Source: Aliarcobacter cryaerophilus ATCC 43158
GTDB taxonomy: Bacteria; Campylobacterota; Campylobacteria; Campylobacterales; Arcobacteraceae
Reading direction: 5' to 3'
Assembly: GCF_003660105.1 (NCBI RefSeq)
Contig: NZ_CP032823.1
Coordinates: forward strand, 1,674,001 to 1,738,000
Length of the DNA: 64,000 bases
The translations under genes were made by a program, and so were the position numbers. Of this stretch, positions 1-64,000 are shown one piece after another. Under the pieces are notes generated by a model. It searched no databases, was not told the origin of the DNA, and saw only the letters and a list, made by a program, of their open reading frames with translations. Each line of letters starts with the position of its first letter. The first letter of the stretch is position 1.

Positions 1-2328
1 AGTTTTATAAAAACAATAAGTACAAATAGTTTTATCTTCTGTTTTACAAAAATTAATCTTATCTTTACTGTGAATTTTTAAATCATCAAAAATTGTTCTT
101 AAGAGTTCTAATTTTTCATTTAAAACAACTTCTTGCTTCAAAGAATTTTCAAAGATATCATAATAAAAAGCTTTTATATTTGCAGATTCATACAAATTTT
201 TTATTGCTAAGAAATAAAATTCTAGTTGAAAATCACATGATTTGTTATAAGTATTAATAGTATCAATTTTTAAACTTCTAGAAGTTTTATAATCTATTAG
301 TTCATAACTATCTTCAAATTTATCAACTCTATCTATAACTCCAATTAATTCAAATCCATTAAAACTTATAGAAAATTTCTTTTCAATATCAACTATTTGC
401 CTAGTTTTCAATCTATTTTTATCATCATCAAGAAGCTTTTTAATATTATGTTTAAAAATCTCTAAATCAAGAATTAAAAAAGGGTTATCACTTTTGTACT
501 TTAAAAAAATCTCATCTATATTTGAATTTTCATTTTTATAATACTCTTCAAGAATACTATGAACTATATTACCCAGTTCAAAACTCTTTGGAAGCTTTGA
601 AAGTGTATGTTCTTTTAGCTTTAAAATATAGTTTAAGTACCACTTTCTTTTGCACTCTAAAAACATTTTTAATCCACTTGCTGACCAAGACTGCTTTGTT
701 AAATCAATACTTAACAAAATCTCTTCATCTTTATATTCAAGCTTTCTACTATTATATAAAATATCTTTGTATTCATTATCATTTGATGAAATTTTTATAT
801 CTCTAAACAACTCATAAGCAAACTTAGAAATATCCTCTTCTTTAGATTCAACATAAGAGATAAATATATTTTTTGAAGAATCAATCAATCTTTTATAATA
901 GTATTTTTGAAGATTCTCTCTATCAATTTTTGTTGGTAAATTTGCTAAATATTTTACTTTAGTAGATAAAAACTTATCTTTTAATGAAATTTTTGGAATA
1001 AAAGAGTTATTAAAATCACAAATAATAATAGCATCAAAATCTATAAGTCTTGTTTCGAGAAGTCCCATAACTGTTATTTTTCCAGAATGTGCATCATCTA
1101 AAGATATTTTTGCTAATTTTTGAAGAAAAATTTTATAAATATCTTTTAGTCTCAAATCAAAATTTTGTGAAAAAAGTACAAAATTTAACTTATATATCAT
1201 CTCATCATATTTTTCCAAAAGATCAATATTTTGCTCATTATTTTTCAAAAAATCTGTTATTTGTATAAATTTCTCTTTTTTACAAGGTTTATTCCAAAAA
1301 TGTTTAATCTCTTTTTCTATAAATTCAAAATCCAAATCCAAGAACTTTAGATTTTCTATATTTTTTTGCTCATTTTCTAATATAAAATTATATATCCCAT
1401 TTGCTTTTTGATATATATTTTTATTTAAAATACTCTTTCCCATAGAAAAGTTAAAATAGTTTTCTTTGTCAAAAAGCTCTAAAGTTGCAGCAAAACTCTC
1501 ATCAGGTAATATTACTGCAATTTTATTTGGATTTATACCTAAATTAACACAATTAGCTATTGATGATTTTATATATGAAATTTGATTTAATCTTGAAGAG
1601 AAACCTTTAATTTCGATGTTTCTATTAACTTCTTCCGATAATAGTTCATTTATTATCTCTTTTCGAGAAAGATTAATCATATATTTATGATTAATCTTTA
1701 ACTCAAAATCAATATTTTTAAATACTTGAAGAGATTTTTGATTATAAATATTTGAAAAAAAGTTTATTTTTAAATCTTTAGCTTGAGAAATTTTTATAAT
1801 AATTTCAAACTCTTGTTTTGTAAAATACCCTTCAAAATATATTGTAATGTCTTCAAAAAGTTCTAAATAATCTAGATTTATCTTATAATTATCTTTTAAA
1901 TTTAATCTATCAACAAATAAATTCTTATCCAAAAGTTCTTTATAATTTTTTAAAATTTCACCTAATATTTCCAAATGCTCTTTATAAAACTCATAAGTAT
2001 CTTTTGTTTTAATATCATTTATATCAATACCTTCACTTGATATTTCTAAAAAAAATCTATATATATATTCGCTTTGAGTCAAAAATTTAGTAAAACTAGA
2101 ACTAATTCCTAGTTTTTTAATGTCAATATCTTTTATAGCTTCACTTAAAAGAAGTATTCTTTGCTCTTCATCACAATAAATTTTATTTTCAAAGTATATA
2201 GATTTTTTTAAAAAATCATCAATTGTAAGGCAAGTTGGCAAAAGAGTATTTAGAGACTTTTTTGTCTCTAAATAGTTTCTAATTGCTCTTTGCGTAGGAA
2301 AAATTAGGAGTTTTTTTTTACTTAGCAT
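1..2328 (-). CDS. addB: AddB-like subunit of the AddAB recombination nuclease, partial (C-terminus outside window)
   Basis: Open from the ATG at 2328 to the window edge (776 codons), so the C-terminus is missing. AddB works with AddA to resect double-strand DNA ends for recombination. About residues 660-682 form a PD-(D/E)XK nuclease core (LIGVIDRVD, then ELIDYKTS). Cysteines sit as in the iron-sulphur members of this family: one before the core in LECKRKW (about residue 557) and a CTYC pair near the edge. The N-terminal part lacks a clear Walker A motif, as usual for epsilon-type AddB proteins. The start overlaps the stop of the upstream FixH-like gene by 11 nt, suggesting translational coupling to the tail of the oxidase operon. 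A nine-A run lies at codons 4-6. AddA is expected just beyond position 1, from memory of related genomes. Confidence 0.8.
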   Translation of the reverse strand, partial: MLSKKKLLIFPTQRAIRNYLETKKSLNTLLPTCLTIDDFLKKSIYFENKIYCDEEQRILLLSEAIKDIDIKKLGISSSFTKFLTQSEYIYRFFLEISSEGIDINDIKTKDTYEFYKEHLEILGEILKNYKELLDKNLFVDRLNLKDNYKINLDYLELFEDITIYFEGYFTKQEFEIIIKISQAKDLKINFFSNIYNQKSLQVFKNIDFELKINHKYMINLSRKEIINELLSEEVNRNIEIKGFSSRLNQISYIKSSIANCVNLGINPNKIAVILPDESFAATLELFDKENYFNFSMGKSILNKNIYQKANGIYNFILENEQKNIENLKFLDLDFEFIEKEIKHFWNKPCKKEKFIQITDFLKNNEQNIDLLEKYDEMIYKLNFVLFSQNFDLRLKDIYKIFLQKLAKISLDDAHSGKITVMGLLETRLIDFDAIIICDFNNSFIPKISLKDKFLSTKVKYLANLPTKIDRENLQKYYYKRLIDSSKNIFISYVESKEEDISKFAYELFRDIKISSNDNEYKDILYNSRKLEYKDEEILLSIDLTKQSWSASGLKMFLECKRKWYLNYILKLKEHTLSKLPKSFELGNIVHSILEEYYKNENSNIDEIFLKYKSDNPFLILDLEIFKHNIKKLLDDDKNRLKTRQIVDIEKKFSISFNGFELIGVIDRVDKFEDSYELIDYKTSRSLKIDTINTYNKSCDFQLEFYFLAIKNLYESANIKAFYYDIFENSLKQEVVLNEKLELLRTIFDDLKIHSKDKINFCKTEDKTICTYCFYKT

Positions 2329-2878
2329 TTGTTTTTATAAAGATAAATCCTGACTCATCTTCTACTTTAAAACTTCCTGTTATAATCCAATTTGTCTCTT
2401 CACTTAGATTAAAATTTGTAGTATAAATATTTTTATTATTCGTAAAGTTTTCATCTTTTAGATTCACATTACTATCATCTGACATAGTTTTAGTAATAAG
2501 TAAATCAATATTTAAAGGAACTATCTCTTTTGTTAACTTATTTAAAACTATAATTTTTAAGCTATTTTCTCCAATTTTTAAAACATTTTTATGTTTTGAA
2601 TATTTTTCAATAACTCTTTGACCATATCTTATATCTTCTGTTGTAAGTGGAAAAATGTTTCCATTTAAATCTAATTCTAAACTATATTTTTCCAAAAAAT
2701 TTATATTTGATGTCATTATAGAGTTATAATTTTCATCTACATATTGGTATTTTTGCATAAAACTTCTATCTTCTACAACAGGGGCTTGCATTGCTTTATA
2801 TATTGTCCAAATAATCATATAAACAGTAAAAGCAAAAATTGCTATAAAATATAGTGGCCAATAATTTCTTTTTTTCAT
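2318..2878 (-). CDS. FixH-like membrane-anchored protein of the cbb3 oxidase operon
   Basis: About 186 residues: one N-terminal membrane helix (roughly residues 8-30, after MKKRNYWP) and a periplasmic beta-rich domain. Size, topology and location behind ccoP suggest the FixH/CcoG-associated accessory family used in cbb3 oxidase assembly or copper delivery, but no metal-binding cysteine pair is visible, so the role is inferred. The ATG at 2878 is preferred: it lies 1 nt after the upstream stop and behind an AGAGAAAA stretch, whereas the longer ATG at 2905 would overlap the upstream gene by 26 nt. Last full gene before addB, which it overlaps by 11 nt. Confidence 0.6.
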   Translation of the reverse strand: MKKRNYWPLYFIAIFAFTVYMIIWTIYKAMQAPVVEDRSFMQKYQYVDENYNSIMTSNINFLEKYSLELDLNGNIFPLTTEDIRYGQRVIEKYSKHKNVLKIGENSLKIIVLNKLTKEIVPLNIDLLITKTMSDDSNVNLKDENFTNNKNIYTTNFNLSEETNWIITGSFKVEDESGFIFIKTNAK

Positions 2879-2879
2879 A

Positions 2880-3506
2880 CTATTTTCTCTTTCGTAAAAT
2901 TGCATAAATATATGCTAAAAGAGCAGCCAATAATACAAAATATATAAAAACTCTCCAGATTGTACTAGCAACTCTTCCTTGATTCCCAATATTACTCTCA
3001 AGTTCAATATTTTTAGAATCTGCCAATTTATCAGCTATTGCTGCATAGCCATTTAATACAGAAGCACTTATTTTTGAACCAACTGTATTTTTATCTTTTG
3101 ATGCCAACAAAGGCACAACATAATCATCAAGGATTTCGTTTTTATCTATTATTTTTTCTAAACTGTCACTGTAGTATAAATTCACATGAGTATCTTCAAG
3201 TGAAATTGTTATTATCACATAAGGGTTTTCAAGATTTTTTAAAATATCTAATTCATAATTTTTTATATAATCTATTTTATCTTTTGTAGTTATACTTTTA
3301 TCTAAATTGAAACTAGAAGTTGCATAAACATAAATATTCACACCAGTTTTTGTTTTAACTTCACTACCAATCTCAACAATCTTATTTTTTGCTCTTATAT
3401 CTATTAAATCATCTTTTAATATAAAATTTTGTGCAAAACCGTTTGTATATAAAAAAAGTAGAAGTGAAAAAATCACCCCTACTTTTAAAGAATTAAAATT
3501 TCTCAT
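2880..3506 (-). CDS. TPM-domain-like membrane protein
   Basis: 208 residues with a signal peptide (cleavage likely after GFAQ, about residue 26), a periplasmic alpha/beta domain of about 130 residues and a C-terminal membrane helix (about 184-203) ending in the basic tail LRKRK. The order of secondary structure, with GVNIYVYATSS and PYVIITISLED strands, resembles the TPM (TLP18.3/Psb32) fold found in photosystem-repair and bacterial envelope proteins. Molecular function is unknown. It sits between a 30-residue protein and the FixH-like gene, so it probably belongs to the oxidase transcription unit. The fold call rests on pattern, not on an alignment. Confidence 0.6.
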   Translation of the reverse strand: MRNFNSLKVGVIFSLLLFLYTNGFAQNFILKDDLIDIRAKNKIVEIGSEVKTKTGVNIYVYATSSFNLDKSITTKDKIDYIKNYELDILKNLENPYVIITISLEDTHVNLYYSDSLEKIIDKNEILDDYVVPLLASKDKNTVGSKISASVLNGYAAIADKLADSKNIELESNIGNQGRVASTIWRVFIYFVLLAALLAYIYAILRKRK

Positions 3507-3599
3507 TTAACCAACAAATACTTTTGCTTGGTCAAAAAATGCATAATAAATCGTCATAAGAGCCGAAACCAAAAGTAAAATAGTAATTAATCTGTCCAT
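3507..3599 (-). CDS. 30-residue single-helix membrane protein in the cbb3 oxidase operon
   Basis: ATG at 3599 to TAA at 3507 encodes 30 residues beginning MDRLITILLLVSALM and ending FDQAKVFVG: nearly the whole length is one membrane helix with a charged N-terminus. A strong Shine-Dalgarno (AAGGAG at about 3611-3606) lies 6-7 nt before the ATG and overlaps the stop of the upstream DUF4006 gene; the downstream TPM gene starts 1 nt after its stop. The site, frame and spacing argue for a real coding gene. Tiny one-helix subunits are known in cbb3 oxidases (CcoQ, and CcoM in Pseudomonas), so a structural or assembly role is a reasonable guess; homology is untested. Confidence 0.65.
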   Translation of the reverse strand: MDRLITILLLVSALMTIYYAFFDQAKVFVG

Positions 3600-3609
3600 A
3601 CTTCACTCC

Positions 3610-3852
3610 TTATTTACCATTACCAATTAATTGGTAATGTTTGTGGTTATCAGGACTATTTGCTTTTAAGGCATTTAAGTCTTGATTAATTTGATAAGCA
3701 TTAGAAGCTTCTCTTTGCTGAACTAAAACACCATTAAAAACTAATACTGCAAGAATTGTTAAAAGTAAAACAACAGCTATTAACATTCCTGTTATACCGT
3801 GTAATTTAAAAATTCCTCTTTCATTTTCATTCATTTGTGTATTATTTGCCAT
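3610..3852 (-). CDS. DUF4006-type small membrane protein of the cbb3 operon
   Basis: 80 residues with a hydrophilic start (ERGIFKLHGITGMLI), one membrane helix at about residues 20-42 and a polar tail. This matches the DUF4006 family that follows ccoP in Campylobacterota genomes as I remember them. Its ATG at 3852 shares a base with the ccoP stop, so it is certainly co-transcribed and probably coupled. The function is not established; position suggests oxidase assembly or stability. Confidence 0.7.
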   Translation of the reverse strand: MANNTQMNENERGIFKLHGITGMLIAVVLLLTILAVLVFNGVLVQQREASNAYQINQDLNALKANSPDNHKHYQLIGNGK

Positions 3853-4745
3853 TACTTATCTCCTAAACTTCTAATATATGAAGCTAAAGCTTTCTCTTGA
3901 GTCTCATTTAATCTTTCGTTAAAGCTTGGCATATGACCTAAAAGACCTTTTTTACCTTGTTTTAAAACAGCTGTTACAAGAGAATCATCATAAGATTTAA
4001 TATTTGGACCTACCATTGGCATTCCTTCTCCATTATCACCATGACAAGCTGCACAAGTTGCATAAGCTACTGGTTGCTCACCTTTAAATCCATTTGCTAC
4101 ATAAGCAGAAACTTCTTTAATATCAGCATCTTCACTAAGCATCATTGGAGGCATTCCACCTGGGTATGCTTCAGTTAAATGATTTGAACCATTTCTAATT
4201 GTGTACTCAACTTGATCTTTACTCATTCTTTTTGTTAAGTCTTGAGCTTTTCCTGCAATTCCTTCTGCATCAACTCCATGACAAGGAGCACATTGTACTA
4301 AAAATATAGACTGTCCCATTGCTTTTAGAGTTTGCTCATTTGGATTTGTCCATTTTTGCTCAAACTTTGCATTATATTCATTTGTTTCTTCATTCCATTG
4401 ACCAATTTGAGAAAATCCATTAATTGGATAACCAACTGTGAAATACCAAAACATCCAAACAATTGCAATAACAAATGCTATAGCCCAACCTGTTGGAACA
4501 GGGTTTTTATATTCACCAATTCCATCCCATTTTTCATCAGCTAGCTCACCACTTGCTGTATCATTCTTCATCTGATTAATATATTTTAAAACAACAAACG
4601 TACTAATAGTAATAATAGCAGCTGCTCCCAAAAATGTTAATGCATTGATATAATCATCACTAATAAAAGCATCACCTGCAACAAAGTAAGTTCCTGCCAT
4701 TAATGCGATGATAAGAATTATTCCACCTATAACCATAGATTTCAT
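3852..4745 (-). CDS. ccoP: cbb3-type cytochrome c oxidase subunit III (di-haem cytochrome c)
   Basis: 297 residues. Two N-terminal membrane helices (about 3-22 and 36-56) and a third at about 86-106 precede two cytochrome c domains with haem motifs CAPCH (152-156) and CAACH (231-235). Axial methionine candidates lie in GGMPPMM and in GHMPSF. CcoP passes electrons from soluble cytochrome c or quinol-linked donors to CcoO and CcoN. Length and layout are normal for the family. It starts 1 nt after the ccoQ stop, with an AAGGAGAAA ribosome binding site inside the end of ccoQ. Confidence 0.95.
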   Translation of the reverse strand: MKSMVIGGIILIIALMAGTYFVAGDAFISDDYINALTFLGAAAIITISTFVVLKYINQMKNDTASGELADEKWDGIGEYKNPVPTGWAIAFVIAIVWMFWYFTVGYPINGFSQIGQWNEETNEYNAKFEQKWTNPNEQTLKAMGQSIFLVQCAPCHGVDAEGIAGKAQDLTKRMSKDQVEYTIRNGSNHLTEAYPGGMPPMMLSEDADIKEVSAYVANGFKGEQPVAYATCAACHGDNGEGMPMVGPNIKSYDDSLVTAVLKQGKKGLLGHMPSFNERLNETQEKALASYIRSLGDK

Positions 4746-4746
4746 C

Positions 4747-4971
4747 TTATTTCTCCTTATTACCTATAACTTTTTTAATATCTCTTTCTTCAAGAGGAAC
4801 AGAAACACTTGAATCATCATGTACAAGTTTAGAATACTTTTCAAAATCTCTTTCACCTTTTTTCTGCCTTCTATACAAGGAAAAAGCATAAGAGTAGAAT
4901 AATATAAATACTACTAATATTAAAAAGAACTTTGCATAACCTTGAAATGTCATCAGTGTTTCATAATCCAT
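4747..4971 (-). CDS. ccoQ: cbb3-type cytochrome c oxidase subunit CcoQ (FixQ)
   Basis: 74 residues with a single membrane helix (about 12-30) followed by LYRRQKKGERDFEKYSK, a basic then mixed-charge cytoplasmic tail typical of CcoQ. It carries no cofactor; in studied oxidases CcoQ stabilises CcoP in the complex. It lies between ccoO (9 nt upstream) and ccoP, giving the usual N-O-Q-P order. Somewhat longer than the 50-60 residue proteobacterial CcoQ. Confidence 0.88.
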   Translation of the reverse strand: MDYETLMTFQGYAKFFLILVVFILFYSYAFSLYRRQKKGERDFEKYSKLVHDDSSVSVPLEERDIKKVIGNKEK

Positions 4972-4980
4972 AATGAACCT

Positions 4981-5646
4981 CTATTTTAAAGAATTTAAAT
5001 ATGCAATTAATGCAACAATTTCAGGAACTTCACCATTTGCAACAGCTTGTTTAACCTTCTCATCTTTCATGTCAGCAGCAATAGCTTTTGCTTCTAAAAG
5101 AGCCGCAGCTTTTGCTTCTTCCCAAGTTCCTAGTTTTGGCATACCTTCTTGATCATATGGAGTATTAAATACTGTTTTTACAGTATAAGCTTCCGCATAT
5201 GCAGTCTCTATATCAGCAATATTAGTAAAATGATGCTCATATGCAGGCATAATACTTCCTGGAACAACTGCTTTTGGATCTCTCATATGGTTTTCATGCC
5301 AATCTGTAGTTCTATAATTTCCAACTCTCATTAAATCAGGACCAGTTCTTTTTGATCCCCATAAAAATGGTCTATCATAAGCATACTCACCACTTAAAGA
5401 GTACATACCATATCTATCAGTCTCTGATTTAAATGGTCTTACCAACTGAGAGTGGCATGCATTACAAGAATCTTTAATATAAACATGTCTTCCTGTTAAT
5501 TCCAACACTGAATATGGTTTTGTACCAACTGTTGGTCTTGCTTGCTTTGCAAAGTCTGGAATTGCTTCAATTACACCTGCAAATGAAACAAATATAAATA
5601 CCATTACCGCAAAGAAAAACGGTCTTTGTTCTAACCAATGAAACAT
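4981..5646 (-). CDS. ccoO: cbb3-type cytochrome c oxidase subunit II (mono-haem cytochrome c)
   Basis: 221 residues: one N-terminal membrane helix (about 9-29) and a periplasmic cytochrome c domain with haem motif CNACH (61-65). The axial methionine is likely in PGSIMPAYEH. The conserved stretches SQLVRPF and GPDLMRVG are family hallmarks. CcoO receives electrons from CcoP and passes them to haem b of CcoN. It begins 13 nt after ccoN. Confidence 0.95.
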   Translation of the reverse strand: MFHWLEQRPFFFAVMVFIFVSFAGVIEAIPDFAKQARPTVGTKPYSVLELTGRHVYIKDSCNACHSQLVRPFKSETDRYGMYSLSGEYAYDRPFLWGSKRTGPDLMRVGNYRTTDWHENHMRDPKAVVPGSIMPAYEHHFTNIADIETAYAEAYTVKTVFNTPYDQEGMPKLGTWEEAKAAALLEAKAIAADMKDEKVKQAVANGEVPEIVALIAYLNSLK

Positions 5647-5659
5647 TTTTTCCCCTTTC

Positions 5660-7126
5660 TTAAGCAGCTACTGGAGTTGCATTTACTGGTTCTTTATCAA
5701 GTACTCTACCACATCTAATTGTTTTGTAGATGTTGTAAGCAAACATAAAGAAACCGATTAAGTACATTAAACCACCAACCGCTCTAATTGTATAGTATGG
5801 ATGTAACACCGTAACTGTATCAATAAATGAGTAAACTAATGAACCATACTCATCATAAGCTCTCCACATCATACCTTGAGTAATACCTGCAATCCACATA
5901 GATGTAAAGTACAAAATAATTCCAACTGTTTGTAACCAGAATTGTGTCTCCATCAATGATTTTGAATATATCTCTCTTTTAAACATTCTAGGAACCATAT
6001 GGAATAAGGCAGCCATAATCATAAATACTAACCATCCTAAAACTGCATCATGAACATGCCCTGGAATCCAATCTGTAAAGTGTGCAATAGCATTAACAGA
6101 TTTAATAGACTGAATTGGTCCTTCAAGTGTTGTTAACATATAGAATGTTGAAGCTAAAACCATAAATTTAATTACAGTATTAGATTGTAACTGATTCCAC
6201 TCACCTTTCATAGTTAAAAGCATATTAATCGCAGATCCCCATGATGGTAAAATTAAAACAACAGACATAACAGAACCCATAGTTTGCATCCAATCTGGAA
6301 CAGTACTATAAATCAAGTGGTGTCCACCAGCCCATAAATAAACAAATAATAATCCCCAGAATGCTAGGATTGATAGTTTATATGAATAAATATTTTGACC
6401 TGATTCTTTTGGTAAGAAGTAGTAAATTAATGCAATAATAGGAGTAGTAAATACGAATGCAACAGCATTGTGTCCATACCACCATTGAATAATAGCATCA
6501 TTTGTACCAGCATACATAGAAACAGAGTGTATCCAAGAACCATACCCACTTACAAGTGCAGTTGGAACTTCCATATTATTGAATAAATAAAGCATTGCAA
6601 CTGCTATAAATGTAGCAATAAAATACCAAATAGAAATATATAAAGTTCTTTCTCTTCTAATTCCAATAATACCAAATACCGAAATACCCCATAGAACCCA
6701 GAAAACAACAACTAGAATATCTAGTGGCCACTCAAGTTCTGCATACTCTTTTGAAGTTGTAATACCCATAAAAAGAGTAACAACAGCTAATAGAATTGTT
6801 ATAAAATATACCCAGAAATGCAGTTTTGCAATTACCATTAAAAAAGGAGACTCTTTTAATGAAACTTTTAAAACCCTTTGCGATATATAATACCAACCAG
6901 CAAAAACCCCACTCAGTGTAAATCCAAAAGCAACACCATTTGTGTGCAATGGTCTTAATCTACTGAAAGTACCATACTCTCCTGCTAAGTAATTTAGCTC
7001 TGGAAAAGCTAATTGAAAAGCAAGTACAACACCAATTGTCATACCAATGATACCAAACAAGATTGTTGTAAATGTAAAACACTTAGCAACAGAGTAGTCA
7101 TACTCAATTTGTGCACTGTTTTGCAT
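5660..7126 (-). CDS. ccoN: cbb3-type cytochrome c oxidase catalytic subunit I
   Basis: 488 residues, about 12 membrane helices. Reduces oxygen to water at a haem b3-CuB centre in the inner membrane with high oxygen affinity. Visible ligand motifs: RPLHTNG (low-spin haem histidine), WWYGHNAVAF and GGHHLIYS (CuB histidines), and IPGHVHDAVLGW (haem histidines). The ATG at 7126 is chosen over a TTG three bases upstream because AGGAGG lies 6 nt before the ATG. First gene of the ccoNOQP operon; the 150-nt region upstream holds direct repeats described separately. Confidence 0.96.
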   Translation of the reverse strand: MQNSAQIEYDYSVAKCFTFTTILFGIIGMTIGVVLAFQLAFPELNYLAGEYGTFSRLRPLHTNGVAFGFTLSGVFAGWYYISQRVLKVSLKESPFLMVIAKLHFWVYFITILLAVVTLFMGITTSKEYAELEWPLDILVVVFWVLWGISVFGIIGIRRERTLYISIWYFIATFIAVAMLYLFNNMEVPTALVSGYGSWIHSVSMYAGTNDAIIQWWYGHNAVAFVFTTPIIALIYYFLPKESGQNIYSYKLSILAFWGLLFVYLWAGGHHLIYSTVPDWMQTMGSVMSVVLILPSWGSAINMLLTMKGEWNQLQSNTVIKFMVLASTFYMLTTLEGPIQSIKSVNAIAHFTDWIPGHVHDAVLGWLVFMIMAALFHMVPRMFKREIYSKSLMETQFWLQTVGIILYFTSMWIAGITQGMMWRAYDEYGSLVYSFIDTVTVLHPYYTIRAVGGLMYLIGFFMFAYNIYKTIRCGRVLDKEPVNATPVAA

Positions 7127-7216
7127 CAATTTCCTCCTACAAAATTTATATACAAGTCACAAAATGTCACTCATTAGCCAAAATAGTATCGAAGAAAAAC
7201 TTAAACTAAACAAAAA

Positions 7217-7236
7217 AATTAACAATAAATTAACAA
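7217..7236. repeat. Direct repeat AATTAACAA x2 upstream of ccoN
   Basis: AATTAACAA occurs at 7217-7225 and again at 7228-7236, 11 bp apart, i.e. on the same helical face. A second pair, GTCAC at 7156-7160 and 7166-7170, lies closer to ccoN. Both pairs are in the 152-nt region upstream of the oxidase operon and could be regulator sites or part of a phased A/T upstream element. Function is inferred from position only. Confidence 0.35.
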
Positions 7237-7263
7237 ATTAGCTCTATTTATTAAAATAAAATC

Positions 7264-7280
7264 AAGATAAAAATTATCTT
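7264..7280 (-). terminator. Weak hairpin at the smpB end
   Basis: AAGATAA / TTATCTT form a perfect 7-bp stem with a 3-nt loop overlapping the smpB stop codon. The stem is nearly all A/T and the following T-richness (GATTTTATTTTA) is moderate, so termination is uncertain. Confidence 0.3.
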
Positions 7281-7752
7281 ATTTATACGATTTTACTGCT
7301 TGTTCACTCTCTCTTTTTAGAGTTTTTTCTTTTAAAACTTCTCTTTTATCATGTAGTTTTCTACCTTCAGCAGTTGCAACTTGAACTTTTACCATGTTTT
7401 TTTCATTAAAATACAATTTTGTACAAACAAGTGTTATCCCATCTTTTGTTACTTTTGAGTACATTTTTGCTATTTGTTTTGAGTGTAAAAGTAGTTTTCT
7501 AGATCTTCTTTCATCCGGTCTATAAGTACTATGAGTTGTGCTTAAATGTGATATATGTGCATTTAAAAGAAAAACTTCACCTTTAATTATTCTCACAAAA
7601 CTATCTTTTAAGTTTACCCTTCCTTCTCGAATAGCTTTTACTTCACTTCCTTCAAGCATAATTCCAGCTTCAAGGCTATCTAAAATTGTGAAATCATGAA
7701 ATGCTTTTTTATTTTTAAATACTAAATTCTTTTTTAATTCTTTTTTTGCCAC
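7279..7752 (-). CDS. smpB: SsrA-binding protein SmpB
   Basis: 157 residues, normal length. SmpB binds tmRNA and brings it to stalled ribosomes for trans-translation. The N-terminal motif [17 protein letters not shown], then [20 protein letters not shown], is the oligonucleotide-binding fold; the basic C-terminal tail ([17 protein letters not shown]) is the part that enters the decoding site. The start is GTG at 7752, with AAGGAA 6-7 nt before it; an overlapping ATG one base upstream is out of frame. No tmRNA gene is visible nearby. Confidence 0.95.
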
Positions 7753-7761
7753 ATAATTTCC

Positions 7762-8517
7762 TTATAAAATTTTAAAAAATGAGCTTCCACTTCCACTAAA
7801 AAACCAATTATCTTTTTCAAATTTCTTTAAATCTTGGTTTAAATCCAAAGCTGAAAAATACAAATCATTTGCTTCATTTATACTAAATTTTTTTAAAATA
7901 TCTTTTGAATTTGTAACAAAAAGCTCTTTAACTTCATCTTTATTCAACTCTTTATAAAACTTTTCCCTAAAATTTTTATATATTTTTGTTGTATCACAAG
8001 GAATTTTTGGAGTAATAACTTCGATATTAAGTGACTCTTCCTTAAACTCTTCAACAATTTCACCGATTCCACTAACATTTGCACTATCAAATTCATATAC
8101 AAAAAATGGTACGTCAGCTCCTATATTTGAGCCAATTGTTGCTAATTCTTCTTTAGTTAAATTCAAATTACAAGCTTGATTCACCATGTTTAAAAAAGTT
8201 GCACAATTTGAACTTCCACCACCAAGTCCCGCAAATTCTGGAATATTTTTATCTATTTTCACAATATTTTGTTTAAAAAACTCTTTTACACCATCAAATT
8301 TTTCAAGTTGTTTGTAAGCTTTATAAACTGTATTTTTTTCTAAAATACATGAAAAATTTCCCTCAATCGAAAAATTATCAACATCTTTTTTTATAAAACT
8401 AATAGTATCAAAAAGATTTTTTACTCTTACAAATCTTGAAGATATTAGGTGATAATTATCTCTTAATCCAACAATTTTTAAAAAAATATTTACCTTTGCA
8501 TATGATTTTTTAGTCAT
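7762..8517 (-). CDS. ispE: 4-diphosphocytidyl-2-C-methyl-D-erythritol kinase
   Basis: 251 residues of the GHMP kinase family, catalysing the ATP-dependent phosphorylation step of the non-mevalonate isoprenoid pathway. The N-terminus KSYAKVNIFLKI is the substrate-binding strand, PEFAGLGGGSSNCATFL is the glycine-rich ATP loop, and the C-terminal GSGSSFF is the third GHMP motif. Slightly short for the family, as expected in Campylobacterota. Its ATG lies inside the end of truB (8-nt overlap). dxs, the first enzyme of the same pathway, is at 50325-52127. Confidence 0.92.
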   Translation of the reverse strand: MTKKSYAKVNIFLKIVGLRDNYHLISSRFVRVKNLFDTISFIKKDVDNFSIEGNFSCILEKNTVYKAYKQLEKFDGVKEFFKQNIVKIDKNIPEFAGLGGGSSNCATFLNMVNQACNLNLTKEELATIGSNIGADVPFFVYEFDSANVSGIGEIVEEFKEESLNIEVITPKIPCDTTKIYKNFREKFYKELNKDEVKELFVTNSKDILKKFSINEANDLYFSALDLNQDLKKFEKDNWFFSGSGSSFFKIL

Positions 8518-9376
8518 TTTTTGCCTCTATTTTTGGAACTTTATTTAATAAATATTTAACTTCATCACCTATTATTTCTATAATAGAAAAAAATGTATCA
8601 ACCTCTATAATATATTTTCCATCTATTTTTATGCTCAAATAATCTTTTGAAATTCGTTTACCAACTTCTAACCACTCTTTTGTTCCAGTATAGTTATTTT
8701 TTGGTAAATCTATAAAATCAAGTGGATTTAACTCTTTGTGATTTTCGAAATAAAATTTTCCTTCACTAACTCTTTCAAGATAACTCAAAGTTCCAATAGA
8801 GCCAATATTCTTTAAAAATATTTGTGCTAAAGAGCGAATATATGAACCTTCGCTAACTTTTACTTCAAAGCTTATAAAAGGATGATTGTATCTAATAAAT
8901 TTTATATCAAATACCTTCATAATTGAGCTTTTTAGCTCAAATTCTAATCCTTCTCTAGCAATTTCATAAGCTTTTTGTCCATTTACTCTTTTGGCTGAAA
9001 ATTTTGGAGGAATATACTCTATTTCACCTTTTAATTTTTCAATCTCTTTTTTTATAAAATCAGTATCAAGTTTTTTTTGAAATCCTATATTTTGGATTCT
9101 CTCAATATCTAATGATTCAGAACTAACTCCAAGCCAAATAACAGCTTTATAAACTTTTGGAGCTTTTTCTAAATATTTAAAAAGCTTTGCATATTGTCCA
9201 AATGCAACAATCAAACAACCTTTTGCAAAAGGGTCAAGAGTTCCACTAAATCCAGCTTTTTTATTTTTATAAGCTCTTTTAAATCTATTTAAATAGAAAT
9301 TTGAACTAATAAACATTGGTTTATTTACCACAAAAAGCTTATTTATTTCACCTTTTTCATAAACTCTTTTTTGCAA
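8510..9376 (-). CDS. truB: tRNA pseudouridine(55) synthase
   Basis: 288 residues. TruB makes pseudouridine at position 55 in the T-loop of tRNAs. The catalytic motif is AGFSGTLDPFAKGCL with the essential aspartate, followed by KVYKAVIWLG and the KRVNGQKAYEIAREG segment. The start is a TTG at 9376 preceded by GAGGT at a 5-6 nt distance. The C-terminal 80 residues are variable. It couples to ispE through an 8-nt overlap. Confidence 0.92.
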   Translation of the reverse strand: MQKRVYEKGEINKLFVVNKPMFISSNFYLNRFKRAYKNKKAGFSGTLDPFAKGCLIVAFGQYAKLFKYLEKAPKVYKAVIWLGVSSESLDIERIQNIGFQKKLDTDFIKKEIEKLKGEIEYIPPKFSAKRVNGQKAYEIAREGLEFELKSSIMKVFDIKFIRYNHPFISFEVKVSEGSYIRSLAQIFLKNIGSIGTLSYLERVSEGKFYFENHKELNPLDFIDLPKNNYTGTKEWLEVGKRISKDYLSIKIDGKYIIEVDTFFSIIEIIGDEVKYLLNKVPKIEAKND

Positions 9377-9385
9377 ATTTTACCT

Positions 9386-11440
9386 CTAGTTTTTCTCTAC
9401 AAAAGATGACAAAATATCTCTTTTTTGTCCACCAAAATTTATAGTAAGCTTATAATCTTTTCCAGCATTTACAGCTTTTTCAACTCTTCCTTGTCCAAAA
9501 ATTTTATGACTTACCATATCACCTTTTTTAAATCCAGAGCTTTTTTCAATAACTAAACTTCCTTTTACTAAACCACTTTCAACCAAAAATCTACTTTTAT
9601 TTAATTGAGCTCTTTTCCCTTTATAAAATCTTGAATGTACAAAAGATAGAGTTAAATTATCCATAGCTCTTGTAAATGCAACATATCCTAATCGTCTTTC
9701 TTCTTCTAAATCTGTACCATCTCCAATAATTGGGAAAAATCCTTCTTCAAGCCCAATAATAAAAAGATGCTTAAACTCTAAACCTTTTGAAGCATGAATA
9801 CTCATCATGGAAATAGCATCGTTACTATGTTCATCATTTTGATTTTCTAATGCAATTTCATTTAAAAAATCTTTTAAATCTAAGTGTGGATTTTGTAAGA
9901 AAAAATCTCTTATATATCCATAAAATTCATCTATATTTGCTTGTCTGTCAAAACCATCTGGAAGATTATCATAAGAAGCTCTATAATCAAAAGTCTCTTC
10001 AAAACTATCTAAAAGCCTCATTCTTGACTGAATCATAAGTTCTCGCAAATCTAAAATAGATGCTTCAAAAACTTTTATAGTTCTTGCATTTTTCTTACCA
10101 ACAATTGCACTTAATTCATCAGCATTTAACTTTTGAATCATATCAAAAATAGAACTATTTAACTCATTTGCTTTCTCTTCAAGTTTATCAATAGTAGTTG
10201 CCCCTATTCCTCTTTTTGGCTTATTTATAACTCTTTTTATAGAAAAATTATCACTTAAATTTGTTAAAATTCTAAAATAAGCTATTAAATCTTTTATCTC
10301 TGTTCTTTCATAAAATTTCATTCCACCAACAAGTTTATAATTAAGCCCTGCTTTATTAAATCCCTCTTCTAAAGAACGACTAAGAGCATTTACTCTAAAT
10401 AAAATTGCAATATCTTTAGCTTTTTCATCTGTTTGTAACAATCTTTTTATATCATCAACTAGTTTTCTTGTCTCTTCATTTTCATCGTGAGACTCATAAA
10501 CTTTTATAGAGCTACCTTTATCTTTTGTACCTACAAGTTTTTTACCTAACCTATCTCTGTTGTGCTCTATTAAAGCATTTGCATGATGTAAGATAGTATC
10601 AGTTGATCTATAATTCTCTTCAAGTTTAACAATAGTTGCTCTTTTGAAATGTTCATTAAAATTCAAAATATTTTTAATTGTTGCCCCTCGCCATCCATAA
10701 ATACTTTGATCATCATCTCCAACAACACATAGATTATCATGATTTGAGCAAAGAAGCCTTAAAAGTCTGTATTGAAGTTCATTTGTATCTTGGTACTCAT
10801 CTACCATAATATATTGATACTTTTGACTTGTAGATTCTGCTAATTTTTGATTATTTTTTAAAATCTTATAAGGCAGAAGAAGTAAATCATCAAAATCTAC
10901 AAGATTATTTTTTAATAAATGCTCTTCATATTTTTCATAAATATCTGCAATTTCACTATAAAGCTTTCCTTGTGCTTGTGATTTTACCTCACTTGGAGTC
11001 ATAATAGAGTTTTTATATTTTGATACTTCGCTTCCTAAAAGTGCAGTTGGTATCTCTTTGTTTATTGATTTTAAAACTCTTCTTTTGTCATCACTATCTA
11101 TTATTATAAAATTATTCTTTCTATTTAATTCACTTATATAAAACTTCAAAAAAAGAAGTCCAAATTTGTGAAATGTACATAAAAGTGGAGGTGTATTTAA
11201 ACTATTTGTATCTAAAAGAGAAAAAGCTCTATCTCGCATCTCATTTGCAGCTTTATTTGTAAATGTAAGAGTTAAAATACTTTTCGGATCTATTCCAATA
11301 GAAATTAAATATGCTAATCTAGTTGTAATTGTTTTTGTTTTTCCGCTTCCAGCACCTGCTAAAATGAGCAAAGGTCCATCTATATGTTGAGCAGCACTTT
11401 TTTGTGAATCGTTTAGTGATATTAATAAATTTTCAGACAT
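9386..11440 (-). CDS. UvrD/PcrA/Rep-type superfamily 1 DNA helicase
   Basis: 684 residues, 3'-to-5' helicase of superfamily 1A. Walker A GAGSGKTKTIT, motif II MVDEYQDTN, motif III VVGDDDQSIYGWRGA, motif IV EENYRST and motif VI VAFTRAMDNL are all present, and the C-terminal KKGDMVSHKIFGQGRV is the small Tudor-like domain that PcrA/UvrD use for RNA polymerase contact. Domain order and length fit UvrD or Rep; I cannot separate the two by eye. Nine nt upstream of truB; divergent from the LysR gene. Confidence 0.9.
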   Translation of the reverse strand: MSENLLISLNDSQKSAAQHIDGPLLILAGAGSGKTKTITTRLAYLISIGIDPKSILTLTFTNKAANEMRDRAFSLLDTNSLNTPPLLCTFHKFGLLFLKFYISELNRKNNFIIIDSDDKRRVLKSINKEIPTALLGSEVSKYKNSIMTPSEVKSQAQGKLYSEIADIYEKYEEHLLKNNLVDFDDLLLLPYKILKNNQKLAESTSQKYQYIMVDEYQDTNELQYRLLRLLCSNHDNLCVVGDDDQSIYGWRGATIKNILNFNEHFKRATIVKLEENYRSTDTILHHANALIEHNRDRLGKKLVGTKDKGSSIKVYESHDENEETRKLVDDIKRLLQTDEKAKDIAILFRVNALSRSLEEGFNKAGLNYKLVGGMKFYERTEIKDLIAYFRILTNLSDNFSIKRVINKPKRGIGATTIDKLEEKANELNSSIFDMIQKLNADELSAIVGKKNARTIKVFEASILDLRELMIQSRMRLLDSFEETFDYRASYDNLPDGFDRQANIDEFYGYIRDFFLQNPHLDLKDFLNEIALENQNDEHSNDAISMMSIHASKGLEFKHLFIIGLEEGFFPIIGDGTDLEEERRLGYVAFTRAMDNLTLSFVHSRFYKGKRAQLNKSRFLVESGLVKGSLVIEKSSGFKKGDMVSHKIFGQGRVEKAVNAGKDYKLTINFGGQKRDILSSFVEKN

Positions 11441-11555
11441 TTTTTCTCCAATAAAGTTAGATTATATCATAAAATTTATAAAAATATTATATCTCTTAAT
11501 TATTCTATATATAAATAAATGTTATCATTTTGCCAATTTATTTTTGGAGAATTTA

Positions 11556-12452
11556 ATGCTCAATGATTTTGCTAAACTGGAGACTTTTTTAACTGTTGTA
11601 AGAGAGAAGTCTTTTTCAAAAGCATCTGCTAAACTAGGTATTTCTCAACCAGCTGTTACTCAACAAATGAAGTTTATAGAAGATTACCTAGATGTTCAAA
11701 TTGTTGATAGAAAAAAAAATGGTATTAAGCTCACAAAAGAGGGACAAATTCTTCATGGAATTGCTTTAAAAATCGAAAAGTGTGTTAACAATGCTGAAAA
11801 AGAACTTTTAAAAATAATGAATAAAAACACAACTTTTATCTTCGGTGCTAGTTTTATAATAGGAAATTATATTCTTCCTAGATTTTTAAACAATTTAAAA
11901 GAGAATATTCACAATGATGTGTCAATAAATGTATCTGTTTCACATGAAGCAATAGAAGACTTACTAGATAAAAAAATTGATATTGCACTTGTTGAAAACT
12001 ATATTTCAAATGATGAGATTATTTATAGAGAATGGATGGAAGATGAGATTGTAATATTCTCAAACCAAAAACTTCCTGCAAGGGCAAAACCTGATGATTT
12101 GTTATCTTATAAATGGATTTGTAGAAATCCTGAGTCAAATACAGGGTCAATTTTTAAAGAGTGTCTTGAAAAAGCAAACTATCCTGATTGTGATACATTT
12201 GAAGTTACAAGTGAAGTTACAAGTGCTACAACTATTGTTCAAACTGTTTTACACTCTGATAAAAATGCAACTCCAGCTGTTTCTATTGTATCAAGAAATG
12301 CTATTGAATCACTACTTAAATCAGGAGCTTTATTTGAATCAAGAATTGGCAATCAAAAAATGATAAGAAAACTATACATTGCTTATAGAAAAGACAGAAA
12401 ACATGATGCATTTATAGAAAATGTTGTGGATTATTTATTAAAAATAAAATAA
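11556..12452 (+). CDS. LysR-family transcriptional regulator
   Basis: 298 residues. The N-terminal winged helix (FLTVVREKSFSKASAKLG then QPAVTQQMKFIE, residues about 8-60) is a classic LysR DNA-binding domain; the rest is a periplasmic-binding-protein-like effector domain. The ATG at 11556 is preferred because GGAGA lies just before it at 11546-11550; an in-frame TTG at 11544 would precede that site. No divergent metabolic gene suggests a target, since its neighbour is the helicase. A perfect 12-bp tandem repeat at 12201-12224 duplicates EVTS in the effector domain. Effector unknown. Confidence 0.9.
   Translation: MLNDFAKLETFLTVVREKSFSKASAKLGISQPAVTQQMKFIEDYLDVQIVDRKKNGIKLTKEGQILHGIALKIEKCVNNAEKELLKIMNKNTTFIFGASFIIGNYILPRFLNNLKENIHNDVSINVSVSHEAIEDLLDKKIDIALVENYISNDEIIYREWMEDEIVIFSNQKLPARAKPDDLLSYKWICRNPESNTGSIFKECLEKANYPDCDTFEVTSEVTSATTIVQTVLHSDKNATPAVSIVSRNAIESLLKSGALFESRIGNQKMIRKLYIAYRKDRKHDAFIENVVDYLLKIK
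12201..12224 (+). repeat. 12-bp tandem duplication inside the LysR gene
   Basis: GAAGTTACAAGT occurs twice back to back, in frame, adding four residues (EVTS EVTS) to the effector-binding domain. One copy matches the usual family motif at this place. Confidence 0.7.
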
Positions 12453-12455
12453 ATA

Positions 12456-13421
12456 TTAATAAATAAACCCTTTCTCTTCAAGTGCAACTCTTATGCTTTT
12501 CATCTGTTGGTGTTTATTTTTACACCAAAAAGGTGATAAAAGCGTGTCATCCTCTATTCCTGCTGTTACTCTTTGAACAGATATATTTTGCGGTAAATTA
12601 ACAATAGATTTTACAACTGTATCTATATATAACTCTTCACTTATTGGGGTAAACCTTCCCTTTTTAAACTCATTTGTAAGAAGTGTATTTTTTACAACAT
12701 AAAGTGGGTGAAATTTAATACTATCAACTTTTAAATCAATTGTTTGTTTAAATGTTTCTAACATCATTTCTTGATTCTCATCTGGTAAACCATAAATTAA
12801 ATGTCCACAAACATTTAATCCTTTATCTTTTGTTCTTTTTATCCAATATTTCATATTTTCAATATTATCTGCTCGATTTATTTTATCTAATGTAGTTTGA
12901 AAAAAACTTTGAATTCCATACTCTATCCAAATCTCTTTTTCTTTAGATTTTTCATACAAATAATCTAAAATCTCATCTGTTACACAATCTGTTCTTGTAC
13001 CAATACTAAGTCCTATAACATCATCAAAACTAAGAGCTTTTTCATATAAAGATTTTAAAGTTGAAAGTGGAGCATAAGTATTTGTAAAAGATTGAAAATA
13101 TACTATAAATTTTTTTGCTTTAAATTTATTTTCTAACCTTTTTTTTGTTGCAATAAACTGCATTTCAAGTTGTTTTAGCTGGTTTTCTAAAAATGGATTA
13201 TGTTCTATATTTGGATTTAATTTGAACTTAGATTTTTTATCTTGTAGATTTGGGCTAAAAGAGTCATTTTCACAAAAAGAACAACCTCCTTTTGCTTTTG
13301 TTCCATCAATATTTGGACATGTAAAACCTGATATCGATATTGGAATCTTATAAACTTTTTCACCAAACTTTTTTTTGAAGTATCGACCAATAGTCAATAC
13401 CTCTTTTAAATTTTTATTCAT
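12456..13421 (-). CDS. YhcC-type radical SAM protein (TIGR01212-like)
   Basis: 321 residues. The cysteine set C-x(11)-C-x2-C in TCPNIDGTKAKGGCSFCEN is the radical SAM cluster site of the YhcC/TIGR01212 group, with the following FYFQSFTNTYAPL-like stretch (here YFQSFTNTYAP) and LIYGLPDENQEMM further on. The start is unusual in that ATG overlaps the purF stop (TAATG). It converges with the LysR gene with only 3 nt between the two stops. Substrate unknown; a role in tRNA or protein modification is only a guess. Confidence 0.85.
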   Translation of the reverse strand: MNKNLKEVLTIGRYFKKKFGEKVYKIPISISGFTCPNIDGTKAKGGCSFCENDSFSPNLQDKKSKFKLNPNIEHNPFLENQLKQLEMQFIATKKRLENKFKAKKFIVYFQSFTNTYAPLSTLKSLYEKALSFDDVIGLSIGTRTDCVTDEILDYLYEKSKEKEIWIEYGIQSFFQTTLDKINRADNIENMKYWIKRTKDKGLNVCGHLIYGLPDENQEMMLETFKQTIDLKVDSIKFHPLYVVKNTLLTNEFKKGRFTPISEELYIDTVVKSIVNLPQNISVQRVTAGIEDDTLLSPFWCKNKHQQMKSIRVALEEKGFIY

Positions 13422-14767
13422 TATGCTTTTACGAAATAGTCTCCATCAAAACTTTCAAGCGCATAGTGTCTATCATCTCCTATTGCACTTACTAAATCAT
13501 CTATTGAAAGATACTCTAAACTGTCAGCTTCAATATATTTACAAACTTCATCTTTAGTCATTTGAGTTGAGATTAATTCCTCTTTTGTAGGTGTATCAAT
13601 TCCATAAAAACAAGGGAATTTTATCTCAGGACTTGCAACTCTAAAATGAACCTCTTTTGCACCTGCTTCTTTTAACATTTTTACTATTCTTTTTGAAGTT
13701 GTTCCTCTTACAATAGAATCATCAATCACAAGTAAAGATTTTCCAGCAATAATTGAACTCATAGGACTTAGCTTCATTTTTACTTTTAAGTTTCTCATCT
13801 CTTGAGTTGGCTCTATAAATGTTCTTCCAATATAGTGATTTCTAATAATTCCGTATTTAAAAGGAATCCCACTAGCTGCTGCATAACCAAGAGCTGCTGG
13901 AACTCCACTATCTGGAACAGGAACAACCATATCATATTTTATTTTGCTATTTGCATCATTTTTAGCCAAAGCTTTACCCATATTCTCTCTTGTTGTATAT
14001 ACATTTTTACCATCAATTACAGAATCTGGTCTAGCAAAATATACATATTCAAAAGCACATGGTCTAAATTCTGGTTCAAAAAGTTGAACAGATTCAATAT
14101 CATCTTCTTCACTAAATATTAACATCTCACCAGGTCTTACATCTCTAATAAACTCTGCTCCAACTAAATCAAAAGCACATGTTTCACTAGCAACTATATA
14201 TCCACCACTTTTTAATTTTCCTAAAGACAGAGGTCTAATTCCATATCTATCTCGTATTACAAACTGTTTACTTCTACTTTGAACAATAAAGCAATATGCT
14301 CCAATAGTTCTATTTAAAGCTTCAATAATTCTATCTTTTAGATGATCTTTTGTATTTTTTGCTATTAGATGAATCAGATTTTCAGTATCCATTCCTGTTT
14401 GGAAAATAGCACCTTTATCTATCAAATCATTTCTTACTTCATCTTTGTTTATAAGATTACCATTGTGAACGATTGATATTTGACCCAATTTATATTTTGC
14501 ATAAACAGGTTGAGCATCTAAAACAGAATCACTTCCAGCTGTTGCATAACGATTATGACCAATTGCCATATTTCCTTTTAAGTAAGTTAGCGCCTCTTCA
14601 TTAAATACTTCAGAAACCAAACCTCTATCTTTTTTTGTATATATTTTCCCATCACATGATGATGAAATTCCAGTTGCCTCTTGACCTCTATGTTGCATAG
14701 CAAAAAGAGCTATTGAAGCTAATCTTGCTGCATTGTCATTTCCATAAATTCCTACTATTGCACACAT
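13421..14767 (-). CDS. purF: Amidophosphoribosyltransferase
   Basis: 448 residues. First committed step of purine synthesis: transfers the amide of glutamine to PRPP. Cysteine 2 directly after the initiator methionine (MCAIVGIYG) is the glutaminase nucleophile, so no propeptide is present. The phosphoribosyltransferase loop is LLVIDDSIVRGTTSKRIV. Shorter than the E. coli enzyme (about 505) but like other Campylobacterota-type PurF. It is followed by the radical SAM gene with a 1-nt overlap, and lies 14 nt from dapB. purC, purS and purQ are at 35840-37754. Confidence 0.95.
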   Translation of the reverse strand: MCAIVGIYGNDNAARLASIALFAMQHRGQEATGISSSCDGKIYTKKDRGLVSEVFNEEALTYLKGNMAIGHNRYATAGSDSVLDAQPVYAKYKLGQISIVHNGNLINKDEVRNDLIDKGAIFQTGMDTENLIHLIAKNTKDHLKDRIIEALNRTIGAYCFIVQSRSKQFVIRDRYGIRPLSLGKLKSGGYIVASETCAFDLVGAEFIRDVRPGEMLIFSEEDDIESVQLFEPEFRPCAFEYVYFARPDSVIDGKNVYTTRENMGKALAKNDANSKIKYDMVVPVPDSGVPAALGYAAASGIPFKYGIIRNHYIGRTFIEPTQEMRNLKVKMKLSPMSSIIAGKSLLVIDDSIVRGTTSKRIVKMLKEAGAKEVHFRVASPEIKFPCFYGIDTPTKEELISTQMTKDEVCKYIEADSLEYLSIDDLVSAIGDDRHYALESFDGDYFVKA

Positions 14768-14781
14768 TGTTGATTTCCTTA

Positions 14782-15555
14782 TTATAGCCCTAAAGCATCA
14801 TTGATTGAATAAAGATTTGCATCTTTTTTTATAATCCATTTTGCAACTTTTATTGCACCTTTTGAAAAAGTATTTCTAGCAGTTGCTGTATGATTTAACT
14901 CTAAAAATTCTCCATCGTTATATAAACCAACTGTGTGTCTTCCAACTATATCTCCACCTCTTAAAGCCATAACTGCAATTTCATCCTTAGTTCTAGCTCC
15001 AATTTGTCCATCACGACCTGAAACTCTTACGCTATCAAGATCTAAATCTCTAGCACTAGAAGCATGTTCAGCTAAAGTTAGTGCAGTTCCTGAGGGTGCA
15101 TCTACTTTATGTCTATGGTGCTGTTCAACAATTTCAATATCAAAATCTCTTAATGCTTTAGAAGCAAGAGCTACAAGTTTATTTAAAACTGCAACTCCTA
15201 AACTCATATTTGTAGCATATAAAATAGGTACAAGCTTGCTTGCTTCAAGAAGTAAGTTTTGTTGATGTTTATTTAACCCAGTAGTTGCAATTACTAGTGC
15301 TTTTCTTTTTCCACCTTCAACAACTGCAGTTAAAAGCTCTTCAGTCGCAACTGGACTTGAGAAATCAATAATTACATCACTTTCATTAAATAAAACATTT
15401 ATATCATTTGTTACAACAGTATCTGGTGGTAAAACTTTTTCTATTTTATCAAAAACATGAACACAAGAAACTTTTGCTTCTGTGTCATTTTTTAAATCAT
15501 CTATTAGCAAACTTCCAACTCTTCCAGAACTACCCAAAATACCTATTTTAATCAT
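14782..15555 (-). CDS. dapB: 4-hydroxy-tetrahydrodipicolinate reductase
   Basis: 257 residues. Reduces the product of DapA with NAD(P)H in the diaminopimelate/lysine pathway. The N-terminal dinucleotide loop is [12 protein letters not shown], the catalytic region is [17 protein letters not shown] (histidine and lysine) and the C-terminal [15 protein letters not shown] matches the family. Lies 4 nt downstream of trxB and upstream of purF in one minus-strand run; lysA, the last enzyme of the pathway, is at 46901-48109. Confidence 0.95.
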
Positions 15556-15559
15556 CTAT

Positions 15560-16489
15560 TTATCCTAAATATTCAATTATATCAACTGCTGCTGTTGCAC
15601 CATCTGCTGCTGCACAAACAACTTGTTTTGCTGCATCAATTCTAATATCTCCAGCTGCCCAAAGTCCTTTTGTAGTTGTTCTCATTTTTAAATCAACAAC
15701 AACTTCTCCACTTTCAATTACATCACATAAAAAAGTTCCATCAGATTGTTTTAGTGGTGCATTTAATACATTTCTTCCAACAAAAACAAAAACACCAGGA
15801 GTTGGTAAATCTCTTATTTCACCTGATTTATTGCATTTTACTTTAAGCCCTAAAACTCCACTGTTATCACCATAAACTTCTTCAACTGAAACATTTGTAA
15901 CTTCTTCAATATTTTCAGCATTTTTGATATGAGCAATTGTGCTAGGAGCTGCTCTATATGTATCTCTTCTATGTACTAAATATACTTTCTTACACATTTT
16001 TGATAAATAGTAAGCCTCTTCTAAAGCTGAATCTCCACCACCAATAACTGCAACTTCTTTTCCTCTATAGAAAAATCCATCACAAGTTGCGCAAGTAGAA
16101 ACTCCTCTACCAAAAAATTTATCTTCACCTTTAAATCCAGCACGTCTAGGAACAGAACCTGTTGCCATTAAAACAGCTTTTGCTTCAAATTCTCTATTAT
16201 CGTTTGTTAAAATTTTAAATGTATCGCCATTTTTTGTAATATTTTCAACTTGTGCCATTTCATGTTTTAAACCAAATTTTTGACACTGTTCTGGCCAAGA
16301 TGCCATTAAATCCATACCTGTCATAACTTCGCCTTGACCTGGATAATTTTCTATTTCACTCGAACCTGTAATTTGACCACCTGGCATTCCCATTTCAAAC
16401 ATTACAACATTTGCCAAACCACCTCTTGTAGCATATAAACCTGCTGTAAGTCCAGCTGGTCCTCCACCAATAATTGCTAAATCTAACAT
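15560..16489 (-). CDS. trxB: Thioredoxin reductase
   Basis: 309 residues. FAD enzyme that reduces thioredoxin with NADPH. FAD-binding loop [15 protein letters not shown] (about 7-21), redox pair CATC (C133, C136), NADPH loop [15 protein letters not shown] and C-terminal [15 protein letters not shown] are all intact. The 213-nt gap to trxA contains the trxA terminator, so trxB appears to have its own promoter in the region 16490-16640, where I see no convincing box. Confidence 0.95.
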
Positions 16490-16644
16490 TTTAAGTCCTT
16501 ATTTTCTAAATATATATTTCACCATAACTCTTTTAAAATAGAATGGTACTAAAAAATTTTGTAAGCTAATATAAAAGTGCAAACAAAACTAAGGAAAAAT
16601 TTTATCATTTAATATTTTATATCTATCTTAAATAAGTTTAAAAT

Positions 16645-16676
16645 TAAAAAAAGGAAGATGAAAAACACCTTCCTTT
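16645..16676 (-). terminator. Rho-independent terminator of trxA
   Basis: On the minus strand AAAGGAAG and CTTCCTTT form a perfect 8-bp stem around an 11-nt loop, followed directly by a run of T (complement of 16645-16652). It lies 26 nt past the trxA stop. Confidence 0.85.
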
Positions 16677-16702
16677 AAACTCTTTAGAAATTTTAATTCA
16701 AA

Positions 16703-17020
16703 TTATAATAAAGAGTTTATTTTATCTGTTAAAGCTTGTTTTGATGTAGCACCTATTAGCTGATCAACAACTTCTCCATTTTTCATAAAAATAATTGTAG
16801 GAATTGATCTAATTCCATATTTTACTGCTAAATCTTGCTCCTCATCTGTATTTACTTTACAAATATTTGCTTTTCCTTCAAAATCTCCTGCTAACTCTTC
16901 AATAACTGGAGCAATCATTCTACAAGGACCACACCAAGGAGCCCAAAAATCTACTAAAGATACCCCTTCTTTTGTTGTTGCATCAAAATTTGCTGATGTT
17001 AATTCAATATATTTACCCAT
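16703..17020 (-). CDS. trxA: Thioredoxin
   Basis: 105 residues with the active site WAPWCGPCRM (C30, C33), cis-proline region SIPTIIFM and normal length. General cytoplasmic disulphide reductant, recycled by TrxB encoded just downstream. It is monocistronic, closed by a strong terminator, and divergent from alaS. Confidence 0.97.
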   Translation of the reverse strand: MGKYIELTSANFDATTKEGVSLVDFWAPWCGPCRMIAPVIEELAGDFEGKANICKVNTDEEQDLAVKYGIRSIPTIIFMKNGEVVDQLIGATSKQALTDKINSLL

Positions 17021-17219
17021 TTTTTTATCCTTATTATTAATTTTTTTTAAACCGTATATAAACTTTTTCTTGTATATCTACAATTAAAGTTCAAAGATTT
17101 TACCTATAAAAACCTTAAATTTTGTTTTATTATTAACATTTTTTACTAATCCTACTAATCAAGAGTAAATAATATTTTTGATAAAATGTAGAAAAATTTT
17201 ATAGATGGAAAATATTATA

Positions 17220-19898
17220 ATGGATATCAGAAAAGAGTATTTAGAGTTTTTTAAGAGTAAAGGTCATGAAGTAATATCTTCAATGCCTTTAGTACCAGAT
17301 GACCCAACTTTGATGTTTACAAATGCAGGAATGGTTCAGTTTAAAGATATTTTTACGGGTAGCATACCAGCTCCAAAAAACCCTCGAGCAACATCATGTC
17401 AACTTTGTGTTAGAGCTGGTGGAAAGCATAATGATTTAGAAAATGTAGGTTATACAGCACGTCATCATACACTTTTTGAAATGCTTGGAAACTTCTCTTT
17501 TGGTGATTATTTTAAAGAAGAAGCTATTGCTTATGCTTGGGAATTTATTACTAAAAATATTGCTTTACCTAAAGATAAACTTTGGGTTACTGTGCATGAA
17601 AGTGATGATGAAGCATTTGAAATATGGACAAAACATATAGATTCTTCAAGAATTTTAAGATTTGGTGATAAAGATAATTTCTGGTCAATGGGAGATACAG
17701 GCGCTTGTGGTCCTTGTAGTGAGATTTTTTATGACCAAGGAGAAGAACATTTCAATAGCCCTGAAGATAAAATGGGTGGAGATGGTGATAGATTCTTAGA
17801 GATTTGGAATCTTGTATTTATGCAGTATGAAAGAACAAAAAATGGTGAGTTAATTCCTCTTCCAAAACCATCTATTGATACTGGAATGGGACTAGAAAGA
17901 GTTATTGCAATAAAAGAGGGAGTATTTAACAATTTTGACTCTTCAAACTTTAAACCAATAATTGAAACTTTAGAAAAAGTTGCAAATAAAAAAGCAAATA
18001 AAGAAAATATTGGATCATATAGAGTTATTGCAGACCACTTAAGAGCAACATCATTTATGCTATCTCAAGGAATACTTTTTGGAAATGAAGGACGACCTTA
18101 TGTTTTAAGAAGAATTTTAAGACGTGCTATTAGACATGGATATTTAATAGGTCTTAGAAAACCATTTATGGCACAACTTGTTAATACATTGGTTGATATT
18201 ATGGGTGGACACTATGTTGAATTAAAAGAGAATGCAAACTATATAAAAGAACAATTGACATTAGAAGAAGAGAGATTTTTCAAAACTATTGAAGCTGGAA
18301 TTACACTATTTAATGAAGAGTTATTTAAACTAGTTGATTCAAATAACCATAATAATTTATCTCAACTTAAAAGTATTAGTGAAATTTTAGGTAATGGACT
18401 TGCTGCATGGGGAGTTAAATTAAGTTTATTAAATGAAAATAAATTAACTCTTCTTTCAAACTCACTATTTAGTGGAGAAGTTGCATTTAAACTATATGAC
18501 ACTTATGGATTCCCACTTGATTTAACAGAAGATATGCTAAAAGACAAAGGTCTAAAAGTAGATTTAGATAAATTTGAAGAGCTTATGAATAAACAAAAGA
18601 CTATGGCAAAAGCTGCTTGGAAAGGTAGTGGAGATAGTTCAAATGATGGTGATTTTAAAGCTTTACTTGAAAAATATGGTTTAAATGAGTTTGTAGGATA
18701 TACAAATATTACTTATAACTCAAAGGTTTTAGCTCTTCTTGATGAGAATTTCAAAGAAGTAAAATCTTTAGAAAATCAAATTGGATGGGTACTTTTAGAT
18801 AAAACTCCTTTTTATGCAACAAGCGGTGGACAAAATGGAGATATTGGTGCTATAGAGAAAAATGGTAATAATATTATGGTTATTGAAACTTCAAAATTCC
18901 ATAATCTTAACCTATCAAAAATTGATGTAAAGAGTACAAAACTATCTCAAAATGAAATCGTTGAAGCTGTTGTTGTAAATAGATATGAAATAGCAAAACA
19001 TCATAGTGCAACTCACTTGCTACAAAGTGCTTTAAAAATGGTTTTAGGAGATAGTGTTTCTCAAGCTGGATCATTTAACGACGCAAATAAACTAAGATTT
19101 GACTTCACATATCCAAAAGCTATGACAACTGAGCAAATAGATGAAGTTGAAGATTTAGTAAACTCTATGATAAATAGAGCTTTAGCTGGTTTTATTGAAG
19201 AGTTACCACTTGAAGAAGCAAAGAAAAAGGGTGCAATTGCTATGTTTGGAGAAAAATATGGTGAAGTTGTAAGAGTTATTAGCTTTGGAGATGTTTCTGT
19301 TGAATTTTGTGGGGGAACTCATGTAAAAAATACAGCAGATATTGGAAGTTTTTATATCATAAAAGAGTCAGGAGTAAGTGCAGGAATAAGAAGAATAGAG
19401 GCTGTTGTTGGAGCTAGTGCATTTAAATATACAAAAGAGCAGATAAACAAACTAAATGAACTTCAAGCTGAAATAAAATCAAATGATTTAATTGCTGGGG
19501 TTAAAAAACTTAAATCAGAGATAAAAGATCTTAAAAATCAAATACAAAATGTTCAAAATCAAAATCAAACTCCAATAAACGAAGAGATTATTGGTGATAC
19601 AAAAGTTGTAGTTTGTGTTATTGAGAATGGTGATTTAAAGAAAATTGTTGATGATATTAAAAATGCAAATGAAAAATTAGCAATTTTACTTTTACAAGCA
19701 AAAGATGACAAAGTTTTAATAGTTGCTGGAAGTAAAAATACAAATATTAAAGCTGGTGATTGGATTAAAAATATTGCTCCAATCGTTGGTGGTGGTGGTG
19801 GTGGAAGACCCGATTTCGCAACTGCTGGTGGAAAAGATGCAACAAAAATTGAAGAAGCAAAAATTGCTGCTTTAGCTTATGCAAAAGAGAATTTATAA
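17220..19898 (+). CDS. alaS: Alanyl-tRNA synthetase
   Basis: 892 residues. Charges tRNA-Ala. Class II aminoacylation domain at the N-terminus ([16 protein letters not shown], then [18 protein letters not shown] and [15 protein letters not shown]), editing domain with [12 protein letters not shown] and CGGTHV, and C-Ala domain with [11 protein letters not shown]. The ATG at 17220 is preferred to the one at 17205: it starts the protein at the family's normal MDIRKE and has GGAAAA at a workable distance, while nothing resembling a ribosome site precedes 17205. A GATAAAAT -10-like box lies at about 17179-17187. Confidence 0.96.
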
Positions 19899-19907
19899 GG
19901 ATTAAAA

Positions 19908-20387
19908 TTGATTGAATTATTTAATAATTTTTCAACTTTAATTATTTTTCTTCATGTAATCTCTGCTATAGTTTGGCTAGGGGGAATGATTGTAATTAGA
20001 TTTGCAATTCATTACTCTATGCAAAATATAGAAGAGCCAAAGATAAAATTAGGAAGAACTTTAGAAAATTTAAAAAGATTTTTTTATATGGTTATTCCCT
20101 CTATTATTGCTCTTTTAATAACTGCTATTATTTTGATTTTAGCTTTAAACTTTAAAGATACTTCACTTTATAAATTTGTAATTGCTAAAGAGATTATTTG
20201 GCTTATTATGACTGCTATTTTTATGATTATTTATATAAAAAGAAACAAAGCTCAAAAAGCTTTTGATATTGGTGATTTTACAACTGCTAAAAATAAACTA
20301 AATCTATTGGCAAAATACCTTATACCTATAAATATTTTTTTAGGAATTATTGCTGTTATTTTAGGAATTACTTTAAGAGGGTTTTAG
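19908..20387 (+). CDS. CopD-like four-helix membrane protein
   Basis: 159 residues with four predicted membrane helices (about 10-32, 54-80, 86-108, 133-156). FLHVISAIVWLGGMI with a histidine in helix 1 resembles the CopD/YbaN-type membrane proteins that bind copper or haem, but no second strong ligand motif allows a firm call. The start is TTG at 19908 behind AAGGA at the end of alaS (9-nt gap), so it is probably co-transcribed with alaS. Confidence 0.6.
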   Translation: MIELFNNFSTLIIFLHVISAIVWLGGMIVIRFAIHYSMQNIEEPKIKLGRTLENLKRFFYMVIPSIIALLITAIILILALNFKDTSLYKFVIAKEIIWLIMTAIFMIIYIKRNKAQKAFDIGDFTTAKNKLNLLAKYLIPINIFLGIIAVILGITLRGF

Positions 20388-20397
20388 TCCTCTTAAA
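20372..20397. terminator. Hairpin between convergent genes
   Basis: TTTAAGAGG and CCTCTTAAA form a 9-bp stem with an 8-nt loop that contains the stop codon of the CopD-like gene; it lies between that gene and the convergent SIMPL gene. The flanks are A/T-rich but lack a clean T run, so it may serve both directions weakly. Confidence 0.5.
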
Positions 20398-20403
20398 AAT
20401 ATT

Positions 20404-21114
20404 TTAATCTGCTAAATAGTACTCAATAGTAGAAACTATTCTAATATTTTTTATGTGATCACTATTTTTATCACGACTTGCAACTTCAAACTGCCCTTGA
20501 CTAGCCTTTTTAATTTTTCCTAATTTACTATTTGAATCTTGTGCAAATTTTTGTGCAACTGCTCTTGCATTAGAAGTTGCTTCTTCAATCATACTAGGTT
20601 TTATTTCATTTAATTTTGTGTAAATATACTCTATTTTACTATCATAATCATCTGTTTTAAACAAAACACCTCTTTGAGAAAGTTCTGATAAATTGCTATT
20701 TAAAGCTCTAATTTTATCAACTTCAGTGCTATAAATATTTATAACCTTTGAAGCCAAATATCTCATAGCAAAATCTTGATTTGAGAACTCATTTGCCATC
20801 TTATCAACTATTGAAACCGCACCTAAAGTTATATCTTCATCTTTTAAGCCATTTTCTTTCAAGAATTTTATAACTTGATTTGTATCATAATCAATTTTTT
20901 GAATCAAAGCTTCTAAATCATTACTCGTTTGTGTCATTTTTATTGGCATTATTACAACATTTGCTAAAACTTCTTTTTCTGATAAACCTTTTACTGTAAC
21001 TGTTCTATCAAGCTCTTTAAATTTTACAATTCCATTCGCTAAAAAAGAACCCAAACCAATTAAACCAAAAAAAAGGAATATTCCTAAAATAAATGATGAA
21101 CTTCTACTTTGCAT
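20404..21114 (-). CDS. SIMPL (DUF541) domain membrane-anchored protein
   Basis: 236 residues. One N-terminal helix (about 9-28) anchors a periplasmic domain of the SIMPL/DUF541 type: VTVKGLSEKEVLANVVIMP at about 38-56 and a C-terminal KIKKASQGQFEV then RIVSTIEYYL strand. Members of this family are envelope proteins linked to oxidative or hyperosmotic stress in some bacteria; no enzymatic role is known. Its ATG lies 2 nt after the stop of the upstream lipoprotein gene, so they form a pair. Confidence 0.8.
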   Translation of the reverse strand: MQSRSSSFILGIFLFFGLIGLGSFLANGIVKFKELDRTVTVKGLSEKEVLANVVIMPIKMTQTSNDLEALIQKIDYDTNQVIKFLKENGLKDEDITLGAVSIVDKMANEFSNQDFAMRYLASKVINIYSTEVDKIRALNSNLSELSQRGVLFKTDDYDSKIEYIYTKLNEIKPSMIEEATSNARAVAQKFAQDSNSKLGKIKKASQGQFEVASRDKNSDHIKNIRIVSTIEYYLAD

Positions 21115-21116
21115 TT

Positions 21117-21674
21117 TTACCTCCCGAAATCTGAACTATCTTTTGAAAAATATGAATAGAAAAAATTGAATCTAACTAAACTATTAAAATAATCGGTATC
21201 TAATCTAGCTTTATTTAAATATACATTTTCATAAGATTTATCATAATTTTTTATCAAATATGTAGAGTAAACTCCACTATAATCTATCATAAATCTATCT
21301 TCAAAAACCTTATATTTATTTATTATATTTACATAATATAGCTCATCTACTAAATAAGTAGATATTTCAATATTTTCAAACTCTTTTTGCTCAACCATCT
21401 TATATGATTTAGCCTTAATTGTATCCATAAATAGTGATACAAAATAACCTCTTGCCATTCCATTCCACTTACAAGAGCTATCAAGACTTATATATTCTGT
21501 AAATATTTTCCCATATTTTGTATCATCAGTTAAACTAATATATGAAAAATTTGCACATCTATCATAAGTATTTTGTTTTTTTATATTTGTAAACTCATCT
21601 TGAATTAAATTTGATTTAATAGAACATGATGTAAAAAACAAAGATATCAAAATAATATATAAAAATCTAAACAT
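21117..21674 (-). CDS. Predicted lipoprotein, function unknown
   Basis: 185 residues. Signal peptide MFRFLYIILISLFFTSC with a lipobox (FTSC, cysteine about residue 17), so probably anchored in a membrane on the periplasmic side. The remainder, rich in Tyr, Asp and Lys, is not recognised. The ATG at 21674 is chosen because AAGGAG lies 8 nt before it; an upstream ATG at 21692 would place that ribosome site inside the gene. Paired with the SIMPL gene downstream. Confidence 0.75.
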   Translation of the reverse strand: MFRFLYIILISLFFTSCSIKSNLIQDEFTNIKKQNTYDRCANFSYISLTDDTKYGKIFTEYISLDSSCKWNGMARGYFVSLFMDTIKAKSYKMVEQKEFENIEISTYLVDELYYVNIINKYKVFEDRFMIDYSGVYSTYLIKNYDKSYENVYLNKARLDTDYFNSLVRFNFFYSYFSKDSSDFGR

Positions 21675-21721
21675 TTTAAACTCCTTTTGCAATTAAAATT
21701 TTACTCTTAAATAGATTTTAA

Positions 21722-21727
21722 TATAAT
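21722..21727 (+). promoter_or_regulatory. Likely -10 box for the cysteine-rich protein gene
   Basis: TATAAT at 21722-21727, preceded by TTTTAA, 27 nt before the ATG at 21754. No clear -35, as is usual in this group. Confidence 0.5.
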
Positions 21728-21753
21728 AAAGTATCTAATAAAAAAGAGTATTT

Positions 21754-22194
21754 ATGACATATGAAGAGTGGTTTTTAAACCAAGCAAAATTACACAAAAC
21801 TATTATGAGCAAAATTGAAGATAAATCAGTAGATCAGATAATTGACTATTTTAAATATGAGAATATGAAAAAAAATGAGCCAGATTTTTGTCCATTATAC
21901 AAACTAAATAAAAAATGCCATGAAATGAAAGATTTAAACTGTTATTTATGTGCTTGTTCATATTTTAGATTCAATGACAAAGGCTTAAAAAATGTAGATG
22001 ATAAAATATTGTACTCTTGCTGCAGTATTGATTCAAAAAGTGGTTCTAAATTTGTATCTGAGAACTCTATACATCATGATTGCTCTAACTGTACAGTTCC
22101 TCACAAAGAAAAATTTATTAAAAAAAATTTCAGTAAAGATTGGTTGGAAATAATGAAAGATGTAAGAGTAGTTAATTTAAAATCTTTAAATTAA
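21754..22194 (+). CDS. Cysteine-rich small-domain protein (PF04071-like)
   Basis: 146 residues with eleven cysteines. The pattern CPLYKLNKKCHEMKDLNC then YLCACSYF and, further on, HDCSNCTVPHKEKF matches what I recall of the cysteine-rich small domain (PF04071): paired cysteines near an aromatic stretch and a closing C-x2-C-x2-PH motif. Such proteins often sit near cobalamin genes and probably bind a metal, but the reaction is unknown and no cobalamin gene is in this window. It has its own -10 box and stands between the lipoprotein and the kinase gene, overlapping the kinase stop by 4 nt in convergent fashion. Confidence 0.65.
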   Translation: MTYEEWFLNQAKLHKTIMSKIEDKSVDQIIDYFKYENMKKNEPDFCPLYKLNKKCHEMKDLNCYLCACSYFRFNDKGLKNVDDKILYSCCSIDSKSGSKFVSENSIHHDCSNCTVPHKEKFIKKNFSKDWLEIMKDVRVVNLKSLN

Positions 22195-23420
22195 CTATGA
22201 TTTAATAGCTTTATAATAAAGCAATTTTTACCATCAATATATTCATAATCTAAAGAAAATTTATGTAAATTAACAATAGTTTTAACAATATAAAGTCCTA
22301 ATCCAAAACCACTACTTCTTTTATCTTCTTGATAAAAAGCATCTGTATAAAAAGAGAGTTCATTTTTCAAAGGCTCTCCTTGTGATATTACTTTTATAAT
22401 ATTTTTATTGGCTTGTATAATTGCTTTTTTATTTGTTGAAAATTTAATAGCATTATCTATTAGATTTTTTAAAGCAATTGATATCATATATATATCAGCT
22501 TCAAACCAAAAATCTTCTATTTTTTGCTCAATATTATCTGGATTTATAAGCATTAACTCAGTTGTTTTTTTAAAAATTGCTAAAAAATTTATTTTCTCTT
22601 TATAAATCATAGTATTTTTTGAAGTAAGCTTTTCAACAGTTGCTAGCTCTTTTATAATATCATCCATTCTTCTAAATGCTCTTTGAAGGTTCTGTCTTGT
22701 TTTATCATCTTCAAGTGTTTCAGCAATAAACATAGCTTTTGTAATAGGAGTTTTAAGCTCATGCATCATATTTCGCATAAATAAATCTTTGGATTTTGAT
22801 TGATTATTTATAATATTTATAGCTTCATTAAAGTTTTTAGCTATTGTTCCTACCTCATCACTACTTTTGTATTCCAACTTTATATCTTTATTTCCATTTG
22901 AAAATTCAATAATTTGTTTGTTTAGAAGCTTCAAAGGTCTTAATTTTCTATTTAAAATTTCATACAAAAATATAAATATAATTAAAGAAAGAATAAATCC
23001 AGCAATTATAAATGCAAAATTGTAGTTATTGTGTTTTGTATCTCTTAAAATAATATTGTAACCATATCTTTGTACATATATATAGTACATATCATCAAAC
23101 CTATAAACTCTATAAGTTCCAAGATAATTTTGTGTAATTTTTAGCTCTTGAGCATTATTTATAATCTCTAGTTTTCTATCTCTATCTTCTATTGGTTTTA
23201 CATTAAATTTTTTATAAAGTTCATTTAATCTTTGAGCATTTGGATGGTCTTGAAAAAGTATTAAAAAATTTTCAGCAATCATCTCATATCTATTTTGTAA
23301 ACTTAAATCATGTCTCTCTTTATCATATCTCATAAACATTACAAAAGTTAAAAAGATAGATACAAAAGCTAAAGCAAAAATTATATTTACAAAAGTTGAT
23401 ATAGAGATATTTCTTATCAT
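22191..23420 (-). CDS. Sensor histidine kinase (CprS-like by context)
   Basis: 409 residues. Membrane helices at about 9-29 and 134-156 flank a periplasmic sensor of about 105 residues, followed by HAMP, a dimerisation box with the phosphorylated histidine in MMHELKTPITKAMF, N box LKNLIDNAIKFS and G boxes SSGFGLGLYIV. The ATG overlaps the regulator stop (ATGA). The order htrA-regulator-kinase is the same as htrA-cprR-cprS of C. jejuni as I remember it, where the system controls envelope and biofilm traits; orthology is inferred from context. Confidence 0.9.
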   Translation of the reverse strand: MIRNISISTFVNIIFALAFVSIFLTFVMFMRYDKERHDLSLQNRYEMIAENFLILFQDHPNAQRLNELYKKFNVKPIEDRDRKLEIINNAQELKITQNYLGTYRVYRFDDMYYIYVQRYGYNIILRDTKHNNYNFAFIIAGFILSLIIFIFLYEILNRKLRPLKLLNKQIIEFSNGNKDIKLEYKSSDEVGTIAKNFNEAINIINNQSKSKDLFMRNMMHELKTPITKAMFIAETLEDDKTRQNLQRAFRRMDDIIKELATVEKLTSKNTMIYKEKINFLAIFKKTTELMLINPDNIEQKIEDFWFEADIYMISIALKNLIDNAIKFSTNKKAIIQANKNIIKVISQGEPLKNELSFYTDAFYQEDKRSSGFGLGLYIVKTIVNLHKFSLDYEYIDGKNCFIIKLLNHS

Positions 23421-24079
23421 ATTAACTGATAACCAATACCTCTTACTGATTTTATATACTGTTTAGTATTATCTATATTTGATAATTTTGTTCTTATTCT
23501 TGAGATTATTACATCTATATTTTTTAAAGATGACTCATCTTCTATATTATCACTTGTATAAATAAAATCTTCTCTTGATACAACACCATGATTTCTTTGG
23601 ATAAGAAGTTTTAAAATATCATACTCAGCTAGAGTCAATACCAAAGATTCACCTTTAAAAAGAATTTGCATATCACTCTCTTTTAGTTCAAAAACTTTAT
23701 CTTGTTGTGATTTTTTTTCATCAAGTTTATTATCAACTCTTTTTAAAATTGTTTTAATTCTAGCTTGTAGCTCTCTTGGATTATATGGTTTTGGTAAATA
23801 ATCATCCGCCCCTCGCTCTAATCCCATCACTTTATCTAAAATATCATCTCTTGCAGAACTTATTATTATTGGAATTTGAGATTTTTCTCGTATTTTTGGA
23901 ATAAGTTCCAAACCATCAATTTCAGGTAAAGTCAAATCTAAAATCAAAAGTTGATACTCTTTACTTAAATTCAACATAGATAGTCCATTATATGGACTAT
24001 CTGTTGTAGTTACTTCTATATCAAATGATTTTAAATAATCTGTAATGATTTGAGCTAGCTCTAAATCATCTTCAATCAT
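23417..24079 (-). CDS. OmpR-family response regulator (CprR-like by context)
   Basis: 220 residues from the ATG at 24079. Receiver domain with MIEDDLELAQ, phosphorylated aspartate in LLILDLTLPEIDG, SARDD and the lysine in LPKPYNPRELQ, then a winged-helix domain ending SVRGIGYQLI. The ATG would cut off the first beta strand (KIL), and the Shine-Dalgarno AAAAGGA ends 21 nt before it. In-frame ATT codons at 24094 and 24091 sit 6 and 9 nt from that site, so translation may really start at an AUU (see findings). Coupled to the kinase by a 4-nt overlap. Confidence 0.92.
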   Translation of the reverse strand: MIEDDLELAQIITDYLKSFDIEVTTTDSPYNGLSMLNLSKEYQLLILDLTLPEIDGLELIPKIREKSQIPIIISSARDDILDKVMGLERGADDYLPKPYNPRELQARIKTILKRVDNKLDEKKSQQDKVFELKESDMQILFKGESLVLTLAEYDILKLLIQRNHGVVSREDFIYTSDNIEDESSLKNIDVIISRIRTKLSNIDNTKQYIKSVRGIGYQLI

Positions 24080-24106
24080 AAGTATTTTAATAATAATTTA
24101 TCCTTT

Positions 24107-25531
24107 TTATTGAATTACAAACATAAGCGTTTGCCCATATCTATTTATGTAAACTCGTTTATGTTGGTTATTATATCTTTTTAAAGCTGTTTCTATATTC
24201 GAATAATTCTTAATCTCAATATCTTCTATTTGAATAATAATATCTCCTGCTAAAAATCCAGATCTTTCAGCTTTTGATTTTGGTTCTACATCTGTAATTA
24301 AAATTCCCATACTCTCAAGTGGTAATCTATATTTTTTTATAATCTCAGCATTGATTGGACTTACTTTTAATCCACTTAAAATTGTGTGGTCACTATCTGG
24401 TTGAACTCCTGAAATTATTGATCTATCAGCTAAAACTATCTCAACAACTATATCTTTTTTATCTCTTTCTATTTGAAGTTTAACCTTTTCATTTGGCTTA
24501 AAAGATGCAATTGCATTTTGTAAACTATTTCTATCTTTAGTCTCTTTACCGTTTATCGAGTAAACTAAATCTCCTCGTTTTAAACCATATTTTGCTGCTG
24601 GAGTATCATTTGAAATATCTAAAATTATAGCTCCCTCTTTTCTTTTATAAACTTGTTGACTATCTTTATCCAAATCAACAATTACAACACCTAAATATCC
24701 TCTTATAACTTTTCCATCACTTACAAGTTTACCAACAACATCTTTTACCATTTCAACAGGAATTGCAAATCCAATACCATCATTTCCACCGCTTTTTGAT
24801 AAAATTGCTGTATTTATTCCAATTAATGCACCCCTACTATCAACCAAAGCTCCACCACTATTTCCAGGATTTATTGAAGCATCTGTTTGAATATAATTCT
24901 CATATCTATTTATCCCTACTCTATTTTTATTTAATGCAGAGATAATTCCCATAGTTACAGTATTTCCAACTCCAAAAGGATTTCCAATAGCAAAAGTAAC
25001 ATCACCAACTAATAAAGAGCTAGAATCACCTAATTTAATAGGTACTAAAGGCTTATTTATTTCAATTTTTACAACAGCAATATCGATATCACTATCTTTA
25101 CCAATTAGTTTCGCACTATATTCAGTTGGGTCATCGCCTATAGTTACATTTATCTCTTCAGCATTTTCAATAACATGGTTGTTTGTTACAATATAACCAT
25201 CTTTTGTGATAATAACTCCAGAACCCAAAGATCTTTGAACTCTATTTTGTTTAAACTGATTTGAAAACTCTTCACCAAAGAATTTTTTAAAAAATGGGTC
25301 ATCAAACATCTGTAAAGGTAAAGTATCAACATTTGGATTTACACTTCTTTTTGCAGAAATGTTTACAATAGAACTAACAGAAGATTTTATACTATTTCCA
25401 AAAGATAAAATTTGATTAGGCTGATTTGGATTAATTCTTTGAGGATTTTTTTCCATCTCTTCAAATTCAATATTTTTTGCAAGCAAAGAGCTAGCTAACA
25501 GTATAGTTGTAAAGAAAAGTTTTTTGTTCAC
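24107..25531 (-). CDS. htrA: Periplasmic serine protease/chaperone HtrA (DegP/DegQ)
   Basis: 474 residues. Signal peptide to about residue 18 (SLLAKN). Protease domain with catalytic histidine in TNNHVIENA, aspartate in DSDIDIAVVKI and serine in INPGNSGGALVD. Two PDZ domains follow: RGYLGVVIVDL (first) and LESMGILITDVEPKS (second). Refolds or degrades damaged periplasmic proteins. It heads the two-component operon, with the regulator's ribosome site starting at its stop. The 106-nt gap to ilvD upstream contains a long hairpin. Confidence 0.95.
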   Translation of the reverse strand: MNKKLFFTTILLASSLLAKNIEFEEMEKNPQRINPNQPNQILSFGNSIKSSVSSIVNISAKRSVNPNVDTLPLQMFDDPFFKKFFGEEFSNQFKQNRVQRSLGSGVIITKDGYIVTNNHVIENAEEINVTIGDDPTEYSAKLIGKDSDIDIAVVKIEINKPLVPIKLGDSSSLLVGDVTFAIGNPFGVGNTVTMGIISALNKNRVGINRYENYIQTDASINPGNSGGALVDSRGALIGINTAILSKSGGNDGIGFAIPVEMVKDVVGKLVSDGKVIRGYLGVVIVDLDKDSQQVYKRKEGAIILDISNDTPAAKYGLKRGDLVYSINGKETKDRNSLQNAIASFKPNEKVKLQIERDKKDIVVEIVLADRSIISGVQPDSDHTILSGLKVSPINAEIIKKYRLPLESMGILITDVEPKSKAERSGFLAGDIIIQIEDIEIKNYSNIETALKRYNNQHKRVYINRYGQTLMFVIQ

Positions 25532-25570
25532 TTTTTAAATCCTTAATAATTAAAATTTATATTTAGAAAT

Positions 25571-25610
25571 TTAACCTATCAATGTAAACTATTTTACAAT
25601 GATAGGTTAA
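25571..25610 (-). terminator. Long hairpin between ilvD and htrA
   Basis: TTAACCTATCA (25571-25581) pairs with TGATAGGTTAA (25600-25610); past one A-A mismatch, TGTAAA pairs with TTTACA around a 4-nt loop, giving 17 pairs. It ends 27 nt past the ilvD stop. Probably the ilvD terminator, though the following stretch is only moderately T-rich; it also lies 40 nt upstream of htrA. Confidence 0.6.
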
Positions 25611-25637
25611 TCAAGAGTAAATTTCATAACTAAAAGA

Positions 25638-27326
25638 TCATAAATCTGTTTTTAATACAGCTCCACTACTTGCATTTGTAACTAAAGCTCTATATTGACC
25701 AAGCCAAGATGATTTAATAGGTTTTTTTATTGGTTTAAAATCTGCTTTTCTTTTTGCAATTTCATCAGCACTTAAATCAACGCTTAAAATATATTTATCA
25801 ACGTCAATATTTATAATATCTCCATCTTTTAATAAACCAATCATTCCACCTTCGGCTGCTTCTGGACTAACATGTCCAATAGATGCACCTCTTGTAGCTC
25901 CACTAAATCTACCATCAGTAATAAGTGCAACACTATCACCCAATCCCATTCCCATAATCAAACTTGTAGGAGCTAGCATCTCTTGCATTCCAGGACCACC
26001 TTTTGGACCTTCATATCTAATTACTACAACATCTCCAGCTTTTACCTTTCCACCAACTATTCCTTTTATAGCTTCAGCTTGTCCATCAAAACAAACAGCT
26101 TTTCCACTCATAGCTCTAGCACCAGTAATTCCAGCTGTTTTTATAACTGCTCCTTGCTCCGCTAAATTTCCATAAAGAATAGCAAGACCACCAACTTCAG
26201 AGTAAGGATTATCAATAGTGTGAATAATAGTTGTATCAAGAATTTTTGAATCTTTTATTCTCTCTTTTAAAGTTTCACCAGTAACTGTAAGATTATCTAA
26301 AAGAATATCATCTCCTCTTTTACTCATTTCATGCATAACAGCACTTACTCCACCAGCTTTGTTTATATCTTCCATATGAACAGTTGTTAAAGATGGAGAG
26401 ATTTTTGCAATATGTGAAACTCTTTTTGATATAGCATTGATATCTTCAAGCTCAAAATCTACTCCTGCCTCTTTTGCAATTGCCAACATATGTAAAACAG
26501 TGTTTGAACTTCCACCCATTGCCATATCAACAGCAAAAGCATTTCTTACAGCTTTTTCATTTAAAATATTTTTTAATCTAAACTTCTCACTATTTGTTTT
26601 ATCAAGAGCTAATTCACAAACTCTTTTAGCTGCTTTTCTATATAACTCCTCTCTCTCTTTTGTAAGTGCTAGAATTGTTCCATTTCCAGGAAGTGCAATT
26701 CCCATTGCTTCCATAAGAGTATTCATAGAGTTTGCTGTAAACATTCCAGAACAACTTCCTCCACCTGGACATGCATTACATTCAATATCTTTTAACTCTT
26801 CTTCAGTAATTTCTCCAGCTTCAAACTTTCCAACAGCTTCGAATGCAGTTGCCAAATCTATTGGTGTTCCATCTTTTTTATAACCTTTTTGCATAGCTCC
26901 ACCACTTACAAAAACAGTTGGAACATTTACTCTTAAAGCTCCCATAATCATTCCTGGTACAATTTTGTCACAATTTGGAATAGCTATCATAGCATCTAGC
27001 TTATGTGCATTCATAACAGTTTCAATAGAGTTTGCAATTAATTCTCTACTTGGTAGTGAAAAAAGCATTCCATCATGTCCCATAGCAATTCCATCATCAA
27101 CTCCAATAGTATTGAATTCAAAAGGTACACAACCATTTTTTCTAATCTCATCTTTAATAATTTTTGAAACTTTATCTAAGAAAAAATGCCCTGGTATAAT
27201 TTCTATAAAAGAGTTTGCAACTCCAATAAATGGTTTATTAAAATCCTCATCTTTAAGACCTGTTGCTCTCAAAAGAGATCTATGTGGTGCTCTTGAATAA
27301 CCTTTTTTTACTTCATCACTTCTCAA
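25638..27326 (-). CDS. ilvD: Dihydroxy-acid dehydratase
   Basis: 562 residues. Iron-sulphur enzyme of valine, isoleucine and leucine synthesis. Cluster cysteines are in [12 protein letters not shown] and [20 protein letters not shown]; the C-terminal [14 protein letters not shown] is conserved. The start is a TTG at 27326, giving the family-typical [17 protein letters not shown]-terminus, with AAAGGA 6 nt before it; an ATG at 27386 would add 20 residues with no family counterpart and lacks a ribosome site. Monocistronic by its neighbours. Confidence 0.95.
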
Positions 27327-27438
27327 TTTTAATCCTTTAAACTTATAAAAATAAATATTAGTGATTATACAAATATTCATTTTCAATCTGTATTAAATCT
27401 TATAAAAATTAAAATTTTTAATATTTTTTAAAAACCCC

Positions 27439-27467
27439 TTGACAAATAAAAAAAAAGCTACTATAAT
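27439..27467 (+). promoter_or_regulatory. Perfect-consensus sigma70 promoter of the tRNA operon
   Basis: TTGACA at 27439-27444 and TATAAT at 27462-27467 with exactly 17 bp between, the spacer A-rich. The first tRNA begins 47 nt past the -10 box. A full -35 consensus is rare in this group and fits a strong stable-RNA promoter. Confidence 0.9.
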
Positions 27468-27513
27468 TCCAGTCCATTTTAAGTGAAAGCTTAAAAAGGT
27501 TCTTAAATTTTGT

Positions 27514-27600
27514 GCGAGTGTGGCGGAATAGGTAGACGCGCGGGACTTAAAATCCCGTTCCGGTTTCGGAGTGTGAGTTCGATTCTCACCATTCGCACCA
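27514..27600 (+). tRNA. tRNA-Leu (anticodon UAA)
   Basis: 87 nt with a long variable arm. Acceptor GCGAGTG pairs with CATTCGC; the anticodon stem CGGGA/TCCCG encloses loop CTTAAAA, anticodon TAA; T-loop GTTCGATTC; CCA is encoded. First of three tRNAs in one operon. Confidence 0.97.
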
Positions 27601-27609
27601 TTAAGTTGT

Positions 27610-27698
27610 AGAGGATTGACAGAGTTGGTCGATTGTACCGGTTTTGAAAACCGGCGAGGTGAAAGCCTCCGAGGGTTCGAATCCCTTGTCCTCTGCCA
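27610..27698 (+). tRNA. tRNA-Ser (anticodon UGA)
   Basis: 89 nt, class II with a long variable arm. Acceptor AGAGGAT pairs with GTCCTCT (one T-G pair); anticodon stem CCGGT/ACCGG with loop TTTGAAA, anticodon TGA; T-arm GAGGGTTCGAATCCCTT; discriminator G and encoded CCA. Confidence 0.96.
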
Positions 27699-27743
27699 CT
27701 CTTTTTATAAAAGTAAATACACAAAAATATTATAATTTTTTTT

Positions 27744-27819
27744 GGAGCTATAGCAAAGCTGGTAATGCCTCGGATTGCAAATCCGACATGCGTTGGTTCG
27801 AGTCCGACTAGCTCCTCCA
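27744..27819 (+). tRNA. tRNA-Cys (anticodon GCA)
   Basis: 76 nt. Acceptor GGAGCTA pairs with TAGCTCC; anticodon stem TCGGA/TCCGA with loop TTGCAAA, anticodon GCA; T-loop GGTTCGAGTCC; discriminator T (U73, an identity element of tRNA-Cys) and encoded CCA. Confidence 0.97.
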
Positions 27820-27861
27820 TTTCCAATTTCCACATATCATAATTTATATATTGTTAGTAAA

Positions 27862-27888
27862 TTTTATAATTTGATTAAAATTATAAAA
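27862..27888 (+). terminator. A/T hairpin after the tRNA operon
   Basis: TTTTATAATTT and AAATTATAAAA form a perfect 11-bp stem with a 5-nt loop, 43 nt past tRNA-Cys. The stem has no G-C pair and is not followed by a T run, so it may be an operon end, a processing site or chance in A/T-rich DNA. Confidence 0.35.
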
Positions 27889-27980
27889 GATTAATTTATT
27901 ACACGATTATTTCACAAATGTTTTGATATCATTCCGCAATTTGTTTTTAAAAACAAAAAATATACATAAAAAGGTTTAAA

Positions 27981-28262
27981 ATGAAAAAAGTATTATTATC
28001 ATTAGCAGCAGCATCTCTACTATTTGTAGGTTGTACAGAAGATAAAAAACCAGCTGAAACAAAAGTTGAAGCTCCTAAAACTGAAGTTATAGCACCTGCA
28101 CAAGAGAAAAAAGAAGAAGTAGCTGCACCAAAAGAAGAAACAAAAGAAACAGTAGCTAATACTGGAGAAAAAGAAGTAAAAGCTACAGAAGAAGATAAAA
28201 AAGAAGAAGCTGAAGTAAAAGAAGAAACAAAAGAAACAGCACCTGAAGCTGACAAAAAATAA
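27981..28262 (+). CDS. Small lipoprotein with Lys/Glu-rich tail
   Basis: 93 residues. Signal peptide MKKVLLSLAAASLLFVGC with lipobox FVGC (cysteine 18), then a wholly hydrophilic tail built of Lys, Glu, Ala, Thr and Pro with repeated KEE, KET and APK elements and no predicted fold. It could be a flexible envelope spacer. It has its own ribosome site (AAAAGG) and is followed by a strong hairpin. Long antisense frames over it are artefacts of its biased codons. Function unknown. Confidence 0.8.
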   Translation: MKKVLLSLAAASLLFVGCTEDKKPAETKVEAPKTEVIAPAQEKKEEVAAPKEETKETVANTGEKEVKATEEDKKEEAEVKEETKETAPEADKK

Positions 28263-28271
28263 TAATAAACA

Positions 28272-28301
28272 TATAAATCCGTGTAAAATCACGGATTTAT
28301 A
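28272..28301. terminator. Strong hairpin between convergent genes
   Basis: A 12-bp stem (TATAAATCCGTG with CACGGATTTATA) and a 6-nt loop TAAAAT. It follows the lipoprotein gene by 10 nt and its far arm overlaps the end of the convergent membrane-protein gene at 28297, so it probably ends both transcripts. No long T run follows on the plus strand; on the minus strand the arm is preceded by one. Confidence 0.7.
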
Positions 28302-29262
28302 AAAAAACTCCATTTACTATATAATATTTTAAAACAAAAAAACTTACCAAAAAAACAAAAATAGTTGTAAAAAGTAAAGATAGCTTATAAAACTTATAAA
28401 TATATGTACTATTAATCCTAGAAAAGATTACTAAACAAATAGAGAAAAAAAGTCCTAAGAAAAGTGATGACCATATAAAATATCCAATAAAATAGTACTC
28501 AGATTGAAGCATACAAAATGGACATTGATGTGTTGGAAGTTCATAAATATAAGTTGAAAAAAAGTAAGTTACACAAAAATAAGATATATAAACAAACAAG
28601 ATATTAAATAAAAGAAGTAAAATATATTTTTTTTGAATATTTAAAATAACAATCAAAACAAAAAGCATATAAAATATAAGTATTAAGCTTGAATTAACTA
28701 ATCCAAAAGGTATTTTACTAGATATACTACTTGTTTCAAAGATAATTGAACAGCACTCAACTGCTTCGTTTAATGGAATATTTGATAAAAATTGTAAATC
28801 CAAAATATACTCAAAAGTAAGACAAAAAAATATAAAAATAAAAAGTAGTAATTTTATTTTTGTATATTGATAATCTTTTCGCTTTAAATCCAAAGAGTTC
28901 AAAATAAACCAAGCACCAATAAAAAATAGATTTATAAGCTTTAAAAAAAGAGAGATTTCACCATATTCTAAAGAAAAAATACCAGCTGCACACATTGCAC
29001 CTGCTACAAAATGAGATAAATTATCAATAGAAAATATAAAATAAAAGAATAATAAGATTTTTATAAAAAGAGAAAAACTAATGATTAAAATCACTAAATA
29101 TGATCTTTTTTCAAGTTTGTACTGCAAAATTGTACTTTGTTTAAAATCCCAATTTTTTAAAATAGTTATTGAATATATAAAAGATATTAGTAAAAGAATA
29201 TAAATAGTAGTTTGTAAAAATAGAAAAATTAATAACTCATTTGATAAAAAAATACTACTCAA
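28297..29262 (-). CDS. Polytopic membrane protein with three cysteine motifs, function unknown
   Basis: 321 residues with roughly eight membrane helices. Three motifs stand out: GAMCAAG (C91), VECCSIIF (C170, C171) and PTHQCPFCMLQ (H245, C247, C250), the last just before a helix at the membrane surface. Together they could bind a metal or form a redox disulphide. I recall similar motifs in unannotated membrane proteins beside ABC transporters in other bacteria but cannot name a family. The start is TTG at 29262, with GGAG 6 nt before it inside the ATPase gene (8-nt overlap), so it is translationally coupled to the transporter. Confidence 0.75.
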   Translation of the reverse strand: MSSIFLSNELLIFLFLQTTIYILLLISFIYSITILKNWDFKQSTILQYKLEKRSYLVILIISFSLFIKILLFFYFIFSIDNLSHFVAGAMCAAGIFSLEYGEISLFLKLINLFFIGAWFILNSLDLKRKDYQYTKIKLLLFIFIFFCLTFEYILDLQFLSNIPLNEAVECCSIIFETSSISSKIPFGLVNSSLILIFYMLFVLIVILNIQKKYILLLLFNILFVYISYFCVTYFFSTYIYELPTHQCPFCMLQSEYYFIGYFIWSSLFLGLFFSICLVIFSRINSTYIYKFYKLSLLFTTIFVFLVSFFVLKYYIVNGVFL

Positions 29263-29926
29263 TTAAAACTCCATTTTTTAACTCAAAAAATTTATCTACA
29301 AAATCTAGCTCAAAAAATATTGGATCATGAGTTGCTACAACTATAGTTTTTCCAGCTTTTTTTAACTCTTTTAAACTTTCTATAAAATTTAAAGAGTTTT
29401 CAAAATCAAGGGAAGATGTTGGTTCATCACATAAGATAGCGTCTGCTTTATTTACCAATGCTCTTGCGATAGCACACCTTTGTTTTTCTCCTCCTGAAAG
29501 ATTTGAAACTATCTCATCTTTTTTATGTAAAATATTTGACAAAATTAGTGTTTCTTCAACTTTTTTATTAATCTCTTTTTGTGAAAATCCTAAAGGAATA
29601 AGAGGAAAACTAACATTTTCAAAAACAGTTAAGTCTTCAAAAAGATTAAAAGATTGAAATATATAACCAATATTCTTTGCTCTAACATTGCTAGCATGAA
29701 TATCTGGATATTTTGATACTGATTCATTTTCAAAAAGAATTTCACCCAAACTAGGTTTTGAAATAGTAGCAATTATAGATAGAAGTGTTGATTTTCCGCT
29801 TCCACTTACTCCTTTAAATATAACAAATGAACCTTTTTTTATCTCAAAATTTATACTTTTTAGAGCATAAAACTCTTTTTTACTACCTTCAAAATATATT
29901 TTACTTATATTTTTTGCTACTATCAT
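29255..29926 (-). CDS. ABC transporter ATP-binding protein (LolD/MacB type)
   Basis: 223 residues. Walker A FKGVSGSGKSTLL (about residues 38-50), Q-loop YIFQSFNLFEDLTVFENV, signature NLSGGEKQRCAIARAL and Walker B DAILCDEPTSSLD with H-loop VATHD. The FxxF/LT sequence after the Q-loop is typical of the LolD/MacB/FtsE class that works with FtsX-fold permeases. Its ATGA start overlaps the permease stop by 4 nt, so the permease at 29923-31080 is its partner. Substrate unknown. Confidence 0.93.
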   Translation of the reverse strand: MIVAKNISKIYFEGSKKEFYALKSINFEIKKGSFVIFKGVSGSGKSTLLSIIATISKPSLGEILFENESVSKYPDIHASNVRAKNIGYIFQSFNLFEDLTVFENVSFPLIPLGFSQKEINKKVEETLILSNILHKKDEIVSNLSGGEKQRCAIARALVNKADAILCDEPTSSLDFENSLNFIESLKELKKAGKTIVVATHDPIFFELDFVDKFFELKNGVLIE

Positions 29927-31080
29927 CTTAAACTTTCATATGGATTTATTGCTGAAATTTTCCAAACTGGAATTAAAACTGAACTTAAAAATAAAACTAT
30001 AAAAAATAAAAAAAGTGTTACAAAAGTAGAAAATTCAATATATGGATAGAGTATAAAATCATTTTTTATATTTGAAAAATCTATAAATATATTTTTTAAT
30101 ATTGGAGCATTCAAAGCAAATACAAAAAAATATGCCAATAAAACTCCAAAAAGGTAAGATACAAAAGCTACAATAAAATTTTCGCTCATTTTTATTTTTA
30201 TGATATCTTGAACGCTATATCCAATTGCTTTAAAAATAGCTATTTGTTTTCTCTCGTTTATACTTACTTGAGAATATCTTTGATATAAAATCATTATAAA
30301 TGCAAATAAAACCACCAAATAAAGTATCAAAAAAACTCCACCTTTATAGTTAAAGATTGTCTCATATTCCTTTAAAATATCTTCTTTTTGAATAATATTT
30401 AAGTCTAAATCCAATCTTTGAAGTTTTTGTTTTATATTTGCTCTTTCAAGTTCATTTGGAACATCAAAAGCAATATTAGTAGAAAAATTTTTGTTTATAC
30501 CCAAAATATCTCTAGCAAGATTTATGTCCAAAATAATAATATCACTTGATATAATGTTTGATTCTTTTTCTAAGACTTTTAATATTTTTACTCTTTTTAC
30601 ATCTTTATTTGGAAATAAAAAATCATAATAGTCTTTATATTGATACTTTTTTAGTAAATTAGCTACTTCAAAACCTATAATCATCTCATCTTTTGATATA
30701 TTTTCAATACCCAAATTTTTCAATTCTTTATTTATATTTGAAAAATCAACTCCAACAATAGTAAAATAAACATCTTCACTCAAAAATTTATATCTTCCAT
30801 AAACTCTTTTTGTGATATTTTGAACTCCATAAATAGTTCTTATTTTATCTTCTACTTGATTATCTATATCAAAAATTCTTCCTCCAAACTCTTTTTGGAT
30901 TATAAAATCATTATGATTTTTTAGAGTTTTTAAAATCTCATTTTGCAAAGAAGATTTGATAAAAATAACTGTTGATAGTAAAAATATTGTTAAAGTTGAT
31001 AATATAAAAACAGCTATATATTTTATTTTTTGCTTATGAAGCAATAAAAAAATAAGATTTATAAAAACACTAATCTTCAT
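29923..31080 (-). CDS. FtsX/MacB-type ABC permease
   Basis: 385 residues from the ATG at 31080. One N-terminal helix (about 20-42), a large extracytoplasmic domain of about 200 residues, then three helices near residues 250, 310 and 355: the FtsX-fold topology of MacB-like mechanotransmission permeases. The cytoplasmic loop YSQVSINERKQIAIFKAIGYS is the usual coupling region and PVWKISAINPYESLR the usual C-terminus. ATG 31080 has TTTGGA 8 nt before it and overlaps the upstream small gene by 11 nt; a longer ATG at 31092 lacks a site. Confidence 0.88.
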   Translation of the reverse strand: MKISVFINLIFLLLHKQKIKYIAVFILSTLTIFLLSTVIFIKSSLQNEILKTLKNHNDFIIQKEFGGRIFDIDNQVEDKIRTIYGVQNITKRVYGRYKFLSEDVYFTIVGVDFSNINKELKNLGIENISKDEMIIGFEVANLLKKYQYKDYYDFLFPNKDVKRVKILKVLEKESNIISSDIIILDINLARDILGINKNFSTNIAFDVPNELERANIKQKLQRLDLDLNIIQKEDILKEYETIFNYKGGVFLILYLVVLFAFIMILYQRYSQVSINERKQIAIFKAIGYSVQDIIKIKMSENFIVAFVSYLFGVLLAYFFVFALNAPILKNIFIDFSNIKNDFILYPYIEFSTFVTLFLFFIVLFLSSVLIPVWKISAINPYESLR

Positions 31081-31294
31081 AAATAAATCCAAAATTACTT
31101 ATTTTTGGGTTCAAATAAATCATATTATTAAAACTATTTTCATAATCTTTAAATCTATAATTATAGTTTGAGTATGAAAGATTTGACAATTTTGTAATAG
31201 CTAAAATATCATAATTTATATTATTTTTATAAAAAGTATTTGAATACAAAAATAAAAAGAATAAAATAAATGTTATAAAAAATATAGTTATCAA
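31070..31294 (-). CDS. Small membrane-anchored protein heading the ABC cassette
   Basis: 74 residues from a TTG at 31294: one hydrophobic helix at the extreme N-terminus, then a polar, Asn/Tyr-rich extracytoplasmic tail ending FGFIYED. No family recognised. No ribosome site suits the TTG, but AGGAG at 31329-31325 lies 6 nt before an in-frame ATT at 31318, just after an in-frame stop; starting there adds MTTLSKVY, a normal charged lead-in to the helix. First gene of a four-gene overlapping cassette, so it may be a periplasmic partner of the permease. Confidence 0.65.
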   Translation of the reverse strand: MITIFFITFILFFLFLYSNTFYKNNINYDILAITKLSNLSYSNYNYRFKDYENSFNNMIYLNPKISNFGFIYED

Positions 31295-31382
31295 ATAGAC
31301 TTTGCTTAGTGTTGTAATGCCCTACTCCTCGTGCTGATAGAATATTCTACCAATTTTAAGTTAAATATCTGTTAATAATAGA

Positions 31383-31388
31383 TATAAT
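31383..31388 (+). promoter_or_regulatory. Likely -10 box of dksA
   Basis: TATAAT at 31383-31388 in GATATAAT, 25 nt before the dksA ATG, with CAGGAG as ribosome site. Shared divergent region with the ABC cassette. Confidence 0.6.
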
Positions 31389-31412
31389 TGCGACTTTACA
31401 CAGGAGAAGATA

Positions 31413-31784
31413 ATGGCAAACAAAAATCAAATTGATGAATTAAAAGCAATATTACTTGAAAGAAGAGAGACAATTTTAAGTAATGTTAGAAATAGTAGAG
31501 ATAGTATTGACCAACTAAAAGATCAAGATTTAAATGATGATTTAGATTATGCTGATTTTGTTAGTGACTCATTTAAAGAGGGAATGATTGCAAATCATCA
31601 ACTAGATGAGTTAAATCAAATTGAAGAAGCTTTAAAAAAGATAAAAGCTCTTACTTACGGGATTTGTGATATGTGTGGAATAAATATTCCAATTGGAAGA
31701 TTAAAAGCAAAACCTTTTGCAAAATTTTGTACAGAGTGCAGAACAGTATATGAGCAAGAACAACAAAAAAGAGTAGCATATTGA
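31413..31784 (+). CDS. dksA: DksA/TraR-family zinc-finger transcription factor
   Basis: 123 residues. An N-terminal coiled coil (about 5-75) with DLDYADFVSD at its tip, then a C4 zinc finger CDMCG...CTEC (about residues 88-112). DksA binds the secondary channel of RNA polymerase and acts with ppGpp. The tip DxxDxA acidic residues (DDLDYAD) are kept. It overlaps truD by 4 nt. Slightly shorter than E. coli DksA (151), as usual for Campylobacterota. Confidence 0.92.
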   Translation: MANKNQIDELKAILLERRETILSNVRNSRDSIDQLKDQDLNDDLDYADFVSDSFKEGMIANHQLDELNQIEEALKKIKALTYGICDMCGINIPIGRLKAKPFAKFCTECRTVYEQEQQKRVAY

Positions 31785-32779
31785 TAAAAAGAGTTTATCC
31801 AGCAAATGATAAAGTTCTAAATTTTAAATTTCTCCAAAACGATGTCGATTTTATAGTTGAAGAACAACCAATAAAATTCTCATCATATGGGAACTTCTTA
31901 ATTTTAAAAATAAAAAAACAAAACTGTGATACTTGGGAGTTAATCGATAGATTATCAAAATTCTTAGGTGTTTATTCGAGTGATATTGGATATGCTGGGC
32001 TAAAAGATAAAAGAGCAACTACATTTCAATACATATCTATTCCAAAAAAATATCAAAAAGAGATTAAAAATTTTAAATCAAAAAAAATAGAGATACTTGA
32101 TAGTTTTTTACATAATAAAAAACTAAATATTGGTGATTTAAAAGGAAATAGATTTAAAATAAATCTTCATGACCTTGAACTAGAAGAACTTTTTTATATT
32201 GAAAAACTTCTTAAATTTGTATCTAAAAATGGTTTTCCAAACTATTTTGGTTATCAAAGATTTGGAAAAGATGTAAAAGAGAATTTAGAAAAAGCAAAAG
32301 ATTTACTATTTGGTGATGCAATAATTAAAGATAGAAAAGTAGCAAAAATGCTTCTTAGTGCTTATCAAAGCACATTTTTTAATGCTTGGTTGGTTGAAAG
32401 ATTAAAAATTGATAATAGTGGTTTTAAACTCCTAGATGGAGATATTTTTTATGATATAAAAAATGAAAAACTTTTTACTCCAAAATCTATAAATGAAAAA
32501 ATTATAGAGGACTTCAAAGAAAAACTAATAACTCCAACTGGTTTACTTCCAGGAAGAGATGTTTTTAAAGCCAAAGATGATGCTTTGAAAATTGAACAAA
32601 AGTATGACGATAGTGAAATAAATGAAAAAGGGTATAGAAGAGAAGCTATTGTATTTCCAGAGATTTTATCTTGTAAATATGATAAAGCAAATAAATCTTG
32701 TAGTTTAGATTTTATTTTACCAAAAGGTTCATATGCAACAGTCTTAATTGAACTATTAGCAAATAGAAACTTTGGCTGA
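31781..32779 (+). CDS. truD: tRNA pseudouridine(13) synthase
   Basis: 332 residues. TruD modifies U13 of tRNA-Glu. The catalytic motif is SDIGYAGLKDKRATTFQY with the essential aspartate; FPNYFGYQRFG is the family's second signature. Starts with TTG at 31781, overlapping the dksA stop (TTGA), and ends at a bidirectional terminator. The window thus carries both truB and truD, in different operons. Confidence 0.93.
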   Translation: MIKRVYPANDKVLNFKFLQNDVDFIVEEQPIKFSSYGNFLILKIKKQNCDTWELIDRLSKFLGVYSSDIGYAGLKDKRATTFQYISIPKKYQKEIKNFKSKKIEILDSFLHNKKLNIGDLKGNRFKINLHDLELEELFYIEKLLKFVSKNGFPNYFGYQRFGKDVKENLEKAKDLLFGDAIIKDRKVAKMLLSAYQSTFFNAWLVERLKIDNSGFKLLDGDIFYDIKNEKLFTPKSINEKIIEDFKEKLITPTGLLPGRDVFKAKDDALKIEQKYDDSEINEKGYRREAIVFPEILSCKYDKANKSCSLDFILPKGSYATVLIELLANRNFG

Positions 32780-32811
32780 AATACAAGATTTAAAAATATT
32801 TTTGTAAGTTC

Positions 32812-32841
32812 AAAAAATAGTGGATTTAACCACTATTTTTT
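32812..32841. terminator. Bidirectional terminator between truD and the BamB-like gene
   Basis: AAAAAATAGTGG (32812-32823) and CCACTATTTTTT (32830-32841) form a perfect 12-bp stem with a 6-nt loop. The A run on one arm and T run on the other suit termination in both directions, and the genes converge here. Confidence 0.85.
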
Positions 32842-33824
32842 TATGGAAGAGTTATATAATCTGAATTAAAATAGATTTTATTATCTATTGCCATTAATCT
32901 TTTCTCATTATCAAAACTAAATTCATATATAGTATCGGTTTTAAAATCATCACTTATATTTATAAGAAAACCTTGAGATTCAACAGCATACAAACTACTT
33001 CCATATGCCAAAGCATGGAATTTTGCATATTTATATTTTCTTTTTGCAACTTCTTCTAAGTTTGGAGTAAGTTTTATAATATGTCCATCAACTGTTGCAA
33101 TATAAATATATCCATCTTTTACAATCATATCTCTAATATCATAATCTTTACTAATAACATCTCTAGCAGATATCGATACAATTTTGTTTGGATTTGCAAC
33201 AATCAAACTCTCACTTTTTTTCTCAATTTCAAGACTTATAATATTTTTAAATTCACTATCTGTCTCAACAGATATATTTCTTACAACTTCATTTGTAGCA
33301 GACGACAGAATAAGAACTTTACCATTTAAGCTAGGAAATAAAATTAAATTTCCCATAAATAAAGGATTTGAAATTCTTGTATCATTTGCTAATGATAGTG
33401 GTAAATACTCTTTAAAAAGAGTTTTATCTGTATTTATATCTATTAGCTCCATACTGTTGTTAGAATAGATCAGTGCTAGTTTTTCATCTTTTCTTGAAGC
33501 AGCAACAACTACATCTTTAACACTTCTCTCTCTTTCCCCAATTAAAATTTTATCAACATAATTTGTTGCTATTACTTTTCCATCATCAGTAAAGTTTAAA
33601 AACTCAAATCCTTCTGGAAGTTTAAAGCTAGAAATTCCTTGTTTAGTTATAACTTCATTATCTTTTAAAGTTGCACCAACTCTATTCATAGATTTTATTG
33701 AAGATGACATAGACTTTTTGTTTAGCTCAATATTACTACTTGTCTCTTCTGGTTCATAATATTTTTTGCCAGAACAAGCTGTAAAAAGTGCAATTGCAAC
33801 AATTGACAATAGTATAGATTTCAT
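32841..33824 (-). CDS. BamB-like lipoprotein, beta-propeller
   Basis: 327 residues. Signal peptide ending in lipobox FTACSG (cysteine about 17), then repeated short beta-strand blocks (VKDVVVAASRKDEKLALIYS, GYIYIATVDGHIIKL, SSLYAVESQG) as in PQQ-like propellers. In E. coli BamB, of this fold, belongs to the outer-membrane protein assembly complex and lies next to yfgM. Here the upstream neighbour is a YfgM-like protein, which supports the assignment; the sequence itself is divergent. Confidence 0.65.
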   Translation of the reverse strand: MKSILLSIVAIALFTACSGKKYYEPEETSSNIELNKKSMSSSIKSMNRVGATLKDNEVITKQGISSFKLPEGFEFLNFTDDGKVIATNYVDKILIGERERSVKDVVVAASRKDEKLALIYSNNSMELIDINTDKTLFKEYLPLSLANDTRISNPLFMGNLILFPSLNGKVLILSSATNEVVRNISVETDSEFKNIISLEIEKKSESLIVANPNKIVSISARDVISKDYDIRDMIVKDGYIYIATVDGHIIKLTPNLEEVAKRKYKYAKFHALAYGSSLYAVESQGFLINISDDFKTDTIYEFSFDNEKRLMAIDNKIYFNSDYITLP

Positions 33825-33835
33825 TTTTTTATTCC

Positions 33836-34414
33836 TTATTTTGTAACTAAATAGTGTTTTAAAAGTGTTGCTAGTTCAAAAGCTCTTGAATCTTGAGATA
33901 TTTTACTTAAAATTTCTCTTGCTTCATCATATTTTTGACTGTTAACTAGTAATAAAGCTTGATTAAAAATAGCATAATCTTTAAGTAAAAAATCTGCTTT
34001 TTTTGAAACTAAATCCAGCTCTGATTGGTTTGAATTTAAAAGTGCAACCTGAAAATCAAGTAACTCTTTTAAATATTTAAGATCAATATTCGCATTTTTA
34101 AACTCATTTTTAGCATCTAAATACAAAGCTATTTCATATAACTCTTTATTTTTCTCTTTAAGTTCATTTAAAGAGTTTTCATTTCCATTCTCAAGAAAAC
34201 TACTTAGAGCAATATTTGCTTCATAAAGATTTTTTTCATCTAATTTGTTTTTAACTAAAAACGCTATTGAAAAAACTATTGCTAAAATAATCAATCCAAA
34301 TATTAATTTTTTATATTTCTTAAAAAATCTCTCAGTTTTTACAAAACTTTCAAGGAATTTCTCTTCACTACTTAACTCATTTTTGATGTAGTTCACATCA
34401 TCTTTTATACTCAT
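33836..34414 (-). CDS. YfgM-like membrane-anchored TPR protein
   Basis: 192 residues from the ATG at 34414. A cytoplasmic N-terminus (MSIKDDVNYIKNELSSEEK), one membrane helix (about 35-56) and a periplasmic helical domain with TPR-like repeats. YfgM associates with the Sec machinery and periplasmic chaperones in E. coli. ATG 34414 is chosen because AGGC...AT precedes it and the longer form from 34462 adds 16 residues with no membrane or domain purpose. 11 nt before the BamB-like gene, matching the E. coli yfgM-bamB pairing. Confidence 0.6.
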   Translation of the reverse strand: MSIKDDVNYIKNELSSEEKFLESFVKTERFFKKYKKLIFGLIILAIVFSIAFLVKNKLDEKNLYEANIALSSFLENGNENSLNELKEKNKELYEIALYLDAKNEFKNANIDLKYLKELLDFQVALLNSNQSELDLVSKKADFLLKDYAIFNQALLLVNSQKYDEAREILSKISQDSRAFELATLLKHYLVTK

Positions 34415-34482
34415 ATGCCTAGCCTTTTTAAAAAGTAGTTGATATATTACAAAATTTTTCATAAAATATTACTTTTATAAAC

Positions 34483-34495
34483 TTTTTTGTATAAT
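34483..34495 (+). promoter_or_regulatory. Promoter of ctpA
   Basis: TTTTTTGTATAAT: an extended -10 (TATAAT at 34490-34495) preceded by a T run, the usual Campylobacterota housekeeping pattern, 33 nt before the ctpA ATG. Confidence 0.7.
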
Positions 34496-34527
34496 TTTAG
34501 CCTATAAATTTTAAAGGTTATCGCGAA

Positions 34528-35826
34528 ATGAATAAACTATTAATAGCAACATCTATTGCTTTTGTATTATCTCAAAATATATTTGCAAAAGAAGCGCCTG
34601 TTGAAAACGAACAAACAAGATTTGAATCTTTATCAAAGCTTACAAAAGTTATTGGAACTGTTGAAAAGTATTATGTTGATGATATTAAACTTCAACAAAT
34701 TGTTGACAAAGCATTAAAAGGTTTAATGCAAGAATTAGATGCACATTCAAGCTATTTGGATAAAAAAGCAAGTAAAGAGATGAGTATTGCAACTTCTGGA
34801 GAATTTGGTGGATTAGGAATTACTGTTGGTATGAGAGATGGTGCTTTAACTGTTATATCTCCAATAGATGATACTCCTGCATTTAAAGCAGGTGTAAAAT
34901 CAGGAGATATAATCCTAAAAATAAACGATACTTCAACTATTGGAATAACTTTAGATGAAGCTGTAAATATGATGAGGGGTGAGCCTAAATCAGATATTAA
35001 ACTAACAATTGTAAGAAAAGGTGATAATAAACCTCTTGAAATTGCTATGAAAAGAGATATTATAAAAGTTCAATCTGTTTTTGCAAAAAAAATAGAGGGA
35101 GAAAATCTTTTATACCTTAGAATTTCAAGCTTTGATACAAAAGTTACAAATGATTTAGAAAAAGCTATCAAAGAGAATAAAGATGTAAAAGGAATAGTTC
35201 TTGATTTAAGAAATAACCCTGGTGGTCTTTTAAATCAAGCAATCGGTGTTGTTGATTTATTTGTAAAAAATGGAGTTATTGTTTCACAAAAAGGAAGAGA
35301 TGTTACTGATGAAGAAAAATTTGAAGCAAGCAAATTTGGAACAAAAACAGATTTACCTTTGGTTGTTCTTGTAAATGAAGGTTCTGCTTCAGCATCTGAA
35401 ATTGTAAGTGGTTCTTTACAAGATCACAAAAGAGCTATTTTAGTAGGTGAAAAAACTTTTGGAAAAGGTTCAGTTCAAGCTGTACTTCCAATAGACAATG
35501 AAAAAACTGAAAACATCAAATTAACTATTGCAAAATACTATTTACCAAGTGGAAGAACAATCCAAGCAGAAGGTGTAACGCCTGATATTATAGCGAGTGC
35601 TGGAAAAGTTGTTCAAAGTGAAGATAATGGTTTAAAAATAAAAGAAGCTGACCTTAAAAAACATCTTGAAGGTGAGCTAAACAAAGTTGATGATAAATTA
35701 AAAGCTGAAGAAAAAGCAGTAAAAGATGAGAGTAAAAAAATCATTTCAAAAGATGATTTACAAAATGATAATCAATTAAATACATCTTTAGCCGTTTTAA
35801 AAAGCTTAATTATAATGAATAAATAA
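34528..35826 (+). CDS. Carboxyl-terminal processing protease (S41, CtpA/Prc)
   Basis: 432 residues. Signal peptide to about residue 20 (NIFAKE). PDZ domain at about 92-175 (FGGLGITVGMRDG ... SGDIILKIND), then the S41 catalytic core with serine in EGSASASEIVSG and lysine in GEKTFGKGSVQ. The tail from about residue 385 is a charged Lys/Glu helix. Cuts periplasmic proteins from their C-termini and trims envelope enzymes. First gene of a plus-strand run; 13 nt before purC. Confidence 0.93.
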   Translation: MNKLLIATSIAFVLSQNIFAKEAPVENEQTRFESLSKLTKVIGTVEKYYVDDIKLQQIVDKALKGLMQELDAHSSYLDKKASKEMSIATSGEFGGLGITVGMRDGALTVISPIDDTPAFKAGVKSGDIILKINDTSTIGITLDEAVNMMRGEPKSDIKLTIVRKGDNKPLEIAMKRDIIKVQSVFAKKIEGENLLYLRISSFDTKVTNDLEKAIKENKDVKGIVLDLRNNPGGLLNQAIGVVDLFVKNGVIVSQKGRDVTDEEKFEASKFGTKTDLPLVVLVNEGSASASEIVSGSLQDHKRAILVGEKTFGKGSVQAVLPIDNEKTENIKLTIAKYYLPSGRTIQAEGVTPDIIASAGKVVQSEDNGLKIKEADLKKHLEGELNKVDDKLKAEEKAVKDESKKIISKDDLQNDNQLNTSLAVLKSLIIMNK

Positions 35827-35839
35827 TTTAGGAAATTTT

Positions 35840-36793
35840 ATGAATATTGAAAAAATAAAATCTTTAAATCTTTGGCCAGAGAATAAAAAAACAACTACAC
35901 AAAAAGGTTTTGATGAGTTAGAAAATATTGGCTACAATCTTTTTTATATAGGAAAAAATGCAGATTTATACAGCTGTCCAGGTGATGAAGCAAAAGTTTT
36001 ACTTGTAAGAAGTGATAGAACATCTGTTTTTGATATTCCTTTAAATTTTGAAATTAAAGGAAAAGGAATTATACAAACTGAGATATCAAACTTTGGAGCA
36101 AAATTTGCAGCAAATAGTGGTATAAAAACTGCAATTTTAGATGAAAAAATATCTAGTAACATATCTGTTGCTCCTAGATGTCAACTTATGAAATTATGTA
36201 AAGCTCTTGAAGCAACTATTGATGGTGAAATCGTACAGTTTGAATTAATTTTTAGAAACTACTTAACTGGCTCTTTATTTCAAGCTTTACAAGATGGAAA
36301 AGATCCATATGGATTAGATTTAGCTTCAAATTTAAAAGAGTGGCATAAATTTGAAACTCCACTTTTTACACCAACAACAAAAGGCTTAAAAGATGAGCCT
36401 CTAAACTCTAAAAAAGTAAGAGATACTTTCCCTGAAATTATCTCTAATTTAGAAAAACTTTTTAAAGATTTTACAACTTTTGCAGAAGATAGAGGAATAG
36501 TTGTAGTTGATACAAAGTTTGAAATTTTTGTAGATGAAGATGGGAAATGGGTTTTAGGAGATGAAGTTTTAACTCCTGAAAGTTCAAGATTTATAGCTTT
36601 AGAAGATTTTAAAAATAATAACTTCATCTCAATGGATAAACAAATTTTAAGAGATTTTGGTAAAAAAGAAAACTGGAAAGAACAATCAAAATCTTTAAAA
36701 TCTGGTGAAAAATTAGAAGTTAATGTTCCAAAAGAGATAGAAGATAAAATATTAAGCGGATATAAAACAATTTTAGAAAGACTAAGCAAATAA
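35840..36793 (+). CDS. purC: SAICAR synthase (long form)
   Basis: 317 residues. Joins aspartate to the CAIR intermediate in purine synthesis. Motifs: LLVRSDRTSVFD near residue 52, RNYLTGSL, FETPLFTPTTKG, VVVDTKFE and LGDEVLTPESSRF. At 317 residues it is closer to the longer (yeast Ade1-sized) form than to the roughly 237-residue E. coli enzyme. Upstream of purS with a 41-nt gap holding a TATAAT box at 36803-36808, so purS-purQ may also have their own promoter. Confidence 0.93.
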   Translation: MNIEKIKSLNLWPENKKTTTQKGFDELENIGYNLFYIGKNADLYSCPGDEAKVLLVRSDRTSVFDIPLNFEIKGKGIIQTEISNFGAKFAANSGIKTAILDEKISSNISVAPRCQLMKLCKALEATIDGEIVQFELIFRNYLTGSLFQALQDGKDPYGLDLASNLKEWHKFETPLFTPTTKGLKDEPLNSKKVRDTFPEIISNLEKLFKDFTTFAEDRGIVVVDTKFEIFVDEDGKWVLGDEVLTPESSRFIALEDFKNNNFISMDKQILRDFGKKENWKEQSKSLKSGEKLEVNVPKEIEDKILSGYKTILERLSK

Positions 36794-36802
36794 ATCTTTA
36801 GA

Positions 36803-36808
36803 TATAAT
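36803..36808 (+). promoter_or_regulatory. Possible internal promoter before purS
   Basis: GATATAAT box 27 nt before the purS start, in the gap after purC. Confidence 0.4.
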
Positions 36809-36834
36809 TTGCAAAAAAATTTAGAGGAAAAATG

Positions 36835-37080
36835 ATGAAAGCAATAGTAAATGTAGGTTTAAAAAAAGGTGTTTTAGATGATCAAGGTAAAGCAATAAAC
36901 CATGCTTTAGGAACTTTGGGATTTAAAGATTTAATATCAGATGTAAGAGTTGGAAAACAAATTATTATAGAATTAAACTCAAATGATAAAGAAAAAGCAA
37001 AAGAAGAAGTTGTAAAAATGTGTGAAAAACTTCTTGCTAATACTGTAATTGAAGATTATAGTATAGATATAGTTGGTTAA
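36835..37080 (+). CDS. purS: FGAM synthetase subunit PurS
   Basis: 81 residues. Small bridging subunit of the three-part PurL-PurQ-PurS complex that converts FGAR to FGAM. Sequence KAIVNVGLKKGVLDDQGKAI and the C-terminal EDYSIDIVG are typical. ATG 36835 lies 7 nt after AGAGG and is preferred over the ATG one codon upstream. 2 nt before purQ. The large subunit purL is not in the window. Confidence 0.93.
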   Translation: MKAIVNVGLKKGVLDDQGKAINHALGTLGFKDLISDVRVGKQIIIELNSNDKEKAKEEVVKMCEKLLANTVIEDYSIDIVG

Positions 37081-37082
37081 TT

Positions 37083-37754
37083 ATGAAAGTAGCAGTTCTA
37101 CAATTTCCAGGAACAAACTGTGAATTTGATGCAAAATATGCTTTTAGTAAACTTGGTTGTGAAGTTGAAGTTATTTGGCACAAAGAAGGTAAACTTCCAG
37201 AAAATACAGATTTAGTTGTTGTACCAGGTGGTTTCTCTTATGGTGACTATTTAAGAAGTGGTGCAATTGCTAGATTTGCAAATATTATGGAAGATGTTAA
37301 AAAATTTGCCACAAATGGTGGAAAAGTTTTAGGAATTTGTAATGGTTTTCAAATTCTTTTAGAAGCTGGACTTCTTCCAGGTGCAATGAAAAGAAATGAT
37401 ACTTTACACTTTATTTCAAAATATCATACTCTTAAAGTTATTGATAATAACAATGATTTTTTAAGACTTTTAAATGTTGGAGATGTTGTAAATATTCCAG
37501 TTGCTCATCATGACGGTAACTATTTTATTGATGAAGTTGGATTAAAAGAGCTTGAAAAAAACAATCAAATACTTCTAAAATATTGCACAAAAGATGGTGA
37601 AGAAACGAATATGAATGGTAGTGTTTCAAATATTGCTGGAATTTGTAATAAAGAGAGAAATGTATTTGGTCTAATGCCTCATCCAGAAAGAGCTATTGAA
37701 GAGATTTTAGGTTCAACTGATGGTGTAAATATGCTAAAAGGTTTATTAAAATAG
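37083..37754 (+). CDS. purQ: FGAM synthetase glutaminase subunit PurQ
   Basis: 223 residues. Class I glutaminase that supplies ammonia to PurL. Nucleophile cysteine in LGICNGFQILLEAGLLPGA (about residue 87); catalytic His-Glu in MPHPERA at the C-terminus; PGGFSYGDYLR is the oxyanion region. Closed by a hairpin that spans its stop codon. Confidence 0.95.
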   Translation: MKVAVLQFPGTNCEFDAKYAFSKLGCEVEVIWHKEGKLPENTDLVVVPGGFSYGDYLRSGAIARFANIMEDVKKFATNGGKVLGICNGFQILLEAGLLPGAMKRNDTLHFISKYHTLKVIDNNNDFLRLLNVGDVVNIPVAHHDGNYFIDEVGLKELEKNNQILLKYCTKDGEETNMNGSVSNIAGICNKERNVFGLMPHPERAIEEILGSTDGVNMLKGLLK

Positions 37755-37773
37755 AAGAGTTCTTCTATTTTAA
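37746..37773 (+). terminator. Terminator of the purC-purS-purQ unit
   Basis: TTAAAATAGAAG (37746-37757) and CTTCTATTTTAA (37762-37773) form a perfect 12-bp stem with a 4-nt loop around the purQ stop. The T content of the second arm helps; no separate T run follows. Confidence 0.65.
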
Positions 37774-37788
37774 TATAGCTAATAATTT

Positions 37789-38859
37789 ATGAAAAAAGTA
37801 TCTATACTCTTTTTAATTTTTGCAACTTTTTGCTCAATAAACTTGTTTGCATCAAAAAACTTATATTTATCATATACAAAAACCCCAACAAATATATACA
37901 AAAATCAAAAATTTGAGATAAAAATTGAAGCTATGATTACTACTTCAAATTTTACAAATATAAGTACAAAATTTTTAAACTCTTCAAATATTGAAGTTTT
38001 AAATCCAAACTCTTCTTGGAAAAAAATATCAAATGAGAAATATGAAAATAGCTACTACCTCAAAGTAAAAAATACAAATTTTTCACTACCTCTTTTTGAG
38101 ATTAATCTTTTTAATTCAAATGAACTAATAGATCAAAGTACACTAGAACCTTTACAGCTAAAAATCTCAAATATTGGAAAAGTTGATGATAGATATTCCA
38201 ATATCGTAGCTGAAAATATTATATTAAAAGCATATAAAACAAAGCAATATAATAATGACAATGCACTTACAATAATTGATTTAGATGCAATAAACTCAAA
38301 TTTGAGTGATTTTTCTTTAAAAAATATAGAAGAACAAGGAGTTTCAAGTATAAAAGAGTGGGAGAATATTGAAAATTTAGTTTACTATTTTGTGACTCCA
38401 ATTTTTCAGAAAAATCTAATATTTACATATTTTAACACTACGACAAATAGTTTCAAAGAGGTAAAAGTACCACTTATTTTACAAAATGAGTTAGTAAGCA
38501 CACAAACTGATTTAAATCCAAATGATTCAACTTTTGAAAAATATAAAAAAATAGCTGCTATTGTTGTTTTTGTAATTTTTCTTTTGATTTATATTTGGAA
38601 AAGATGGAAAATTGTTCTATTTTTAACTTTTATATCTTTAATTATTGCTATTTTATATAATTTACCAAATCAAAAAGGTGTAATAAAAACAGACTCATAT
38701 ATATATATTTTACCAACAAAAAACTCAACGGTATTCTTTAAAACACAAAAAGATGAAAGAGTTGAAGCTTTAGAAAAAAGAGAAAACTTTGTAAAAGTTT
38801 TAGGAGTTGATAGTGATTTTATTGGTTGGGTAAAGGAGGAGAGTTTTGAAAAAAATTAG
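37789..38859 (+). CDS. Membrane protein with C-terminal SH3-like domain, function unknown
   Basis: 356 residues. Signal peptide (about 1-22), a periplasmic beta-rich domain of about 220 residues similar in style to BatD-type proteins, two adjacent membrane helices (about 255-272 and 278-295) and a C-terminal domain of about 55 residues (SYIYILPTKNSTVFF ... GWVKEESF) that reads as a bacterial SH3. The C-terminal domain should be periplasmic if both helices cross. It ends 14 nt inside plsC. Not recognised further. Confidence 0.7.
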   Translation: MKKVSILFLIFATFCSINLFASKNLYLSYTKTPTNIYKNQKFEIKIEAMITTSNFTNISTKFLNSSNIEVLNPNSSWKKISNEKYENSYYLKVKNTNFSLPLFEINLFNSNELIDQSTLEPLQLKISNIGKVDDRYSNIVAENIILKAYKTKQYNNDNALTIIDLDAINSNLSDFSLKNIEEQGVSSIKEWENIENLVYYFVTPIFQKNLIFTYFNTTTNSFKEVKVPLILQNELVSTQTDLNPNDSTFEKYKKIAAIVVFVIFLLIYIWKRWKIVLFLTFISLIIAILYNLPNQKGVIKTDSYIYILPTKNSTVFFKTQKDERVEALEKRENFVKVLGVDSDFIGWVKEESFEKN

Positions 38860-39532
38860 AGGATTAATAGTTTTCATACAGTTTTCCATAAGTGTTGCAA
38901 TTGTTGTATTTTTTATGTATTTATTTAAAAATCATACACATAAAGTCATAAAAATATGGATGAAAATCCAGATGTTTTTTCTTGGAATAAAGCTTGAACT
39001 TGAAGGAAGATTAGATGAAAACTGTGATTTAATTTTAATAAATCATCAATCTATGCTTGATATTATAGTAATGGAGCATCTACATAATAGAAATATAGCT
39101 TGGGTTGCAAAAAAAGAGATAACAGACCTATTCTTTTTTGGACACATTATAAAAGCACCAAAAATGATAAGTATTGATAGAGAGAATAAAGCTGGACTTA
39201 TTCATCTTTTAAGTGAATCAAAAGATAGATTATCAAAAGGTCGTCCAATTGCAATGTTTCCTGAAGGTACAAGAAGTGATGGAACTTACATTGGTGATTT
39301 TAAAGCTGGTGCAAAAATGGTTGGAAATAAATTTAACTTAAAAGTTCAACCAGTTGTTATGTTTAATACTAGAAATATAGTGAATTCTCAAAAAATGGAA
39401 GCAGCACCTGGAGTTGTTAAAGTTATATATTTAGATCCTGTTATTGCAAGCAAAGATACATCTTGGTATGAAGATTGCGAGAAAAACATGAAAGAAGTTT
39501 TTCAAAAAGAGTACAAAAACTATGTCTCTTAA
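38846..39532 (+). CDS. plsC: 1-acyl-sn-glycerol-3-phosphate acyltransferase
   Basis: 228 residues. Adds the second acyl chain to make phosphatidic acid. One N-terminal helix (about 8-25), block I INHQSMLDIIV (about 69-79), block III FPEGTRSDG and later QPVVMF. Start is TTG at 38846, behind AAAGGAGGAGA. Overlaps the previous gene by 14 nt and crcB by 11 nt. Confidence 0.93.
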   Translation: MKKIRGLIVFIQFSISVAIVVFFMYLFKNHTHKVIKIWMKIQMFFLGIKLELEGRLDENCDLILINHQSMLDIIVMEHLHNRNIAWVAKKEITDLFFFGHIIKAPKMISIDRENKAGLIHLLSESKDRLSKGRPIAMFPEGTRSDGTYIGDFKAGAKMVGNKFNLKVQPVVMFNTRNIVNSQKMEAAPGVVKVIYLDPVIASKDTSWYEDCEKNMKEVFQKEYKNYVS

Positions 39533-39908
39533 TTGGCAAATAACTCTTGCTGTTGGATTTGGTGGAGCATTTGGTTCTATTTTAAGATTTTATGCTGTAG
39601 ATTATGTGCATAAAATGGAGTTAGGAAATTTTCCTTATGGAATACTTCTTGTAAATATTTTTGGCTCTTTTATAATAGGTATTTTATATGCCTATTTCTC
39701 TACACATGATGTTTCAACTATAATTAAAGCATTTTTAATAGCTGGATTTTTAGGTGGTCTTACAACATTTTCTACATTTGCATTAGATAGTTATTTACTT
39801 TTTAATAGCTCACTAAATTTTGCTATATTAAATGTTTTGTCAAATATTATTGGGTCAATATTTTTTGTATTAATTGGCTTTAGACTAGCTATGTTTTTAA
39901 TAAAGTGA
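39522..39908 (+). CDS. crcB: Fluoride channel CrcB/Fluc
   Basis: 128 residues, four membrane helices. Exports fluoride as a dual-topology dimer. Motifs GGAFGSILRF, FPYGILLVNIFGSFIIG with the pore asparagine, and GGLTTFSTFALD with the sodium-site region. Normal length. No fluoride riboswitch is evident upstream, where the gene overlaps plsC by 11 nt. Confidence 0.94.
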   Translation: MSLNWQITLAVGFGGAFGSILRFYAVDYVHKMELGNFPYGILLVNIFGSFIIGILYAYFSTHDVSTIIKAFLIAGFLGGLTTFSTFALDSYLLFNSSLNFAILNVLSNIIGSIFFVLIGFRLAMFLIK

Positions 39909-39973
39909 TTATAGTTAAAAATCTTTAAGCTTTTTTGGTTATAATATTTTTTATATCAAAAAAAGGAATAGCT

Positions 39974-40204
39974 ATGCATATGCCAAGTGGTATGCAATTA
40001 TTAGTAATTGTTTTAATCGTGTTAATTTTATTTGGTGGGAAAAAAATCCCAGAACTTGCAAAAGGTTTAGGAAGTGGTATTAAAAACTTCAAAAAAGCTG
40101 TAAAAGAAGATGATGAAGAAGTAGCAACTGCTTCAAAAATAGAAGAGAACGAGAAGAAAACAGATACAAAATCAACTTCTTCAACAGAAACAAAACAATC
40201 TTAA
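39974..40204 (+). CDS. tatA: Twin-arginine translocase TatA/E, copy 1
   Basis: 76 residues. [20 protein letters not shown] is the short membrane helix, followed by [19 protein letters not shown], the amphipathic helix of TatA/E, and an acidic/basic tail. Forms the pore-like oligomer that exports folded proteins. The ATG at 39974 is used because AAGGA lies 7 nt before it; a frame extending to 39935 has no site. Followed 17 nt later by a near-identical paralogue; no tatB or tatC here. Confidence 0.92.
40025..40099 (+). repeat. 75-nt tandem block, copy A (in tatA copy 1)
   Basis: Matches 40273-40347 at 74 of 75 positions (A at 40083 versus G at 40331), a 248-nt offset. Covers the end of the membrane helix and the amphipathic helix. 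Confidence 0.9.
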
Positions 40205-40221
40205 TTTTATAAAGGATTTTT

Positions 40222-40446
40222 ATGAGTATGCCAAGCGGAATGGAACTAGTAATTATAGTTATAATTATATTGATTTTATTTGGTGGGAAAAAAATCCCAG
40301 AACTTGCAAAAGGTTTAGGAAGTGGTATTAGAAACTTCAAAAAAGCTATCAAAGAAGATGATAATGAAGAAGTAGCAAATAAACCAACGGAAACAGATAA
40401 AAAAGCTGAAATACCAACACAAAAAGAAGAGACAAAAAATTCATAA
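40222..40446 (+). CDS. tatA: Twin-arginine translocase TatA/E, copy 2
   Basis: 74 residues, [20 protein letters not shown] then [19 protein letters not shown]. Same architecture as copy 1, with a differing helix and a different tail ([21 protein letters not shown] in part). Good ribosome site AAAGGA at 40211-40216. The helix-to-amphipathic segment is nearly identical in DNA to copy 1, while the rest has diverged. It may be a TatE-like paralogue or a functional duplicate. 35 nt before argS. Confidence 0.9.
40273..40347 (+). repeat. 75-nt tandem block, copy B (in tatA copy 2)
   Basis: Second copy of the block at 40025-40099; 74/75 identical. Confidence 0.9.
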
Positions 40447-40481
40447 CATATGAATTTTATAATAAATAATAAGAGAAGAAC

Positions 40482-42071
40482 TTGCAAAATATAGTTAAAG
40501 AATTTATAGAGAAAAAATTAGAAAAAAGTATTGTTTTAGAAAAACCAAAAGATAGTTCACTTGGTCATTTTGCAACTCCTGTTGCTTTTTCTTTGGCAAA
40601 AGAGCTAAAAAAATCTCCTATGATTTTAGCAGATGAATTGGTTTTAAAACTTCATAATATTGAATTATTTGAAAAAATTGAAGCCGTAAAAGGTTTTATA
40701 AACTTTACTTTATCAAAAAGTTTTATAGAAAAGCTTGCAAATGAAGCATTATCAAAAAAAGATGCTTTTGCAAAAGGTGACAAAAAAGATGAAAAAATAC
40801 TTTTAGAGTATGTGAGTGCAAATCCAACAGGTCCCCTTCATATTGGGCATGCAAGAGGTGCTGTTTTTGGAGATACTTTATATAAAGTTGGAAAATATTT
40901 AGGATATGATATTACAACTGAGTATTATATAAATGATGCTGGTGCTCAAATGCAGCTTTTAGGAATAAGTGTTAGTTTAGCTGCTAGAGATTTTATATTT
41001 AAAGAAAAAGTAAAATATCCAGAAAGTTACTATAGAGGTGAATATCTAGTAGAAATTGCTGAACAAATTATAGAAAAATACGGAAAAGATATTATCTATG
41101 ATGAGAGCAGATTTGAAGAGATGGCAATTTTTGCAAAAGATATAGTAATGCAAATAATCATAAAAGATTTAGCTGATTTAGGAATAAATTTCCAAAATTT
41201 TGTATCTGAAAAATCACTTTATAGCTCTTGGGTTAGCACAAAAAATGTTTTAGAAAAAAATGGTTCACTTTACACAAAAGATGAAAAAGTTTATCTAAAC
41301 TCAACTAAATTTGGTGATGATAGCGATAGAGTTGTTGTAAGAGAAAATGGAATTCCAACATATTTAGCTGGTGATATAATCTATCATAAAAATAAATTTG
41401 ACAGAGAGTTTGATAAATATATAAATATTTGGGGAGCTGACCATCACGGATACATCACAAGAGTAAAAGCTGCTATTGAGTTTTTAGGAAATGACTCTTC
41501 TAAGCTAGAAGTAATTTTATCTCAAATGGTTCAACTACTTAAAGGTGGGCAACCTTATAAAATGAGTAAACGTGCTGGAAATGTGATTTTAATGTCTGAT
41601 ATAACAGCTGAAATTGGAAGTGATGCTTTAAGATTTATATTCTTAACTAAAAAGAGTGATACTCACTTAGAGTTTGATATTGATATGTTGAAAAATCAAG
41701 ACTCTTCAAATCCAATTTTTTATATAAACTATGCACATGCTAGAATAAATCAAGTTTTTGTAAAATCATCTTTAAATATTGAAGATGTTGAAAATGAGAG
41801 TTTTGAAGCTTTAAATAGTGAGGCTTTAAATTTAGTTTATGAATCACTTCTTCTAAAATCTGTTTTAGAAGATGCTTTCTCAAAAAGAGACATGCAAAAA
41901 ATAACAGAATACTTATACAATTTAGCTTCTAGTGTACATAAGTTTTATAATGAACATAAAATTATTGGAAGCAATGAAGAAAGAAGTTACTTAAAAGTTT
42001 TAAGTATGGCAAAATTAAGTCTAAAAACAGGGCTCAAACTTCTTGGAATTGAAGCAAAAGAGATTATGTAA
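40482..42071 (+). CDS. argS: Arginyl-tRNA synthetase
   Basis: 529 residues, class I synthetase. Signature SANPTGPLHIGHARGAVFGD holds the HIGH motif (about residue 120), and KMSKRAGN is the KMSKS-type loop. The ASVHKFYNEHKI-like end (SSVHKFYNEHKIIG) belongs to the anticodon-binding domain. Start is TTG at 40482, with AGAGAAGAA before it. Ends in a terminator overlapping its stop codon. Confidence 0.95.
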   Translation: MQNIVKEFIEKKLEKSIVLEKPKDSSLGHFATPVAFSLAKELKKSPMILADELVLKLHNIELFEKIEAVKGFINFTLSKSFIEKLANEALSKKDAFAKGDKKDEKILLEYVSANPTGPLHIGHARGAVFGDTLYKVGKYLGYDITTEYYINDAGAQMQLLGISVSLAARDFIFKEKVKYPESYYRGEYLVEIAEQIIEKYGKDIIYDESRFEEMAIFAKDIVMQIIIKDLADLGINFQNFVSEKSLYSSWVSTKNVLEKNGSLYTKDEKVYLNSTKFGDDSDRVVVRENGIPTYLAGDIIYHKNKFDREFDKYINIWGADHHGYITRVKAAIEFLGNDSSKLEVILSQMVQLLKGGQPYKMSKRAGNVILMSDITAEIGSDALRFIFLTKKSDTHLEFDIDMLKNQDSSNPIFYINYAHARINQVFVKSSLNIEDVENESFEALNSEALNLVYESLLLKSVLEDAFSKRDMQKITEYLYNLASSVHKFYNEHKIIGSNEERSYLKVLSMAKLSLKTGLKLLGIEAKEIM

Positions 42072-42087
42072 TCTCTTTTGTTTTTAT
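42055..42087 (+). terminator. Rho-independent terminator of argS
   Basis: CAAAAGAGATT (42055-42065) pairs with AATCTCTTTTG (42070-42080), 11 bp with a 4-nt loop that contains the argS stop, then TTTTTAT. Confidence 0.85.
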
Positions 42088-42091
42088 TATG

Positions 42092-42418
42092 TTACTCTTT
42101 TGGTCTTTGAAAACTCTCTAAAAAATCTTCAAGATTATATTTTTCTCTATATTTTTCGCTCATTAAATGAATAAAAACATCTCCTAAGTCAATAACAGTC
42201 CAGTTATCATCTTCATCAACTCTTAAAAACTCTTCACCACTTGGTTTTAATTCAGTTTTTAAATGGTCTAAAAGTGCAAAACCATGTTTTGGATTTAAAG
42301 TTGTAGCAATCACAACATAATCCACTAAATAATCTTTTGATGTTAAATCAAAAATCTCAATATCAGAGGCTTTTTTATCATCTAAAATATCTCTAATTTT
42401 ATTTATTCTACTATTCAA
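42092..42418 (-). CDS. rsfS: Ribosome silencing factor RsfS
   Basis: 108 residues. Binds the large subunit protein L14 and prevents subunit joining in starvation. DILDDKKASDIEIFDL, VIATTLNPKHGFALLDHL and the C-terminal DLGDVFIHLM are family features. The TTG at 42418 is chosen: it overlaps the nadD stop (TTGA) and has AAAGGA 5-6 nt before it; an ATG at 42454 would add 12 residues inside nadD. Pairing with nadD is common in bacteria. Confidence 0.92.
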   Translation of the reverse strand: MNSRINKIRDILDDKKASDIEIFDLTSKDYLVDYVVIATTLNPKHGFALLDHLKTELKPSGEEFLRVDEDDNWTVIDLGDVFIHLMSEKYREKYNLEDFLESFQRPKE

Positions 42419-42957
42419 ATTTTTCCTTTTTTTAAATTTATTAAATCTTGCCAAATCTCTTGTGGCACAAAGTTTAAATCTAGATCTTCTTTTAGCTTTG
42501 TAGAGCTAATATCTATACTTATATCAAGAGTTTTAAACTCATTTGAGACCAAATCATAACCATCTCTTTTTGCAACAACAAACTCTAAATTCTCTTTTAA
42601 CTCATCTATGTTGTGCCATCTATTAAGAGATTTAAGGTTATCTTGTCCTATTATAAAGTAGATTTTACTAGGATTTATCGAAGCTTTAATATATCTTATT
42701 GTTTCATAAGTGTAGCTTAGTTTTTTTTGATTTATCTCAAAATCACAAATCTCAACTCTTTTTTCATCTTTAAAAACTTTTTGCAAGAGTTTAAATCTCT
42801 CTTTTGGTTCAAATAAAAAATCTTTTTTAAAAGGGTTAAGATATGTGGGAACGATGATTAACTTATCAATATCTAGTTCTCTTAAAGCTGTTTCCACAAT
42901 CTTTTTATGAGCAATATGAATTGGGTCAAAACTACCACCAAAAATCGCAATTTTCAA
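42415..42957 (-). CDS. nadD: Nicotinate-nucleotide adenylyltransferase
   Basis: 180 residues. Adenylates nicotinate mononucleotide in NAD synthesis. The nucleotide motif GGSFDPIHIAHKKI starts at residue 8 and ISSTKLKED is the second signature. Divergent from gap over a 90-nt region, overlapping rsfS by 4 nt. Short but within the family range. Confidence 0.93.
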   Translation of the reverse strand: MKIAIFGGSFDPIHIAHKKIVETALRELDIDKLIIVPTYLNPFKKDFLFEPKERFKLLQKVFKDEKRVEICDFEINQKKLSYTYETIRYIKASINPSKIYFIIGQDNLKSLNRWHNIDELKENLEFVVAKRDGYDLVSNEFKTLDISIDISSTKLKEDLDLNFVPQEIWQDLINLKKGKI

Positions 42958-43008
42958 AAAAAACTTACCTTTGTTTTATGATTAAATTATATTATAGCAA
43001 TTTTTAGA

Positions 43009-43014
43009 TAAAAT
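43009..43014 (+). promoter_or_regulatory. Likely -10 box of the gap-pgk-tpiA-fabI operon
   Basis: TAAAAT in TTTTTAGATAAAAT, 34 nt before the gap ATG; similar GATAAAAT box precedes alaS. Confidence 0.45.
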
Positions 43015-43047
43015 ATTTGCCATTTAGAATTTTAATAAAGGGATTAG

Positions 43048-44046
43048 ATGGCTATTAAAGTTGCAATAAACGGATTTGGGAGAATAGGAAGATGTGTAGC
43101 TAGAATTATTGCTACAAGAAGTGACATAGAGTTAGTTGCTATAAATGATACAGCAGAAGCTTCAATGCTTGAATATATCACAAAATATGATACAGTTCAT
43201 GGAACTTTTGAAGGTGATGTTAAAGTTGATAATGGTTACCTAAAAATGGGGAAAATCAATGCAAAACTTTATTCAACAAGAGATGCAAAAGAGTTATCTT
43301 TTGCAAAAGATTGTGGAGCTGAAATTGTTTTAGAGTGTACTGGTGCATATTTAACTCAAGATAAGTGCCAAGTTCATATTGACAATGGTGCAAAAAAAGT
43401 TGTTATGAGTGCTCCTGCGAAAGATGATACTAAAACTTATGTTGTAGGTGTAAATGAACACACTTATAATGGAGAAAAAATTGTATCAAATGCTTCTTGT
43501 ACTACAAACTGTCTTGGACCAATAGCAAAAATAATTGATGACGCTTTTGGGATAGAAAAAGGTTTAATGACAACTATTCACTCATATACAAATGACCAAA
43601 ACATCCTAGATGTAAAACATAAATCTGATAAAAGAAGAGCTAGAGCTGGTGCTGCTAACATGATTCCTACAAGCACTGGTGCTGCAAAAGCTATGAAATT
43701 AATAATGCCTCAACTTGATGGTAAATTACATGGTCAAAGTGTAAGAGTCCCAACTCCAAATGTTTCAATGGTAGATGTAAATTTCTTAATTAAAAAAGAT
43801 ACTACAAAAGAAGAAATCAATGCTTTATTTACTCAAAAATCAAAAGAACTTTCTGGAATAGTAGCAGTTGATAATGATATGCTAGTTTCAAGTGATCTTA
43901 TAGGAAATACAAATTCAACAATTATTGCTTCTGACCTAACTCAAGTTATTGGTGGAAATATGATAAAAATTATGAGCTGGTATGACAATGAGTGGGGATA
44001 TTCTGCTAGACTTGTAGATTTAGCTATTTATGTAGCAAAAAAATAA
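43048..44046 (+). CDS. gap: Glyceraldehyde-3-phosphate dehydrogenase
   Basis: 332 residues. NAD-binding [13 protein letters not shown] at the N-terminus; catalytic cysteine 151 in [12 protein letters not shown] with histidine in [11 protein letters not shown]-terminal [16 protein letters not shown]. Links glyceraldehyde-3-phosphate and 1,3-bisphosphoglycerate; in organisms of this group the enzyme probably runs mainly in gluconeogenesis, since phosphofructokinase is often missing. First gene of the operon with pgk, tpiA and fabI. Confidence 0.96.
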
Positions 44047-44054
44047 GGAATAAT

Positions 44055-45257
44055 ATGAAACTTCAAGAGATAAAAAACATAGATATTACTGGTAAAAAAG
44101 TATTTATAAGATGTGATTTTAATGTTCCTGTTGATGAATACAATAATATTACTGATGATAGAAGAATTAGAAGTGCTCTAAACACAATTAGATATTGTAT
44201 TGATAATGACTGCTCTGTTATACTAGCTAGTCACTTTGGAAGACCAAAAGGTGGCTTTGAAGAAAAATATTCACTTTCTCCAATAGCAAAAAGATTACAT
44301 ATTTTATTAAAACAAGAGATAAAACTAGCACCAAATGTAGTTTGTAGTGAAACTTTAAAAATGGCTAATGAGTTAAAAACTGGCGAAATCATGCTTTTAG
44401 AAAATATGAGATTTGAAGCTGGTGAGACAAAAAATGATGAAGAACTTAGTAAAAAATTAGCTTCTATGGCAGATGTTTATATAAATGATGCATTTGGAGT
44501 TTCTCATAGAGCTCACTCTTCTGTTGAAGGAATTGCAAAATATTTTGATATGAATCATAAAGCTGCTGGATTTTTATTAGCAAAAGAGATTAAATTTTTC
44601 CACCATATTGTTGAAAATCCTAAACGTCCATTTGTTTCAATAGTTGGTGGTTCAAAAGTATCTGGAAAACTTGAAGCTCTTTATAACCTTGTTCCAAAAG
44701 TTGACAAAATTGTAATTGGTGGTGGAATGGCATTTACATTCCTAAAAGCACAAGGTCATGAAATTGGAAAATCACTTGTTGAAGAGGATCTAATTCCTGA
44801 AGCTTTAAAAATAATGGATTTAGCAAAACAAAAAGGTGTTAAACTTTATTTACCAGTTGATATTGTTGCAGCTGAAGCTTTTGATGCTGAAGCAATAGCA
44901 AAAATTGTTCCAGTTCAAGAGATGCCAAAAGCTTGGATGGGACTTGATATAGGACCTGCAACTGCACTTTTATTTAGTGAAGTTTTAAGTGATGCAAATA
45001 CTATTTTATGGAATGGACCAATGGGTGTTTACGAGATGGAAAAATTTGCAAAAGGAAGTACAAAAATATCTCATGCAGTAGCTAGTTCATATGCAACAAC
45101 TGTTGTTGGTGGTGGGGATACAGCTGATTTAGTAAGAATTACTGGTGATGAAGATGATATGACATTTATATCTACTGGTGGTGGAGCTTCTTTAGAGTTA
45201 ATAGAAGGAAAAATACTACCTGGAGTTAAAGCATTAGTTATTGAGGATGATAAATAA
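44055..45257 (+). CDS. pgk: Phosphoglycerate kinase
   Basis: 400 residues. The N-terminal RCDFNVPVD (residues about 19-27) and ASHFGRPKG bind the 3-phosphoglycerate; [11 protein letters not shown]-type loop (here [11 protein letters not shown]) and the C-terminal [21 protein letters not shown] bind nucleotide. Eight nt after gap and directly abutting tpiA (stop at 45257, ATG at 45258). Confidence 0.96.
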
Positions 45258-46798
<1,541 letters not shown>

Positions 46799-46803
46799 AT
46801 TTT

Positions 46804-46836
46804 AAAAGATAAGAATTTTTTCTTATCTTTTTTTAT
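46804..46836 (+). terminator. Rho-independent terminator of the gap-fabI operon
   Basis: AAAAGATAAGAA (46804-46815) and TTCTTATCTTTT (46820-46831) form a 12-bp stem with loop TTTT, followed by more T to 46834. Confidence 0.9.
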
Positions 46837-46839
46837 ATC

Positions 46840-46883
46840 AAAATTTTAAATTTAAACTTTCAAGAGTTTAGATTTAAAATTTT
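46840..46883 (+). other. 19-bp hairpin directly upstream of lysA
   Basis: Arms 46840-46858 and 46865-46883 pair over 19 positions with a single T-G wobble; loop TTCAAG. It ends 7 nt before the lysA ribosome site (GGA at 46891). No T run follows, and the operon before it is already closed by a terminator, so a 5' leader structure or operator is more likely than a second terminator. Confidence 0.75.
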
Positions 46884-46900
46884 AACAATAGGATTATTAT

Positions 46901-48109
46901 ATGAATATAGATTTTAAGGCATTGGCAAACAAATATCAAACACCGTATTATGTTTATGATTTTGATCATATTACAGCTCAATATACACAATTAAAAGAGT
47001 CTTTTAGAGCAAGAAAATCTTTAATTGCATATGCAGTTAAAGCAAATTCAAATTTAAGTGTAATAAAACATTTAGCAAATCTAGGAGCAGGTGCAGATTG
47101 TGTTAGTATTGGAGAGGTTAAACGTGCTTTAAAAGTAGGAATTCCTTCATACAAAATAATATTTTCAGGTGTTGGAAAAAGTGATGATGAAATTAAAGAA
47201 GCTTTAGAACTTGATATTTTAATGATAAATGTAGAGAGTGCTGAAGAACTAAATAGAGTTGAAACTATTGCGAAAGAGCTAAATAAAGTTGCAAGAATCT
47301 CTATAAGAGTAAATCCAAATATTGATCCAAAAACTCATCCATATATATCAACTGGGCTTCATGAAAATAAATTTGGTGTAGATATTGATACAGCAAAAAG
47401 AATGTATATTCAATGTAAAAATAGTGAAGCTTTAGACCCAACTGGAATTCATTGTCATATTGGATCTCAACTAACTCAACTTCAACCAATTAAAGATGCA
47501 ATCAAAATAGTTGCTGATTTAATTAGAAATTTAAAAGCTATTAAAATAGATCTATCTTTTATGGATGTGGGTGGAGGATTAGGAATTGTTTACAAAGATG
47601 AAGTATTAATTGATACGTATGAATATACTCAATCTATTTTAGATGTTCTATTTGGACTTGATTTGACAATTATTTGTGAACCAGGAAGATTTATAGTTGG
47701 AAATTCTGGAGTTTTTATAACAAAAGTTTTATATGAAAAAGTAAATGGAAACAAAAGATTTGTTATAGTTGATGGAGCGATGAATGATTTAATAAGACCT
47801 GCTTTATACAATGCTTATCATAAAATTGAAGTTTTAAATGACAATAAAGAGTTTAGTGATTGTAATCTAGTAGGTCCTGTATGTGAAAGTGGTGACTTTT
47901 TTGCAAAAAATATAGAATTACCAAAAACCGCTCATAATGACTTAGTTGCAATTTATAGCGCTGGAGCTTATGGGTTTACAATGGCAAGTAACTACAATAC
48001 AAGAGGAAGAGTAGCAGAAATTGCTGTTGAAAATGGAATTGATAGACTAATTAGAAAAAGAGAAACTTTTGAAGATTTAATTGCTTTAGAAGAAGAGTTT
48101 ATAAAATAA
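46901..48109 (+). CDS. lysA: Diaminopimelate decarboxylase
   Basis: 402 residues. PLP enzyme making lysine from meso-diaminopimelate. The PLP lysine is in IAYAVKANSN (about residue 48); HCHIGSQ, DVGGGLGI and the glycine loop EPGRFIVG bind phosphate and substrate; GPVCESGDFF and YSAGAYGFTMAS carry catalytic cysteine and tyrosine. A hairpin lies just before its ribosome site. First gene of lysA-pheA-hisC-dxs. Confidence 0.96.
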   Translation: MNIDFKALANKYQTPYYVYDFDHITAQYTQLKESFRARKSLIAYAVKANSNLSVIKHLANLGAGADCVSIGEVKRALKVGIPSYKIIFSGVGKSDDEIKEALELDILMINVESAEELNRVETIAKELNKVARISIRVNPNIDPKTHPYISTGLHENKFGVDIDTAKRMYIQCKNSEALDPTGIHCHIGSQLTQLQPIKDAIKIVADLIRNLKAIKIDLSFMDVGGGLGIVYKDEVLIDTYEYTQSILDVLFGLDLTIICEPGRFIVGNSGVFITKVLYEKVNGNKRFVIVDGAMNDLIRPALYNAYHKIEVLNDNKEFSDCNLVGPVCESGDFFAKNIELPKTAHNDLVAIYSAGAYGFTMASNYNTRGRVAEIAVENGIDRLIRKRETFEDLIALEEEFIK

Positions 48110-48119
48110 GGTAAATTTT

Positions 48120-49199
48120 ATGTCAAATGAAGATGGATTATTAGAGCTAAGAGAACAACTGGATAATATAGACAATAAGCTTCTTGACCTTTTAAATGAA
48201 AGAATGCAATTAGTTCATAAAGTTGGAACTTTAAAAGCAAAAAGTGGCGGAGCTATTTATCGACCTGATAGAGAAAAATCTATTATTGATAGACTTGAAA
48301 AAATCAATCAAGAAAAAGATGGTCTTTTAAATAGAAGTGCTATAGAAGCTCTTTTTTTAGAAATATTTGCAATATCAAGAAATATAGAATTACCTGAGAA
48401 TATTGGATATTTAGGTCCTCAAGGAAGCTTCACTCATCAAGCTGCAGAAGCTAGATTTGGAGCTATGAGTTCTTATGTTTCAATTAGTTCTATAAAAGGT
48501 ATTTTCAAAGAGTTACAATCTAAAAAAATAAAATTTGGAGTTGTTCCAATAGAAAACTCTTCAAATGGTATAGTAAACGATACAATAAATGGTTTTACAA
48601 ATTTTAACTCAAAAATAGTTGCTGAAGTTATATTAAATATTCATCATACATTAGCTACAACTTGTGATAAAATTGCCGATATTAAAAAAATATATTCAAA
48701 AGATATAGCATTTGATCAGTGTAGAAAGTTTTTAACAAATTTTGGACTTGATGAAGTTGAACTTATTCCTGTAGAATCAACAACAAAAGCTGCAAAACTA
48801 GCAGCAAATGAACCAAATAGTGCAGCAATTTGTGCACATGTTGCTGCAAAATTGTATAATCTTCCAATCTTATTTGAAAATATAGAAGATAAAGACAACA
48901 ATAAAACAAGATTTTTTATCTTAAGTGATTTTGAAAATAGTCCAAGTGGAAATGATAAAACTTCGATTTTAGTAAATCTTCCTGATGAACAAGGTGGATT
49001 AGTAAGATTTTTAAATGATTTCAATAATGAAGGAATAAACTTAACAAAAATAAAATCACATATAGTTGAAGGAAACTCTATATTTTTTATAGATTTTGAT
49101 GGACACAAAGATGATGCAAATGTTAAAAAAGTTCTTGAAAAACATAAATCTAGTATTAAAATTTTAGGCTCTTACGTAAAAGAGATAAAAGATATTTAA
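48120..49199 (+). CDS. pheA: Bifunctional chorismate mutase/prephenate dehydratase
   Basis: 359 residues. Chorismate mutase domain at about 1-90 (LREQLDNIDNKLLDLLNERM ... YRPDREKSII), prephenate dehydratase from about 98 (GYLGPQGSFTHQAAE; VPIENSSNGIV; TRFFILS) and a C-terminal ACT domain (KTSILVNLPDEQGGLVRF) for phenylalanine feedback. Makes phenylpyruvate. Ten nt after lysA and 12 nt before hisC. Confidence 0.95.
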   Translation: MSNEDGLLELREQLDNIDNKLLDLLNERMQLVHKVGTLKAKSGGAIYRPDREKSIIDRLEKINQEKDGLLNRSAIEALFLEIFAISRNIELPENIGYLGPQGSFTHQAAEARFGAMSSYVSISSIKGIFKELQSKKIKFGVVPIENSSNGIVNDTINGFTNFNSKIVAEVILNIHHTLATTCDKIADIKKIYSKDIAFDQCRKFLTNFGLDEVELIPVESTTKAAKLAANEPNSAAICAHVAAKLYNLPILFENIEDKDNNKTRFFILSDFENSPSGNDKTSILVNLPDEQGGLVRFLNDFNNEGINLTKIKSHIVEGNSIFFIDFDGHKDDANVKKVLEKHKSSIKILGSYVKEIKDI

Positions 49200-49211
49200 A
49201 AGGAAAATAAA

Positions 49212-50315
49212 ATGAAATTTAATAAAGTATTAAAAAATTTATCAACTTATGAAGCTGGAAAACCAATAGAATTAGTTGTAAGAGAGTATGGAATAGACCC
49301 AAAAGAGGTTGTAAAACTAGCTTCTAATGAGAATCCATATGGTACTAATCCAAAAGTTGTAACTAAAATAAAAAATTTAGTAAAAAATATGCACCTATAT
49401 CCTGATGACTCTATGTTTGAATTAAAAGAAGCTTTAGCAAATAAATTTAAACTTGAGAGTAAAAATGTAATTATTGGTTCTGGAAGTGATCAAATTTTGG
49501 AGTTTGCAATTCATGCAAAATGCAAAAAAAAGTCAAAAGTTTTAATGGCAAAAACAACTTTTGCTATGTATGAAATTTATGCAAAACAAGTTGGAGCTGA
49601 AATTATCAAAACAGAATCATCTCAACACAACCTTAAAGAGTTTAGTAATCTTTATAAAAAATATGGAGCTGATATTATTTTCTTATGTATCCCAAATAAT
49701 CCACTTGGAGAGTGTTTGGATAAAAAAGATATTTATGAATTTTTAGAAACTATTGATAAAAATACTTTAGTTATAGTTGATGGCGCTTATCAAGAGTATG
49801 CAAGCTTTAAAGATGAGAAAAAAAGAATTTGTCCAAAAGATTTAATAGAAAAATTTCCAAATGCAATATATTTAGGAACTTTTTCAAAAGCTTATGCTCT
49901 TGGAGGAATGAGAGTTGGTTATGGTTTGGCGCAAGAGGATATTATTTCAACTTTTTATAAAATCAGAGCTCCTTTTAATATAACAACTTTAAGTTTAGCA
50001 GCTGCTATTGAAGCTTTAAAAGATGAGGAGTTTGTACAAGATTGTATAGAAAAAAACTTTATTGAGATGAAAAGATATGAAAAGTATTGTCAAGATAACG
50101 GTTTTGAATATATTCCTTCATATACAAATTTTATTACAATTTTATTGAAAAATTTTATATCAAAAAATGTAGCTCAAAAACTTTTAGAAAAAGGTATGAT
50201 TGTTCGAGATTTAACTGGTTATGGATTAAACGCAATTAGAATAACTATTGGAACAAATGAACAAAATACAAAACTATTTAAACTTTTGGATGAAGTTTTA
50301 GAAGAGTTAAAATAG
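49212..50315 (+). CDS. hisC: Histidinol-phosphate aminotransferase
   Basis: 367 residues, fold type I PLP enzyme. [12 protein letters not shown] near the N-terminus, [28 protein letters not shown] (PLP aspartate and tyrosine) and [15 protein letters not shown] with the PLP lysine. Position after pheA suggests it may also transaminate phenylpyruvate, as HisC enzymes sometimes do; that is inference. Confidence 0.94.
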
Positions 50316-50324
50316 AGTTTAGTG

Positions 50325-52127
50325 ATGGAAGTAAAAGGAAAATCATTAAAAGAGTTAGATGAGTTATCTTCTAAAATACGAGAGCGAATTATTGATGTTG
50401 TTTCAAGAAAAGGTGGACATTTTTCTTCAACTTTAGGGGCAGTTGAATTAACTATTGCAATGCATTATGTTTTTGATGTAGAAAATGATCCATTTATTTT
50501 TGATGTTTCCCATCAATGTTACCCGCATAAACTTCTTACTTCAAGATGGGAAGAGTTTGAAACGATTAGACAATTTGGTGGTTTAAGTGGTTTTACAAAA
50601 CCAAATGAAAATAAAGCTGATTATTTCGTAGCAGGTCATAGTTCAACTTCAATTTCTCTAGCTGTTGGAGCTGCTAAAGCTATAAAATTAAAAGCTGAAA
50701 ATAGAGTTCCTGTTGTTATGATAGGTGATGGTTCTATGAGTGCTGGGATGGTATATGAAGCACTAAATGAGCTAGGAGATTTAAAACTTCCAGTTGTAAT
50801 AATTTTAAATGACAACGAAATGAGTATAGCAAAACCAATAGGTGCGATATCAAAATATCTATCAAAACTTTTAGCTGGAAAATTTTATCAAAGTTTTAAA
50901 ACAAGTGTTGATAAATTCATACGTAACAATATGCCAGAAGGAACAACATATCTAGCAAAAAGAGTTGAAAACTCTTTTAAATTAATAACTCCTGGAATTT
51001 TATTTGAAGAGATGGGAATCGATTATATTGGTCCTATTGATGGACATGATATTGAGGAAATTATTGAAGTTTTAGAAATTGCAAAATCTATGAATAAACC
51101 AGTAATTGTTCATGCAAGAACAGTAAAAGGTAAAGGATATAAAATTGCAGAAGGACAACATGAACATTGGCATGGAGTTGGACCTTTTAATATTGAAGAT
51201 GGTGAATTTATAAAAAAAAGTGCAGAAAAAAGTGCTACATCAGTTTTTTCAGATGCACTACTTAAGCTAGCTTGTAAATATGAAAATATTGTTGGTGTAA
51301 CTGCTGCAATGCCAAGTGGAACTGGAATGGATAAATTAATAAAAGAATTTCCAAATAGATTTTGGGATGTAGCAATTGCTGAACAACATGCAATTACTTC
51401 AATGGCTGCTATGGCAAAAGAAGGGTTTAAACCGTTTATTACAATATACTCTACATTTTTACAAAGAGGTTTTGATCAAATTATTCACGATGTTTGTATT
51501 ATGAATCTGCCTGTTGTGTTTGCTATGGATAGAGCTGGAATTGTTGGAAATGATGGTGAAACTCATCAAGGAGCTTTTGATATTAGTTTTTTAAGATTTA
51601 TTCCAAATATGGTTTTATTTGCTCCTAGAGACAACGAAACATTAGAATATTCTTTAGATTTTGCATACTCTTTAAATAGTCCATGTGCTATTAGATATCC
51701 AAGAGGCGCATTTTCTAAACTTGATTTTCAATCTTCTAAATTTGAATTAGGAAAGTCAGAATTACTTAAAAATGGTACTTCAAATAAACTTTTTATTGGA
51801 TATGGAAGTGGTGTAGGAAAGGCAATTGAAGTCGAAAAATTACATAATGAAGATATTGCTATTTTAGATTTAAGATTTGTAAAACCCCTAGATATTGATA
51901 CTTTAATAAATTTATCAAAAAAATACGACTCTTGGTATATTTTTAGTGACTCAAGCAAACAAGGCGGTGTTTTAAGTGCTATATTAGAGGCATTAAGTGA
52001 AAATAGTGTTACAAATATATCTTTAAAATCTTTCGAATATGATGACAATTTTATAGAACATGGTGACACAAAAAAAGTTGAAGAGTCATTGCAACTTTTA
52101 CCAAAACAACTCGTAAATCTAATTTAA
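50325..52127 (+). CDS. dxs: 1-deoxy-D-xylulose-5-phosphate synthase
   Basis: 600 residues. Thiamine diphosphate enzyme joining pyruvate and glyceraldehyde-3-phosphate, first step of the non-mevalonate pathway. Motifs: GGHFSSTLGAVELTIAMHYV, thiamine site VVMIGDGSMSAGMVYEALN with the closing VILNDNEMS, and RAGIVGNDGETHQGAFDISF in the second domain. GTG at 50322 and ATG at 50325 are both possible; ATG is used. Nine nt after hisC. Confidence 0.94.
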   Translation: MEVKGKSLKELDELSSKIRERIIDVVSRKGGHFSSTLGAVELTIAMHYVFDVENDPFIFDVSHQCYPHKLLTSRWEEFETIRQFGGLSGFTKPNENKADYFVAGHSSTSISLAVGAAKAIKLKAENRVPVVMIGDGSMSAGMVYEALNELGDLKLPVVIILNDNEMSIAKPIGAISKYLSKLLAGKFYQSFKTSVDKFIRNNMPEGTTYLAKRVENSFKLITPGILFEEMGIDYIGPIDGHDIEEIIEVLEIAKSMNKPVIVHARTVKGKGYKIAEGQHEHWHGVGPFNIEDGEFIKKSAEKSATSVFSDALLKLACKYENIVGVTAAMPSGTGMDKLIKEFPNRFWDVAIAEQHAITSMAAMAKEGFKPFITIYSTFLQRGFDQIIHDVCIMNLPVVFAMDRAGIVGNDGETHQGAFDISFLRFIPNMVLFAPRDNETLEYSLDFAYSLNSPCAIRYPRGAFSKLDFQSSKFELGKSELLKNGTSNKLFIGYGSGVGKAIEVEKLHNEDIAILDLRFVKPLDIDTLINLSKKYDSWYIFSDSSKQGGVLSAILEALSENSVTNISLKSFEYDDNFIEHGDTKKVEESLQLLPKQLVNLI

Positions 52128-52154
52128 AACAAGACAAAATCTATCTTGTATTAT

Positions 52155-52200
52155 AAGTTAAATTTATAATAATATTTCAAAAAAACTATAAATTTAACTT
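52155..52200. other. 14-bp inverted repeat upstream of the peroxidase gene
   Basis: AAGTTAAATTTATA (52155-52168) and TATAAATTTAACTT (52187-52200) are perfect inverted copies, 18 nt apart (32 bp centre to centre, about three turns). Could be a two-site operator or a hairpin ending dxs transcription. Confidence 0.6.
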
Positions 52201-52221
52201 CCATTTAATAAAATTTATCCT

Positions 52222-52238
52222 ATGATTTATTAAATCAT
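52222..52238. promoter_or_regulatory. 17-bp palindrome at the peroxidase start region
   Basis: ATGATTTA-T-TAAATCAT, perfect, ending 17 nt before the ATG and just before the AGGAGG ribosome site, where the -10 or start of transcription should lie. Operator-like; regulator unknown. Confidence 0.45.
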
Positions 52239-52254
52239 TTAGGAGGATTTTATT

Positions 52255-53277
52255 ATGAAACTACAAATTTCTTTAGCACTACTTTTGGGTGCAAGTACAC
52301 TTTTTGCAAATGAATCTTTGATTACAAAAGCAAAAAATTCAGGTTTGGAAGCTATTCCTTCAAATAAACAAGTTTTAATGAAACTAATCAATGATCCAAA
52401 AGATCCAATTACAGATTCAAAAGTTGAGCTTGGTAAAAAGCTATATTTTGATCCAAGACTTTCAAGAAGTAATCTTATTTCATGTAACACTTGTCATAAT
52501 TTAGCTCTTGGTGGAGCAGATGCAGTTCCAGCAGCTATCGGTCATGGTTGGACAGCAAACCCACACCATTTAAACTCTCCAACAGTTTATAACTCAGTAT
52601 TTTTTAAAGCACAGTTTTGGGATGGAAGAAGTCCTCATTTAGCTGATCAAGCTGCTGGTCCTATTCAAGCAGGTCCAGAAATGGCTGCACCTCCAGCACT
52701 TGTTGTTGAAAGAATTAACTCAATCCCAGCTTATGTTGAAGAGTTTAAAAAAGCATATGGTAAAGATGTAAAAGTTGATTTTGATAAAATCACAGGTGCA
52801 ATTGCTACATTTGAAAGAACTTTAGTTACTCCATCAAGATTTGATAAATTCTTAAGTGGTGATACTAAAGCTTTAACAAAAGAAGAACAAGAGGGTTTAA
52901 CTACATTTTTAAACAAAGGTTGTACAGCTTGTCACACAGGAATTGCTCTTGGTGGTACAATGCAACCATTTCAAGTTGCTAACAAATATAAATTTATAAC
53001 TGTTGGTGATTTTAAAGGTGATGAAAATGGTATGGTTAAAACACCTACTCTTAGAAATATTACTGAAACTGCTCCATATTTCCACAATGGACAAATTTGG
53101 TCACTAGCAGATGCAGTAAAAGAGATGGGTTCTGTACAGTTGGGAATTGATATATCAGATAATGATGCGGCTAAAATTGTAACATTTTTAAAAGCACTAA
53201 AAGGTACTAAACCAACTATTACTTATCCACAACTTCCAGAATCAACAAATTCTACACCAAAACCATCATTTGATTAA
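52255..53277 (+). CDS. Di-haem cytochrome c peroxidase
   Basis: 340 residues. Signal peptide MKLQISLALLLGASTLFA, then two haem c motifs, CNTCH (77-81) and CTACH (223-227), as in bacterial peroxidases of the CcpA/MauG family; FWDGRSPHLADQA and TPTLRNITETAPYFHNG are conserved. Reduces hydrogen peroxide in the periplasm with electrons from cytochrome c. AGGAGG is a strong ribosome site. Followed by a perfect terminator; preceded by two inverted repeats. Confidence 0.93.
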   Translation: MKLQISLALLLGASTLFANESLITKAKNSGLEAIPSNKQVLMKLINDPKDPITDSKVELGKKLYFDPRLSRSNLISCNTCHNLALGGADAVPAAIGHGWTANPHHLNSPTVYNSVFFKAQFWDGRSPHLADQAAGPIQAGPEMAAPPALVVERINSIPAYVEEFKKAYGKDVKVDFDKITGAIATFERTLVTPSRFDKFLSGDTKALTKEEQEGLTTFLNKGCTACHTGIALGGTMQPFQVANKYKFITVGDFKGDENGMVKTPTLRNITETAPYFHNGQIWSLADAVKEMGSVQLGIDISDNDAAKIVTFLKALKGTKPTITYPQLPESTNSTPKPSFD

Positions 53278-53278
53278 T

Positions 53279-53304
53279 AAAATTAGGGCTTAAGCCCTAA
53301 TTTT
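53279..53304 (+). terminator. Terminator after the peroxidase gene
   Basis: A perfect 26-bp palindrome (AAAATTAGGGCTT then its complement) beginning 1 nt past the stop; the second arm ends in TTTT. Confidence 0.85.
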
Positions 53305-53341
53305 AACCTTTTGCTTAACTCTAAACAAATACTTTTAAGAG

Positions 53342-53367
53342 TAAAATCCATTTTTAAAAGGATTTTA
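53342..53367 (+). other. Hairpin overlapping the ribosome site of the MFS gene
   Basis: TAAAATCC (53342-53349) pairs with GGATTTTA (53360-53367) around a 10-nt A/T loop. The GGA of the Shine-Dalgarno lies in the stem and the TTG start follows 1 nt after it, so the fold could limit ribosome access. Confidence 0.45.
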
Positions 53368-53368
53368 T

Positions 53369-54511
53369 TTGAAAAGTAATTTGCTAATTATTATTTATGG
53401 TCTTATTGTTACAATGTCTGTTATGTATGCAACACAACCTCTACAACCACTTCTTGCATCAAAATTTAATATCTCTATTATAGAAGCTTCACAATTTACA
53501 GCGGTTATTCTATTTTTTCTCGCAGTTGCACCAATAATTTATGGATATATTTTAGAAAAAGTAAATGCAAAGAAAATGTTAATAAATGCTTCAATAGTTC
53601 TACTTATTACAAATATTTTATTAGGATTATCTCAAAATTATGAACTCTTTTTATTTTTTAGAGTTTGTGAAGCCTTAGTAATTCCAGCTATTTTGACATC
53701 TTTGATGAGTATTTTGGCAAATATAGATAAAGAAAATATAAAATTTAATATGTCTATTTATGTTGCAGGAACTGTTTTTGGTGGACTTATAGGAAGACTA
53801 TTTTCTGGATTTATAGCAACAACTCTATCATATGAATATGTTTTTTACTCTTTATCTTTTGCTATATTTTTATCTATTATTTTAATTAAAAAATTAAACT
53901 TCAATGGTGAAGCAACAATCATCAAACCAAAAATTATAGATATTGTAAATATATTAAAAGATAAAAGATTTGTAGTAATTTATTTTGTAATGTTTTTTGT
54001 ATTTTTTGTATTTTCTGGGGTTCTAAATGTTTTGCCTTTTCGTGCAAAAGAATTATCATCCAACTTTTCGGAGTTTCAAATTGCTCTTTTGTATTTGGGA
54101 TATGGTATGGGAATTTTGGTATCTCTTACATCAAAAAAAATTGTATCATTTTTCAAAGGAGAGATAAATACAATATTTATTGCTATTATTTTTTATATTT
54201 TTTCAATTATTTTTTTAATAAATGAAAATATTTCATATCTATTCTTATTTTTATTTTTAGTTTGTATAGGAATGTTTACAACTCATACTGTTAGTACTCA
54301 ACTTGCAAATTCAATGAAAAATTCACAAAAATCACTAACTTCTGGAATGTATCTTACTTTTTACTATTTAGGAGGAGCAAGTGGTTCAATTATTCCTTCG
54401 TATATTTACAAAGCCTTTGGGTGGAATATTATGCTTACTTTTTTTGTATTTTTAATTATTATTGTAGCTTTAGTTGTTTTTTTTAATAGAAAACTATTTA
54501 AAAGTATTTGA
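53369..54511 (+). CDS. MFS transporter, 12 predicted helices
   Basis: 380 residues, hydrophobic throughout. PLLASKFNISIIEASQFTAVI and GTVFGGLIGRLFSGF look like the YnfM/CynX-type major facilitator exporters; the second half has SGMYLTFYYLGGASGS. Probable small-molecule exporter or anion permease, substrate not readable. Start TTG at 53369, whose ribosome site lies in a hairpin. Its end overlaps maf by 18 nt in convergent orientation. Confidence 0.82.
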   Translation: MKSNLLIIIYGLIVTMSVMYATQPLQPLLASKFNISIIEASQFTAVILFFLAVAPIIYGYILEKVNAKKMLINASIVLLITNILLGLSQNYELFLFFRVCEALVIPAILTSLMSILANIDKENIKFNMSIYVAGTVFGGLIGRLFSGFIATTLSYEYVFYSLSFAIFLSIILIKKLNFNGEATIIKPKIIDIVNILKDKRFVVIYFVMFFVFFVFSGVLNVLPFRAKELSSNFSEFQIALLYLGYGMGILVSLTSKKIVSFFKGEINTIFIAIIFYIFSIIFLINENISYLFLFLFLVCIGMFTTHTVSTQLANSMKNSQKSLTSGMYLTFYYLGGASGSIIPSYIYKAFGWNIMLTFFVFLIIIVALVVFFNRKLFKSI

Positions 54512-55057
54512 ATTTAAAAATGGAATTAATTTTTCTATACTAAGCCCCATGGCTGTACTTTCCAAACCTTTTACACTTTTTATATAGGGTTTACAAAAGC
54601 CTTCAACCATAATAGCTCCTGCTTTTCCAAAACACTCTTTGCTATTTAGATAATCTTCCATATCTTTTTTATTAAATTCCATAAAATCATAAGTTGTAAT
54701 AGATATATCAATTAACTCTAAATTTTTACTTTTATAAATCATACAAGAAATTACACTTGTTTTGTTTCCACTTTGAAGCTCTAACATTAATTTAGCATCA
54801 TCATAATCTTTTGGTTTTCGAAGAAGTTTTTCTTGACATGTTACAACACTATCAGCAACAAGCAAAGGCATCTCTTCTACTCCAAATTTAGAATAAAGCT
54901 CATCAAATTTACCTTTTGTAGCTAAAAAACAAAACTCTTTTGGGTTTGTAGTATTTATGCTATCTTCATCAAAGTTTCCACCATTTTGCACAAATTCTAT
55001 ATTAAAAGCCTCTAAAATTTTAGCTCTTGTAGAAGAGTTTGAACCTAATCGTATCAA
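54494..55057 (-). CDS. maf: Maf-family nucleotide pyrophosphatase
   Basis: 187 residues. Hydrolyses non-canonical or modified nucleoside triphosphates. LGSNSSTRAKIL at the start, VADSVVTCQEKLLRKPKD with the catalytic aspartate, and AGAIMVEGFCKPYIKSVKG near the end are family hallmarks (the usual G-A-F/Y-G-I-Q is replaced by KAGAIMVEGF). It starts divergently from the permease at 55126. Confidence 0.9.
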   Translation of the reverse strand: MIRLGSNSSTRAKILEAFNIEFVQNGGNFDEDSINTTNPKEFCFLATKGKFDELYSKFGVEEMPLLVADSVVTCQEKLLRKPKDYDDAKLMLELQSGNKTSVISCMIYKSKNLELIDISITTYDFMEFNKKDMEDYLNSKECFGKAGAIMVEGFCKPYIKSVKGLESTAMGLSIEKLIPFLNSNTFK

Positions 55058-55095
55058 AGCAAGTCCTTTTTTATTTGGATTATACTAAGTTTTTA

Positions 55096-55101
55096 TATAA
55101 T
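55096..55101 (+). promoter_or_regulatory. Likely -10 box of the 55126 permease gene
   Basis: TATAAT in TTTTTATATAAT, 24 nt before the ATG, with AAAAGG as ribosome site. Confidence 0.6.
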
Positions 55102-55125
55102 ACGATTTTAATAAAAAGGTTTTAA

Positions 55126-56409
55126 ATGCTTTATTTTTCAAGATTTGGTGGAGTTTTTATATTCTTGAGTTTTATTTTCTCAATTTATTCATATTTTTTT
55201 GATAATAAGTTAAAAATGATTTCAGTTGTTTTTATTTGGCTTGCTTCTTTAATACTATTTTTTACAATAAAGTCAAAAAAACTTATATTAACTCTACTAT
55301 TTTTTACACTTATCTCATTTTTATATAGCTATTTTAATAATTTTTATATAGACATTGAAAAATCATTTAGTGTAAATTTGTATCTCTTAACTCTTTTAAT
55401 TAGTGTTGGCTTTTTAAAGCTAATAACTACCCCTAAAAAAGACAAAGAAGAGTTACCTAGTGGTAAAATATCTTTTATTAAGACTTATTTAGGAGTTCAT
55501 CTATTTGGTTCTATTATAAATCTATCTGCACTACTTTTAGTTGCTGATAAAATGTATAAAAAATCAAATTTATCACCTTTACAAATTATTGTTTTAACTA
55601 GATCTTTTGCAAGTGATGCTTACTGGTCACCTTTTTTTGTTGCTTTTGCAGCAGCTTTAACATATGCTCCAAATCTAAATACCTTTTCAATAATCTCTTT
55701 TGGAACAATTATAGCTTTAATAGCATTTTTTATTACATATCTTGAAGTAATAAAAAGTAAATTTGATTTAGCTAGTTTTTATGGTTATCCTCTATCTTTA
55801 CAAACATTATATCTACCTCTTATATTAGCTTTTTTTGTTCTACTAACTCACTATTTTTATCAAGACTTTAAAATAATATTATTAATATCCTCTTTTGCAT
55901 TTTTACTTACAATATTTATTTTACCAATAAAAAAAGGTTTAAAAAATAGTCTTAAGATTTTAAAATTTCATATTATAGATGAATTACCAAAAATGAAAAG
56001 CGAAATATCTCTTTTTTTAGTTGCAGGACTATTTGGAATAATGGCAGGTAGTGTACTTTTAGGACTTCAGTTCACCCTACCATTTGAAGTTTTTGATTAT
56101 AAAGTTGCATCAATTACTCTTTTAATATTCATTATCTTAGCTTTTGTTGGAATTCATCCAATTATCTCTATATCAATTTTAGGAGATTTTTTTGTCAACG
56201 CAAATCACACACTACTTGCTATGACATTTTTGATGGCTTGGGCAACAACAGTATCAACTTCTCCAATATCTGGATTAAATCTTACAATGAGTGCTAGATA
56301 TAATTGTAATCCCAAAGAGATATTCAAATTAAATATATTTTATGCCTTAAAAATGTATCTAGTTTGTGTGATTTTACTTTTTATTATGTCTAATATTTTG
56401 GGGATTTAA
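55126..56409 (+). CDS. Large membrane permease, family not recognised
   Basis: 427 residues with about 11-12 membrane helices. The segments LTRSFASDAYWSPFFVAFA and FVGIHPIISISILGDFF, plus a late TSPISGLNLTMSARYNC, have polar residues inside helices as in ion-transporter-superfamily carriers (the IT/DASS/ArsB group), but no signature is decisive. It has its own -10 box and no linked enzyme. Substrate unknown; an anion or organic acid is the likeliest guess. Confidence 0.7.
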   Translation: MLYFSRFGGVFIFLSFIFSIYSYFFDNKLKMISVVFIWLASLILFFTIKSKKLILTLLFFTLISFLYSYFNNFYIDIEKSFSVNLYLLTLLISVGFLKLITTPKKDKEELPSGKISFIKTYLGVHLFGSIINLSALLLVADKMYKKSNLSPLQIIVLTRSFASDAYWSPFFVAFAAALTYAPNLNTFSIISFGTIIALIAFFITYLEVIKSKFDLASFYGYPLSLQTLYLPLILAFFVLLTHYFYQDFKIILLISSFAFLLTIFILPIKKGLKNSLKILKFHIIDELPKMKSEISLFLVAGLFGIMAGSVLLGLQFTLPFEVFDYKVASITLLIFIILAFVGIHPIISISILGDFFVNANHTLLAMTFLMAWATTVSTSPISGLNLTMSARYNCNPKEIFKLNIFYALKMYLVCVILLFIMSNILGI

Positions 56410-56419
56410 AGTTACAAAA

Positions 56420-56995
56420 CTATTTTAAAACTCTTGTAGCTTTCCAATATCTATTTCTAAAATAGTCATCATCAATTTTAGAGATTGTAACTCCAATTTT
56501 TGTAGAAGCATGCATAAACTCACCGTTTTCTATATAAATACCTACATGCTTTGTTTTTCCTGTGTGAAAAAATACTAAATCACCCATTTGCAATTCACTC
56601 TTTTTAATCGTTGTTCCAACAAGTGATTGAGATCTACTATCTCTAGGAAGTTTTAAATCAAACTTTTCTAAAATAGCTTTTTGCACAAATCCAGAGCAAT
56701 CTATCCCTTTTTTTGTGTATCCACCCATTCTATATTTTGTACCTTTCCACTCATTATAAAAACTAAATAACTCATTATTTATAGCCATATCTCTTTTTGA
56801 CATATACTTTGAATATGTAATATCATCTATAAAATTATGATTTTTTAAATGCTTTTGGTCTTGATTTAACTTACCATCGTATGAATATTTATTATCTGGA
56901 GTAGAGAGGTTATTTTGACTTGTAGAGGTTGTTGCACAACCAGAGAAAATGAAACTAAATAAAACAATTGTAAGTAAACTAGTCCTTATTCTCAT
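56420..56995 (-). CDS. NlpC/P60-family lipoprotein
   Basis: 191 residues. Lipobox FSGCAT (cysteine 19), an Asn-rich linker, then an NlpC/P60 domain with catalytic cysteine in KKGIDCSGFVQ (about residue 101), histidine in KHVGIYI and second histidine in EFMHAST. Peptidoglycan endopeptidase cutting stem peptides, probably at the outer membrane. Strong sigma70 promoter upstream. Its stop lies 10 nt from the convergent permease gene. Confidence 0.9.
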   Translation of the reverse strand: MRIRTSLLTIVLFSFIFSGCATTSTSQNNLSTPDNKYSYDGKLNQDQKHLKNHNFIDDITYSKYMSKRDMAINNELFSFYNEWKGTKYRMGGYTKKGIDCSGFVQKAILEKFDLKLPRDSRSQSLVGTTIKKSELQMGDLVFFHTGKTKHVGIYIENGEFMHASTKIGVTISKIDDDYFRNRYWKATRVLK

Positions 56996-57029
56996 ACTTT
57001 TCCCTTTTTGTCAAAATAAAATGTTTTTC

Positions 57030-57059
57030 ATTGTACAAAAAAACAAATCTAGTTGTCAA
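57030..57059 (-). promoter_or_regulatory. Sigma70 promoter of the NlpC/P60 gene
   Basis: On the minus strand TTGACA (57059-57054), 18 bp, TACAAT (57035-57030), 35 nt before the ATG. Confidence 0.75.
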
Positions 57060-57077
57060 GCATTATTGCTCATTTTT

Positions 57078-57734
57078 TTAATATTTAAGCTTTTTTAAAG
57101 TTTCTATCCATAATTTATAAGCATCTGCATTTAAATGTAAATCATCTTTTGTAAAATTCTTTAAAAGAGTTTTTTGTGGTGCAAAAATTGGATTTAAATT
57201 TATAAAAACAATTTTATTGATTTTTGCAAACTCTTCTAATTTTTGATTTAGCTTTTCAATTTTTTGATTAAAATTTTGTTTTCTACTCTCTCCTATATAT
57301 AATGTAGCTTGAATAACAACATCTATATTTTTTTCTTGAAAGAATTTTATAATCATTTTATAGTTTTCAAAAACTAGATCTTCACTACTGCCTCTCATAA
57401 TATCATTTACACCAATCATTATAAAGACTCTTTTTATGTTTGGATTTATAGTATAAAGTCTATCTAAAACTCCAAATGTAGTATCTCCACTAATTCCTCT
57501 ATTTTGAACTACCATTCCCCAAAGTTCACTCCATTCACCCTCATCAGTAATAGAATCACCCAACATCATAGTTTCAATATTATTTATATCTTTTAACATC
57601 TCAAACTGACTAACTTTATGTTTATAATAAGGATCATTTTGAATTTTCCACTCTTCAGATTTTACTACTTCATTTGCACTACATACAACAAAAAACATTC
57701 CTATAAAAAATGTAATTAATAATTTATTTTTCAA
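57078..57734 (-). CDS. Periplasmic SGNH/GDSL-type hydrolase
   Basis: 218 residues. Signal peptide to about residue 20 (VVCSAN). Block I MLGDSITDEGEW has the catalytic serine, block II glycine lies in NRGISGDTTFG, block III is IGVNDI and block V DDLHLNADAYKLW has the aspartate and histidine. An esterase or acetyl-xylan/peptidoglycan deacetylase-like activity is possible; substrate unknown. Sits between the NlpC gene and the DASS symporter. Confidence 0.85.
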   Translation of the reverse strand: MKNKLLITFFIGMFFVVCSANEVVKSEEWKIQNDPYYKHKVSQFEMLKDINNIETMMLGDSITDEGEWSELWGMVVQNRGISGDTTFGVLDRLYTINPNIKRVFIMIGVNDIMRGSSEDLVFENYKMIIKFFQEKNIDVVIQATLYIGESRKQNFNQKIEKLNQKLEEFAKINKIVFINLNPIFAPQKTLLKNFTKDDLHLNADAYKLWIETLKKLKY

Positions 57735-57826
57735 TATATCTCCTAATTTTTAATAGAGTATAACAAAAATTCTATTATAAATATTATTTAATTTATTCTT
57801 ATAATCTATATGTAATAAATTTATAT

Positions 57827-57832
57827 TATAAT
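57827..57832 (+). promoter_or_regulatory. Likely -10 box of the DASS gene
   Basis: TATAAT at 57827-57832, 26 nt before the ATG, which has AGGAGG as ribosome site. Confidence 0.55.
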
Positions 57833-57858
57833 TCCTTAATTTTTTATTAGGAGGTTTT

Positions 57859-59265
57859 ATGTCTTCACGAACTATAAAACTGCTAGCTCCAGTGCTAGTA
57901 GTATTGGTTATGTGGTTTATTCCAGCACCAGAGGGCTTATCGCAAAATGCTTGGCATTTTTTAGCAATATTTTTAGCAGTTGTAATTGGTCTTATTCTTG
58001 AACCTGTTCCTGCCGCTCTTGTAGGATTTACTGGTATTTCAGTAGTAGCTATTTTAGGATTAATTGGAAATTCTAAAGAGAGTGTAAACTGGGCATTAAG
58101 TGGTTTTTCAAATAGTGTTATTTGGCTAATTTTTGCTGCATTTATGTTTGCTGCTGGTTACAAAAAAACAGGTCTTGGAAGAAGAGTATCTTTGATTATG
58201 GTTAAATATATGGGAAAAAGTACTCTAGGCTTAGGTTATGCAGTTGCATTTTCTGATTTAGTTTTAGCTCCATTTATGCCATCAAATACTGCAAGAAGTG
58301 GAGGAAGTATCTATCCTGTAGCTATTAATATTCCACAAATTTTCAACTCTCTTCCAGATAATGAGCCAAGAAAAATAGGTTCATACATCTCTTGGGTTGC
58401 AATAGCATCAACATGTGTAACAAGTTCTATGTTTTTAACTGCACTTGCACCAAACTTACTAGCTGTTGATTTAATTGCAAAAGGTACAGGTCATGCTATA
58501 ACTTGGATGGAGTGGGCAAAAATTATGATACCACTAATGGTTCCTTTGTTTCTTTTAACTCCATGGCTAACTTATGTAATATATCCACCTACACAAAAAA
58601 AATCTCCAGAAGCTCCAAAATGGGCTGCTGAAGAGTTAAAAAAACTTGGAAATATTACATTTAAAGAGTACTTGATGGCAGGGCTTGCAACGGTAGCTTT
58701 AGTTTTTTGGATATTTGGAAAAGAACTCGGAGTTGATTCAACAATAACTGCAATTAGCATTGTTTCTATAATGATCTTATCAGGTATTATTACTTGGGAT
58801 GATTTACTTTCTGATAAAGCTGCATTTAATGTATTTATCTGGTTTGCTACATTAGTTGCTTTAGCTGATGGATTAAAAAAAGTTGGTATTTTAGATTTTA
58901 TAGGTAAAAATTCACAAGCAATGCTTTCAGATTTAAGTCTAACATCACTTATAATAGCTTTAATACTATTGTTTTATGTTTTACATTACTTTTTTGCTAG
59001 TACAACAGCTCATGTTACTGCATTAGTTCCATTGTTTATGGTTATTGCTTCTACATTTATACCTGCTGAACAATTATTAACATTTACTATTCTTTTAGCT
59101 GGTAGTTTAGGTGTTATGGGAATTATTACTCCTTACGGTTGTGGTCCTTCTCCTATTTGGTATGGAGCTGGATATATATCACAAGGAAAATGGTGGGCAC
59201 TAGGAGCAATTTTTGGTACTATTTATCTTATTCCTATAATTATTGGTGTATTTATATTTATATAA
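57859..59265 (+). CDS. DASS (SLC13)-family anion:sodium symporter
   Basis: 468 residues, about 12 helices. AFSDLVLAPFMPSNTARSGG carries the SNT motif of the first sodium/substrate site and GSLGVMGIITPYGCGPSPI the second half-site, both typical of YbhI/CitT-type dicarboxylate or citrate carriers. Transport of C4-dicarboxylates or citrate is inferred from family. Convergent with the TauE-type gene. Confidence 0.9.
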   Translation: MSSRTIKLLAPVLVVLVMWFIPAPEGLSQNAWHFLAIFLAVVIGLILEPVPAALVGFTGISVVAILGLIGNSKESVNWALSGFSNSVIWLIFAAFMFAAGYKKTGLGRRVSLIMVKYMGKSTLGLGYAVAFSDLVLAPFMPSNTARSGGSIYPVAINIPQIFNSLPDNEPRKIGSYISWVAIASTCVTSSMFLTALAPNLLAVDLIAKGTGHAITWMEWAKIMIPLMVPLFLLTPWLTYVIYPPTQKKSPEAPKWAAEELKKLGNITFKEYLMAGLATVALVFWIFGKELGVDSTITAISIVSIMILSGIITWDDLLSDKAAFNVFIWFATLVALADGLKKVGILDFIGKNSQAMLSDLSLTSLIIALILLFYVLHYFFASTTAHVTALVPLFMVIASTFIPAEQLLTFTILLAGSLGVMGIITPYGCGPSPIWYGAGYISQGKWWALGAIFGTIYLIPIIIGVFIFI

Positions 59266-59276
59266 GATATTATGAG

Positions 59277-59296
59277 GGTGGGATAAATATCCCATC
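59277..59296. terminator. Hairpin between convergent DASS and TauE genes
   Basis: GGTGGGAT pairs with ATCCCATC (8 bp, one G-T) around AAAT. Flanks are A/T-rich; acts perhaps in both directions. Confidence 0.5.
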
Positions 59297-59302
59297 TTCA
59301 AT

Positions 59303-60049
59303 TTAAAAAATTGTTTGTAAAATCAAAGCTATTGCCATTAAAAATAAAAAAACTTTAATAAACTTGAAATAATTATCTGAATCTATTTTTTTTCTTAAAT
59401 TAAAACCTATTATCAAACAAATTCCAACGATTAAAATATTATATAAAGATATTTCTAATATCTCTTGAGTAAATGAACCATGGTATAGAAAAATGACTAT
59501 TTGAATAATTTTTCCAAACATAAAACAAAGATTTGTAGATTGAATTATCTCTTTTTTAGTCTGTCTTGATTCTAAAGAATAGATAATTAAAACTAATGCC
59601 ATAACATTTGTTAAGCCACCAATAATACCTGCACTTAAACCAAATACAATAGTTGCTAAATTTTGTTTACTCCTTACCCAAGGCATTTCAAAAGATATTT
59701 TTTGACTAAAAAGATAAAAAATAATTGAGATTGCTAAAAGAAATTTAAATATTTCAGAATTACTATAAATCAAGATTTGTGTTCCTATGGCACTTCCAAT
59801 CATAGCCATAAGAGCTAAAGGATAAAACCTTTTTATGGTTTGTAAAAAATTTCCTTCAATAATTAATACGCTTAAATTTAATACTAAAGTTGGAATAGCA
59901 ACATAGATAACAGCTGTTTTAATATCTGTAACCATTGCAAGAAGAGGAGTTGCTATCATAGGAAAGCCAAAACCAATAGTAGCTTGAACTAATGCCGATA
60001 AAAAAATAATAATAGAAGCAAAAATTAAAAATTCTGTGGTAAATTCCAT
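59303..60049 (-). CDS. TauE/SafE-family membrane permease
   Basis: 248 residues, about eight helices. The start FASIIIFLSALVQATIGFGFPMIATPLLAMVTD (in part) and the mid-protein GLSAGIIGGLTNVMALVL repeat are the TauE/SafE hallmark. Members export sulphite, sulphonates or related anions. Substrate not determinable. Begins 40 nt downstream of dsbD, on the same strand. Confidence 0.88.
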   Translation of the reverse strand: MEFTTEFLIFASIIIFLSALVQATIGFGFPMIATPLLAMVTDIKTAVIYVAIPTLVLNLSVLIIEGNFLQTIKRFYPLALMAMIGSAIGTQILIYSNSEIFKFLLAISIIFYLFSQKISFEMPWVRSKQNLATIVFGLSAGIIGGLTNVMALVLIIYSLESRQTKKEIIQSTNLCFMFGKIIQIVIFLYHGSFTQEILEISLYNILIVGICLIIGFNLRKKIDSDNYFKFIKVFLFLMAIALILQTIF

Positions 60050-60089
60050 AATAAATCCTAAAAAAAGATTTATTATATATTAAAGGTAT

Positions 60090-61874
60090 TTAATTCTTGA
60101 AGTTTTTATCTAAGATTTCTAAAAACTCTTTTGGATTTTTATATCCAACTATCTTTGCACTTTTTACCTCTTGTTTGTTCTCATCCCAAAAAATTAATGC
60201 AGGAGGACCTACAACTCCAAATCTTTTTTGTATTGCTTTATCATCATCACTATTTTGTGTAACATCAACTTTTAAAAGTGTAAAATTCTGAAGTTTTTTA
60301 ATAACATCATCATCTTTAAAAGTAATTTCATCTAACTCTTTACAAGATACACACCAAGTTGCCCAAAAATCAAGTATTATAGGTTTTGAAGATTTTAAAA
60401 TAGCATCTTCAAGTTGTGCAATATTTTGAATTTTTATAAATTTTAGTTCATCTTGCTTTACAATAGAAACTCCACTTGTAAACTTTTCAAATGGTTTTAG
60501 AGGATTTGTAGCTCCACTTACAGCACCAATAATCATAATAACACCAAAAATAAATATTATAGTTGATATAAGTTGTGAAATAATATGTGTATAAACTCTT
60601 AAGTAAATACCACTTCCTAAAAGCAAGAAAGACCATAAATACATAGATATTGTTGGATTTATAACTCTATCAAGTAACCAAATAGCAACACCTAACATAA
60701 TTAATCCAAATATTTTTGTAACACTTTCCATCCAGCCACCTGGTTTTGGCATAAATTTACCAGCTCCTACTCCAATTAGTAAAAGAGGAACTCCCATACC
60801 TAAACTCATTACAAAAAGTGCCATTCCACCAAGAAGAGCATCTCCAGTTTGTCCTATATAAACCAAAGCACCAGCAAGAGGAGGCGCAACACAAGGTCCT
60901 ACTATTAATGCTGATAAGAATCCCATAATTGCAATACCAATAACTCCTTGATTCTCTTTACCCTCAGTTGTTTTATTTATCTTTGTTTGAATTGAACTTG
61001 GAAGTCGTATTTCAAAATACCCAAACATTGAAAAAGCAAGGGATATAAAAATAAAAGAAAAAGCTACTAAAACATAAGGATTTTGTAAAGATGCTTGTAA
61101 ATTTGCTCCAAAAATTCCAGCAATAACTCCAGCAATTGTATAAGCAAGACTCATCGCAAGTACATAAATAAGTGATAAGAAAAAGCCTTTTTTAGCACTC
61201 ATACTCTCATTTTGTGAAGCTTTTACAATAATAGAAGATAAAATTGGAATCATAGGAAAAACACAAGGTGTAAATGCCAATAAAAGACCAAATCCAAAAA
61301 ACGTTGCAAGAACAATTAAAGTGCTAGAATCTTTTAAAGATGCTGCTATATTATCTGTTTCGCTTAAATTTTCATTTTCCTGTTTTGAAGAAGAAGCTAA
61401 CTCATTTTTTTGTTTTATATCTTCTTTAACTGGATCAATAATTTCTTCTTTTACATCTGCTTCAAAAAATATAACTTGTTTTTCACTCATTGGAGCATAA
61501 CAAAGCCCTGCTTTTGAGCAACCTTGAAACTTAAACTCGATTTCATACTTATTGGAATCTATCTTTGATTTTAATAAGCTATATGGAATTTCAATATTTA
61601 AATCATCAAAATGAACAATAAAACCATCGTAACTAACTGGTTTTGATAGTTTTAAATCCTTTAAAAGTTCTATTTTTTGAGGTTTTGTAATATTTACTTG
61701 AAGCTTGTCATCATATAAATATATGTCTTTGCCTAGTTCTATTTTTATATTTATGCTATTTTCATTTTTGATAAAAACTACTTTAAATGCCTCTTCAGGT
61801 TCTAAAACTTTATTTCCAATTTCTAAAGAAAATGAATAGATACAAAGCATTAAAAAAATAACTATCTTTTTCAT
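60090..61874 (-). CDS. dsbD: Thiol:disulphide interchange protein DsbD
   Basis: 594 residues. Signal peptide, then an N-terminal alpha domain with a Cys pair (GCSKAGLCYAP), an eight-helix membrane domain with the central cysteines in LAFTPCVFPMIP and VGPCVAPPLAGA, and a C-terminal thioredoxin domain with FWATWCVSCKELDE. Carries electrons from cytoplasmic thioredoxin to periplasmic thiols, for example for cytochrome c maturation. Nine nt after the thioredoxin-like gene. Confidence 0.95.
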   Translation of the reverse strand: MKKIVIFLMLCIYSFSLEIGNKVLEPEEAFKVVFIKNENSINIKIELGKDIYLYDDKLQVNITKPQKIELLKDLKLSKPVSYDGFIVHFDDLNIEIPYSLLKSKIDSNKYEIEFKFQGCSKAGLCYAPMSEKQVIFFEADVKEEIIDPVKEDIKQKNELASSSKQENENLSETDNIAASLKDSSTLIVLATFFGFGLLLAFTPCVFPMIPILSSIIVKASQNESMSAKKGFFLSLIYVLAMSLAYTIAGVIAGIFGANLQASLQNPYVLVAFSFIFISLAFSMFGYFEIRLPSSIQTKINKTTEGKENQGVIGIAIMGFLSALIVGPCVAPPLAGALVYIGQTGDALLGGMALFVMSLGMGVPLLLIGVGAGKFMPKPGGWMESVTKIFGLIMLGVAIWLLDRVINPTISMYLWSFLLLGSGIYLRVYTHIISQLISTIIFIFGVIMIIGAVSGATNPLKPFEKFTSGVSIVKQDELKFIKIQNIAQLEDAILKSSKPIILDFWATWCVSCKELDEITFKDDDVIKKLQNFTLLKVDVTQNSDDDKAIQKRFGVVGPPALIFWDENKQEVKSAKIVGYKNPKEFLEILDKNFKN

Positions 61875-61882
61875 ATAAAATC

Positions 61883-62242
61883 CTATTTAAAATCTTTTTT
61901 TGAACTATCTAAAAGCTCTTGCGATGTTTTTATTCCTACATACTCTTTTATTGGTTTTCCATCTTTAAAATATATTAGAGTTGGTAACTTTTTTACACCA
62001 TATTTTTTTGCCAAAACTAACTCATCATCAATATTTACTTTAAAAATTTCAACATTATCTGGTTTGATAATCTCAAAATCTTCTAAATTATTTGCCAAAA
62101 TCTTACAAGGTGGACACCAAGAAGCATAAAAATCAATAATTGCATTTTTACCTTTTATTTTTTCATCAAAATTATCAATATTTAACTCTTCATAAGAAAA
62201 TAAAAAATTAGTAAATATTAAAAAAACTATAACTTTTCGCAT
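61883..62242 (-). CDS. Secreted thioredoxin-like protein
   Basis: 119 residues. N-terminal signal (MRKVIVFLIFTNFLFS), then a short thioredoxin fold with FYASWCPPCK (C43, C46) and cis-proline in KLPTLIYF. Probably periplasmic and reduced by DsbD, whose gene follows 8 nt later. The CPPC motif gives a redox potential unlike TrxA. Separate from trxA at 16703. Confidence 0.9.
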   Translation of the reverse strand: MRKVIVFLIFTNFLFSYEELNIDNFDEKIKGKNAIIDFYASWCPPCKILANNLEDFEIIKPDNVEIFKVNIDDELVLAKKYGVKKLPTLIYFKDGKPIKEYVGIKTSQELLDSSKKDFK

Positions 62243-62295
62243 ATCTATCCTTTAAAAAATTAGATTATATATTACATTAGTAAATGAATAGTTTA

Positions 62296-62329
62296 AAATA
62301 AATATTATATTTACTTATAATATTTATTT
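62296..62329. other. 14-bp A/T inverted repeat between rimK and the thioredoxin-like gene
   Basis: AAATAAATATTATA and TATAATATTTATTT with a 6-nt loop. It begins directly past the rimK stop. No G-C pair and no T run on the minus strand, so a weak terminator or a protein site. Confidence 0.4.
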
Positions 62330-62330
62330 A

Positions 62331-63263
62331 TTATGCCCCTATACTATCCTTTTTAATCTTTCTTTTTGTTGGATTTGTTGGACAGTTTGGTTTTATATTT
62401 TGTTCTATATAGTCCATTATTTTTAGTGCCACATTTATTCCAGTTGATTTTTCAATTCCTTCTAATCCAGGGCTAGAGTTTACTTCCATAACCAAAGGTC
62501 CTCTTTTTGAAGTTATCATATCAACTCCACAAACTCCAAGTCCCATGGATTTAGCAGCTGCAAGAGCTATACTTTTCTCTTTTCTATTTAATTTATAAAC
62601 ACTAGCGCTTCCACCTTGGTGAAGGTTTGACCTAAAATCTCCTTCTGCTCCTTGTCGCTTCATAGCAGCAACTACTTCGCCATTTACCACAAAAACTCTT
62701 ATATCGCTTCCACTAGCTTCTTCAATATATTCTTGAACAAGTAAATTTACATCCATTCCATAAAAGGCATCTAAAACTGATTTTGCAGCTTTTTTACTAT
62801 CAACCAAAACAACTCCAACACCTTGAGTTCCCTCTAAAATTTTTAAAACTAAAGGTGTTCCACCACTTAGTGCTATTACATCTTTTGCATTTGATTTATT
62901 TGAAGCAAAAACTGTTCTTGGTAAATCTACACCATGTTTTGATAAAACTTGAAGACTTCTTAACTTATCTCTACTTCTTGTAAGTGCCAAATTTCCAGTT
63001 GTTGAAAAAACATCTTGCATCTCAAAGTGTCTTACTATTGCTGCACCAAAAAAAGTTTTGCTTGCACCAATTCTTGGAATTATTGCATCGGGAACTTTCA
63101 AAATTTGACCCTCATAATTTACAACAAGCTCATTTTTCATAATCTCTATTGTACATTTTAAATAATCAATAACTCTTACTTCCCAACTTTTATTTAAAGC
63201 CTCTTCAAACAATCTTTTTGTTGAATATAAATTTTCATTTCTTGATAGTATATAAACTAACAT
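62331..63263 (-). CDS. rimK: RimK-family ATP-grasp ligase
   Basis: 310 residues. ATP-grasp enzyme that in E. coli adds glutamate to the C-terminus of ribosomal protein S6. Nucleotide-binding region VLKILEGTQGVGVVLV, and the terminal EVNSSPGLEGIEKSTG (metal-binding glutamate and asparagine) match RimK closely. Length is normal. Eight nt after the rimB-like gene, which supports the ribosome-modification role. The tail after residue 290 is basic and unusual (CPTNPTKRKIKKDSIGA). Confidence 0.92.
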   Translation of the reverse strand: MLVYILSRNENLYSTKRLFEEALNKSWEVRVIDYLKCTIEIMKNELVVNYEGQILKVPDAIIPRIGASKTFFGAAIVRHFEMQDVFSTTGNLALTRSRDKLRSLQVLSKHGVDLPRTVFASNKSNAKDVIALSGGTPLVLKILEGTQGVGVVLVDSKKAAKSVLDAFYGMDVNLLVQEYIEEASGSDIRVFVVNGEVVAAMKRQGAEGDFRSNLHQGGSASVYKLNRKEKSIALAAAKSMGLGVCGVDMITSKRGPLVMEVNSSPGLEGIEKSTGINVALKIMDYIEQNIKPNCPTNPTKRKIKKDSIGA

Positions 63264-63271
63264 TTTATTTC

Positions 63272-63688
63272 CTACTTTACTAAATTCTTTTTTGAAACAT
63301 CAACCAAAAACCTATCTTTTAAAAACTTTCTTCCTATTAACATAGGATATTTCATATCAGCACGATTTGTCAGTGAAACTACAGTTTGATAAACTTTTCC
63401 TGCAAATTTTACTCGAACTTTTATAGAAGCTCTTAACTGAACAAGACCATTTGAGCTTTTTACACTCTTTGTTTTATAAAGTGGTATTTTTAATTTTTTT
63501 CCGTGGTATGAAGGATGAATTTTATCTAACAATTTAAAATGTACAAAGTTATCTTCGTCTACAAATATATCATCACAATGAAGAGAATTTGAGTAAGCTC
63601 CTGTATCAATTTTTGCGTCTAAATCAAAAAGTTCTAAATCCAAAATCGATATAGTTTCTACTCTTCCAATAATTTTTAGTTGCAACAT
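63272..63688 (-). CDS. RimB-like retropepsin-type protease (DUF785/PF05618 type)
   Basis: 138 residues. KIDTGAYSNSLHC contains a retropepsin-like DTGA active-site motif, and PMLIGRKFLKDRF is the family end. Such proteins pair with RimK; in E. coli RimB is reported to remove the poly-glutamate tail that RimK adds. The older label was ATP-dependent zinc protease. The length is typical and the gene is upstream of rimK, 8 nt apart. Confidence 0.85.
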   Translation of the reverse strand: MLQLKIIGRVETISILDLELFDLDAKIDTGAYSNSLHCDDIFVDEDNFVHFKLLDKIHPSYHGKKLKIPLYKTKSVKSSNGLVQLRASIKVRVKFAGKVYQTVVSLTNRADMKYPMLIGRKFLKDRFLVDVSKKNLVK

Positions 63689-63738
63689 AAATCCCCCTAA
63701 ATATAGAAGGAATTATATCACAATATATTTTTTTAGCT

Positions 63739-63963
63739 CTATTTTTTAAGATTTTTTACTTTATTTAAAGCTTCTATTAATCCATCAATATTTTCATAAG
63801 GAATATGTGCTTTCCATTGAACATCTTCACCGTTTAGTGCAATTGCAATACTTACAATATCAGCTGTATTTGCACCATAAGGCTCAGTTACATTTGAAAT
63901 AACAATTTTTCCTTTTTTTGTACCTGCTAAATCAAGCTCTTCTATTTTTGTAATAATACTCAT
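63739..63963 (-). CDS. Hypothetical 74-residue protein
   Basis: MSIITKIEELDLAGTKKGKI begins a small soluble alpha/beta protein with no signal peptide and no cysteines; VQWKAHIPYENIDGLIEAL reads as a strand plus helix. Not recognised. The ATG at 63963 is preferred because AAGGAG lies 6 nt before it; a longer frame runs to 63999 but would put that site inside the gene. 50 nt before rimB on the same strand. Confidence 0.75.
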   Translation of the reverse strand: MSIITKIEELDLAGTKKGKIVISNVTEPYGANTADIVSIAIALNGEDVQWKAHIPYENIDGLIEALNKVKNLKK

Positions 63964-64000
63964 CTTTTCTCCTTTTATATTTTGATAAAATTTATCCAAA

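Follow-up and report, generated by a model that had tools for sequence, protein, structure and literature searches.

What could be the role of four overlapping genes in Aliarcobacter cryaerophilus ATCC 43158, two of which encode the permease and ATPase of an ABC transporter, while the two others encode a membrane protein with cysteine motifs and a small anchored protein? The genes were pointed out as a candidate new system in an earlier note on a stretch of 64 kb of this genome, referred to below as the window. The question bears on how copper is delivered to nitrous oxide reductase, which acts as a sink for a greenhouse gas, and to the haem-copper sulfite reductase of the mcc cluster; this delivery is only partly understood. 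Here, profile searches, structure prediction and comparison of gene neighborhoods in Campylobacterales genomes were combined to propose a function for the cassette. The cassette probably assists in supplying periplasmic enzymes with copper; it is best read as a reusable NosL-partnered module for copper insertion or thiol redox. On balance, we lean towards the view that the cassette forms the membrane core of such a module and matures periplasmic copper enzymes in Campylobacterales, copper being the metal that we infer.

Composition and gene order of the cassette

The four minus-strand genes at positions 28297-31318 of the window (Table 1) overlap consecutively by 11, 4 and 8 nt; the layout described in the earlier note was thus confirmed to the nucleotide. 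A divergent plus-strand gene (31413-31784) lies upstream. The terminator-like hairpin is weak evidence when taken alone, because one was found where 0.5 would be expected by chance.

Table 1. Features of the cassette, in coordinates of the 64-kb window
Feature	Position	Strand	Remarks
Shine-Dalgarno AGGAG	31325..31329	-	6 nt ahead of ATT start; read from sequence
Small one-helix protein, 82 aa	31070..31318	-	proposed start ATT 31318-31316
FtsX-type ABC permease	29923..31080, ATG 31080	-	PF02687 match
LolD/FtsE/MacB-type ATPase	29255..29926	-	PF00005 match
Eight-helix Cys protein, 321 aa	28297..29262	-	C91, C170, C171, C247, C250, H245 invariant
Terminator-like hairpin, 3' end of unit	28272..28301	-	1 found vs 0.5 expected in shuffles

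The assignment of the transporter genes to the FtsX and LolD/MacB types was upheld by the matches to PF02687 (E 8.6e-14, 52.1 bits against a cut-off of 25.5) and PF00005 (E 6.2e-33); no named equivalog (LolD, FtsE or MacB) was reached, since the 25 NCBIfam matches listed, of 200, all fell under the curated cut-offs. The gene order is conserved: among 86 oriented loci, in which some genomes are counted twice, the ATPase gene is adjacent in 83 and the permease gene in 82. The small frame is present in 80 of the 82 permease-adjacent loci (67, then 11 and 2 more) and was not found in L081 and L086. In the 74 aligned copies of the permease, no column holds cysteine in more than 40% and no histidine is near-invariant, the best column reaching 47/74 with tyrosine in the window copy. 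These features would agree with a permease that transmits force and does not pass metal, in line with the mechanotransmission on a periplasmic partner envisaged in the earlier note, for which the small protein was put forward as a candidate.

The eight-helix cysteine protein

The 321-aa protein contains the motifs GAMCAAG, VECCSIIF and PTHQCPFC, and its AlphaFold2 model (pLDDT 90.7) supports the eight helices that had been read from the sequence. Its five cysteines are unchanged in 88/88 copies aligned over at least 280 residues, although some loci in this alignment, as in the gene-order count and the tree, come from the same or near-identical genomes. The invariant histidine is H245, and the K/R content of the loops predicts a periplasmic location for all five cysteines. 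No relative was found in Pfam, NCBIfam or the PDB, where the sequence search returned nothing. Neither the whole model nor that of the C-terminal half (pLDDT 86) matched a PDB fold at E <= 0.001, and the fold-comparison Z scores of up to 12.4 and 8.8, respectively, lie in a range possible by chance for helical bundles. Profile searches likewise yielded no named family for the small protein.

An invariant cysteine set that includes CPxC and a vicinal CC could also belong to a quinone-linked thiol oxidoreductase of the DsbB/VKOR type, in which CPFC, at a helix start, and the CC pair would swap disulfides and keep the cysteines of NosL or of a client in the right state, while the ABC pair gates access. 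Two of the 65 family members matched the VKOR profile weakly (residues 176-253 and 178-254, E 0.002 and 0.0085), the best score of 18.7 bits staying under the cut-off of 27.5, and the Arcobacter genomes analyzed in a review are reported to lack classical DsbA and DsbB (PMC4460558). We nevertheless regard this role as unlikely, given that the VKOR profile finds none of the other 63 members up to E 1, that neither model has a PDB fold match at the above threshold (although a four-helix fold around CxxC may escape this comparison), and that the cassette is strongly tied to NosL. Among the structure-comparison rows listed for the protein, VKOR and DsbB did not appear.

Association with NosL and with the mcc and nos clusters

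A single-sequence query of genome contigs retrieved 30 loci of the cysteine protein, from Campylobacterota wherever a lineage was named; in a search of the phylum all matches fell in the same order (106/298), and plasmids gave no match. Among 248 Campylobacterales genomes, the cysteine protein occurs in 119, including a weak fragment match in G189, and NosL in 145. NosL is found in 117 of the 119 genomes with the cysteine protein versus 28 of the 129 without it (Fisher 2e-40, relatedness not removed), no NosL match being found in G021 and G117. Within the genus of the window, NosL accompanies the cassette in 24/24 genomes versus 2/7 without it (p 1e-4); COX2 matches, taken as NosZ, do not track the cassette (8/24 versus 1/7, p 0.64). 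The NosL gene of the window genome (E 3.2e-31) is unlinked to the cassette. In 44 of 71 loci, the retrieved stretch also encodes a protein of the NosL type whose motif resembles CxxCxM; as a point against the copper reading, only 34 of the 60 members of the linked NosL cluster c3 show CPxCGM. Published work describes Cu(I) binding by NosL and includes MccA among the cuproenzymes (PMC7558416). Because the cassette co-occurs with NosL and some of its copies lie in mcc or nos clusters, the metal or thiol role suggested for the cysteine protein in the earlier note is plausible.

The families of the permease and ATPase would also suit an exporter akin to LolCDE/MacB, with NosL, the small protein or a peptide as the cargo taken out of the inner membrane, and a simple pattern detects a lipobox in 10/48 proteins of cluster c4. 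Such an exporter is improbable, however: the same simple pattern detects a lipobox in only 2/60 proteins of NosL cluster c3, the NosL of the window genome starts with an apparently ordinary signal peptide, and the cysteine protein is left unexplained.

MccA of the 64-100% identity class was found in 21/248 genomes; the cysteine protein is present in all 21 and within 21 kb of MccA in 20. In a Wolinella-like genome, the cassette lies inside the mcc cluster, and in 12/12 high-identity MccA loci read, the module is located downstream of MccA, CcsBA, Sel1 and NosL. The 11 mcc copies in the tree form a single clade (SH-aLRT 100, quick tree). NosZ lies within 21 kb of 26 of 138 copies of the cysteine protein, and 93 copies, many of them on short contigs, are near neither NosZ nor MccA; this count excludes the cysteine-protein fragment rows of G107, G163 and G189 and several partial NosZ rows. 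By genome, NosZ is absent from 42/119 with the cassette, after six weak NosZ matches confined to the C-terminal part (E above 1e-20; G002, G078, G091, G169, G191 and G223) were dropped, and both enzymes are absent from 32/119. These absences tell against the copper reading.

Seven genomes carry an MccA of only 47-50% identity and have neither the module nor NosL. Both extra cysteines, presumably the copper-ligand pair of MccA, are kept in 6/6 proteins read from this class (L153 was left out, the protein taken there being a neighbouring hexahaem one); therefore, some MccA proteins do without the module. In its strict form, the copper hypothesis for MccA was rejected on the same proteins.

Both NosZ and MccA belong to the c-type cytochromes as well, and the module might instead serve haem, by its attachment or delivery to these two known clients, both of which bear c-haem. 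This idea would fit the CcsBA haem lyase present in 12/12 mcc loci read, some of which also have a HemJ-like gene; the tie to NosL in 117/119 genomes speaks against it, as does the 47-50% MccA class, which lacks the module although a CcsBA-like gene lies close by in L154 (Pfam) and L157 (by look). No such gene was seen near MccA in L158. We consider a haem function very unlikely.

Returning to copper insertion, the client in the window genome would have to be another enzyme, as no match was found there to NosZ (TIGR04246), to MccA at E <= 1e-30, or to COX2-type proteins and multicopper oxidases. Across 31 genomes of its genus, multicopper oxidases occur in 4 and COX2 in 9 (7 over the cut-off), and this search identified no client of the cassette.

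Three known systems are closest. NosL/NosDFY likewise pairs an ABC transporter with the Cu(I) chaperone NosL for a periplasmic cuproenzyme, and some cassette copies are found within nos clusters or close to them; the cassette differs in having an FtsX-type permease for NosY, no NosD, and the additional eight-helix protein. In the mcc cluster of Wolinella succinogenes, the module has the surroundings described above, whereas the window cassette stands alone. The P19/Ftr system of Campylobacter (L148 and L149, where all labels except P19 are presumed by look) also combines FtsX permeases and an ATPase with a polytopic Cys-cluster protein and a periplasmic metal protein, but it has two FtsX permeases, an FTR1-like protein and P19. 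Membership in P19/Ftr was excluded by the lack of a P19 (PF10634) match in the window genome and of any match to the cysteine-protein profile, up to E 10, in the P19 loci. P19 occurs in 25/248 genomes, which overlap those with the module (e.g. G010, G171); therefore, the two systems are not mutual replacements.

The earlier note knew of no described system with this composition. That stands for the families of the 321-aa and small proteins; it does not stand for the composition as a whole, given the NosL-type partner in many loci and the Sulfurospirillum nos cluster, where the module is printed as a nameless 'five-gene insertion' (PMC4794192). Primary mcc papers aside, these nameless ORFs were the only occurrence of the cassette found in the literature. 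The genes may already bear mcc names in the primary papers, because the module lies inside the mcc cluster.

In the proposed mechanism, Cu(I) would reach the eight-helix protein by way of NosL, and the cysteine cluster of that protein would hold it or keep thiols or copper reduced; the ATPase, permease and small protein would then use ATP to reshape a periplasmic assembly and release copper into the client. As a module that recurs with NosL across enzyme clusters, the cassette is a concrete candidate for copper delivery that can be deleted in W. succinogenes, an organism kept in the laboratory.

The start codon of the small gene

The first, small gene appears to start at a rare AUU or AUC codon instead of AUG. 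Behind its Shine-Dalgarno, ATT, ATC or ATA replaces ATG, GTG or TTG in 33/37 loci, including 24/24 of the window's genus; AUC accounts for 11 of the 33. An AUU, AUC or AUA codon thereby occupies this position in all Arcobacter-type copies. The AGG positions of the Shine-Dalgarno are kept in 30-33 of the 33 aligned loci. In the window, an in-frame stop TAG (31324-31322) lies two codons upstream of the ATT.

Alternatively, the true start could be a TTG or ATG elsewhere, or the small gene could be untranslated. An ORF finder limited to canonical starts places the gene at TTG 31294, eight codons in at the membrane helix, and one of the 33 loci, L175, has an in-frame TTG 12 codons upstream of its ATT. 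We judge this highly improbable, since 15/33 loci have no in-frame ATG, GTG or TTG before codon 40, the spacing between the Shine-Dalgarno and the ATH codon is nearly constant in 33/33, and the mismatch rates by codon position are 0.193/0.131/0.303 inside the frame versus 0.382/0.316/0.285 upstream. Gene callers restricted to ATG, GTG and TTG would shorten or miss the gene.

The conserved start would resemble those of infC, E. coli pcnB, and S. aureus cvfC1 and ccpN, which combine an AUU or AUA start with a strong Shine-Dalgarno. Like the cassette gene, cvfC1 is reported to be the small first gene of an operon, and its AUU is conserved among staphylococci (PMC13009471). The cassette gene differs in phylum and gene and in its use of AUC; a literature search on non-AUG starts found no case from this phylum. 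If true, initiation at AUU/AUC/AUA in this gene would offer a clear-cut and conserved example of a non-AUG start; it may hold down production of the first subunit and, via the gene overlaps, perhaps that of the whole unit. More tentatively, and with some doubt, the cassette might represent a general machine for copper insertion that has so far gone unrecognised and works by FtsX mechanotransmission. The eight-helix proteins would then be a new Cu(I)/thiol relay family, the machine would have been recruited for a third client as well as for sulfite reductase and nitrous oxide reductase, and a conserved AUU/AUC start would throttle translation of the first subunit in Arcobacter relatives, possibly sensing IF3. 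The end coordinate given for the cassette in the earlier note, 31318, falls on the ATT codon.

Arrangement and families of the four genes

The four overlapping minus-strand genes claimed by the earlier note, encoding a small one-helix protein, an FtsX-type permease, an ATPase and a 321-residue cysteine-bearing membrane protein (the Cys protein), are present in the window, the overlaps other than that tabulated being of 4 and 8 nt. The permease assignment is borne out by a PF02687 domain (Pfam, E 8.6e-14). The ATPase matches ABC_tran (Pfam, E 6.2e-33), and all 25 matches listed for it in NCBIfam fall below the cut-off; the small protein has only insignificant family matches at E <= 10 in both collections. 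Frames of the neighbour cluster c17 occupy the position of the lipoprotein-like gene in several Aliarcobacter loci.

Coordinates of features (L-numbers are loci; other positions are those of the window)
Feature	Position	Strand	Remark
Proposed small gene start, ATT	31316-31318	-	ATT/ATC/ATA in 33 of 37 related loci
First canonical codon of small-gene frame, TTG	31294		Eight codons in
Permease start, ATG	31080	-	Overlaps small gene's stop by 11 nt
Terminator-like hairpin	28301-28272		1 found vs 0.5 expected by chance
Small K/E-rich lipoprotein-like gene	27981-28262	+	Convergent to cassette
tRNA genes (Leu, Ser, Cys)	27514-27819	+	Three genes
ORF	27503-27835	-	Probably spurious because the three tRNA genes underlie it
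NosL match, window genome	L102:7790-8305		Single match; unlinked to cassette
Strongly diverged second module copy, Wolinella-like genome G323	L111:9828-13921		Adjoins SLAC1-type channel gene; no NosL called nearby
MccA-like genes, 47-50% class	L154:9145-16561; L157:9322-16842; L158:9238-13405		Hexahaem protein next

Profile searches placed the Cys protein in no known family: no match at E <= 10 was found in Pfam or NCBIfam, no convincing Pfam match was obtained for any of 65 aligned members, and a PDB sequence search was empty. In the 88 copies aligned across at least 280 residues, C91, C170, C171, C247, C250, H245, Q47, K108, W118, Y238, Y240 and P243 are invariant. The AlphaFold2 model (pLDDT 90.7) agrees with the eight helices proposed earlier, predicting eight long helices with the cysteines in the loops preceding helices 3, 5 and 7. 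Because these loops are poor in K/R (means of 0.7, 1.4 and 1.1), whereas the alternate loops 1-2, 3-4 and 7-8 are rich (3.7, 4.2 and 3.4; loop 5-6, which is short, has 1.3), the cysteines are predicted by the positive-inside rule to face the periplasm. Neither the whole model nor its C-terminal half matched a solved fold at E <= 0.001. A thiol-oxidoreductase role is a less likely alternative, kept alive by weak Pfam matches to VKOR in 2 of the 65 members across the stretch containing CPFC; a haem role of the module is another less likely one.

A probable non-AUG start codon for the small gene

The end coordinate of the earlier note, 31318, falls on an ATT codon, preceded at 6 nt by AGGAG, with an in-frame TAG two codons upstream. 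In a survey of 37 loci, one per genome, in which canonical codons were also allowed, ATT (20), ATC (11) or ATA (2) stood at the expected Shine-Dalgarno distance and ATG, GTG or TTG in none of these 33. AGGAG is the Shine-Dalgarno sequence in 31 of them, spaced by 6 nt in 29 and by 5 nt in 2; L049 and L079 have AAGGAA or AAGGAT. Every one of the 24 copies from the window's genus shows this pattern. In-frame stops lie 0-18 codons upstream (one locus, L175, has an in-frame TTG 12 codons upstream), the preceding codon is unconserved (three loci have a stop there), and the conserved peptide (ITTLSK and variants) runs from the ATH codon onward; 15 of the 33 loci have no in-frame ATG, GTG or TTG before codon 40. 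Among 67 pairs of related copies, mismatch rates by codon position are periodic inside the frame (0.193/0.131/0.303) and show no codon periodicity upstream of it (0.382/0.316/0.285). The exceptions are L061, L063 and L098, with an ATG near the N-terminus and no Shine-Dalgarno sequence found, and L048, with no clear start site; among the other loci listed, most carry one of the codons ATG, GTG or TTG at the N-terminus or close to it.

Starts at AUU or AUA have been described in infC, pcnB, cvfC1 and ccpN; reporters in S. aureus yielded about 10% of the output of AUG, rising to at most 30% for ccpN in rich medium (PMC13009471, PMC9410913). In the cassette an ATT-type start would hold down synthesis from the operon's first gene, and translational coupling of this gene to the permease may be expected because the two overlap. 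Gene callers restricted to ATG/GTG/TTG truncate or miss the small gene.

Association with NosL and the mcc loci

The Cys protein was found in 119 of 248 Campylobacterales genomes (106 of 298 in a phylum sample) and NosL (PF05573) in 145 of the 248. NosL accompanies it in 117 of 119 genomes versus 28 of 129 without it (p 2e-40), and NosZ, counted after removal of six weak matches, in 77 of 119 versus 25 of 129 (p 4e-13), both p-values overstating independence because the genomes are related; 23 of the 28 genomes with NosL but without the Cys protein have NosZ. Among 31 genomes of the window's genus, NosL is found in 24 of 24 with the Cys protein and 2 of 7 without, whereas COX2 matches, taken as NosZ on frames of 773-898 residues, do not track it (8/24 vs 1/7). 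Three genomes, G043, G024 and G121, have a strong NosL match (E <= 3e-28) without the Cys protein; the G024 and G121 assemblies are incomplete (88% and 65%).

The stretch fetched around the module also encodes, in 44 of 71 loci, a NosL-type protein bearing a CxxCxM-like motif, often immediately upstream of the small gene, and a protein of cluster c4 often follows the Cys protein. Two such downstream proteins had no Pfam family; the c4 profile also detects NosL (7e-12). CPxCGM occurs in 34 of 60 proteins of neighbour cluster c3 and CxxCxM in 31 of 48 of c4. Within 21 kb, 25 of the 138 copies have NosZ, 19 have MccA, one has both and the remaining 93 have neither enzyme. The copy in the window is one of an Arcobacter-type group in which no NosL is seen adjoining the module, and the window genome gave no match to NosZ, MccA, COX2-type proteins or multicopper oxidases.

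High-identity (64-100%) MccA, the haem-copper sulfite reductase, was found in 21 of 248 genomes, all with the Cys protein, within 21 kb in 20. In 12 of 12 such loci read the order is regulator, kinase, MccA, three genes we take to be B, C and D, CcsBA, Sel1, NosL, small, permease, ATPase and Cys protein; automatic gene calling left out the regulator of L122, the B frame of L110 and the small gene of L119 and L125; a separate scan located the small gene in both of the latter. MccA in these loci has seven CXXCH plus CX15CH, and in a quick tree the 11 mcc copies included group together as one clade (SH-aLRT 100). The Wolinella-like MccA has two extra cysteines 96 residues apart, which matches the spacing of MccA's copper-binding pair. 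Seven genomes with MccA of the 47-50% class have neither module nor NosL, as in L154, L157 and L158; two extra cysteines are kept in six proteins read.

NosL binds Cu(I) and contributes to assembly of the CuZ site, while MccA appears in a list of cuproenzymes (PMC7558416); together with the recurrent NosL partnership, these roles therefore point to copper delivery or redox control of a copper site. The proposal that the permease transmits force gained partial support: across 74 permeases, Cys exceeds 40% in none of the columns and His reaches 47 of 74 in its best column, where the window has Tyr, a pattern that suits force transmission better than metal passage. On balance, we lean towards a NosL-partnered copper-insertion module.

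The claim of an undescribed system stands in part: the protein family is new and the start unusual, whereas the ABC engine type and the chaperone are known. A literature search, with primary mcc papers outside its scope, returned no account of the module's function or start codon. Its genes appear as unnamed ORFs in a five-gene insertion in a Sulfurospirillum nos cluster, for which the description in PMC4794192 proposes no function, and the published order recurs in L069 between nosL-like and nosY-like genes. At L154 the hexahaem protein comes with matches to cytochrome b and rhodanese, and the MccA-like gene is followed in both L154 and L157 by a thioredoxin-like gene and a long CcsBA-like gene as well.
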